A model generated the notes under the pieces. The model saw nothing but the letters and a program-made list of their open reading frames with translations. It did not search any database and was not told the DNA's origin. A stretch of DNA of 37,522 nucleotides from Polyangiaceae bacterium (GTDB taxonomy: Bacteria; Myxococcota_A; Polyangia; Polyangiales; Polyangiaceae): the NCBI GenBank assembly GCA_029261965.1, contig JAJDAH010000253.1:1-37522 (forward strand). The letters run 5' to 3'. The translations under genes and the position numbers were made by a program. Positions 1-37,522 of the stretch are shown here, piece after piece. The first letter of the stretch is position 1; each line of letters opens with the position of its first letter.

Positions 1-8
1 CCATTGTC

Positions 9-926
9 ATGGACGAGGTCTACGATCGAGCCATCGAGCAGCAACTCCCCGGCGAAAGACACCCGGTCGATCCGAGCGGAGCGGGCACTGGCGCGCAGGT
101 CGCTAACGTGAAGCCGTTCGATCGGAAGTTCGGCGCCGACCTCATTGCGGGCTTACCGCGGGCTCCAGCGGTCTACCTCTTCAAGGACGCGGAGGGTGTC
201 GTCATCTATGTCGGCAAGGCCAAGGACATCCGCCGTCGCCTTTCCGACTATCGCAACGCATCTCGGCGCAAGGCCCATCGAAAGATGCGGCGCCTCGTCC
301 GCGAGGCGTCCAAGCTCGAGGTGCGCCCAGTGCCGAGCGAGAAGAAGGCGCTCGCGCTCGAGAACGAGCTCATTCGCACGCTCGAGCCGCGTCACAACAT
401 TCAGGGGGCGTATTGGTTTCTGTACCCCGCCATCGGTGTCGTCCGCACGCGCCTGCGGACGATGTTCTGCTTCACCACCCGCGTCGAGGAGTTCGAGCAA
501 TTCGGCTTTCGCTGGTACGGCGTGTTCCGCTCGCGGCCCCGCGCCAAGGAAGCGTTCGACATGCTCACTGACCTGCTCGTGCTGCTCGGGCACCGCGAGC
601 GCGTGGCTTCGCTCGGCACGCCATCCATCCGAGGCTCACGCGTCGTTGGCATCCGCCAGCTCGATGCGCGCGTCGTCACCGCGACGGAGCAATTCCTGTC
701 GGGCAAACCGGGGGACGGGCTCGGCGCGGTGTCGCGCGCACTGCTCGACAAACCGCGCGCTCGCCGCGACGCGCGCGAAGTTCAAGCACAGCTACGTAGT
801 CTCGCTACGTTTCACCGAAGCGACCTTGCGCCCCTACATGCCGCTCTGCAACAGGCACGGCGTGCCGGGAGCTTCGTGTCGCAAGAAGAGCGGGACTTGT
901 TGTTCATCCGGGTTGGGCCGAAGTGA
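9..926 (+). CDS. GIY-YIG nuclease, UvrC N-terminal/Cho-like
   Basis: Predicted structure-related endonuclease of 305 residues. The GIY-YIG core is visible as PAVYLF at about residues 53-58, followed by VIYVGKA at about 65-71, then a basic RRRL segment and ALENELIRTLEPRHNI at about 115-130, which holds the metal-binding Glu and the Asn typical of UvrC N-domains. The length resembles the Cho excinuclease homologue (about 295 residues) rather than full UvrC (about 600); no UVR or RNase H-like domain follows. In UvrC/Cho this domain makes the incision 3' of a lesion, so a DNA-repair role is inferred. The ATG at 9 is the first start in the window, but the next 33 residues are low in family-like character, and a GTG at 108 would start just before the domain. 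The true start may even lie upstream of the window. Confidence 0.8.
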   Translation: MDEVYDRAIEQQLPGERHPVDPSGAGTGAQVANVKPFDRKFGADLIAGLPRAPAVYLFKDAEGVVIYVGKAKDIRRRLSDYRNASRRKAHRKMRRLVREASKLEVRPVPSEKKALALENELIRTLEPRHNIQGAYWFLYPAIGVVRTRLRTMFCFTTRVEEFEQFGFRWYGVFRSRPRAKEAFDMLTDLLVLLGHRERVASLGTPSIRGSRVVGIRQLDARVVTATEQFLSGKPGDGLGAVSRALLDKPRARRDAREVQAQLRSLATFHRSDLAPLHAALQQARRAGSFVSQEERDLLFIRVGPK

Positions 927-987
927 CGGGGAGAGCACGCGTAGTCGCGAAAGGACTGCGAGACCCAAAGATGTTATCGTGATCCGC

Positions 988-1506
988 GTGGACACGAACT
1001 TCGAGCTCACGACCAACACCGGCGAGCCGCTTCGGTTGAACGACACGCTCGAAAAAAACGCGGCCACCTTGCTTCTGCCGTATCGAGGTCGATGGTGACC
1101 GTATTGCGTGGGCTCCTGGAAGGGGCTCCAGAAACGGCGTGCTGCCTTCGAAGAGCTTGACGCGACCATCTATGGTGTCGCGGCCGACACACCCGAGCAG
1201 ACTCAGGCGCTACGCGACGAGCACGACATTCCCTTCACGATGATGTCGGACCCTGCGCTCGTTTGCCGGGAAAAGCTCGACGCGCCCATCAGCAGCCCCA
1301 AGTGCTTCTACACGGCGCTGCCGCTTCACCCCGAGCTTCGAGCGTACCCGGAGAAGGCGTTCCTGCAGCCGGCGCTCTTCATCTGGAAAGGCACGCGCCT
1401 GGTTTACGAGTGGCGTCACACCGAGACGCTGCTGAACCTGTTCGGAGCGCGCGGCCGTCCCACAGGAGTAGAGATACTGCAGATTGCCCGCGAGCATTTG
1501 CGTTGA
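988..1506 (+). CDS. Candidate selenoprotein: peroxiredoxin-like UxxC thiol oxidoreductase (TGA read as Sec)
   Basis: AhpC/TSA-type thioredoxin-fold protein, 172 residues if the TGA at 1096-1098 is read through. Reading through gives YRGRW-U-PYC, matching the YRGxWCPYC active site of peroxiredoxin-like families with selenocysteine (residue 37) in place of the first catalytic Cys; the second Cys is residue 40. Family character continues on both sides in the same frame: FELTTNTGEPLRLNDTL before it and ATIYGVAADT, FTMMSDP and QPALFIWKG after it. A hairpin fitting a bacterial SECIS follows the TGA. The GTG at 988 is preferred because TATCGT (975-980) sits 7 nt upstream as a possible -10 box of a leaderless mRNA; GTG 979 is the alternative. 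Without recoding only the 132-residue tail from GTG 1108 would be called. The remaining alternative is a pseudogene carrying a single nonsense mutation. Expected role: reduction of peroxides or disulfides in the cytoplasm. Confidence 0.78.
1096..1128 (+). promoter_or_regulatory. Sec UGA codon and bSECIS-like hairpin
   Basis: UGA lies at 1096-1098. A 7-bp stem pairs GGGCTCC (1110-1116) with GGGGCTC (1122-1128), including two G-U pairs, around the loop TGGAA (1117-1121). The loop has G at its second position, about 20 nt after the UGA. Bacterial SECIS elements read by SelB typically show a G among the first two loop bases, 16-37 nt from the UGA, so geometry and loop both fit. A competing hairpin, CTGG/CCAG (1116-1119 with 1128-1131), is also possible. 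Confidence 0.6.
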
Positions 1507-1585
1507 GTGGTTCTTCATCGTGCTGAGCATTCATGGACTGTCGGAATGACGCTCGCGTCGCGAGACGACTCGCGCCTCGGTCCGT

Positions 1586-2932
1586 TCAGGGGCACCCCGG
1601 TCGCGCCGGCCTGACTTCTGACTGACCCGGCCGAACCTGCGCTGCCTCGAACGCGATTCCAGCGCTCAGGGCGTCGCAAGCTCGTTCGTCGTCGGTGGTG
1701 CCGTCTCCCAAGACGTCCGCGTTCGCTCGAACGAAGTTCTCTAGACCGGCGTACAAAGGATTCGTCGGACAAAAGCCCACCGCTCTAAACGAATCGAGGA
1801 TGTCGTCGCTGAGGATCCGACCCGCCAACAAACCGTCGCGGACGAGCCACGTTCCGTCACGCCCGCGAGAAATCTCCCCCGTGTAGACTGCTTCGTCGGC
1901 GAAGGTCAGATCGAAACCCGGAAAGGGGTCGTCTTCTCCCGCGAATCCGAGCCTGGAGCCCCGAGGTAGTCGTGCGGCGAGATAGCCCTGGCGAACATAG
2001 GCGTCCGCGTCGGCGATCGTCGAATCCGGAAGCTGACCAGCCTCGGAAATGGGCGCGGTCAGCTCATTGGCCGAGATCCTCCACGGCGTCGAGGTGAGCC
2101 AGCGAGGGAACGTGTTTGCAAATTCCGCGAGCGGGCACGTCCACGGACTCGGAGTCTCCGTGCCCGGACTGATGTAGAAGTCGACCCGAACGCGGTCGTC
2201 GTCGGCCATGCCGTTGTAGCCTGTGACCTTCGTGATGATCGTGAACGCGCCGTTCCAGAGCAGGCAGTTGAGGTCGGTTTCGTTCACCCCGAGTGTCGTC
2301 GACAGGTCGGGCACCGCCGCGGCCAGCTCGAATAGCCGCCCGAAAGTATTGTCCCGACAAAGCTCGCCATCGAATGGGAGCTCTGCCGATCCGGAGCGAC
2401 ACGACGTTCGTGTTTCGCTCGCACAGGTGATGGAATTGGTGCAGACACCGTCGAGGTCCAATCCCAATTGCTGCCACTCGTCGGTCCCATTGCCGTTCGC
2501 GTCGAGCGCGCCGAGTCGCACGCTGGTCAACCCCAGATAAATGGGCGGCTGTTCGACGTCCATTCCCTGCTTTGGACGCATCTCCGGCGTCGGCACACCC
2601 GCCGTGTCACACCCTGAAGGAGACTGTCCGGACCACCAACACACGCCGGCGCCACAATCCGCCCCCGCGTTGCCGACACCGGCGTTGCCCCCGGCGCCAA
2701 CCCCGCCGCTACCTCCCGCGGCCGCCCCAAGACCTCCCGTTCCACAATCGCACGGCCCCAACGCACTGCCGTCCGGCAAACAGGCTTGCGCACCTTCGCA
2801 CGCGCCCGGCCCGAGGCACGCCCGCGTCATGCCAGGTCTACAAGTCTTGCCGGATGAACAACTCGGAAGAAGCGCCGCGAGCGTGAGGACGGCACTACAC
2901 ACCAAAGCGCCACTGAGGATCGCACCCCGCAT
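1586..2932 (-). CDS. Large predicted lipoprotein, function unknown
   Basis: 448 residues with a lipoprotein signal peptide; the hydrophobic core ends in LLPSC with the lipidated Cys at 25. A short Cys-rich segment follows (about 30-65: TCRPGMTRACLGPGACEGAQACL), resembling the repeated Cys motif of Polyangiales surface lipoproteins, then a Gly/Ala-rich linker (about 65-90). The remaining 350 residues form an acidic globular part with scattered Cys (for example at DLDGVCTNSITCASETRTSC) that I do not recognise. On the minus strand TATCAT (2942-2947) lies 9 nt before the ATG and no Shine-Dalgarno is visible. It is convergent with the selenoprotein gene. It is probably outer-membrane or surface exposed. 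Confidence 0.8.
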   Translation of the reverse strand: MRGAILSGALVCSAVLTLAALLPSCSSGKTCRPGMTRACLGPGACEGAQACLPDGSALGPCDCGTGGLGAAAGGSGGVGAGGNAGVGNAGADCGAGVCWWSGQSPSGCDTAGVPTPEMRPKQGMDVEQPPIYLGLTSVRLGALDANGNGTDEWQQLGLDLDGVCTNSITCASETRTSCRSGSAELPFDGELCRDNTFGRLFELAAAVPDLSTTLGVNETDLNCLLWNGAFTIITKVTGYNGMADDDRVRVDFYISPGTETPSPWTCPLAEFANTFPRWLTSTPWRISANELTAPISEAGQLPDSTIADADAYVRQGYLAARLPRGSRLGFAGEDDPFPGFDLTFADEAVYTGEISRGRDGTWLVRDGLLAGRILSDDILDSFRAVGFCPTNPLYAGLENFVRANADVLGDGTTDDERACDALSAGIAFEAAQVRPGQSEVRPARPGCP

Positions 2933-3130
2933 CTAGTCCCGATGATACCAGTTACGCGGACTGCCATCGACTACGAGTGGGTGAGGCGGAAGCATGACCG
3001 TCCCCGGGGACAGTCGCGGTACCGCGCTTCGCGGCCAGCATGCCAACCCGGCAGAGCTGCAGGCTGGAGATGCAAGCTTCGCTGCGGCGATCTGCCCCGG
3101 TCGGTCCCAAGTGGAAGGAAGAAAGGAGTG

Positions 3131-4117
3131 ATGAACATGACATCCGATCCGACCGACTCCGTTCCGACGACCGCGAGCGACGTGTCGTTGCTCGCCCCTG
3201 ACGGTGTTTCCCTGACCGGGAGGCTGTTCGAACCGCTGGGGCCCGCTCGTGGAACGCTTTTGATCCACTCGGCGACGGCCGTGCCGCAGACCTTCTACGC
3301 GCCCTTCGCCAAGCACGCTGCCGCACGGGGGTTCCGTGTCCTCACCTACGACTACCGAGGCATCGGTCGGTCGCGCCCGGCGTCGCTGCGCGGGTTTCGC
3401 GCCACCATGAGCGATTGGGCATTGCTCGATGCGCGCACGGCGCTCGAGTTCGTCAAGAACGAAATCGAACCGGGTCCGGTGGCCGCCATCGGACACAGCT
3501 TCGGAGCGCAGCTCGTCGGGCTCGTGGATGAGATGCGGAACGTCGATGCTGCCGTGTTCGTCGCGGGCCAGCTCGGTTGGTATGGCCATTGGCCTTGGGC
3601 CCAGCGCCTCACGCTCAGTGCCCTCTGGTCCGCCGTGCCGAGCATCACCCGAACTTTCGGCCATCTACCTGGGTGGACGGGACTCGGCGTCGATCTTCCC
3701 GCCGGAGTGGCGAACGAATGGGCGAGTTGGTGCCGGCACCCGCGCTACTTGATGCGCGACTACGAACACGCGCGCGAACGCTACGGTCGTTTCGACGTTC
3801 CTCTTCTCTCGTACGCGATGAGCGACGACTTCTTCGCCCCGGAGTCTGCCGTTTCCGCCCTACTCGAGCTGCTGCCCCGCGATCGTCAGAACGTGCGTCG
3901 GGTCAGTCCGCGTGACTTCGGCGGGCAAGCTATCGGGCATTTCGGACTGTTTCGGCGCGCCTATCGCGATTCGCTTTGGCAGGAGCTGCTCGGATTCGTC
4001 GAGGATACTTTCGAATCGAGAGAACCCACCGCTCCGGTGGAGCGGCTACGGGCGGCGGCAGATCCCCTCGTGACGGCGGAGGAGATCCTGAGCGATCTCA
4101 GCTACGGCCGCGTTTGA
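3131..4117 (+). CDS. Alpha/beta hydrolase
   Basis: 328 residues. The nucleophile elbow GHSFGA places the catalytic Ser at 123, HSA at 46-48 is the oxyanion-hole region, and the TYDYRGIGRS strand-turn at about 72-81 is typical of COG4757-like predicted hydrolases. GHFGLF near residue 280 probably supplies the catalytic His. There is no signal peptide, so it is likely cytoplasmic; the substrate is unknown. The start at ATG 3131 is supported by AAAGGAG at 3122-3128; the frame is open back to 2942 but that extension has no ribosome site. The 3' end overlaps by 20 bp the reading frame of a convergent LysR remnant. Confidence 0.85.
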   Translation: MNMTSDPTDSVPTTASDVSLLAPDGVSLTGRLFEPLGPARGTLLIHSATAVPQTFYAPFAKHAAARGFRVLTYDYRGIGRSRPASLRGFRATMSDWALLDARTALEFVKNEIEPGPVAAIGHSFGAQLVGLVDEMRNVDAAVFVAGQLGWYGHWPWAQRLTLSALWSAVPSITRTFGHLPGWTGLGVDLPAGVANEWASWCRHPRYLMRDYEHARERYGRFDVPLLSYAMSDDFFAPESAVSALLELLPRDRQNVRRVSPRDFGGQAIGHFGLFRRAYRDSLWQELLGFVEDTFESREPTAPVERLRAAADPLVTAEEILSDLSYGRV

Positions 4118-4306
4118 CGCGTGGCCGATCGGCCGCGGGCTCGAGGAGAAAATCCCAAACCACTCGCACCCGGGGCACGCTGCGAAGGGCGCGACGCGTG
4201 ACCATGTAGAGGTCGTCCTCGGGCCACTTTGCAGCGGCCGCGCGCAAGGTCCTGTCGAGCTTCACGGGCACGAGCCCGTAGTGTTCCACGCTGCGGACAG
4301 GCACTA
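4098..4306 (-). pseudogene. 3' fragment of a LysR-type regulator
   Basis: Minus-strand translation gives a C-terminal LysR effector-domain tail: about 60 residues ending in KWPEDDLYMVTRRALRSVPR and then VRVVWDFLLEPA, the usual closing strand and helix of this family (PF03466). The N-terminal HTH and most of the effector domain (about 240 residues) are missing. The frame runs on to 4352, but family resemblance stops near 4306, exactly where an opposing DUF1772 fragment begins. I infer a deletion remnant; it is unlikely to be functional. Confidence 0.5.
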
Positions 4307-4321
4307 GACTAGAGCGACGCT

Positions 4322-4453
4322 GTGGATCCCGACACCGAGACCGCGCGAACACTTTGGGCTCGCTACCTCAGCGGTTGGACCGCGTTCAATCACTTGCGAA
4401 CGGCCGCAGCGCTGGCTGCGGCAGCGCTCCTGACAGTCTCCGTTTTCCTCTGA
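4322..4453 (+). pseudogene. 3' fragment of a DUF1772 (anthrone-oxygenase-like) gene
   Basis: A 43-codon frame from GTG 4322 to TGA 4451-4453 encodes LWARYLSGWTAFNHLRTAAA followed by a short hydrophobic helix and the stop. This is the conserved C-terminal end of DUF1772 membrane proteins (a W..WN..RT motif before the last transmembrane helix), which are normally about 150 residues. An in-frame TAG at 4310-4312 closes the frame upstream, so the first two thirds are gone. It lies head to head with the LysR fragment, as expected if one deletion removed the 5' halves of a divergent regulator/target pair. Confidence 0.5.
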
Positions 4454-4520
4454 AGATGGTGACGGGCAATGAGCCACACGCACCCTTGTGCCCGCCGGCA
4501 AACCATGAAACCTACAATTC

Positions 4521-5885
4521 ATGGCAAGCAAGATCGACATAGACACTTCTCCGCAGGCGCGGGCCGCGGCGTCGGAGGACTGGGGGAATTTCGTACATGT
4601 GCCGCCACATGGCGTCGTTCGTCCGGTGTCGGCTCAGGACGTCGCCGCGGCGCTAGAGGTTGCGCGCAGCTGGCCGGGTGGACCCATCCCAGTGGCCGTA
4701 CGGGGGAGTGGCCACGCGCTTTGGGGTCAATGCCAGGTGGTCGACCGGCTTCAGGGACTCGTGCTCGACATGTCTTCGCTCCCCAAGACTCTGGAGGTCG
4801 ACGAGGCCGCGTCCTCGGTGGTGGTCTCGCCGAACATGTTCATTCGCGACGTGATTTCTGCTCTCGAGTGGAAGCACTGGCGGCAGCTCCCATCCGCCCC
4901 CGCCTTCTACAGTGTGTCGGAGCTCACCGTCGGGGGACTGCTCACTTCCGGCGGGCTCGGGTCGTGGTCAGTCAGGGCCGGTCCGGTCTGTGCCCACGTG
5001 TTGGCGCTGGAGGTCGTGACTGGAAGCGGCGCGATCAAGAACGTGCGGGTCGATGACCCCGGACCAGACGGCGACCTGGCACGGGCCATTCTCGGTGGTT
5101 ATGGCCAATATGCCGTCATCACGAAGGTCGAGCTGAAGACGATTCCGAAGTTCACGTTCCCATGGTTCGGCCTGCACTTCGAGAGCGACCCGGTGAAGTT
5201 CATGGAGAGGGCGGACGAGCTCGCCAATGGTTCACGCGTGCAGCACATGATCGGGCTCATCGCCCATGTGGCCGGCAAGTGGCGCTATGCCTGGGAGGTC
5301 ACTTCATACTTCGACAGCAAGTCCGAAATGGAGGGAGCCCGCGAAGAGGCTCGCAAGGCCGCCAGTTTTTCTGGTCTCGACGCGCCCGTAGGACCGCAGT
5401 TTGCCCCCCACACCAACGGTAAGGACGCGCCGCGCAAAAAATACGAATACTGGCTGAATACCCTCCTGCCGAGCGCCGCCGCCACCGGTGAGCTCCTGAA
5501 AGAAATCTTCGTTCCTGCAAACGAGGGCATCTTGAAGGAGACGTCGCCCGTCTACATCGTGTTGCCGATGGCGCGGTCCGCATTCGATGGTGTGCCCATG
5601 TTCACTCTGCCGGATCTGCGTCCCAACGAGCCAAGTGACTACTCGTACTACGTCGGATTCTTCTCCGGAGCCGACGATAGGGAAGGCGCGCAACAGCTCG
5701 AGGACTTTCTCGGCAAGGTGGCTTGGCCGGCATCGAAGGCCGTCGGTGGAAATCTGTACGACGTCGGATCGGTCGTGCTCGATTGGCCCGCGCACTACGG
5801 CGCCAAGTGGACGAAGGTGCAAGAACTCAAGAAGAGGTTCGACCCGCACAACATGCTGGGGCGCGGCTATCGAATGCCCTTCTAG
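4521..5885 (+). CDS. FAD-dependent oxidoreductase, cytokinin-dehydrogenase-like (VAO family)
   Basis: 454 residues. The N-terminal PCMH-type FAD domain shows GVVRPVSAQDVAAAL at 31-45, then RGSGHALWGQ at 61-70, where His65 aligns with the His that covalently binds FAD in plant cytokinin dehydrogenases and related oxidases. SELTVGGLLTSGGLG (about 134-148) is the second FAD-binding loop and VLALEVVTGSG the usual following strand. The C-terminus ends in FDPHNMLGRGYRMPF, the closing motif of this family. No signal peptide is visible, whereas plant enzymes are mostly secreted. The substrate is not predictable from sequence; amine, alcohol or sugar oxidation are all possible. It stands alone, downstream of the LysR/DUF1772 scar, with no obvious ribosome-binding site. 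Confidence 0.8.
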   Translation: MASKIDIDTSPQARAAASEDWGNFVHVPPHGVVRPVSAQDVAAALEVARSWPGGPIPVAVRGSGHALWGQCQVVDRLQGLVLDMSSLPKTLEVDEAASSVVVSPNMFIRDVISALEWKHWRQLPSAPAFYSVSELTVGGLLTSGGLGSWSVRAGPVCAHVLALEVVTGSGAIKNVRVDDPGPDGDLARAILGGYGQYAVITKVELKTIPKFTFPWFGLHFESDPVKFMERADELANGSRVQHMIGLIAHVAGKWRYAWEVTSYFDSKSEMEGAREEARKAASFSGLDAPVGPQFAPHTNGKDAPRKKYEYWLNTLLPSAAATGELLKEIFVPANEGILKETSPVYIVLPMARSAFDGVPMFTLPDLRPNEPSDYSYYVGFFSGADDREGAQQLEDFLGKVAWPASKAVGGNLYDVGSVVLDWPAHYGAKWTKVQELKKRFDPHNMLGRGYRMPF

Positions 5886-5955
5886 ATTCGTGCGCGCCTG
5901 GTAGTGCACACCGGCGGAGTTCGCCTCTCTTCGGAAAATTTCTGTAGGATGCCCT

Positions 5956-6957
5956 GTGAGCAACGCGCATCCTCGGCATGAACGGTCGGCAGCCTTCCCG
6001 CCATCAGGGGGGCGCGTCACGCGAAGGCGCTTGGCGTTGGCGATGGTCCTCCCCGTCGCGCTTGCTCTTGCTTGCGGAGGCTCGGGCTCTGGGGACGCGG
6101 CCGGTTCGACGGGCGGCGGTGCTGGCTCTACGAACAGCGGCGGCTCCGCAGGCAGCGGCGGCTCGCCGAGCACCGGCGGTTCGACCGGAAGCGGTGGTTC
6201 GAGCGCCGGAGGGGGTGCCGGCGTCGCAGGAGGCACCGGAGGCAGCGCGGGCACCGGAGGTAGCGCGGGCACCGGAGGCAGTGCGGGTTCGACTGGCGGA
6301 GCCGGCGGCGTTGGCGCGGCGGGACCGGGCTCGTCGTCGCTCTTCGAGGAGGTCGGCGGTCTCGTCGCGGTCGAAGCCGAGCACTTCAGCGCCAACGACG
6401 AGCAGGGTGCGCCGCGCGCTTGGTACCTGTGGGCCCCGGGCCTCGACCCCATGGTGATGCCGGATCCGGACGGCGATCACACGACTGGGGCGAGCGCTCA
6501 GCGCTATCTCGAAGGGCTGCCCGACACGCGCGTGACCGACAGCGACCCGATTCAGAACGGCGTCAGCATCTATAACACTGCGGGAGCCGGTCCGAAGCTC
6601 AGCTATCGCGTGCACTTCAACACGCCCGGCACCTACTACGTTTGGGTTCGCGCCTACTCGACCGGCGGAGAAGACAACGGCATCCACGTGGGCATCGACG
6701 GGAGCTTCCCGACCTCCGGCGAGCGCCTACAGTTTTGCAGCGGCAAGAACATGTGGACGTGGTCGAGTGCTCAGCGCGATTCGGGAGGAACGGCGTGCGG
6801 TCAACCGACCACGATCACCATCGACGTCCCGAGCGCCGGGGAGCACACCATCGAATTCGCAATGCGCGAGGACGGGTTCGAGTTCGACAAGTGGATCATG
6901 GCGCAGGACAGCGGTTTCGCGCCGAACGGCGCCGGTCCTGACGAACGCACGCGGTGA
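5956..6957 (+). CDS. Lipoprotein with C-terminal carbohydrate-binding-like domain
   Basis: 333 residues from GTG. A long basic n-region (TRRRLALAM) and hydrophobic core end in ALAC, with the lipid Cys at 40. Residues about 41-125 are a Gly/Ser/Thr/Ala linker with near-perfect GGSAGT repeats. From about 130 a globular domain begins with LVAVEAEHFS and contains FNTPGTYYVWVRAYS, NGIHVGIDG and FEFDKWIMAQD; this strand order is typical of galactose-binding-fold modules such as CBM6/CBM35 or the C-terminal domain of GH115 enzymes. No catalytic domain is present, so a surface-displayed sugar- or matrix-binding role is inferred. TAGGAT (5945-5950) is 5 nt before the GTG, with no Shine-Dalgarno. Confidence 0.8.
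   Translation: MSNAHPRHERSAAFPPSGGRVTRRRLALAMVLPVALALACGGSGSGDAAGSTGGGAGSTNSGGSAGSGGSPSTGGSTGSGGSSAGGGAGVAGGTGGSAGTGGSAGTGGSAGSTGGAGGVGAAGPGSSSLFEEVGGLVAVEAEHFSANDEQGAPRAWYLWAPGLDPMVMPDPDGDHTTGASAQRYLEGLPDTRVTDSDPIQNGVSIYNTAGAGPKLSYRVHFNTPGTYYVWVRAYSTGGEDNGIHVGIDGSFPTSGERLQFCSGKNMWTWSSAQRDSGGTACGQPTTITIDVPSAGEHTIEFAMREDGFEFDKWIMAQDSGFAPNGAGPDERTR
6235..6291 (+). repeat. 18-bp tandem repeats coding the Gly/Ser linker
   Basis: About three copies of an 18-bp unit close to GGAGGCAGCGCGGGCACC, in frame, encoding GGSAGT. Copies differ by single bases. Length changes by slippage would keep the frame and only alter linker length. Confidence 0.75.
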
Positions 6958-6976
6958 CCGGTCCGCCGGATCACGG

Positions 6977-7897
6977 TCATCTCGCTCGAGCTGCAGCGAC
7001 GACGTAAGCCACGAGCAATCCTGGAAGGACGAGAGCCTCCCAAACCAGGAGGTAGGCGGCCAGATTGGTTACGGCTTCGCCTTCCCCGCCGCATCCGCGA
7101 AGCGTCTGGCTCGGCATCACTCCGCTCGAAGCGCCGCCGGAGTCGTACGCTTTCCAGTCGAGCTCCGGTCCATGCTCGCCGCAAAGGAGCCAGGATTGCA
7201 TCTCTTCTACCGCTGGCACGTAGCCGACGAGCCAGGCCACGACGAGTCCCAGGGCCAAGGTGACCAACAGGAGTCGCAAGAAGTGAGCGGCGTGGCTTCG
7301 CATCTCGCGGACCGGTGACGACAGCTCCGCCCGAGCGGCGCGAGCCAGCTCGGGATCGGCGATGGCCGCGGCGAGCGTCACCAGTCGGTCGAGAAGCGTG
7401 GCGTCTCGAATCGGTCGTGCGATCTCGACAGACAAGGATTTTTCTTCAGTCGTCACACTGACGGGCTCACTGAAGGACAGGACCCCCGCGCGCACCTCGG
7501 GGCCAAACCAGGCCGGGCTCGAGCCGTCGGGAGTGAAAACCTCCAGCTCCGCGTCGGCCACGGCGCTTCCGTGGGGAGCCGCCATCAAACCCGGATAGCT
7601 ACCGAGGGGGGGCTGGGTATCGTGCAGTCGCCGAATCACCGCGCGGCTGCCGGTAAAACCCACCGACGCCTTTACCCGGGCGATGTTCATGTCGAGCGTC
7701 ACCATCGCCTTTCCGCGAGGCGCTGAAATGTGCAGAGTGTCCGCGACGAGGTCGTGTTTGCCGCTCCAGCCGCGCCGTTTGAAAAGCTCGACGAACGCTT
7801 TTTCTCGAGCACCGAAAACGCGGTTGATCGCCCAGACGATCAACGCGAGCACGCCCGCCAAGAGCCCGTAGGCGACGAGGTGGCTGAGCCAAGTCAC
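6977..7897 (-). CDS. Predicted membrane protein, function unknown
   Basis: 306 residues from GTG. Predicted helices: about 7-27 (VAYGLLAGVLALIVWAI), about 206-226 (LLLVTLALGLVVAWLVGYV) and about 282-303. Between the first two lies a soluble domain of about 175 residues with strand-like segments and a pair of Asp-rich turns. The loop between helices 2 and 3 carries two Cys (LLCGEHGP and RGCGGEG). I do not recognise the family. On the minus strand TAGAAT (7904-7909) ends 6 nt before the GTG with no Shine-Dalgarno. It is convergent with the carbohydrate-binding lipoprotein (19-bp gap). Confidence 0.75.
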   Translation of the reverse strand: MTWLSHLVAYGLLAGVLALIVWAINRVFGAREKAFVELFKRRGWSGKHDLVADTLHISAPRGKAMVTLDMNIARVKASVGFTGSRAVIRRLHDTQPPLGSYPGLMAAPHGSAVADAELEVFTPDGSSPAWFGPEVRAGVLSFSEPVSVTTEEKSLSVEIARPIRDATLLDRLVTLAAAIADPELARAARAELSSPVREMRSHAAHFLRLLLVTLALGLVVAWLVGYVPAVEEMQSWLLCGEHGPELDWKAYDSGGASSGVMPSQTLRGCGGEGEAVTNLAAYLLVWEALVLPGLLVAYVVAAARAR

Positions 7898-7903
7898 CGC
7901 GAC

Positions 7904-7909
7904 ATTCTA
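7904..7909 (-). promoter_or_regulatory. Putative -10 box, leaderless start
   Basis: TAGAAT on the minus strand matches TATAAT at 5 of 6 positions and ends 6 nt before the GTG at 7897. Transcription would begin at or next to the start codon. Confidence 0.4.
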
Positions 7910-7933
7910 CACGGCCGCCGCTCGTCACTTTTC

Positions 7934-8197
7934 GTGGCTGCCCCGATCGCTTTTGGTGGCACCCTGCGAGAGTTGAGCCGCGAGCCACAATACAAGGCCG
8001 TTTGGATCCCGTTCGCACTCGCGGCGGTACTCGTCGTTGGCGGGCTCGGCTGGTTCTCGATCCAACTCGCGACTCGTCCGTCGTGCAGCCAGATCGAAAG
8101 CTGGGACGAGTGCGAAGAAGCTTCACACTGCGACGCGGCGCACTTGTTCCCCGTGGAGGGCTATCAGGGGCCCGCGTGGAAGTGCGCGTCCAAATGA
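7934..8197 (+). CDS. Small single-pass membrane protein
   Basis: 87 residues from GTG 7934 (alternative TTG 7973). One transmembrane helix, about residues 24-44 (IPFALAAVLVVGGLGWFSI), is followed by a Cys-containing extracytoplasmic tail: PSCSQIESWDECEEASHCDA and a final KCASK, with four Cys that could form two disulfides. It is divergent from the membrane protein on the other strand (36 bp between starts). The frame is open further upstream but only this part has protein-like composition. Family not recognised. Confidence 0.5.
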   Translation: MAAPIAFGGTLRELSREPQYKAVWIPFALAAVLVVGGLGWFSIQLATRPSCSQIESWDECEEASHCDAAHLFPVEGYQGPAWKCASK

Positions 8198-8217
8198 TTA
8201 CGAATCGTCCAAAAAAG

Positions 8218-8280
8218 TGACGATTATTCACTAAATTGTGACGATTAGCGCCATGATTTGACGATTAATCGTCAAATCAT
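8218..8280. promoter_or_regulatory. Operator: 28-bp perfect palindrome plus three TGACGATTA direct repeats
   Basis: TGACGATTA occurs at 8218-8226, 8239-8247 and 8259-8267, with starts 21 and 20 bp apart (two helical turns, same face). The third copy is half of a perfect 28-bp palindrome at 8253-8280 (half-site ATGATTTGACGATT), whose other arm is TAATCGTCA at 8266-8274. A partial half-site, AATCGTC, lies at 8203-8209. The regulated gene starts 12 bp downstream and encodes an N-terminal HTH, so autoregulation is the natural inference. Confidence 0.75.
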
Positions 8281-8286
8281 TACCTT
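8258..8286 (+). promoter_or_regulatory. Putative sigma-70-type promoter inside the operator
   Basis: TTGACG (8258-8263) as -35 and TACCTT (8281-8286) as -10 are separated by exactly 17 bp, and the spacer is the palindrome itself. The -10 ends 6 nt before the GTG at 8293, so the transcript would be leaderless; no Shine-Dalgarno is present. A protein bound to the palindrome would block RNA polymerase. Confidence 0.45.
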
Positions 8287-8292
8287 TACGCG

Positions 8293-9312
8293 GTGAAGCG
8301 AGTCGACGTCAAAGCGGTCATACGCAAGCTCTCGGGCGAGCAGTCTCGGCTCACCCCGGGCGAGGTCGCGCGAGAGGCAGAGGTGACCCGGCAAACGGCT
8401 CATCGCCATCTGTCCACGATGGTCGAGCTCGGTGAGCTCGCGCGGAAAGGCCAAGGCCGAAGCACGCACTACGTTCGCCTCGGGGCCGAGCCAGCTCCCG
8501 ATGGTGGTTGGGAAGCGTTCGTCGATGATCGCGCAGGCCTCGAAGAAGACGAGGTTTGGAAACGAGTGTCGAAGGCGCAAGCGCTGGTCGGCTTGAAAGA
8601 CCCCGCACTCGAGACGGCGCACTACGCGCTCACCGAGCTGGTCAACAACGCCATCGAGCACTCCTCGGCGCGCTCGATCTCGATTCGTGTCGGCCGCGGC
8701 CTCGATCCCGTGCGCATCGAAGTGAAGGACGATGGCGTCGGCATCTTCCGTCACGTGTGTGCAGGGCTTGGGCTTGCCAGTCCCCTCGAGGCGGTACAAG
8801 AGCTCCACAAGGGCAAAACGACGACAATGCCGGACCGACACACTGGGGAAGGTCTCTTTTTCGTCTCGAAGGCCGTCGAGCGATTCGAGGTCGAGAGTGA
8901 TGACCTCCGCTGGATCGTGGACAACGAGCGACACGACATGGCGATCGAGTCGATGACCGATGTCGAGCGGGGCACTTTGGTGCGGCTGACACTGCGCCGA
9001 GCCTCCGGCATCACCCTCCGGTCCGTCTTCGACGAATACACCGACGACCACGAATTCAGTCGAACCCGCGCCATCGTTCGTCTGTTCGCCATGGGGGTTC
9101 GCTTCATCTCGCGTTCCGAAGCGAAGCGACTCACCCACGGCCTCGATCGCTTCAGGGAGGTCGTGCTCGACTTCGACCGCGTGCGGGGCGTGGGGCAGGG
9201 GTTTGCCGACGAAGTGTTCCGCGTGTGGGCCAAAGCCCACCCGGAAGTCCGACTGACGCCGATCAACATGTGCGAGCCCGTGGAGTTCATGGTGCGGCGC
9301 GCCGGGGTCTGA
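8293..9312 (+). CDS. HTH + GHKL ATPase + STAS-like (DUF4325) regulator
   Basis: 339 residues in three parts. Residues 1-60 are a helix-turn-helix (GEVAREAEVTRQTAHRHLST, then a LARKGQGRSTHYVRLG wing). About 95-235 is a histidine-kinase-like ATPase: N box ALTELVNNAIEHS, G1 VKDDGVGIF, G2-like HTGEGLFFVSKAV. About 255-335 is a STAS-like domain of the DUF4325 type, ending in INMCEPVEFMVRR. GHKL and STAS domains are normally separate partners in anti-sigma/anti-anti-sigma switches; here both sit on a DNA-binding polypeptide. No phospho-acceptor His domain is seen. It is preceded by a palindromic operator and is probably autoregulated. The family is known; its signal and targets are not evident. Confidence 0.85.
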   Translation: MKRVDVKAVIRKLSGEQSRLTPGEVAREAEVTRQTAHRHLSTMVELGELARKGQGRSTHYVRLGAEPAPDGGWEAFVDDRAGLEEDEVWKRVSKAQALVGLKDPALETAHYALTELVNNAIEHSSARSISIRVGRGLDPVRIEVKDDGVGIFRHVCAGLGLASPLEAVQELHKGKTTTMPDRHTGEGLFFVSKAVERFEVESDDLRWIVDNERHDMAIESMTDVERGTLVRLTLRRASGITLRSVFDEYTDDHEFSRTRAIVRLFAMGVRFISRSEAKRLTHGLDRFREVVLDFDRVRGVGQGFADEVFRVWAKAHPEVRLTPINMCEPVEFMVRRAGV

Positions 9313-9350
9313 GCGGCGAGCGCTCACGAACTCGTAGTAGTCTGCTCCTC

Positions 9351-9833
9351 ATGAAGGGAACCCACGCACTCCTTGGGCTCGCTACGGCTGCCGGGCTGTC
9401 GGCTTGTCCGTCGCCGATGCCGACGGGTGGGCCGTGTCGGTACGAGCCGGTGTCGGGTCCTTGCTTTTTGGTCGGCCATGAGGAAGGCGCGCGGGACCAG
9501 CAGGGGGTGCACTACTTCTTGCGCTACCGCACGAACCATCCGATTCGAGAGGTGACCCACTCGATGTTCGTCAACGCAGGGCACGAGGACGAGCTGCCGG
9601 CGTTTCTCGAGAAGCACCAGGAAGTCGAGTGCTCGGGTGAGGTGATCGTGACGGGGACGTGCAATCCGGAGTCGATGAGCATCGAGGTGCCGAGTCGTTT
9701 GGGCCCGACGGCGGTGGAAGAAGCCGTGGCCGAGATGGAACGTCAGCGCGCTGGCCCCGAAGCTGGTGCGACCGTCGATGGCGGTGCGGCGGTCGGCGGC
9801 GGCGCGGCGGACGCGTCGAGCGTTTCGGACTGA
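9351..9833 (+). CDS. Small predicted lipoprotein
   Basis: 160 residues. The signal peptide ends in GLSAC with the lipidated Cys at 19. The body has paired Cys (GGPCRYEPVSGPCF, and ECSGEVIVTGTC), suggesting two disulfides, and the tail is Ala/Gly-rich (GAAVGGGAADAS). ATG 9351 is chosen because it begins the signal peptide; the frame is open further upstream inside the previous gene. TAGTCT lies 7 nt upstream of the ATG and no Shine-Dalgarno is seen. Function unknown. Confidence 0.7.
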   Translation: MKGTHALLGLATAAGLSACPSPMPTGGPCRYEPVSGPCFLVGHEEGARDQQGVHYFLRYRTNHPIREVTHSMFVNAGHEDELPAFLEKHQEVECSGEVIVTGTCNPESMSIEVPSRLGPTAVEEAVAEMERQRAGPEAGATVDGGAAVGGGAADASSVSD

Positions 9834-9980
9834 GACGCAGCTCGGAACCTGACACCGACGATGAACGGGACAACGCTGTCCCGGAAAATCGGCCCACTGG
9901 CGGGGCATCGGCGTTTGCGATTGGCTATTGTCGATCCGTTGCGTCGCTCCGCTCGAGCGATTGCTTTCGAGAGGAACGCC

Positions 9981-12326
9981 ATGAAGCTTTGGACAATCGC
10001 TCTGTCGTGCGCGCTAGCCCTTCCGGCGTGTGGATCATCCGGGAGCGACGGCGACCCGATGGAAGTGGTGACCGTGCCGGCAGCGTTCACGGTTCGCCCC
10101 GGAGTCGAAATCGCCACCGTCATCGGCGCGGATCCCGACGTGCCACTCACCTTGTACGACGCCGAGGGTACCGAGCTCGTCACGATCATCTCGGACAACT
10201 TGGGGTACGCGCACTTCGCCTACATCCCCACGGTGCCGGCGACTTTCGACTCCAAAGACGGAACCATTCCCATCGCCGACGGCCAAACTCTGAAAAAGGG
10301 CGAGGGCTACGTCATCCGAGACAACTCGAAGGATCCCCCCGAGGCGTCGGAGCCGTTTTCGGTGATGGGGGTTCACGACACGCCCGACACGGCTCTCTAC
10401 GACGGCCAGGTCATCAACGGCGTCACGTTCGGGATCCTGGGCATACCGGACGGAAGCAGCGAGGCCGACGGGTTCAATTACATCGAAATGCGCGACGGCG
10501 TGAAGCTGAGCGCGATGGTGAGGTTTCCCGATCCGGGGCTGTACGGCGACGGCCCTTACCCCACGCTGATCGAGTATTCGGGTTACTCGCCTTCGCGGCC
10601 GAACAGCCCGGAACCCGGTTCACGCATTGCCACGCTGCTCGGCTACGCGACCGTGGGAGTGAACATGCGCGGGAGCGGCTGCTCCGGCGGAGTGTTCGAT
10701 GTCTTCAATCCTGCGCAGCACGCGGACGGCTACGACATCGTCGAGGCCGTAGCACGCCAACCCTGGGTGCTGCACAACCAAGTCGGCATGGTCGGTCTCT
10801 CCTACTCGGGCATCGCGCAGCTCTATGTGGGTCGAACCAACCCGCCGAGCCTTTCCGCCATCACTCCTCTTTCGGTCATCGGGGACGCTTGGCAACAGCT
10901 CTGGCCCGGCGGGATCTTCAATGACGGTTTCACCCGTCAGTGGCTCGAAGAACGCGACCGGCAGCAATCCTCCGGCGGCCAGAACTGGACGGTCGAGCAG
11001 ATCGACGCCGGCGACACCATCTGCGAGGAGCACCAGGATCTGCGCGGGCAGAACGTCGACTTTCAATCGTTCTTTCAGCTGCTGGAGTTCTATCCCGATG
11101 ACGCGCGTGACCGCAGCCTGCCGCGACTCATCGAAGAGATCGACGTCCCCGTCTATCTGACCGGCGCGTGGCAGGACGAGCAGACCGGGCCACAGTTCGC
11201 GAACATGCTCGACCGTTTCGCCGACCGCCCGAGCAACAAGTTCACGATGTTCAATGGTCATCACCCCGACGGGTACAGCCCGCTCGTGCTCACTCGTTGG
11301 TACGAGTTTCTCGAATTCTACGTGGCGAAGCGCGTGCCCCGGATCAGCGATCTGGTGCGCGCCGTGGCTGGTGACGAGTTCTCCAAGGAGTTCGGTGTCA
11401 TGGGCCTCGGATTCGAGCCCGATCGATTCCCCGGTTTTGCCGACGATGATCTAACGGGCGCGCTCGCCGCCTTCGAGGCGGAGCCCAAGGTGCGCGTATT
11501 GTTCGAGAACGGGGCCGGCGCGACCGACGCTGGCGCACCTGCGGGTCGGTTCGAGGCGAGCTATTCCACCTGGCCACCACCTTCGGCTGTCGGCCGCAGC
11601 TTCTATCTGGGGCCGAGCGGATCGCTCGCCGCTGCTCCGGGGCCCGATGGCATGGGCGCTTACCAGCACGATCCGAACGCGGGATCCGTCACCTTCTTTG
11701 GACCCAAGGGATACGAGCTCTTGGTGCCCGTTTGGGACATCGACTGGACGGAGTTCGACGAAGGCAACCTCCTGAGCTACCTGACCGAACCGTTCACCGA
11801 AGACACGGTGTTCGCCGGTCCTGGCTACGTCGAGCTCCATATCGAGAGCGAAGTCGACGATGTCAACGTGCAAGTCACCCTCACCGAAGTGCGGGCCGAC
11901 GACATCGAAACTCTCGTCACGTCCGGTTGGCTGCGGCTCGGACACCGGAAGATCGACGACGCGGCCTCCGACGAGTTCCGGATCGAGCGCACCTTCACCC
12001 AGGAGGACTTCGCGCCTCTCGTCCCGGGCGAAATGGTCGCGGTGAAGATCCCGATCCCGTCCTTCGCGCACGCCTTCAGGGTGGGATCTCGGCTTCGGCT
12101 GATTGTCAGCACGCCGGGTCGCAACCACGGCACGTGGCAGTTCGGCGATCCCGACTACGGTGGCTCGAACCCGACTCACTCCGTCGGCCACGGCACGGCC
12201 ATGGCATCGCGTGTCTTTCTGCCCCAGGTCTCCGGCGTCACCGTCCCCGCCGGCTACCCCGAATGCCCATCGCTCCGCGGACAGCCGTGCCGACCCTATC
12301 GACCCGCGGTAAATTCGAGGCCCTGA
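9981..12326 (+). CDS. CocE/NonD-type hydrolase (S15 family), lipoprotein
   Basis: 781 residues. The signal peptide ends in ALPAC (Cys17). About 30-185 is an extra N-terminal region with strand-like character (VTVPAAFTVRPGVEIATV). The alpha/beta-hydrolase core follows: IEMRDGVKLSAMVRFPD, YPTLIEYSGY, the nucleophile GLSYSG with Ser274, Asp399 in GAWQDEQTG (the GWxD position of CocE-like enzymes) and His427/428 in NGHHPDG. The C-terminal third is the jelly-roll PepX_C domain (VELHIESEVDDVNVQVTLTE, ending near SRVFLPQVSG). Family members hydrolyse esters, amides or X-Pro dipeptides; the substrate here is unknown. GAGAGGA stands 7 nt before the ATG. The lipid anchor implies action at the cell envelope. 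Confidence 0.88.
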   Translation: MKLWTIALSCALALPACGSSGSDGDPMEVVTVPAAFTVRPGVEIATVIGADPDVPLTLYDAEGTELVTIISDNLGYAHFAYIPTVPATFDSKDGTIPIADGQTLKKGEGYVIRDNSKDPPEASEPFSVMGVHDTPDTALYDGQVINGVTFGILGIPDGSSEADGFNYIEMRDGVKLSAMVRFPDPGLYGDGPYPTLIEYSGYSPSRPNSPEPGSRIATLLGYATVGVNMRGSGCSGGVFDVFNPAQHADGYDIVEAVARQPWVLHNQVGMVGLSYSGIAQLYVGRTNPPSLSAITPLSVIGDAWQQLWPGGIFNDGFTRQWLEERDRQQSSGGQNWTVEQIDAGDTICEEHQDLRGQNVDFQSFFQLLEFYPDDARDRSLPRLIEEIDVPVYLTGAWQDEQTGPQFANMLDRFADRPSNKFTMFNGHHPDGYSPLVLTRWYEFLEFYVAKRVPRISDLVRAVAGDEFSKEFGVMGLGFEPDRFPGFADDDLTGALAAFEAEPKVRVLFENGAGATDAGAPAGRFEASYSTWPPPSAVGRSFYLGPSGSLAAAPGPDGMGAYQHDPNAGSVTFFGPKGYELLVPVWDIDWTEFDEGNLLSYLTEPFTEDTVFAGPGYVELHIESEVDDVNVQVTLTEVRADDIETLVTSGWLRLGHRKIDDAASDEFRIERTFTQEDFAPLVPGEMVAVKIPIPSFAHAFRVGSRLRLIVSTPGRNHGTWQFGDPDYGGSNPTHSVGHGTAMASRVFLPQVSGVTVPAGYPECPSLRGQPCRPYRPAVNSRP

Positions 12327-12468
12327 TCCCGAGGTGTAGCCGTTTAGTAGAGGAGATCCCGACGTCGGTGCTGGGGAAACCCGAGCCCGTTCGATGAGCG
12401 CGTGTGGGTGACAGTGCCGCGGGACGCATCGGAATTTCCGACCGCGCGCGAATCGAGGCGCGGCGGCG

Positions 12469-13170
12469 TCAGGGGATCGGTGTTCCGTCGCAGTCCGCGA
12501 CAGGCGTGGGCAACACGTTCGGGTCGTTGATGCGTTGGGCGGTGAATGTCGAGCCGTCGAGCGAGATGCCGAGACCGAGAACGGTGCCGCTGAGCACGCC
12601 GCACGCGAACTCGACGTCGTCACAAACGGGACCGCCAACGAGTCGCACTTCCACATCGAGCGGAGTGTCCGCGATGATCGGGTTGGCGGCGCCGTCTATG
12701 GGCGTCGACTGAAGTCCCGAGTCGAAGCAACCGTTCGGCTGAACGGCGATGCCGTTGTAGGCGAGGGGTGCACCCACAGGCGTGCGAGTGGTGGCCGAGA
12801 GCTGCTGAAAGGTCACGTCCATCGTCGCGCCGCCACCGGTCACCGCGACGGTGCCGATCAGCAGAATCGGCTTCGTCGGATCGATGCTCGCCGCGAAGGT
12901 GAACAGGAACTGTCGCATCGTGCCTTCGGTTCGGACGCACTCACCCGTCGGTGGAGCGAGGCATTCGAACTCGTTGAGATCTTCGATGTCCTTGAACAGT
13001 CCCGTCTCTTCTCCACGTTTCAGAAAATCGTCGAGATCGTCTTTCGGTTCGATGCAACCCGTGGCGAGCACGCCGAACGCGAGCAACACGCTCGTCGCAT
13101 GACGAGCGCGACGAGTCAGGCGTCGCGCGGGTGCGACGCGATTGGCGAACAAACGTGTTCGGGAACGCAT
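12469..13170 (-). CDS. Predicted lipoprotein, divergent from the FadL-like gene
   Basis: 233 residues from ATG 13170; the signal sequence has a very basic n-region (RRLTRRARH) and ends in LATGC with Cys39. The body has a strand-rich domain (FLFTFAASIDPTKPILLIGTVAVTG) and paired Cys. The frame is open to 13278 but the extension would put basic and hydrophobic segments before the signal peptide. Divergent from the outer-membrane protein gene with 49 bp between starts, so co-regulation and a shared envelope role are inferred. Family not recognised. Confidence 0.75.
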   Translation of the reverse strand: MRSRTRLFANRVAPARRLTRRARHATSVLLAFGVLATGCIEPKDDLDDFLKRGEETGLFKDIEDLNEFECLAPPTGECVRTEGTMRQFLFTFAASIDPTKPILLIGTVAVTGGGATMDVTFQQLSATTRTPVGAPLAYNGIAVQPNGCFDSGLQSTPIDGAANPIIADTPLDVEVRLVGGPVCDDVEFACGVLSGTVLGLGISLDGSTFTAQRINDPNVLPTPVADCDGTPIP

Positions 13171-13219
13171 TTCGTTTTTCAAACCTAGCACGACGAGAAC
13201 GGCTATTGTCCACGTGCTC

Positions 13220-14605
13220 ATGCGAATCGATTCTCGATGCGCTGTCTTCATCGCGGTCACGCTCGCTCCGTCGGTCACGCTCGCTCCGTCGGTCGCGCAC
13301 GCAGGAGGGTTCGCCTTCCCGACGTTCGGTGGTGAGCACGGTCACGCGACGACGGCGAACGCGACGGCCGTGTACTACAACCCCGGCGCGATGACGCAGA
13401 GCGATGGGTTCAACCTGATGCTCGACGGCACCCTCGTGATGCGCAAGCAGACTTGGGCACATCCCGCGTTTCCGACCGACGATACGAGCGTGCCCGGCGC
13501 TAACGAAGGCCGAGCGAAGCTGTTCAACGTGCTCTTCTCTCCGTTCCTCGGCGGGACGCTGAAGGTCGGCGACTTCGCGCTCGGGGCGGGCGCCTACGCG
13601 CCCTTCGGCGGCGCGGCGCGTTGGGACGGAAACTCCGCGTTCCAAAACGGTCCACGATCGGGGCCCGAGGACGGGGTGCAGCGCTTCCACAACATCAGCG
13701 GCTCGCTCACCAGCATCTACTTCACCGGCGCCGCGGCCTACGAGATCGCCAGCATGGTCAGCATCGGCCTCAGTCTCAACGCGATCGACACCGAAGTCAT
13801 CGAAACGCGCGCCCGCACTCCGTCCGGCGACAACAATCTGAACGCCGAGGGGCGCTCGTTCTTCGAGGTCAGCGGGTGGCAATGGAGCTTCGGCATCGGC
13901 GTGCTCGCCGAAGCCATCGAAGAGAAGCTGTGGCTCGGTCTCTCTTACCAGTCGGCTCCCAACGTGGACGGGCGCTTTCAACTCGATGGCAAGCTGACGC
14001 AAGTCAACCCGCCGGTACGCCCGGGCGAGCCCGCCAAGGTCGAGCTGAGCCAGCGCTACCCCGACATCTTGCGCTGGGGCGTCCGCTTTCGGCCGGCCAA
14101 AGTCGTCGAGCTGCGGCTCAATGGCGACCTCGAACGGTGGAGCCACATGCAGAACCAATGCCTCGCGCTCGAAGACAACCCCTGCGAGATCGCGCGGCTG
14201 GGCGGCAACGCCAACCCGGGCACCGCGCAGATCCTCCAGAACGCCAAACGCAACTGGGTCGACACCCGTCAGATCGACTTCGGTGGCAGCTGGTGGACGA
14301 ACGAAGATCATGACGTCGAGCTGTACGCGAGCGTTGGTTACGACAGTAGCGCCGTGCCGAGCTTCACGCTCGAGCCGGGGCTGAGCGATGCGCGGAAGGT
14401 CTCGATCGCTTTCGGCGGCAGAATTGCGATCGGCGATTCCGTGCATCTGCAGGCGACGTACACCCACGCCCACATGATGGAGCGCAACAACATCGGAAAC
14501 AGCGAGCTGACCCTGCTCGACCAGCCGAGCCGGTCGCCCGACGGCGGTGGCCTCTACCGCGGTTGGATTGGATTTCTCAACGGCGGAGTAGAGGTCGGTT
14601 TTTAG
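13220..14605 (+). CDS. FadL/OmpP1/TodX-family outer-membrane transport protein
   Basis: 461 residues. The signal peptide ends in VAHA, and the mature start GGFAFPTFGGEHGHATTANA followed by VYYNPGAM matches the N-terminal hatch of FadL-family porins (FadL has a similar NASAVYYNPAGM). The remainder alternates amphipathic strands and ends GWIGFLNGGVEVGF with a C-terminal Phe, as required for BAM assembly. The family imports hydrophobic compounds such as long-chain fatty acids or aromatics; the ligand is unknown. The signal peptide contains a duplicated TLAPSV unit. ATG 13220 is chosen because it gives a normal signal peptide; upstream ATG 13142 would add 26 residues overlapping the divergent lipoprotein gene. 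Confidence 0.85.
   Translation: MRIDSRCAVFIAVTLAPSVTLAPSVAHAGGFAFPTFGGEHGHATTANATAVYYNPGAMTQSDGFNLMLDGTLVMRKQTWAHPAFPTDDTSVPGANEGRAKLFNVLFSPFLGGTLKVGDFALGAGAYAPFGGAARWDGNSAFQNGPRSGPEDGVQRFHNISGSLTSIYFTGAAAYEIASMVSIGLSLNAIDTEVIETRARTPSGDNNLNAEGRSFFEVSGWQWSFGIGVLAEAIEEKLWLGLSYQSAPNVDGRFQLDGKLTQVNPPVRPGEPAKVELSQRYPDILRWGVRFRPAKVVELRLNGDLERWSHMQNQCLALEDNPCEIARLGGNANPGTAQILQNAKRNWVDTRQIDFGGSWWTNEDHDVELYASVGYDSSAVPSFTLEPGLSDARKVSIAFGGRIAIGDSVHLQATYTHAHMMERNNIGNSELTLLDQPSRSPDGGGLYRGWIGFLNGGVEVGF
13256..13291 (+). repeat. 18-bp perfect tandem duplication in a signal peptide
   Basis: GTCACGCTCGCTCCGTCG occurs twice back to back (13256-13273 and 13274-13291), coding VTLAPS VTLAPS in the hydrophobic core of the FadL-like protein. 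Loss or gain of a unit keeps frame. Confidence 0.9.
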
Positions 14606-14610
14606 CGCCA

Positions 14611-14629
14611 GCCGCGATCGGCTCGCGGC
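14611..14629. terminator. Hairpin between convergent genes
   Basis: GCCGCGA (14611-14617) pairs perfectly with TCGCGGC (14623-14629) around a 5-nt loop, in the 41-bp gap between the FadL-like and antiporter stop codons. There is no U-tract on either strand, so a classical intrinsic terminator is not certain. Confidence 0.35.
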
Positions 14630-14646
14630 CGTGCGGTCGACGTCGA

Positions 14647-16836
14647 CTACTCCCGCTCGCGCAGGAGGGTGAGGAGGCGGCCCCGCGCACGCTGAGCGGC
14701 GAGCACCGCGAGAAGTCCGCGATCGCTCGCCAGGTGCGCGATCGCCGCGAGGCTCCGGAGGTGCTCGGTCGCTTGGTCCGCTGGTGACACGACGAGGAAA
14801 ACGAGCTGCACCGGCACGTCGTCGGGGCCGATCAGGTCGAGCCCACCGGCGACGTTGGCGACGAAGCAACGGCTGCGCGCGGCGTGCTCGTCGTAAACGT
14901 GCGGGATCGCGACGCCCGATCCGACGGTGGTCGGCATCGTGTGCTCGCGCTCGAGAATGTCTGCGAGGTGCTCTTCGATGGGGAGCTCTGGCGTGCTCTG
15001 CCCGGCGCTCTCGAGCAGTGCCCTGACGGTCTCCTCGAAGCTGGCTTGGTGTTTGTCGATGATGACGGCGTCGCGAATCAATCCGTACAGCCCCGGGGTG
15101 CGTCGACGCAAGGTCACGACCCAGCGCGCGTCGGACTGAACGTCGTCGTCGACGAGCTCGACGCGCCCATCGTCGACCGCGAGTAGTGGGCGCAGCGCGT
15201 CGCCGAACCGGCGCGCGTCGTCCGGTCCACCCACCTCGAGGGCCTCGAGTGCGTGGGTTCCGTCGGCGAGTGCGGACCTCACGCTGGATGGAGGAGGGAC
15301 CTTGCGCCAAACGCTGCGCCCATGCCCGGGCGACTCGGGTCCCCCTGACCCATCCCACCGGTAGCACGCGTGCGGACCGACGAAGCTCGACCACGCTTCG
15401 CAGAGCCGGTCGTTCATCGCAGGGTCCGGCGCCAGGGCGAGCACGGTTTCGACGTCGGAGATGCGTGGATCGAGCGCGCCCGACGGATTGAGTGGGTCGC
15501 CGACGACGACCTCGATGCTCGGATCCGCATCGACGTCGTCCTCGGCGGTGGCGAGCACGAGAGAGCGGGCGCCGGCCTGTCGCAGTTTGCGATGCAGGCT
15601 CACCGACAGCGTCGAGTCGCCCATGAGCAGCAACGCTGCTCGCGAGCGTCGCTTGAGGCCAAGCATGGTAGCGACGAACGGTGCTGACAGCCCCTGGACG
15701 ATCACCGTCGTGCCGATGACCGCGTAGGTGAGGGTCTCGAGCAACCGCGCTTGCTCGAAGCCGAGGCGCTCGAGGCGTAACGCGAACAGTGACGCCATCG
15801 ACGCTGCTACGATGCCTCGCGGGGCGAGCCACGACAGGAAGGCACGCTCGCGCCAGTTGAAGCCCTGGCCCCAGGTCGCCAGTAAGACGTTGACCGGGCG
15901 CAGCGCGAACAGCACGACCGCCAGCACGACGAGAAGTCGGCCGCCGTCCTGCACGAACGACGACAGGTCGAGTCGCGCTGCGAGCAGCACGAACAGTAGG
16001 CCGACAACGCCTTCGGTGAGCTCGAGCTTGAATCGCTTGAGCTCCTTGAGCTGCGGACCGTGGCGCAGACTCAGCACTAGTCCCGCGACGATGACGGCCA
16101 AGATGCCCGACTCGACGAGGATCGAGTTGGCGACTCCCATCGCGAGCATCGCGCCGCCGAGCACGACGATGTTGGTGTACTCCCGCGGGATCCACCGCAT
16201 GCGCAGCATCGTGCCGAGGGCGAGACCGACGCCGAGACCGACACCGGCGCCGATGATGAACCGCGACGCAAAACGCCCGAGTGGCGCTAGCAGAGCCTGG
16301 TCGCCGGTCGACGCGATCCACTCGTAACAGAGCACCGCCACGAACACGCCGACCGCGTCGATCACCACGCCTTCCCAGTACAAGATGTGGTGCAGCCTCG
16401 GCTGTACTCCGATACGGCGCAGAAGCGGCGATACTACCGTCGGGCCGGTGACGATCACGAGGCTGCCCGCGATCACCGCGAGCTCGACGTCGACTTCGTA
16501 GACCACGTAAATTGCCAACGCCGTGCCGACCCAAGTGACGGCGACACCGACGGTGAGCATGCGGATGATGACCTGTGGCTCGCGGCGGAAACCGGCGATG
16601 TCGAGCGTGAGCCCCCCTTCGAACAGCACGATCGCGACGGCGAGGGTCACGACGGTCTCCAGGCCCGCGCCGAGAGAGTGCGGGTCGACGACGCCGAGCG
16701 CCTGGGGGCCGAGCCCGATCCCGCCGAGCAACAGCAGCGCGATCGACGGCACGCGCAGCCGGTCGGCGAGCACGATTAGTGCGATGCCCGCGGCGGCGGC
16801 CACGCACAGGGTCATCGCGGAGTCGTGGGGGCTCAT
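14647..16836 (-). CDS. Cation:proton antiporter (CPA/NhaP-type) with RCK-like and PTS EIIA-like C-terminal domains
   Basis: 729 residues. About 1-400 is a 12-13-helix antiporter core: LLLGGIGLGPQALG, AIVLFEGGLTLD, GTALAIYVV, VTGPTVVSPLLRR, YWEGVVIDAVGVFVAVL (in the position of the NhaP EG..iDp.GA motif) and LAPRGIVAASMASLF. About 400-490 resembles a degenerate TrkA-N/RCK domain without a clear GxGxxG. About 575-729 resembles a PTS EIIA type-2 domain, with AIPHV placing the possible phospho-acceptor at His646. It probably exchanges Na+ or K+ for H+ at the inner membrane and may be gated through the cytoplasmic tail. ATG 16815 is an alternative start. A 1288-codon open frame overlaps it on the same strand but is a composition artefact. 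Confidence 0.87.
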   Translation of the reverse strand: MSPHDSAMTLCVAAAAGIALIVLADRLRVPSIALLLLGGIGLGPQALGVVDPHSLGAGLETVVTLAVAIVLFEGGLTLDIAGFRREPQVIIRMLTVGVAVTWVGTALAIYVVYEVDVELAVIAGSLVIVTGPTVVSPLLRRIGVQPRLHHILYWEGVVIDAVGVFVAVLCYEWIASTGDQALLAPLGRFASRFIIGAGVGLGVGLALGTMLRMRWIPREYTNIVVLGGAMLAMGVANSILVESGILAVIVAGLVLSLRHGPQLKELKRFKLELTEGVVGLLFVLLAARLDLSSFVQDGGRLLVVLAVVLFALRPVNVLLATWGQGFNWRERAFLSWLAPRGIVAASMASLFALRLERLGFEQARLLETLTYAVIGTTVIVQGLSAPFVATMLGLKRRSRAALLLMGDSTLSVSLHRKLRQAGARSLVLATAEDDVDADPSIEVVVGDPLNPSGALDPRISDVETVLALAPDPAMNDRLCEAWSSFVGPHACYRWDGSGGPESPGHGRSVWRKVPPPSSVRSALADGTHALEALEVGGPDDARRFGDALRPLLAVDDGRVELVDDDVQSDARWVVTLRRRTPGLYGLIRDAVIIDKHQASFEETVRALLESAGQSTPELPIEEHLADILEREHTMPTTVGSGVAIPHVYDEHAARSRCFVANVAGGLDLIGPDDVPVQLVFLVVSPADQATEHLRSLAAIAHLASDRGLLAVLAAQRARGRLLTLLRERE

Positions 16837-17885
16837 CGCGGAGTCAGTCGCCTGCGACGCGGGTCCCCGGATTCGTTTTCGGCTCGAGCTTCACGGGCGG
16901 ACTATAGTTCGTTCGGGCAAGGGTGCCGCGACAGCCCCTGAACACACCCAGATCAATGCCAGATGGCAACGTCGAAGGATGGGGTAACGCTGCGGCGACG
17001 GGGTAACGCTGCGGCCGACAGAGCGACGTGGTGCTCGCGACGTCTCGAAGAAAACGACTCGCGCTGGTCGATTTCTCTGGACAGATTTTTCGACGACGCG
17101 CGCTCGAATACGCGAGTCATTTCGTCGAACACTCTTGGTGCCCCCACGCGGGACGCTGCGCGCTTCGCGTCACCTCGGCATCAAAAAAGGAGCTCGCGAC
17201 ACCGAACGCCTCACTCCGAGCGTCCTGAGCCGCCCGAAAATCGCGTCGTACGAAGAAAGTTCACGAAAGGGGGGATCTCCCAGTCGAGGCGCGCGGACTC
17301 GTCGGCGAGCCGAAGCAGGGTGTGGTGGATGAGCGAGCGCGCTGCCACGCGCGACTCGGAGCTCGTGCGGGTCGGCAATGCCGAGAGAGAAAAGGCCGAG
17401 TGCGATGCGCAGCACATCGGCTCGGTGTCCGCTATCGAGCCGATGCTCGAGCGAGGGTCGAAACGAAGTGTGGCGACGTCCCGAACGGCGACGGCCACAG
17501 CAACCGAGGATCCGCTGCAAGCGACTCCGCGGCGGCGGGCGACGCCATCGACAACAACCGAGGGTCCGCCACAAGCGACTCGGCAGCGGCCGGCGACGCC
17601 ATCGACAGTAACCGAGGATCCGCCGCGAGCGACTCCGCGGCGGCGGGCGAGGCAATCGATCCCACCGGCACCAGCTGGCCGGGTCCAGGGCTCGGCGGGC
17701 ATGGGACCTGTACGGGTTCGTCCGATCGCCGTGCTAGCTGTCGTGATTGTCCGCAGTGGGAACACACGGCAGCTGGGCCCTGCCGGTAGCCCCCGTCGGC
17801 ACCCTACCTCAGAATCGTCCTCGAAATATCGCGGTGGATCACCAGTGCTATTCGCGGCCGTCCGCCTATGCGTTAGGAGGGGTTG
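16837..17885. other. 1-kb stretch without a confident gene
   Basis: No recognisable protein, tRNA or rRNA is seen. It contains two copies of GGGGTAACGCTGCGGC (16981-16996 and 17000-17015) and a 3 x 54-bp tandem repeat (17499-17660). From about 17260 to 17430 third positions of one plus frame, shared with the opposite minus frame, are very GC-rich, which is coding-like. Within the repeat a different frame pair has that property. This is compatible with a frameshifted, decaying gene, strand unresolved. Confidence 0.4.
17499..17660. repeat. Three tandem 54-bp repeats
   Basis: Copies at 17499-17552, 17553-17606 and 17607-17660. In the plus frame starting at 17499 the unit reads SNRGSAASDSAAAGDAID; in the matching minus frame it reads SMASPAAAESLAADPRLL. 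Most differences between copies are at the position that is third in both frames, so most are synonymous either way. That suggests past selection on a protein but does not tell the strand. Confidence 0.85.
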
Positions 17886-18488
17886 GTGTTCGATATCCTG
17901 CTGCGTGGGGGAGGCATTCTGTTTGCGCTTCTCGGTTTCGTGCTCGGGCTCACGGCATACGAGAGCTACGCCAGCGGGCGGGAGTCGATGAATTGGAAAG
18001 TGGCGAGCGCCACGGTCACCGACGTCGAAGTTTTCGGCAGGCGCAGCCCCGGCGGGACGAAGGCCCGAGGAGACAAACCGTCGTCGGGCCGCAGGGGACC
18101 CAGCGACGTCACTTGGGACTTGAAGGTGACCTTCGTGTACCAAGTCGAGGGCAAAGCCCATACGCACACACGCACCGTCGAAACGTTCGGCAGTCAGGAA
18201 GAAGCCGACAAGGCCGCAGCTCCGCTCGTCCCGAACGGGCCCTTTCGGAACATTCTCTACGACCCGGAGGACCACGCTCGCTTCGTGCTCGAACGAGGCG
18301 GCGACACGACGATGACGATCGTCCTGCACGTCGTGGCGCTCCTCGCCATCGGGCTAGGAGCGTTTCTGTGGCTGATGGGTCGACGTGACCCCGAAGAGGG
18401 CACGTTGCTTCGTTACACCGGCGCCGTGGCGGGTGCGTTCGCCGCGGTCCAGGCGGTGGCAATCGTCGTGTTCGAGCTCTGGCATTGA
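17886..18488 (+). CDS. DUF3592-type membrane protein
   Basis: 200 residues. Transmembrane helices at about 5-24 (LLRGGGILFALLGFVLGLTA), 137-158 (VLHVVALLAIGLGAFLWLM) and 173-197 flank an extracytoplasmic strand domain: WKVASATVTDVEVFGRR, then TWDLKVTFVYQVEGK and PNGPFRNILYDPEDHARFVL. This helix-domain-helix plan with a final NxxYDPxDP-like turn is that of DUF3592 proteins, whose function is unknown. The start is GTG 17886, 5 nt after a strong AGGAGG (17875-17880); TTG 17883 is too close to it. Confidence 0.75.
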   Translation: MFDILLRGGGILFALLGFVLGLTAYESYASGRESMNWKVASATVTDVEVFGRRSPGGTKARGDKPSSGRRGPSDVTWDLKVTFVYQVEGKAHTHTRTVETFGSQEEADKAAAPLVPNGPFRNILYDPEDHARFVLERGGDTTMTIVLHVVALLAIGLGAFLWLMGRRDPEEGTLLRYTGAVAGAFAAVQAVAIVVFELWH

Positions 18489-18781
18489 CGGGGGCGTCGC
18501 TCGGAGCTCGAAGCCGATCGCGTGGTCGCCCACAGCGCGGCGCTCTGACGCTCGTCCCAAAAACGAGCCCATCGAGAACGCCGTCTTGGCAAGCGCCCTC
18601 GTCGGCGAGCTCGCCGTGACCGGCCCAGCGGCTGGCCGAGGGCCCCATTTCACCCGAGCGGCGGCCGAAACGCTTCCAGTCTGGTACGGAGAATCCGGGT
18701 TTGGGATCGCGTATCGTAGGTAGTCCCTAGGGACGCAGGCGCGGCCTGTAGGGATCGGAAATCGCGAAATCGAGCTTCATC

Positions 18782-20044
18782 GTGTCCAAAGTCGTTCGCA
18801 TCACCTTCATCGTCGCCGTGCTCGCCGCCTCGCTCGCGGGGGCCGGGTTGATGTTTGCGGCACGAGAAGACCCGGAGCGAAAACCGCGTGTCGAACGCGG
18901 CGTTGCGGTGGAAACGGTACGTGTCTCGCGGAACAAGCACCGCCTCGACGTTCGCGCAGCCGGTCTCGTGCTTCCGGCGCGTGTGCTCGACGTGCATCCG
19001 GAGGTCTCCGGTCGTCTGACTTGGCTCTACCAGCAACTCGCCCCCGGCACCTTCGTGAAGAAGGGGCAAACGCTGTTTCGGATCGATGCGCGCGACTACC
19101 AGCTCGGCGTGAGGCGAAGCAAGGCTGACGTTCGCCGCGCTCGCAGCGCGCTCGAGCTCGAGCAAGGACAGCAGGCGATCGCCAAGCGCGAATGGGAGTT
19201 GTTCGGCGACCAGGGTGCCCCGAGCGATGGCGGCGGACTCGCGCTTCGCCAGCCCCAGCGCGAAGCTGTCGAAAGTGAGGTGAACGCCGCGCGAGTCGGA
19301 CTCGCGCAGGCCATGCTGAGTTTGCATCGAACGAGCCTGGCGCCGACGTTCGACGCGGTGGTCGTCGAATCGGATGCGGAGGTCGGACAACTCGCGACGC
19401 CGCAGACACGTCTCGCGCGTCTCGTCGGTACCTCCGCGTTTTGGGTTCGTGTCTCGATACCGACCGAACAGCTGGCGCACGTGACCATTCCGGGGATCGA
19501 CGGCGAGGGCGGCTCTAGGGTCCTCGTCCGCCAGGCCATTGGCGAACGCACCATCGAGACGCACGGGCGCGTCATTCGTCTACTTTCGGGGTTGGAGCCG
19601 TCGAGCCTCATGGCCCGCTTGCTCGTCGAAGTCGATGATCCGTACGGCTTCTCGCAGGTGCGGGACGGCGGCGCGCGGCCCTACCCGTTGCTACTCGGTT
19701 CGTACGTCGAGGTCATCGTTTCCGGATCGGAGCAACGTGAGCTCATCGAGCTCGCTCGGTCGGCGGTGCGTCCCGGCAATCTCGCGTACGTGCTCGATTC
19801 GGAATCGAGCACATTACGGGTGCGCAAGCTCGTCGTCGTCTGGCAGTTGCCCGACACCGTCCTCGTGGAATCGGGGTTGAGCGACGGAGAGTTGGTGGTC
19901 ACGAGTCCCCTCGGTTCCGCTGTCGACGGCATGAAACTGAGAGATGTCACCGACGAGGACGAGCGGGGTGCAGTCGTCGGGACAAAGGAACCGACTCGAG
20001 ATGCGGGTTCGACCTCACCGACGCCGTCCGGGCACCGGGAATGA
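18782..20044 (+). CDS. RND efflux periplasmic adaptor (membrane fusion protein)
   Basis: 420 residues. An N-terminal signal anchor (about 5-27) is followed by the first half of the lipoyl domain (VLDVHPEVSGRLTWLYQQLA, then VKKGQTLFRIDARDY, about 68-105), a short alpha-hairpin rich in Arg/Glu/Gln (about 107-175), the second lipoyl half (TSLAPTFDAVVVESDAEVGQ) and beta-barrel and membrane-proximal regions up to about 380. It is expected to link the downstream inner-membrane pump to an outer-membrane channel, which is not encoded nearby. GTG start. The stop overlaps the next gene by 4 bp, indicating translational coupling. Confidence 0.88.
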   Translation: MSKVVRITFIVAVLAASLAGAGLMFAAREDPERKPRVERGVAVETVRVSRNKHRLDVRAAGLVLPARVLDVHPEVSGRLTWLYQQLAPGTFVKKGQTLFRIDARDYQLGVRRSKADVRRARSALELEQGQQAIAKREWELFGDQGAPSDGGGLALRQPQREAVESEVNAARVGLAQAMLSLHRTSLAPTFDAVVVESDAEVGQLATPQTRLARLVGTSAFWVRVSIPTEQLAHVTIPGIDGEGGSRVLVRQAIGERTIETHGRVIRLLSGLEPSSLMARLLVEVDDPYGFSQVRDGGARPYPLLLGSYVEVIVSGSEQRELIELARSAVRPGNLAYVLDSESSTLRVRKLVVVWQLPDTVLVESGLSDGELVVTSPLGSAVDGMKLRDVTDEDERGAVVGTKEPTRDAGSTSPTPSGHRE

Positions 20045-23000
20045 CTGACCCTCGTTCCGCAGGAGTCGACTCGAAGGGCCCGATCGAGTGGTTGGCAAGA
20101 AACCCGATCGCCGCCAATCTCTTGATGGTCGTTCTGTTGCTGGGCGGTCTCATCTCGACAAGAGACGTCCGACAGGAAGTGTTTCCCGAGATCACGCGCG
20201 AGATGGTTCGCGTCCACGTTTCCTATCCGGGCGCGTCTCCCGACGAGGTGGAGCAAGGGGCGGTCCTCGCGATCGAAGAGGCGATCCGCGCGGTGGACGG
20301 AGTCGAAGAGATCCGATCGCGGGCCTCCGAGGGCGGTGGGGTGGTCACGGCCGATCTCCTGCGTGGGGCGAACGTTCAGCAAGCGCTCAACGACATCAAG
20401 AGCGAGGTCGACAGAGTCACGACGTTCCCCGCGGACGTGGAACGTCCCGTCATCACGATCCCCAGCAATCGCCAGCAGGTGATCAGCGTCATCATCCATG
20501 GCGATCAACCCAGGTCTACGCTCAAGAGTCTCGCCGAGGATGCACGTCGGGCGCTGCTATCGAACCACGAGATTTCGGTCGTCGAAGTCCTCGGCGTGCC
20601 GCCACCCGAAATCAGCATCGAGGTGCCGCAAGAGTCGCTCAGGCGATATCGCCTCACCCTGGACGGCATCGCGGCGGCAGTCGCGCGAGCGTCGGTCGAC
20701 ATGCCCGGCGGGGCGATCCGCACGCACAGCGGCGAAATCTTGATTCGCACGACGGAGCGGCGCCAGGAGGGCGAGCAGTTCAGAAACGTCGTCATCAAGA
20801 GCAATCCCGACGGCAGCAAGGTCACCGTTGGTGAAGTCGCGACAATTCGCGACGCCTATCGCGAAACGGACGAAGCCGCTTTTTTTGATGGCGTCCCGGC
20901 TGTGCGCCTCGAGATTTTCAGGGTCGGCGACCAAACTCCGCTCGACGTCGCGAAGATCGTCAAAGACTTCGTCAGCGGGCGCGACGGAGCGGTTCCGGGC
21001 GTGTCCTATACGATCTGGAACGACCAGTCGGAGATCTACGAGAGTCGCATGAATCTCCTCCTGGACAACGCGCTGCTCGGGTTTCTGTTCGTCTTGGCAG
21101 TCTTGGGGCTTTTCCTTCAGCCGCGCCTCGCTTTCTGGGTGACGCTGGGGATCCCCATCTCGTTTTTGGGCGCGATTTTGCTCATGCCGGCGATGGACGT
21201 GTCGGTGAACATGATCTCACTGTTCGCCTTTCTGTTGGCGCTGGGGATCGTCGTGGACGATGCCATCGTCGTTGGAGAATCCGTGCATGCGGAGCGCCGC
21301 AAGACGACGGATCCGATTCGTGCAGCGATTTTGGGAACCAGACGAGTCGCGGTACCGGTCGTCTTCGCCGTGCTCACCACCGTGGTGGCGTTCACGCCCA
21401 TGCTTTTTCTACCCGACGACACGGGCAAGTTGTTCTCGAACATTCCTCTGATCGTCATCCCGATCCTCCTCATATCTCTCGTGGAGGCTCTCGGAATACT
21501 GCCCGCACACCTCGCGCATTCGAAGCGAGAGTCCGCAGGTTGGATGGCCCGGTTCGAGGCGACGCAGGACCGCTTCAGCGTATGGTTCGAACGCATCGTC
21601 GACACGCACTATCGTCGGATCATCGCCTCGCTGGTGGCCAACCGATACTTGACCGTCGCGGTCGGCGCGGGCGTCCTGTTGCTGACGGGGTCTCTGGTCG
21701 CTAGCGGTCTCGTTCGGTTCAACTACATGCCGAAGATCGAGGGGGATCAGGTCGCTGTGACGGTGCAGATGCCATTCGGGACGCGAGTGGAAGAGACGCA
21801 GCGCGCGGCCGAGCTCATCGCCGAAGCGGGGCGGGAGGTCCTGCGGACTGAGGCTGAGGACATTTCGACGGGCATGTACATGCACATCGGAACCGTCGTG
21901 ACCGGCGGCGGACCCGAGGGCACCCGGACCCGAACCGGTGGCCATCTGGCGAGTATCGTGATGGGGCTCGTTCCGTTGGATCAACGCCAAGCCACTTCGC
22001 GCGACCTCGCCGCCCGGTGGCGAAAGCGCGTCGGCGACATCGCAGGCCCCGAGCGCATCAGCGTTCAGTTCGCGGTCGGGCCGGGTAGTGACGCGTCGTT
22101 CCAGATCGAGCTCCGGCATCCGGATCGCGGGACCCTGCGACGCGCCGCCGCCGACATGGCGAATGTCTTTTCGAGCTACCAGGGAGTCCACGACATCGAC
22201 GACGGTTTCGAAGAGGGCAAGCCACAGTTCGACGTGACCTTGAAACCGGCCGCGCGCGCGCTCGGTGTGACTGAACGCGATCTAGCTCGCCAGCTGAGAA
22301 GCGCCTTCTACGGCGCAGAGGCCCAACGTGACCAGCGTGGGAGCGACGAGCTACGGGTGTTCGTCCGGCGCCCTCGCCACGAGCGGGAGTCGCTCTTCCA
22401 TCTCGAACGATTTCTCGTCAGGACACCCGAAGGCGGCGAGGTACCGTTGCGTCTGGCCGCCGACTTGAAACGTGGAGAGTCCTACACACTGATCGAGCGG
22501 GAGAATGCGAGTCGGGCGGTGGACGTCAGCGCGGAGGTCGACGTCGAAGTGACCACACCCACCGACTTGATGCGCGACATCGAGAAGAAGACGATTCCGC
22601 GCCTCCTCGAGGAGTACCCCGGACTCACGTGGGAGAAGAGCGGTCAGCAGATGCGACAGGAGCGGTCGTTCGCCGCGCTCTCGACCGGGCTCGTCGTCGC
22701 GCTTTTGATCATGTTCAGCCTTCTGGCGCTGGCATTCCGTAGCTACGTCCAGCCAGTCATCATTCTGCTGGCGATACCCTTTGGGATGGTCGGGGCAGTC
22801 GGAGGACACTTGTTGATGGGCTACGATCTGAGCGTCGTTTCGGTGCTTGGAATCGTCGCGCTCTCGGGGGTGGTCGTGAACGACTCGTTGGTCCTCGTTG
22901 CAGCTGCCAACGACTACCGGCGCTCTGGTCTCGCGGCGCGCCCGGCCGTTGTCGAGGCCGGCGTTCGTCGGTTTCGAGCCGTGCTCTTGACCTCGTTGAC

Positions 23001-23175
23001 CACCTTCGTGGGTCTCGCCCCGATCATGCTCGAAACCTCGCTTCAGGCGCGATTCCTCATACCGATGGCACTGAGTCTGGGTTTCGGGGTCTTGTTCGTG
23101 ACGTTCATCGCTCTCGGCCTGGTGCCCGCGCTCTTCGCGATCGTCGATGACCTCGCGCCCGCCCGGGAAGGGTAG
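20041..23175 (+). CDS. RND multidrug-type efflux permease (AcrB/HAE1 family)
   Basis: 1044 residues, the usual length. The first helix (PIAANLLMVVLLLGGLIST) precedes the porter domain; the central helices carry LALGIVVDDAIVVGES with the proton-relay pair Asp406/Asp407 corresponding to Asp407/Asp408 of AcrB. The second half repeats the fold, with NYMPKIEGDQVAVTV, SLLALAFRSYVQPVIIL and GIVALSGVVVNDSLVLV. The pump should expel hydrophobic or amphiphilic compounds from the inner membrane or periplasm using the proton gradient. It sits in an operon with the adaptor; no TolC-like gene or regulator is adjacent. Confidence 0.93.
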   Translation: MTDPRSAGVDSKGPIEWLARNPIAANLLMVVLLLGGLISTRDVRQEVFPEITREMVRVHVSYPGASPDEVEQGAVLAIEEAIRAVDGVEEIRSRASEGGGVVTADLLRGANVQQALNDIKSEVDRVTTFPADVERPVITIPSNRQQVISVIIHGDQPRSTLKSLAEDARRALLSNHEISVVEVLGVPPPEISIEVPQESLRRYRLTLDGIAAAVARASVDMPGGAIRTHSGEILIRTTERRQEGEQFRNVVIKSNPDGSKVTVGEVATIRDAYRETDEAAFFDGVPAVRLEIFRVGDQTPLDVAKIVKDFVSGRDGAVPGVSYTIWNDQSEIYESRMNLLLDNALLGFLFVLAVLGLFLQPRLAFWVTLGIPISFLGAILLMPAMDVSVNMISLFAFLLALGIVVDDAIVVGESVHAERRKTTDPIRAAILGTRRVAVPVVFAVLTTVVAFTPMLFLPDDTGKLFSNIPLIVIPILLISLVEALGILPAHLAHSKRESAGWMARFEATQDRFSVWFERIVDTHYRRIIASLVANRYLTVAVGAGVLLLTGSLVASGLVRFNYMPKIEGDQVAVTVQMPFGTRVEETQRAAELIAEAGREVLRTEAEDISTGMYMHIGTVVTGGGPEGTRTRTGGHLASIVMGLVPLDQRQATSRDLAARWRKRVGDIAGPERISVQFAVGPGSDASFQIELRHPDRGTLRRAAADMANVFSSYQGVHDIDDGFEEGKPQFDVTLKPAARALGVTERDLARQLRSAFYGAEAQRDQRGSDELRVFVRRPRHERESLFHLERFLVRTPEGGEVPLRLAADLKRGESYTLIERENASRAVDVSAEVDVEVTTPTDLMRDIEKKTIPRLLEEYPGLTWEKSGQQMRQERSFAALSTGLVVALLIMFSLLALAFRSYVQPVIILLAIPFGMVGAVGGHLLMGYDLSVVSVLGIVALSGVVVNDSLVLVAAANDYRRSGLAARPAVVEAGVRRFRAVLLTSLTTFVGLAPIMLETSLQARFLIPMALSLGFGVLFVTFIALGLVPALFAIVDDLAPAREG

Positions 23176-23192
23176 AGGATCCAGCTACCTCG

Positions 23193-23927
23193 TCACGCCG
23201 CGCTTCTGCTGCGCCGGTCGCCTCGCCGAGCGTAGGTGAAGATGTAGGCCCGGCGCGGTCGATCGAGCGAACGGTTCGGGGGCGTGTAGTGTGGCGTGTT
23301 GTACGCGTGGATTGTCGCTCCTCCCGCATCGAGCGGACACGCCACGGCTGTCTCGAGGGGCAGCGCCTGTGACGCCGCGTCGATGGCGAGCAGACGGCTG
23401 TCGTCATCGGGACGGCCGCTGGCGACGTGATGCGCCAAGAGCGGCTGGGTGTGCACGGCCGGTACGAAGTGCATGCATCCATTCTCCTCGTCGACGGGGT
23501 CGAGGGCGATCCAGAACTGCGCGAGCGAAATTTCCGGGCTCGGCGTGCCCGCCTCCATCGTCGGCTGCCCGGCGTAGGCGAAGTCCTGATGCCACGGAGT
23601 TTCGACCAAGTGCCCCGGCGGCTTGTAGATCAGCATGTCGTAGAGAAACGCTGGCTCGCCGTCGAAAATCTCTTCGGCGATCGCCTCTGCGGTTTGGCGG
23701 GCTTCGTTGGCGCGAAACGCTTCGTGGGCTTCGTGGGGTCGCATCACCTGGCGGGTGACGTCGCCAAGCTGTCGATCGCCGGCCGCTTCGACTTCGCGTC
23801 GGAGGATGCGGTCGTAGGCGTCACGGAGCTCTCGCACGGCTTCGTCCGAGATCAGGCGTGGCACCGAGATGAAGCCCCGGTCCTGAAATTCGGTGATGAT
23901 GGCTGGAGTGATCGACGAAACGTCCAT
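23193..23927 (-). CDS. Phytanoyl-CoA dioxygenase (PhyH)-family Fe(II)/2-oxoglutarate oxygenase
   Basis: 244 residues. The iron-binding HxD is WHQDFAY (His113, Asp115); a distal His comes from ATIHAYNTPHYTPPNRS (His207 or His213), and Arg225/226 is placed to bind 2-oxoglutarate. FQDRGFISVPRLIS near the N-terminus and FWIALDPVDEENGCMHFVPAVH are standard PhyH-family stretches. It should hydroxylate a small molecule, lipid or peptide-derived substrate; which one cannot be told. AAGGAAG precedes the ATG. It is divergent from an AraC regulator, which probably controls it. Convergent with the RND permease. Confidence 0.88.
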   Translation of the reverse strand: MDVSSITPAIITEFQDRGFISVPRLISDEAVRELRDAYDRILRREVEAAGDRQLGDVTRQVMRPHEAHEAFRANEARQTAEAIAEEIFDGEPAFLYDMLIYKPPGHLVETPWHQDFAYAGQPTMEAGTPSPEISLAQFWIALDPVDEENGCMHFVPAVHTQPLLAHHVASGRPDDDSRLLAIDAASQALPLETAVACPLDAGGATIHAYNTPHYTPPNRSLDRPRRAYIFTYARRGDRRSRSAA

Positions 23928-24037
23928 GGACTTCCTTGTTCTTGATGACTCAGAAAGCTCACCATGTACTAGGGCGAATCATAGGTGAATGTGTCCAGTG
24001 ATGCTTAATTTGTCTATTTTGACTAGGATGCCATCGA
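23928..24037. promoter_or_regulatory. AT-rich divergent promoter region (PhyH / AraC)
   Basis: This 110-bp gap is clearly richer in A and T than its surroundings, notably TGATGCTTAATTTGTCTATT at about 23998-24017. It must hold the promoters of both divergent genes and is where the AraC protein would bind. I could not define a convincing operator. CTAGGA at 24022-24027 serves as ribosome site for the AraC gene. Confidence 0.45.
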
Positions 24038-24880
24038 ATGCCCGCGTCGGAGACGACCATCGCGCTGCCGCCGCTGCGGCGCTCCGGCCGAATCGACGAC
24101 GTGCAGATCATCGTGGCCGGCCGCGACCCGAACAAGACGCACCGCATTCATCACCACTTTGCCTTCTTCGCCGTTGGCTTCGTCGTTTCCGGGCGTGGCA
24201 CCTACCAAGTCGATGCGGGGCCCGAGCAGGCCGTCGGGTCCGGATCGGTTTTCGCCGTGCGGCCTGGGCCGACCTACCACTACGGTCCACCGCGGGGCGA
24301 GAGCTGGGACGAATACTACGTCGGAGTCGCGGGGCGCGGCGTGGACCGGTGGCGGAGCTGGGGTCTGCTGCCCGAACAGGACCGCTGCTACGTGGTCGCG
24401 GACGTGAAGCTCGCCGTCAGGCGGTTCGAAGATTTGTTTTCGGCGATGCGGCGCGGACCAGATGCGGATCGCGCCGTCATCGAAACCGAACGGCTCTTGC
24501 TCGAACTCCGTGACGCGTGGCTGGGAGAGCCCGCAGAGCCGGACGAGCTCGTGAGCGCTGTGAGGGCGTACGTTGCCGAACACTTCGCCGAAGACATCGA
24601 CTTTTCTCGGCTAGCCGGACGTCACGGTGCGAGCTACTCGAGTTTTCGCGCGAGGATGAAACAGGCCACGGGGCTGCCCCCCCAGAAATACTTGATTGCG
24701 GTTCGCTGCGAGAAGGCCCGACAGCTACTGGCGGATCCGAGCCTCCACGTACAAGAGATCGGAGCGCGAGTAGGCATCGCCGATCCGTACGTGTTCAGCA
24801 AAGTCTTCAAGCGCACCGTCGGCCTTGCGCCACGCGAGTATCGCGCAGGGTTGCCCGGCCGACGGAGCGTCCGGATCTAG
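24038..24880 (+). CDS. AraC-family transcriptional regulator
   Basis: 280 residues. The N-terminal half is a cupin-like ligand domain with IHHHFAFFAVGFVVSGRGTY (about 37-56) and VFAVRPGPTYHYG. The C-terminal AraC DNA-binding domain (about 180-275) has two HTH units: FSRLAGRHGASYSSFRARMK and IGARVGIADPYVFSKVFKRT, closing with the family signature VGLAPREYRAG. It is divergent from the PhyH-like oxygenase, so it most likely regulates that gene, perhaps in response to its substrate. An ATG at 24028 is out of frame. Confidence 0.9.
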   Translation: MPASETTIALPPLRRSGRIDDVQIIVAGRDPNKTHRIHHHFAFFAVGFVVSGRGTYQVDAGPEQAVGSGSVFAVRPGPTYHYGPPRGESWDEYYVGVAGRGVDRWRSWGLLPEQDRCYVVADVKLAVRRFEDLFSAMRRGPDADRAVIETERLLLELRDAWLGEPAEPDELVSAVRAYVAEHFAEDIDFSRLAGRHGASYSSFRARMKQATGLPPQKYLIAVRCEKARQLLADPSLHVQEIGARVGIADPYVFSKVFKRTVGLAPREYRAGLPGRRSVRI

Positions 24881-24929
24881 AGCGGCGAGAACGCGAGCCG
24901 GTGATGACGGTTTTAGCTGAGTGGTTCGG

Positions 24930-25490
24930 TTACCAAGTGATCTCGAAGACGCAGGCGCTCGACCCAGCTGCTCGGCACTCCGGGTGCCGAACTTTGGCAT
25001 GAAGCTCGCCAGTCATTTGCGCGGCTCGCTGAAACCAGGCGGTCAGCGATTGGCATTGGCCAAAGTGGACGACCCCGAAGTCGCGGAGCGTTCCTCGCAT
25101 CGAATTCTTGCTGCCTTCGATCTTCCAATGGCCCGTCGTGTGGACCTTGCTCCAGCTCGCCGCGCCAGCTCGGAGCATCCACTTGGGTGAGGCGAGCCGC
25201 AGCGCGAATCTGAAGAGAATTTTGAGCTCGATTTCGCATGCCGCGGAGCCGAACCGCGCGTAGAAATTGTCGAGCCCCGACAACTCTTTCGCCACGTCCA
25301 TCCCCCGGCAGAACGCCAGCGTGGGGTACCACTGACCCGCGACGAGCACGGGGGGGAGCGTGAGGTCGTGCTCGGCTGTCAGCCGGTCCCGGACCTGATT
25401 GAACGCTCTCGGTCCTTCGTGGCGCTCTACGAACGAGCGTAGCGACAGGAAAGACGTGCAGAAAGTGAGCGATTCGGAGGTTTCGGCCAC
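24930..25490 (-). CDS. DUF2378-type (myxobacterial TIGR02265-like) protein
   Basis: 186 residues from GTG. The arrangement fits the roughly 200-residue family amplified in Myxococcus: FLSLRSFVERHEGPRAFNQV at the start, GQWYPTLAF in the middle and the C-terminal VRHPECRAAGSSACVFEITW, where the two Cys resemble the closing CxxxGxxxCxFxxxW motif shared with V4R/heme-NO-binding-like proteins. Function unknown; a small-ligand or metal-binding sensor is possible. It lies 38 bp downstream of an exported-protein gene on the same strand and may be cotranscribed with it. Confidence 0.65.
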   Translation of the reverse strand: MAETSESLTFCTSFLSLRSFVERHEGPRAFNQVRDRLTAEHDLTLPPVLVAGQWYPTLAFCRGMDVAKELSGLDNFYARFGSAACEIELKILFRFALRLASPKWMLRAGAASWSKVHTTGHWKIEGSKNSMRGTLRDFGVVHFGQCQSLTAWFQRAAQMTGELHAKVRHPECRAAGSSACVFEITW

Positions 25491-25528
25491 GAACTCATGG
25501 TTTTTGCCACACTGCTCTGCTTCGACCG

Positions 25529-26203
25529 CTAGCCCTTCAGCGGCCCGTCGAAGCGCCGCAAGTACCAGAACTCGCTGCTCGATTTCATGTAGTTCTTCTC
25601 ACCGCTCACGAACCAGCACTTGCCGTTCTTGTAGAAACCCGGAGCGCGGCTCTCGACTCGCAGTCTGGGCGAGTCGGGCTTCGGTCTCCAGAAGCCGTGG
25701 AACTCGAGGCCCTGACAAAGAGGGTGTCGAGCGTTGTTCACCATTGGCCCGAGGATCCGTTCTCGGGGGAAGCCCTTCTCGGGTCGATACTTCACCCATC
25801 GAAGGCGCTTGTTCTTCATCAACACCTGGAACCCTGCCTCAGAGGTGTAGCTCCCCGCGCCGTGGGCTGTTGCCGAACCGAATGTGCACTTCTTCGCCGT
25901 CGCGTCGAGCATGCCGATTCCTTCCTGGCCGAACGCTTTGCCACGGCAGAGTCCGGCGGACTTGTTCTGGATTCGCCAACGCCCGTGTACTTTTTTTGCC
26001 TGTGCAACCCTCGCCCCGCCCACGTAGGCGAGCTGGCCACCCATGACTCGGCTCGCAAAATAGGCCGATCGGTTCGAGCCTTCGACAGTGACCCAACGCA
26101 CGATCTGCTCGGCCTCGGCCTGAGGATCGATCGCCAGTCGCTCCGCCAGCAGTCCGGCGGTGCCGACGAGCAGCACTCCAGCGACGGTTCGAAACCAGCG
26201 CAT
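25529..26203 (-). CDS. Exported or membrane-anchored protein, possibly DM9/natterin-like repeats
   Basis: 224 residues. The N-terminal hydrophobic segment WFRTVAGVLLVGTAGLLAE (3-21) is a signal peptide or anchor. The rest is basic and aromatic-rich with two loosely similar segments: SAGLCRGKAF..KKCTFGSATAHGAGSYTSEAGFQVL and APGFYKNGKCWFVSGEKNYMKSSSEFWYL. These resemble DM9/DUF3421 repeats, in which a Cys strand is followed by a Gly turn and a final aromatic-x-x-Leu. That similarity is weak. ATG 26203 is chosen as the start of the signal segment; the frame is open to 26377. Confidence 0.6.
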   Translation of the reverse strand: MRWFRTVAGVLLVGTAGLLAERLAIDPQAEAEQIVRWVTVEGSNRSAYFASRVMGGQLAYVGGARVAQAKKVHGRWRIQNKSAGLCRGKAFGQEGIGMLDATAKKCTFGSATAHGAGSYTSEAGFQVLMKNKRLRWVKYRPEKGFPRERILGPMVNNARHPLCQGLEFHGFWRPKPDSPRLRVESRAPGFYKNGKCWFVSGEKNYMKSSSEFWYLRRFDGPLKG

Positions 26204-26476
26204 CAGTATTCCGTCCTCGACGTTCTCGGGCCCATGGGCGCCTCCTTCTTCTCTTGCGACTCTAGGGGCGCGAGTCCGCCCGGACTGCTCGACCGACGCT
26301 CGACTTGCGCTCACGTACTGCGACGAGATTGAGCGAGCGCCGATGCCGTTCTTGCCCAGCCGAGGCGCCATGCGCACTAGGAGTCGAGCTCTCGGCGGAT
26401 GCTTCGGGCGGGTTCCCCACGAACTTCGCGGTTGCTAGGCTCGACGGCGATGCCCGGTTCCGCACGGCGCTCGACC

Positions 26477-26833
26477 ATGGAGACCTACGAATCTTTCGAT
26501 GGTTGGCTCGAGAGCCAGTCGGTGAGCCACCGACGCATGGCCTCCCAACTGCGTCAGCTCGTGTCCGTCGCGGCGCCGAAGCTGGTAGAGACCTCCAAGT
26601 GGGGCAATGGATGCTGGCTGAAAGGAAAACTGCCACTCCTCTACCTGCACGCCGAGGTGGACCATCTTCAGTTCGGCTTCTTCGCCGGCGCGCTCCTACG
26701 GGATCGCGAACGGCTCCTCCGGGGTAAGGGCAAGTACGTCCGCCACATTCGTGTCGAGACTCCAGCGGACGTCGATGAGGCAGTGTTCGCGACCATGATC
26801 AGGAGGGCGGTCCGAGCCCCCGCGTACAAGTAG
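26477..26833 (+). CDS. DUF1801 (YdhG-like) protein
   Basis: 118 residues. METYESFDGWLESQSVSHRR with VAAPKLVETSKWGNGCWLKG, followed by LLYLHAEVDHLQFGFFAGA and the C-terminal RHIRVETPADVD, is the plan of small DUF1801 proteins of unknown biochemical role, some of which are called iron-chaperone-like by fold similarity. It is a stand-alone gene, cytoplasmic by composition. ATG 26450 would add nine residues. Confidence 0.8.
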   Translation: METYESFDGWLESQSVSHRRMASQLRQLVSVAAPKLVETSKWGNGCWLKGKLPLLYLHAEVDHLQFGFFAGALLRDRERLLRGKGKYVRHIRVETPADVDEAVFATMIRRAVRAPAYK

Positions 26834-26910
26834 CCGAAGTCAGCACAATGAGTCGGGAGGCTGATGAGAGGAAAAGTCAGCGAGTCGGTGACCCGAAGCT
26901 GCCTGTGGCG

Positions 26911-28287
26911 TCAGCTGGACGCGTCCGTAGTTCGCAGGTCCCTTACCTTGCCCGGGGAAGGTAGCACCTCGCGGGCAACCTTGGCCGGAGGGCTCCCCCA
27001 TCTTGCAGTTGCCCGGCTGTCTCCCCAGACATCGCGCAGCTGACCGCGAGATGCTGCGATCTTTTTTTGCACGTACTCTCGACCGAGCTCCCGCTCGGCC
27101 GCCATCCGATTGTGAGCTCTGCACCTGAGACGCAAGTTGTCCGCCGTCGTCGCGCCTCCCCGCGCGAAGGCCCACACGTGGTCGAACTCCAGCTGCGCCC
27201 GCGCAGGACACCGCGCCCCGTCGTCGCCAACGAACGTGCACTGATATCCATCCCGCTCCGAGACTTCACGCCTGGTCGGGGCGGGGACATACCGCGGCGT
27301 GCGAGCGCCGTTTGACCCGGCGACCGCGCCCTTGTTGGTGACCGCGCCCTTGCCGCCGTTGCCGGTGACCGCGCTCTTGCCGGTGACCGCGCTCTTGCCA
27401 CTGACCGCGCCTTTCTTCGCGCGGCTTTTCAGTTTCCCGAACTTCTGTCGCTCCAGCTTGGCGATGAGCAGCCCGAGCGCCTCGTCGAACAAGTCGGCGA
27501 GATCCACCCGCGGACCCGCGTGCGCGCGCAGCTCCCGCGCGCGCTCGATCTTGTCGTGAAGCGCCTGATCCGCGGTGAGCTGGATTTTGTACCGAGCCGG
27601 CGCGAGCGGCTCGACCTTCTCCGCGCGCCTTCGCACTGATGGCGTGACCACGCCGCGAGTCGAGCCTGGGCTCGAGTCGCCGCCCGCTCCGTTGCACGCT
27701 TCGTGGGCACCAACGCGAGTGTCCTGCGTCGGTGAATTCGGCTCGGTGGCGGGTCGTCCTCGCCGCGCCGGGTCTCGAGCGGTGCCGCGAGCAGGGTTTC
27801 CGGTGCTGGCCGGTAGCTTCCGAATGCGTTGCGGCGCGTCGGGCTTGGGGAACCACTCCGCCAGGAGCTTCTCGATGTCTCGTTTGCTTCGCCGTCGAGC
27901 TGCGCGAAGCAGCTCTCGGTGATTGCTCGGGGTCAGGTGCTTGGCGAGCAGCGATAGCCCTGCCAGATGAATCTCGCCGCGCTCGAGTAGCTCGAACATG
28001 ACCGGAAACTCCCGTGCCTTGCGCGCCACCGCGATGCGTTGGCACGTGGCTGCTTCGCTCAGTCCGAGCTTTCTCACGCAGTAGTCGAATGTGGAGCTGT
28101 AGGCGCCAAGCGCATGGAGTCTCCGCCAGTCGACTTCTGCGATGTGCTGTACGACGAGCGAGGTGAGCTCGTTACTCTGGGCGACGAGCTTGTCGAGATT
28201 GGCGAGCAGCTTGTGGTCGCTGACGTGCCGGAGTCGTTGCGGTCGCCCGCGATCGTGTTGTCGCATCATGCCCTTCTTATAAGGCAT
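26911..28287 (-). CDS. HNH endonuclease, DUF222/13E12-like
   Basis: 458 residues from ATG 28287, but ATG 28269 or 28266 is more likely because AGAAGG stands 3-6 nt before them. The N-terminal helical domain (LLANLDKLVAQSNELTSLVV and ALGAYSSTFDYCVRKLGLSE) is typical of this class. A Pro/Arg-rich region (about 145-225) and a repetitive Lys/Ala/Gly/Val linker (about 292-322) follow. The HNH domain (about 335-400) reads REVSERDGYQC, a Cys pair, then LEFDHVWAFARGG and LRLRCRAHNRMAA, the intact LxxDHxxPxxxGG...CxxHN metal site. Such genes are often multicopy with unknown targets; activity on DNA is inferred. A near-palindrome lies inside its 3' end, and a matching one 222 bp upstream of its start. 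Confidence 0.83.
   Translation of the reverse strand: MPYKKGMMRQHDRGRPQRLRHVSDHKLLANLDKLVAQSNELTSLVVQHIAEVDWRRLHALGAYSSTFDYCVRKLGLSEAATCQRIAVARKAREFPVMFELLERGEIHLAGLSLLAKHLTPSNHRELLRAARRRSKRDIEKLLAEWFPKPDAPQRIRKLPASTGNPARGTARDPARRGRPATEPNSPTQDTRVGAHEACNGAGGDSSPGSTRGVVTPSVRRRAEKVEPLAPARYKIQLTADQALHDKIERARELRAHAGPRVDLADLFDEALGLLIAKLERQKFGKLKSRAKKGAVSGKSAVTGKSAVTGNGGKGAVTNKGAVAGSNGARTPRYVPAPTRREVSERDGYQCTFVGDDGARCPARAQLEFDHVWAFARGGATTADNLRLRCRAHNRMAAERELGREYVQKKIAASRGQLRDVWGDSRATARWGSPPAKVAREVLPSPGKVRDLRTTDASS
26946..26961. repeat. Palindromic repeat copy 1 (inside the HNH 3' end)
   Basis: CCTTGCCCGGGGAAGG is one base from a perfect palindrome. With the preceding TTA it shares 14 identical bases (TTACCTTGCCCGGG) with the copy at 28510. 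Confidence 0.6.
27320..27413 (-). repeat. 18-bp tandem repeats in the HNH gene linker
   Basis: GGTGACCGCGCTCTTGCC is repeated at 27364-27381 and 27382-27399, with diverged copies on both sides. On the coding strand this gives GKSAVT repeats, a flexible basic linker between the helical and HNH domains. Confidence 0.8.
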
Positions 28288-28290
28288 GAT
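28265..28290. promoter_or_regulatory. Inverted repeat over the HNH start codon
   Basis: ATCATGCC (28265-28272) and GGCATGAT (28283-28290) are perfect 8-bp inverted arms around 10 bp. The span includes all three candidate ATGs and the AGAAGG ribosome site. It could act as an operator or as an mRNA hairpin limiting translation. Confidence 0.45.
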
Positions 28291-28509
28291 TTCTTGGCTT
28301 CGTCAGGCGCCGGATCGCCGCGTTTCGCGTGGCCAATCGAAAGATTCGATCCTCGCTACGCGAAAGAGCGCGAGCCCGTCGTGGGCGCGCTGCAACAACG
28401 TATCTGTGAATGACTCGCGCTTCTGGAACGGCGCGCTTGGAAATACTGTCAAGCACGAAACGATCCTTGGTGGTCTTTTTGATGTGTCCCTGGACCGAGC
28501 TCTCTCGTT

Positions 28510-28525
28510 ACCTTGCCCGGGCAAG
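28510..28525. repeat. Palindromic repeat copy 2 (upstream of the HNH gene)
   Basis: CCTTGCCCGGGCAAGG is a perfect 16-bp palindrome. It lies in the same orientation as the copy at 26946, judging by the shared TTA flank, and the two bracket about 1.56 kb containing nearly all of the HNH gene. Confidence 0.65.
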
Positions 28526-28694
28526 GAAACCCCTCTAGTGGCAGGACCCTTGTCAGTCGAGCCCTGCGCCTCGCGCGAACGGACGGAATTCAATGGGTGC
28601 GACAAAGAGCCCCAGGCCGGGGCACGCCCCAAGTGTGGTGTGCTCGCGGGGCGGCCGGCGCGAGGTGAGATGAGGTGTTCACGGGACAGCGGTC

Positions 28695-28700
28695 TATACT
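28695..28700 (+). promoter_or_regulatory. Putative -10 box
   Basis: TATACT matches TATAAT at 5 of 6 positions, 9 nt before GTG 28710. There is no Shine-Dalgarno, so the message would have almost no leader. A -35 element is not clear. Confidence 0.35.
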
Positions 28701-28709
28701 GTCGCGGCC

Positions 28710-29171
28710 GTGGATGACGACGACACCATCGCCGCGCAGCGGAGTTTTCGAAATCGCACTCCCATTGCCGTGGCGCTTTTCGTCGTCGGCGTCATCCTCG
28801 TCGCATTCCTCATCTCGTCGAGCGACGTCGAAGGCGAGCTCGTCCTGAGCACAAAAGGCGGCGCGGAGACGACCTTCATCCCCGACGACTGCCGGTCCGG
28901 CGCACCCCGCGGCTTCGCGGGCGTGGAGCTCAGCGGCGACGTGCCTGGCGTCGTGGTTCGCTTGCTCGACGATCCGATGCAGGGACCGCGCGTCGCAGTC
29001 GAGCGCGAGCACGGCGGCCTAGTGACCTACGACCGAGACGCGTGTCAGACCCTCGACGTCGAGGTGGAAGAGGGCAACACGACGACGAACGACGTCCGGT
29101 CGCTCCGTGGAAGCGCGCGGGTGCAGTGTGAGGGAGTCCGCGGCAAAGTGGTGTTCTTCGGCTGCCATTGA
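28710..29171 (+). CDS. Single-pass membrane-anchored protein, function unknown
   Basis: 153 residues from GTG. A short acidic start (DDDDTIAAQ) and a basic RNR precede one transmembrane helix (IAVALFVVGVILVAFLI, about 19-35). The extracytoplasmic part of about 115 residues is acidic and strand-rich, with four Cys (DDCRSG, DACQTL, VQCEG and a terminal GCH), possibly two disulfides. No family recognised. Confidence 0.7.
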   Translation: MDDDDTIAAQRSFRNRTPIAVALFVVGVILVAFLISSSDVEGELVLSTKGGAETTFIPDDCRSGAPRGFAGVELSGDVPGVVVRLLDDPMQGPRVAVEREHGGLVTYDRDACQTLDVEVEEGNTTTNDVRSLRGSARVQCEGVRGKVVFFGCH

Positions 29172-29186
29172 CGGTGAACGAACGAC

Positions 29187-29206
29187 ACTAGGCACTAGTG
29201 CCTAGT
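29187..29206. repeat. Perfect 20-bp palindrome, CTAG-rich
   Basis: ACTAGGCACTAGTGCCTAGT is a perfect palindrome, 16 bp after the stop codon of the membrane protein gene. As RNA it can fold into an 8-bp stem with a CTAG loop. A second short dyad, CTCCC-TAG-GGGGGAG, follows near 29215-29230. No U-tract follows, so terminator, operator or mobile-repeat origin are all open. Confidence 0.6.
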
Positions 29207-29474
29207 CGCAGAGACCTCCCTAGGGGGGAGACGGTCGTCGGCGCCGATCCGCGACAAGGTGGTGGTTACAACACTTGCCACCAGCAGCTCGGCAGCCAGA
29301 CCACCACATGTATCCACGACTGCGACCGGGATTTACGCCGCGGGAGTGGCCTCCTGGCTACTGCTGACGACGAGTCGAACAGCCAGCGACGACTCACTCA
29401 GCAAACATCCTGAGATCAGATCTCTTGACCGGTCGCGCTCGGCGTGCGATTCGGGGCACCGTCAAGAGGAGTGC

Positions 29475-30539
29475 ATGATGCGAATGGTTTTGGGCGGAGC
29501 GTTTGGCATAGGCGCGGTGATGGTTGCGTGCGGAGGGTCGAGCTCGAGTGACGACGGAGCAGCGGGCGGAAGCGCGGGCCAGATGGGCAGCGCTGGTACA
29601 GCGGGCACGGCGGGTGCCGCCGGAGGCTCGATGGGCTCGATGCCGACTCAGGCTGAAGTCGACGCCTGCCGCGCCTTTCAGACGGCAGTGTGCGGAAAAA
29701 TCGAGCAGTGCCAGCCGGGCATCTTCGGTGTGTTCTTCACCGATCAGAACGACTGCATCGAAGGTCGAACGGCGGCGTGCGCCGAGCTCGCCCTGGCGCC
29801 GGGCGCGAGCAGCATGCCCGCAGATATCGAAACCTGCGCAGCCGCCTGGACCGCGCTCGATTGCGACGGGTACAACGAAGCCCAGAACAACGCGCCGCCC
29901 ATCGCCGGTTGCGAGATCCCGGCGGGCGCGCTCGCCAACGGCGAGCCCTGCGTCGGCGGAGGCCAGTGCCAGTCGCTGCTCTGCAAGGGCCGTGACGAGG
30001 CGACGTGCGGGACGTGCGAGACTCGAGGCGCCGAGAGCGAACCCTGCAGCAACACCTTCGAGTGCGACTTCGGACTCGTGTGCGCTCAGAGCAGCTGCAA
30101 GAAAGAGAAGCTCGTGGGCGAGACCTGCGGCCAGTTCGAAGCGCCCTGCAAGCGCCCGCTCAGGTGCGTCGGAGGCACTTGCGCTGCCGGTATCGCCGAG
30201 GGGCAGTCCTGCGATCCGAGCTTCGGTGAGTGCGACAACATCGACGACGCTCTGTTCTGCAACCGGACGACCCGGGTCTGTGAAAAATTCGGCGCCGCTA
30301 CGAGCCTCGGCGACCCTTGTGGCCTCCTGCCCGGCGGCGGCGCCGTGGGATGCGAGTCGCCACTTCGGTGCGAGGTCACCAACACTCAGACTTTCGTCGG
30401 CGGATGCGTCATGGAGTCTGGGCCTGGCGAGCCTTGCTTCGACCAAACCCAGTTCGGTCTGAGCCCCGTCCAGTGCCGCACCGGTCTCGAGTGCATCAAC
30501 GACGTCTGCGTCGAGCCCGACCGCAACGCCTGCGGTTGA
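29475..30539 (+). CDS. Cysteine-rich lipoprotein (Dickkopf/EB-like repeats)
   Basis: 354 residues. The signal peptide ends in VMVAC (Cys19), followed by a Gly/Ser/Ala/Met linker to about 55. An N-terminal conserved segment, EVDACRAFQTAVCGKIEQCQ with DCIEGRTAACAEL, is a helical four-Cys unit common in Polyangiales lipoproteins. Then come repeated Cys modules (GEPCVGGGQCQSLLCKG, SEPCSNTFECDFGLVC, GETCGQFEAPCKRPLRCVGGTC, GEPCF..RTGLECINDVC) with about 10-12-residue spacing, like Dickkopf-type or EB modules. A surface role is likely; the ligand is unknown. AGAGGA precedes ATG 29475 by 6 nt; ATG 29478 is an alternative. Confidence 0.82.
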   Translation: MMRMVLGGAFGIGAVMVACGGSSSSDDGAAGGSAGQMGSAGTAGTAGAAGGSMGSMPTQAEVDACRAFQTAVCGKIEQCQPGIFGVFFTDQNDCIEGRTAACAELALAPGASSMPADIETCAAAWTALDCDGYNEAQNNAPPIAGCEIPAGALANGEPCVGGGQCQSLLCKGRDEATCGTCETRGAESEPCSNTFECDFGLVCAQSSCKKEKLVGETCGQFEAPCKRPLRCVGGTCAAGIAEGQSCDPSFGECDNIDDALFCNRTTRVCEKFGAATSLGDPCGLLPGGGAVGCESPLRCEVTNTQTFVGGCVMESGPGEPCFDQTQFGLSPVQCRTGLECINDVCVEPDRNACG

Positions 30540-30562
30540 GCGAGGCCGGCGGGTGACGAAAG

Positions 30563-31657
30563 ATGTCCGCTGAATCCCACCCACCGAAGCTCGCGCGCCG
30601 CTTGCTGACTCCGACCCTGCCCCTGCCCCTGCCCCTGCTCCTGCTCCTGCCCGTGCTTGCGGCGTGCGGGGCGCGGTCGGATCTCCTCACGGGCGATGGC
30701 GACGCCCCGGGGACTACCAGCATCAATCTCTCTTGCGAGCCCGGCGAAGTCGGCTCCACCGAGGCTGGTCCGCTCGCCGACGCGAGCTTGAACCCGGGAG
30801 ACCTCGCGGTCGGTGGCGGGTACGTGTGGGTCGTCGGCTGGCCGTTCGGCGCGCAAGTCGCGCGAGTTCCACTCGCCGGCGGCGCGCCGGAGATACTCTC
30901 CGACGATCGACCGAACCCCGAAGCCGTGGTCGCTCACGGCGGGATCGCCTTTTGGATCGACACCGGATTCGATTGCGGCAGGGGCACGCTCTCTCGAATC
31001 GACGCCGACGGCCGAGTCACCGAGCTCCTCGGGGGACTCGCCCGCCCGAAAGCTTTGGCGGTCGACGATCGCCTCGTCTACGTGGGCGACGGCCCCGAGG
31101 GGCCATGCGCCGCGCCCGGGCGAATCACGCGAGTCGGCCACGACGGCGGGCGGCGTCGAACCCTCGCCGACGGGCGGTCGCAAGTGAGAAGCCTCGCCTT
31201 GATCGACGATCGCGTGTTTTGGGTCGAGTCATCGGGCCGCCTCGCGAGTGTGCGGACCGACGGAGGCGCGATTACCGAGATTGCCGAGATCGCTGAGGGC
31301 GGCGGCCTGCCCAGGCGGCTGGTTGCTTTCGATGGCGACCTCTTCGTTTCCACGGGTTCGTCGATAGCGCGGGTTTCGGCGACCGATGGCGATGTCGAGC
31401 TTCTTCTCGAGGGAGGCTGCGTCGAGGGGCTCGCCGTCGATGCTGCCGGTGTCTTTTTCACCTGTCGCGACTTCAATGGCCGGACGCCCACGGGTCTGTT
31501 TCATCTCGATCCGGTCTCGCTCGGGGTGACGCAGCTCCACGAAGGGAGCGACAACCTGACCGACGTCGAAGTGGATGCGTTGCGGCTCTACTGGGCGGAT
31601 CTCGGTGATCGCGAGTTCAGCGTGTGGACGGCGTGCAAGCAGCTGTTCGACATCTGA
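30563..31657 (+). CDS. Beta-propeller-like lipoprotein
   Basis: 364 residues. The signal peptide is unusual: a long Leu/Pro alternation (TLPLPLPLLLLLPVLAAC, Cys35) coded by CCCTGC hexamers. The mature part has repeated blades of about 45 residues, each with a V-A-ggYVWVV or DDRLVYVGD strand followed by a G(R/A)I-x-R-V-x-x-DGG turn: ARVPLAGGAPEIL, LSRIDADGRVTELL, ITRVGHDGGRRRTLA, LASVRTDGGAITEIA, IARVSATDGDVELLL. This is the six-bladed SMP-30/YWTD/NHL style. No catalytic metal site is evident, so a binding or scaffold role at the outer membrane is inferred. It follows the Cys-rich lipoprotein by 23 bp and may be cotranscribed. Confidence 0.8.
   Translation: MSAESHPPKLARRLLTPTLPLPLPLLLLLPVLAACGARSDLLTGDGDAPGTTSINLSCEPGEVGSTEAGPLADASLNPGDLAVGGGYVWVVGWPFGAQVARVPLAGGAPEILSDDRPNPEAVVAHGGIAFWIDTGFDCGRGTLSRIDADGRVTELLGGLARPKALAVDDRLVYVGDGPEGPCAAPGRITRVGHDGGRRRTLADGRSQVRSLALIDDRVFWVESSGRLASVRTDGGAITEIAEIAEGGGLPRRLVAFDGDLFVSTGSSIARVSATDGDVELLLEGGCVEGLAVDAAGVFFTCRDFNGRTPTGLFHLDPVSLGVTQLHEGSDNLTDVEVDALRLYWADLGDREFSVWTACKQLFDI
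30615..30656 (+). repeat. CCCTGC hexanucleotide repeat in a signal peptide
   Basis: Four perfect CCCTGC units (30615-30638) are followed by two TCCTGC and one CCGTGC. It codes the Leu-Pro core of the signal peptide. Slippage would change signal-peptide length by two residues per unit without breaking the frame. Confidence 0.85.
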
Positions 31658-31714
31658 CGAGGCGTGAGCGGGAGCCCGACCGGATCGTTGCTTCCGAGAC
31701 AGACGCCGAGCGGC

Positions 31715-32296
31715 TCAGTCACCGCCGCTGCGACGCTCGACGAGGTTCCGGAGATCGCACGCGACAGCGGGTCCGCCTTCGTCGCCTTGTCCGACGTTGC
31801 CAAAGAGCACGATGTCGCACTCGCCCGCGATGCGGTCGATTTGCGGGACCATGTACGCGAGGTCCTCGATGCCGTTCATCGAGACCGCGTCGGTGGCGAC
31901 GCTGTCGGCGGCGACGGCCCTGGGGATGAGCTCGATCTCGAGTGGGCCGGTCGTCTCGTCGCTCAACACGTACGTAGCCGCGAAGCCGTCGAGCTCGACG
32001 ACGATCACTGCTTGTTGGGGCACGCCTTCGAGTCGGTACTCGCCTCGTTCGTCGGTCGACGTGCACGCGACGAACTCCAAGTCGCCGCCCATCTCGGCAA
32101 AGCAGACACTCGCGCCAGGCAGGCCTTCCGACGGCAGAGCGCCGCCGGGACGCTGGCCGACGACTGCCCCGGTGGTCTCGAACGCGGGCGAGACCTCGTT
32201 GGGATCCGAGGGGTTGTTCTGCGCGTCCATGGCGCATCCGGTGCCGACGATGCCAAGGGCCAAGGTGAGAGCGAGCTTGGAAATGTTGTGGTTCAT
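31715..32296 (-). CDS. Small lipoprotein with a carboxypeptidase-regulatory-like (Ig-like) domain
   Basis: 193 residues. The signal peptide ends in IVGTGC (Cys21). About 38-115 has the PF13620-like sequence GLPGASVCFAEMGGDLEF, then TSTDERGEYRLEGVPQQAVI and VELDGFAAT, a transthyretin-like fold common in surface proteins. The last 60 residues (acidic, one Cys pair) are not recognised. AAGGAGGT (32301-32308, minus strand) is an excellent ribosome site 4 nt before the ATG; the frame is open upstream to 32539 but that is rejected. A sigma-54-type promoter precedes it, divergent from a matching one for the neighbouring lipoprotein. Confidence 0.8.
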   Translation of the reverse strand: MNHNISKLALTLALGIVGTGCAMDAQNNPSDPNEVSPAFETTGAVVGQRPGGALPSEGLPGASVCFAEMGGDLEFVACTSTDERGEYRLEGVPQQAVIVVELDGFAATYVLSDETTGPLEIELIPRAVAADSVATDAVSMNGIEDLAYMVPQIDRIAGECDIVLFGNVGQGDEGGPAVACDLRNLVERRSGGD

Positions 32297-32321
32297 GATG
32301 ACCTCCTTGCCCCTCGCTTCA

Positions 32322-32337
32322 GCAGGACGCGTGCCAA
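32322..32337 (-). promoter_or_regulatory. Sigma-54 (-24/-12) promoter, leftward
   Basis: The minus strand reads TTGGCACGCGTCCTGC: GG at 32335-32334 and GC at 32323-32322 with exactly 10 bp between, and the full YTGGCACG -24 element. A start about 12 nt on (near 32310) would leave the AAGGAGGT ribosome site just inside the leader of the gene starting at 32296. Confidence 0.6.
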
Positions 32338-32394
32338 CGCCCATGGCACCGCGTTCCGCGCGTTCTACTGCGCCCAGACCGCGGCCTCGCCGTG

Positions 32395-32438
32395 AAGGTG
32401 TGCAGCCTGCCTCACACCTTGCCTCACACCTTGTGAGG
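32395..32438. promoter_or_regulatory. Candidate activator (UAS) site between divergent sigma-54 promoters
   Basis: AAGGTGTG (32395-32402) and CACACCTT (32413-32420) form an inverted pair 10 bp apart. CCTCACACCTTG is directly repeated at 32410-32421 and 32422-32433. CCTCACA-CCT-TGTGAGG (32422-32438) is a further perfect dyad. The cluster lies about 105-115 bp from each predicted transcription start, the usual distance for a bacterial enhancer-binding protein. Confidence 0.55.
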
Positions 32439-32500
32439 AGCGCTGCACTCCCGGGATGCCAACGACCGCGAATCGACCGGCGGAATGCCGTTAGGCGCGG

Positions 32501-32516
32501 TCGGCACGCGTGTTGC
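32501..32516 (+). promoter_or_regulatory. Sigma-54 (-24/-12) promoter, rightward
   Basis: TCGGCACGCGTGTTGC has GG at 32503-32504 and GC at 32515-32516 with 10 bp between, matching GGCACG-N4-TTGC completely. The predicted start near 32528 gives a leader of about 26 nt with GAGGAG before ATG 32554. Confidence 0.6.
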
Positions 32517-32553
32517 GAAGGGGCTTCTCGTTCACCCACGAGGAGACCGACCC

Positions 32554-33570
32554 ATGCGAGCCATGTCCATGCAATCCACCGTTCTCATCGGCGCCCTGTT
32601 CGCGCTGGCAACGACCGCCTGTAGCGGTGCGGGAAACGGCGACGATCTCGGCCCGAGAGACTTCGCCCCGACTGACGACGAGACGCTCCATCAGGAAGTC
32701 GAGGACGATGCGGACGACGCTGCGAGTGTGAAGCTCGTCGATGCTGACTGGATCGCCGATCCCGGCTCGGGGCTCCTCACCGATCCGGTCCGGGATCCGA
32801 TGGAGGCCTCGGACTTCTGCTTCTTCGCCGACGCCGACGTGAAGTACGAGCGAATGACCGCCGAGCTCGACCTGAGCCGCACGCTGACGCCCGGCGGCCC
32901 GTGGATTAGCACGCCCGCGGCCGCGACCGGCGGCGCCCGCGTGGAGGCAGAAGTGTGCGTCGTTCTCGAGGACCGCGATGTCGACGGCCGATTGCTGCCG
33001 GAGGCGGAGCAGCGCCATCGAATCAGCGTTCGCATCGAGAGCGATGTGGCGGCGGTGATGGGCGCGTTGAGCAACCAAGCGTTCGGCTACTACAGCACTC
33101 ACTACATGCTGACCGCCGGTCCGATGACAACAGAGGACGCTGGAATGCTCGAGCACGTGGACATGGGCTCCACGTGGACCGACCCCGGCAGCGCCGAGCC
33201 CGGCTGGCTACTCACCGAGCATCTCAAGGTAGCGACCGGAGTCGATGCGGTGTGGAATTTCGAGATGGACGGCGCCGAAAGTTACGATTGGTCGCTCGGC
33301 GAGACCGCTTGTGTCGAGGCCATGTTCGGGTCCGGTCGAGTGACTTGGGAAAAAATCCCCGAGCCCAGCACGGCCGGCTTCGACGTTGCGACCGAGACGT
33401 CGTGGCTCTCGAAAGCGAAGCTCGACGGATCCATGCGCTTCTTGGTGTCGGCGGTTCACCAGGTGGATGGCCTCTTTTGTGTCGACACCGCATGCGAAGC
33501 GCGCGAGTGCCACCAGGACGTGGTCGTCGTTGGCGCCGAGCTCGCGATCGATTTCGATCGGCTTCAGTGA
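32554..33570 (+). CDS. Predicted lipoprotein, sigma-54-type promoter, function unknown
   Basis: 338 residues. The signal peptide ends in ATTAC (Cys23), followed by an acidic stretch (TDDETLHQEVEDDADDAASV). The body has strand-rich segments (RVEAEVCVVLEDRDVD, HRISVRIESDVAAVM and a closing DVVVVGAELAIDFDRLQ) and a C-terminal Cys cluster (LFCVDTACEARECHQD). I do not recognise the family. The start is ATG 32554 with GAGGAG 8 nt upstream; the frame is open to 32485 but that would cross the predicted transcription start. The shared control region suggests it acts together with the divergent small lipoprotein. Confidence 0.78.
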   Translation: MRAMSMQSTVLIGALFALATTACSGAGNGDDLGPRDFAPTDDETLHQEVEDDADDAASVKLVDADWIADPGSGLLTDPVRDPMEASDFCFFADADVKYERMTAELDLSRTLTPGGPWISTPAAATGGARVEAEVCVVLEDRDVDGRLLPEAEQRHRISVRIESDVAAVMGALSNQAFGYYSTHYMLTAGPMTTEDAGMLEHVDMGSTWTDPGSAEPGWLLTEHLKVATGVDAVWNFEMDGAESYDWSLGETACVEAMFGSGRVTWEKIPEPSTAGFDVATETSWLSKAKLDGSMRFLVSAVHQVDGLFCVDTACEARECHQDVVVVGAELAIDFDRLQ

Positions 33571-33663
33571 CGCCCGCCCAGGGGAGGGGAGGGGCACGAG
33601 GAAACTGCCTCGGCCTCACCAGACTTGCCCGAGCCCGGTTGCGCGGGTAACAAGACGCCGATC

Positions 33664-34368
33664 ATGCTCGAGGCTGTCGATCTGGCGAAACACTATGGCG
33701 ATTTGGTTGCGCTTCGCGGCTTGAGTCTCACCGTGGAGCCCGGCGAGGTGTTTTGCCTGCTTGGCGCCAACGGTGCCGGCAAAACGACCACCATCCAGCT
33801 CTTCCTCGGCTTCATCGCGCCGACGTCGGGCAGCGCGCGCATCGGTGGCCAGGACGTCGCGACGCACTCGCTCGAGACGAAGTCGAAGCTCGCGTACATC
33901 CCCGAGAACGTGATGCTCTACCCGAATCTGACGGGGTTCGAGAATCTCGAGTTCTTTGCGACGCTGGCGGGTCGCGGCGATTTGTCCGAGGCCGATCTGC
34001 GCGAAACGCTGAAGCGTGCCGGACTCGCGACGGAGGCTGCCGATCGACGCGTCGGCTCGTATTCGAAGGGCATGCGGCAAAAGGTGGGTATCGCGCTCGC
34101 GAGGGCCAAAGACGCACGCGTGCTGCTACTGGACGAGCCGACCAGTGGTCTCGATCCCAAGGCGTCGAACGAGTTCTCCGAGCTCTTGGAGCAGGTGCGG
34201 GAGGACGGCGTGGCGGTGCTCATGGCCACTCACGACATTTTTCGCTCGAAAGAGGTCGGAGACCGCGTGGGGATCATGAAACAAGGGGAGCTCGTCGCGA
34301 CGATGGGGACGGCGGAGCTCAGCCACACCGACCTGGAGCGCGTCTATCTCGAGCACATGCATGAGTGA
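33664..34368 (+). CDS. ABC transporter ATP-binding protein
   Basis: 234 residues. Walker A is GANGAGKTT (34-42), the signature SYSKGMRQKVG is near 131-141, Walker B VLLLDEPTSGLD near 153-164 and the H-loop MATHD near 195. This type pairs with ABC-2-style permeases in exporters or multicopper/NosFY-like systems. It overlaps the first permease gene by 8 bp (stop 34368, ATG 34361), showing operon organisation. It acts on the cytoplasmic side of the inner membrane. ATG 33664 starts immediately before the nucleotide-binding domain; the frame is open upstream to 33625 without a ribosome site. Confidence 0.93.
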   Translation: MLEAVDLAKHYGDLVALRGLSLTVEPGEVFCLLGANGAGKTTTIQLFLGFIAPTSGSARIGGQDVATHSLETKSKLAYIPENVMLYPNLTGFENLEFFATLAGRGDLSEADLRETLKRAGLATEAADRRVGSYSKGMRQKVGIALARAKDARVLLLDEPTSGLDPKASNEFSELLEQVREDGVAVLMATHDIFRSKEVGDRVGIMKQGELVATMGTAELSHTDLERVYLEHMHE

Positions 34369-35830
34369 CCGGACTCGCTCGCGTCGGCGCATCCACCAGG
34401 CGCTGATCAAGAAAGAGCTGCGCGAAGTGATTCGTGATGGTCGCTTCTGGATGATCGCGCTCATCATCGCCGGACTGTCGCTGGTCGCCTTGTCGTTCGG
34501 TCTCAGCCGGTCGCACGCCGTGGCTTCGGAGCGCGCTGCCGCTCAGCACGAAGCGAACGAGCAGTGGCGCGGGCAGGGCAACAAGAACCCGCACGTCGCG
34601 GCGCACTACGGCACGCACGTGTTCAAGCCCGTGGGTGCGCTGCCGTTCATCGATCCCGGTGTCGAACCGTTCGTCGGCGTGTCGGTGAAGCTCGAGGCGC
34701 ACCGTCGCAACGACTCGGCGGCCGGCCGCGCCGAAGACGCCACCGGGCTGTCGCGTTTTGGTGGCCTCAGCGTCGCACTCGTTTTGCAGCTGTTGATTCC
34801 GCTACTGACGATCGGTCTCGGCTTCTCGGCTTGGACGGCCGAGCGCGAGCGCGGCACCTTGCGTCAGCTCGCGAGCCTGGGCCTCCCCCCGCGGCTGCTC
34901 GCTGCCGGAAAGGCGTTGGGCATCGCCGCGGCGCTCGGCGTTCTGCTCGTCCCGGCGCTCGCGGTCGGTGGCGCGATCATCGCGGTTTGGCCCGACGCCG
35001 CGAACGGTCACGAGCACGCTGTCACGAGCAGCGCCGCGCGATCTTTGGCGATGCTCGTCGCCTACGGCGCTTACTTCCTGGTTTTCGTCAGCTTGGTTTT
35101 GGCCGTGTCGGCGTGGGCGCGTTCTTCTCGTGCGGCCCTGGTCGTGTTGCTCGGCTTCTGGGTCGCGGCAGCCCTCGTCACCCCACGCGCGGCGTCGGAC
35201 GCCGCGGCATGGCTCGCGCCCATGCCCAGCCAAGCGAAAACGGCGACGGACATCCGCCGAAGCATCGCGGAGGGGTTGCCCGGCGTGCCGCGCGAGAAGC
35301 GGATCGACGAGATCACCGAGAAGCTTCTGGCCGAGCACGGATTCCAAGGCGCGGAGCTGTTCATGCCACCGGCGCTGCTCGCGAGCACCGAGCTTCAGGC
35401 CGAGGCGGCGTTCGAGAACGAGGTCATCGACCACCACTACGACCGACTGTCCGAAGCGATCGAGCGCCAGGAGCGACTCTCGCAGACCGCGGCAGTCGTC
35501 TCACCGGTGGTCGCCATCCGGTCGCTGTCGATGGCGCTGGCCGGGACCGACTTCACTCATCATCGACTTTTTGCTGACTCGGCTGAGCAGCATCGGCGCG
35601 CGTTGGTGGCGATGCTGAACGAGGAGCTCGGCAAAAAGGGCGGCGACGACGCCTGGAGTTACGAGGCGGGGAGCGAGCTCTGGGAACGCGCGCCCAAGTT
35701 CGAGCCGACGAAACCCGGTCTTGCGTGGGTGCTGGACAATCAACGGATCAGCGTGGCCGCGCTCTTGATTTGGCTCATCGCCTCGGTACTCGCGGCCTGG
35801 TGGGGGGCGCGACGCCTTCGGGTGGTGTGA
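34361..35830 (+). CDS. ABC-2-type permease (DUF3526-like), subunit 1
   Basis: 489 residues. The N-terminal helix (FWMIALIIAGLSLVALSFGL, about 29-48) is followed by a periplasmic part of about 90 residues, then helices at about 140-160 (LVLQLLIPLLTIGLGFSAW), 185-207, 227-250 and 261-280, another soluble region of about 160 residues and a C-terminal helix (VAALLIWLIASVLAAWWGAR). AERERGTLRQLASLGLPPRL is the conserved ABC-2 coupling segment. Two large soluble loops and the length fit DUF3526-type permeases. The partner ATPase is immediately upstream and a second permease follows 1 bp downstream; the cargo is unknown. Confidence 0.85.
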   Translation: MSDRTRSRRRIHQALIKKELREVIRDGRFWMIALIIAGLSLVALSFGLSRSHAVASERAAAQHEANEQWRGQGNKNPHVAAHYGTHVFKPVGALPFIDPGVEPFVGVSVKLEAHRRNDSAAGRAEDATGLSRFGGLSVALVLQLLIPLLTIGLGFSAWTAERERGTLRQLASLGLPPRLLAAGKALGIAAALGVLLVPALAVGGAIIAVWPDAANGHEHAVTSSAARSLAMLVAYGAYFLVFVSLVLAVSAWARSSRAALVVLLGFWVAAALVTPRAASDAAAWLAPMPSQAKTATDIRRSIAEGLPGVPREKRIDEITEKLLAEHGFQGAELFMPPALLASTELQAEAAFENEVIDHHYDRLSEAIERQERLSQTAAVVSPVVAIRSLSMALAGTDFTHHRLFADSAEQHRRALVAMLNEELGKKGGDDAWSYEAGSELWERAPKFEPTKPGLAWVLDNQRISVAALLIWLIASVLAAWWGARRLRVV

Positions 35831-35831
35831 C

Positions 35832-37247
35832 ATGCTGAGGAACGTCTTCAGACTCGAGTGGCGCAACGTGTGGCGTGACGCCGCAGCGCGCGCGGTCGTT
35901 CTCGTGTTCGCACTGCTCGCGGGGTACGCCGCGTTTGGCGGCTCACGGTCAGTCTCCGCGGCGCGCGATGCGCAAGCGACAGCCGAGCGAGACGAGGTCG
36001 CGCGACTGAACGAGCTCCGCGAGCAGCTTGGTGCGATAGCGGGTGGTGCCCCGGTGAAACACGTCGCCGATCCTCGAAACGCGCTCCTGGTCGGCCGCGA
36101 GCTCGCGCCGCGCGTCGCCGCGTTGCCGCCTGGGCCCTTGGCGGTGGTCGCGGTGGGTCAGCGCGACGTGCTGCCGGCGGTCATCGAGCTGACTACCAAA
36201 ACCCGCCGCGCCGGTGCCAGACACGACGCTGGTGCCAGCCCGCTCGAAAAGTCCAATGGGCCTTTCGATCTGGCGTTCGTGTTCGTCTTCTTGCTGCCGT
36301 TGATCGTCATCGCGTTGAGCTACGATCTGCTGAGCGGCGAACGCGAGCGGGGCACGCTGAGCTTGGTGCTCAGTCAACCCATCACCTTGACCACATTCGT
36401 CCTCGGTAAAGGACTGCAACGCGCTGCGTTGGTGCTGGGGCTCGTCATCGTGCTTGCGCTTCTCGGGCCGGTGTCGTCGGGCGCCGAGCTCGCAGCCAGC
36501 GGCGCGCCGCTCGCGCTCCATCTCCTGCTCTACCTTCTGCTCGTGGCCCTGTACGGAGTGTTTTGGCTGGCGCTGGGGGTGCTCGTGAACAGCCGGGGTC
36601 GTTCGTCGGCGGCCAACGCGCTCACGCTCGTCGGCCTCTGGCTCGCGCTCTTGGTCGTCGTGCCGGGTCTGGCGAGCGTTGCCGTAGACACGATCTACCC
36701 GAGCCCCTCGCGAGTCGAGTTGGTGAACCTCGCGCGCGCGGCGGCGAGCGACGCCGAAGCGCGCACGACCGCGGTGGAGGGCGATCACGGCAAGCCGGCC
36801 GACGCAACGAGCGCCGAGCAAGCGATCGCCATGCAAGCGGAGCTCGAACGGCAGCTCGGACCGGTGCAAATTCGGTTTCGCGAGCAGCATCAGCGGCAGC
36901 AAGCGTTGGTCGACAAGCTGCGCTTCCTTTCACCGGCCATCCTGCTCAACGAGGGCCTCTCGGACGTCTCCGGCAGCGGCGTCGCCCGCCACCAATACTT
37001 CTCCGCGCAGGTGGACGTGTTCCACGCTCGGTTGAAAGCGTTCTTCGAACAGCGTGTGCGCCGAGGAACGCCTTTGACCGTGGCCGACTACGACGCGATG
37101 CCGCGCTTCGTCTACGAAGAGCCACCGGCCAAAGAGCTGGCGCTGCGAGTGGGGGCGAGCCTGCTCGCCCTGGTCTCGTTGATTGCCGCGCTGCTCGCGT
37201 TGGCGACCGCGCGACTGCGCTCGGGGCGACCGAGCAGCGGCCGTTAG
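35832..37247 (+). CDS. ABC-2-type permease (DUF3526-like), subunit 2
   Basis: 471 residues, same plan as the preceding permease and likely paralogous: an N-terminal helix (AARAVVLVFALLAGYAAFG), a soluble region, FDLAFVFVFLLPLIVIALSY with SGERERGTLSLVLSQPITLT (coupling segment), several more helices (about 195-290), a soluble region and a final helix (LLALVSLIAALLALATARL). The two permeases probably form a heterodimer with a dimer of the ATPase. Its stop overlaps by 4 bp the end of the convergent FKBP gene. Confidence 0.85.
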   Translation: MLRNVFRLEWRNVWRDAAARAVVLVFALLAGYAAFGGSRSVSAARDAQATAERDEVARLNELREQLGAIAGGAPVKHVADPRNALLVGRELAPRVAALPPGPLAVVAVGQRDVLPAVIELTTKTRRAGARHDAGASPLEKSNGPFDLAFVFVFLLPLIVIALSYDLLSGERERGTLSLVLSQPITLTTFVLGKGLQRAALVLGLVIVLALLGPVSSGAELAASGAPLALHLLLYLLLVALYGVFWLALGVLVNSRGRSSAANALTLVGLWLALLVVVPGLASVAVDTIYPSPSRVELVNLARAAASDAEARTTAVEGDHGKPADATSAEQAIAMQAELERQLGPVQIRFREQHQRQQALVDKLRFLSPAILLNEGLSDVSGSGVARHQYFSAQVDVFHARLKAFFEQRVRRGTPLTVADYDAMPRFVYEEPPAKELALRVGASLLALVSLIAALLALATARLRSGRPSSGR

Positions 37248-37522
37248 CCGTCGTCGATGGAGAGCAGCTCCATGTCGAAGACGAGCGTTCCCGTGGGTTT
37301 GCCCGGCGCCCCCTTGAACGCGAGATCCTGGGGGATCCAAAAGCGGCGCTCTTCCCCGACGACCATGAGCTGGATGCCTTCGGTCCACCCGGGAAACACT
37401 TTGCCCAGTGGGAAGCGCGCCGGTTGGCCGCGTGCCACGGAGCTGTCGAACGGTTTGCCGTCGGCCGTCCAACCCGTGTAGTGCACCGTCACGACGCTCG
37501 TTGGCGACGGCTTTTTCTTTCC
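37244..37522 (-). CDS. FKBP-type peptidyl-prolyl cis-trans isomerase (partial)
   Basis: The gene runs off the right edge, so its N-terminus is missing; 92 residues are visible. VTVHYTGWTADGKPFDSS, the ARFPLGKVFPGWTEGI loop, and GEERRFWIPQDLAF with the closing VFDMELLSIDD are the FKBP core, including the Tyr, Phe/Asp and Trp of the active-site pocket. It catalyses proline isomerisation in protein folding. Location cannot be told without the N-terminus. GTG 37490-37492 is not the true start because the frame and family resemblance continue upstream to the edge. Confidence 0.92.
   Translation of the reverse strand, partial: GKKKPSPTSVVTVHYTGWTADGKPFDSSVARGQPARFPLGKVFPGWTEGIQLMVVGEERRFWIPQDLAFKGAPGKPTGTLVFDMELLSIDDG

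Follow-up and report, generated by a model that had tools for sequence, protein, structure and literature searches.

A probable selenoprotein of the peroxiredoxin-like UxxC kind encoded in a Polyangiaceae genome

Introduction

The sections available to us of two surveys list, as a predicted selenoprotein family, a Prx-like thiol:disulfide oxidoreductase with the PF00578 domain and a UxxC or UxxU motif (PMC9312934, PMC13188914). As excerpted, an analysis of the Sargasso Sea set from 2005 already had a "Prx-like protein" with UXXC among the known families (PMC1088965), and a Prx-like UxxC selenoprotein family was counted again in 2006 in a text that also credits Anaeromyxobacter dehalogenans with 11 selenoproteins, three peroxiredoxins among them (PMC1794560, in part). 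True Sec-peroxiredoxins are set apart by the signature PxxxTxxU in the accessible part of one survey (PMC13188914). A search by title and abstract start of a partial literature collection found no papers on the selenoproteins of myxobacteria or Myxococcota.

Here we analyse a gene in a window of 37,522 nucleotides, positions 1 to 37,522 of contig JAJDAH010000253.1 from a Polyangiaceae bacterium (GCA_029261965.1). By domain and motif the gene fits the known predicted Prx-like UxxC kind: it likewise has PF00578, with UxxC at the Prx active-site position and a putative UGA-encoded Sec. The type member of that family is WP_010940744.1; the subgroup of the window gene may stand apart from it by a C-terminal part of its own, FLQPA...NLxGARGRP, common to the four members. 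Sec-containing peroxiredoxins (PF00578/COG1225, TxxU) belong to the same fold family and have Sec at the same catalytic position, but the window reads LPYRGRWU, with G instead of T at -3 and L instead of P at -7, and has another Cys at +3. We therefore rejected membership among the true Sec-peroxiredoxins; the label "peroxiredoxin-like" given by the initial annotation holds as to PF00578 and is loose as to Prx membership, since the PxxxT of the signature is absent. The SelL-related redox protein profile NF040769 matches weakly over the domain (18.0 bits for the window, 27.4 bits for the relative in genome G112) and was rejected at 18.0 bits against a curated cut-off of 120; all NCBIfam matches of the window protein lie under curated cut-offs. 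The closest solved structures, by fold and by sequence profile, are Bcp/PrxQ peroxiredoxins, at 13-21% identity in the best 50 fold matches. These use Cys where the window protein would have Sec, and their active-site residues are spaced differently.

Results

The features of the locus are as follows.

979..1506, + strand: predicted selenoprotein coding sequence, PF00578 AhpC/TSA fold, about 172-175 residues, from the domain match across the TGA, the frame and a four-row alignment
1096..1098, + strand: in-frame TGA in place of the active-site Cys, read as putative selenocysteine U40 (numbering from GTG 979)
1105..1107, + strand: TGC for Cys43, which closes the UxxC motif (UPYC) and is the same in all four relatives
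1108..1506, + strand: 132-residue open reading frame with a GTG start, expected from gene callers that take TGA as stop
1110..1128, + strand: predicted bSECIS hairpin with an 8 bp stem and the apical loop GGA 19 nt after the TGA, -10.1 kcal/mol

On translation, the frame 988-1506 contains a single internal stop, the TGA at 1096-1098 (LLLPYRGRW*PYCVGSWKGL), and the gene's own terminator (1504-1506) is also TGA. With the internal TGA read as Cys, PF00578 matches at 63.5 bits (E 2.4e-17; cut-off 26) in an alignment that spans the TGA, and the part after the TGA alone still matches at 32.3 bits (E 1.1e-7), indicating that both sides belong to one domain. The initial annotation had proposed that one AhpC/TSA-type protein continues across this TGA, that the TGA falls exactly at the active-site Cys of YRGxWCPYC, and that standard annotation would yield a truncated product of 132 residues. 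All of this is borne out by PF00578 on both sides without a second internal stop, by the reading YRGRW-U-PYC and by the 1108-1506 entry (132 residues) in the mechanical list of open reading frames. Its frame also stands; the start may be GTG 979 instead of GTG 988, both being in frame. The frame stays open well upstream of the likely start, and no clear ribosome-binding site was seen by eye for either GTG. Directly upstream lies an open reading frame with a GIY-YIG domain (9-926, + strand). Further along the window, 4521-5885 (+ strand) encodes a FAD-binding protein with the cytokinin-dehydrogenase C-terminal domain PF09265 (35.9 bits, cut-off 23), a domain known mainly from plants.

Setting aside the own genome, the top match listed from the order (183 genomes) is in G112, of the same family, 47% identical and with one TGA. 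Beside it we see, by eye, what we take to be a protein kinase gene and a YhbY-like gene. A two-row profile run against 377 genomes of the phylum adds, among the matches listed, G466, from another family of the same class, and G204, from a different class, with one TGA each; these profile searches scored about 8-11 candidates per genome, so that weaker relatives can be missing. Over the whole length of the four-row alignment the identities of the three relatives to the window are 46, 51 and 48%. The TGA occupies one column in all four rows, window included, with no TAA, TAG or second TGA in the aligned range, and each of the three other genomes has a tRNA-Sec. The active site is UPYC in the window and UPFC in the other three. 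Across the six pairs, amino-acid identity is 33-56% over the 36-39 codons upstream of the TGA and 40-55% over the 135-136 codons downstream. Codon position three varies most in 12 of 12 comparisons and position two least in 11 of 12, with one tie. Identity and codon-position pattern both point to constraint at the protein level on either side of the TGA. Decay after the TGA in close relatives, which the initial annotation had named as a sign against its proposal, was looked for and is absent, the two sides of the TGA being conserved to about the same degree.

The TGA is not confined to these four. In each of the 25 one-TGA matches listed, which come from 19 of the order's 183 genomes, the TGA falls on this active-site position; the count is a lower bound. 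This agreement in position, with the column common to the three relatives, argues that the TGA is not there by chance. Counted without regard to relatedness, selA is present in 18 of the 19 genomes with a listed TGA redoxin against 37 of the 164 others of the order (Fisher 6e-10), and selB in 17 of 19 against 38 of 164 (Fisher 2e-8). At the thresholds used, the selA exception, G142, has neither selA nor selB but does have a tRNA-Sec; G082, an 86% complete genome, gives no selB or tRNA-Sec match at those thresholds and has selA. Of 149 loci we set aside 17 that lacked the motif, 4 duplicates and 1 that gave no hit. In the 127 distinct homologues left, the motif position is TGA in 38, TGC or TGT in 89, and nothing else, as expected from the earlier suggestion that alignment would set the TGA opposite Cys. 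Public genome contigs contributed 74 distant homologues, mostly from Acidobacteriota, 64 of which keep the motif, all with Cys; they served as controls. The own genome has a second TGA redoxin (L128, C331:20643-20921, minus strand) that reads FYRGHWUPYC and has a strong hairpin (-13.4 kcal/mol), and also a Cys redoxin on contig C111. Elsewhere, a redoxin group in G215 and G385 (L153, L173) reads FYRGxWUPPC, has a C-terminal QPG...RPT segment and likewise carries TGA, and the TGA redoxins of G082 and G083 (L142, L143) and of G115 (L133) have the unusual active sites UIFC and UGHC.

The initial annotation had called for a search of the genome for selA, selB, tRNA-Sec and selD, and all four were found. 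The source genome measures 9.59 Mb in 480 contigs, with 3.51% contamination. Contig C448 carries the tRNA-Sec (69.5 bits; anticodon tca by ARAGORN), the adjoining SelB (302 bits) and the larger part of SelA (positions 74-454 of the profile, 466 bits). The N-terminal piece of SelA (profile positions 3-82) runs up to the edge of contig C342; the final 33 bases of C342 are identical to the 33 with which C448 begins, an overlap inside selA. SelD is on C111 (271 bits). The GC content of C448 is 65.7%, that of the window 65.0%. By tblastn the SelA of C448 matches 20 of the 20 SelA loci compared; the 11 best are all from the same family, the top one at 63% (G084). Given the agreement in GC and the kinship of SelA to genomes of the same family, contamination is an unlikely source of the Sec machinery. 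Two features expected of a bacterial selenoprotein, an in-frame UGA where homologues have Cys and a genome with SelA, SelB, tRNA-Sec and SelD, are present.

For the sequence after the TGA, published limits on the bSECIS, as given in the accessible part of the source, are a loop of 3-9 nt with G in the first two positions, a stem of 4-16 bp, a distance of 16-37 nt from the UGA and an energy of -7.5 kcal/mol or lower (PMC13188914). We scanned under these limits, with synonymous recoding and Cys homologues as controls, in place of an unconstrained fold; folded without constraints, the 50 nt that follow the TGA are not more stable than shuffled sequences (z -0.25). The window hairpin lies within the limits. 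With one codon-usage table, taken from the window's open reading frames, used for all recodings, 10 of 500 synonymous recodings are as good as the native hairpin in the window and 1 of 500 in G112, and in 13 of 25 TGA homologues at most 25 of 500 are. A hairpin at or below -7.5 kcal/mol is found in 28 of 38 TGA homologues against 3 of 89 Cys homologues, or 2 of 25 once the Cys homologues taken from the contig collection are excluded. The energies differ between TGA and Cys homologues with a Mann-Whitney P of about 1e-18, or about 1e-9 in the restricted set, relatedness being ignored. Recoding is beaten at 0.05 by 20 of 38 TGA homologues against 1 of 89 with Cys. Among the close relatives, the simple scan passes G112 (-9.9 kcal/mol), while G466 (-6.2) and G204 (-7.4) miss the -7.5 limit on energy. 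The four hairpins show no significant covariation (67 of 500 shuffles do as well). By cmscan no Rfam family matches window positions 900-1600, and Rfam SECIS_1 (RF00031) has no match in the genome, nor in any of 14 control genomes.

AlphaFold2, run on the window protein with the TGA as Cys plus nine Cys homologues, predicts a peroxiredoxin-like fold (pLDDT 75.7, pTM 0.76), with three poorly modelled stretches in the C-terminal part (106-117, 122-126 and 149-157, pLDDT below 50). Residue 40 sits just before the helix 41-51, which is the usual place of the catalytic residue in the peroxiredoxin fold. The best PDB fold matches are Bcp/PrxQ proteins (9a4d, 3hjp, 5iiz), ResA standing lower in the list, and the sequence-profile search agrees (2cx3, E 9.4e-9). 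We infer that the UGA at 1096-1098 would be decoded as selenocysteine by the cell's own SelA, SelB, SelD and tRNA-Sec, the bSECIS hairpin just downstream helping. The product would be a small single-domain redox protein of peroxiredoxin fold, its U-P-Y-C active site at the N-terminus of a long helix. Its selenolate would attack a peroxide or a disulfide, Cys43 would resolve the intermediate as a selenenylsulfide, and a thioredoxin-type reductant would presumably reduce the latter. Such a two-residue cycle, selenolate and then Cys43, appears most likely to us because the UxxC motif comes without the PxxxT part. Since that part of the peroxiredoxin signature is missing, peroxidase activity is uncertain, and the natural substrate may be a peroxide or a disulfide.

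With a four-row profile, 317 genomes of the class and 90 of the class of G204 yield as next matches G576 and G573 (87 and 85 bits), both with TGA at the motif. In these 317 and 90 genomes, with limited candidates per genome, no Cys form close to the four relatives was found, the first Cys match coming at 69 bits. A tree of 88 homologues (38 Sec, 50 Cys), for which 25 of the Cys homologues from the contig collection were drawn at random, joins the four relatives in a clade with support 100/97 and no Cys member; the Sec label needs 5 changes on this tree.

Discussion

We conclude that the window gene at 979 or 988 to 1506 is almost certainly a selenoprotein gene, its UGA read as Sec and its product a small UxxC redox protein of peroxiredoxin fold. 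A Cys-type redoxin broken by a nonsense mutation, or a base misread in a fragmented assembly (480 contigs, 3.51% contamination), could give the same picture, as one base separates TGA from TGC or TGT. However, the TGA recurs in the same column, between intact flanks, in three further genomes whose proteins are 46-51% identical, and this largely refutes such an error. Moreover, TGA at the motif tracks selA across genomes, and the TGA homologues bring bSECIS-like hairpins that nearly all Cys homologues are without. We consider mutation or misassembly very improbable. It could also be argued that translation terminates at the TGA and that the open reading frame with a GTG start at 1108 is a separate gene of 132 residues without the catalytic residue. 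That frame does exist, but it covers only positions 45-101 of the 124-position PF00578 profile and so misses the active-site residue and the beginning of the domain, while the codons upstream of the TGA align in frame in all four relatives. We find this even less probable than an error.

The UGA might instead be decoded as another amino acid, by near-cognate suppression or a changed code, a proposal that nothing specific favours. This gene and 3 of 4 neighbouring Pfam-matched genes end in TGA, and in the alignment the relatives end where this gene does, at 1504-1506. TGA is thus not reassigned throughout, and the internal TGA is read by context. The genome also has SelB and a tRNA-Sec (anticodon tca), and the 127 motif-keeping homologues show only TGA, TGC or TGT, all of which leaves insertion of another amino acid with hardly any probability. 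Selenocysteine, then, is the reading that we retain.

As the kind of selenoprotein is already described, any novelty may lie in the subgroup, which going by the sequences numbers four members, or six if two looser ones are counted; all of them carry TGA and a related C-terminal segment. It is possible, although we lean slightly against it, that the gene belongs to a separate subfamily of PF00578 redoxins that uses Sec exclusively, is marked by a C-terminal segment of its own and occurs sparsely in two or more classes of a single phylum; no Cys form of it was found in the genomes searched. If true, the exclusivity of Sec would suggest a chemistry that Cys cannot replace.

A gene caller that takes TGA as stop would reduce this gene to a fragment that lacks the catalytic residue. 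Redoxins of this fold with a Sec-UGA are frequent in the lineage (at least 25 in 19 of the 183 genomes of the order), and many of its redox enzymes may therefore be misannotated. The homologues, paired as Sec and Cys forms, lend themselves to tests of what Sec contributes to this fold.
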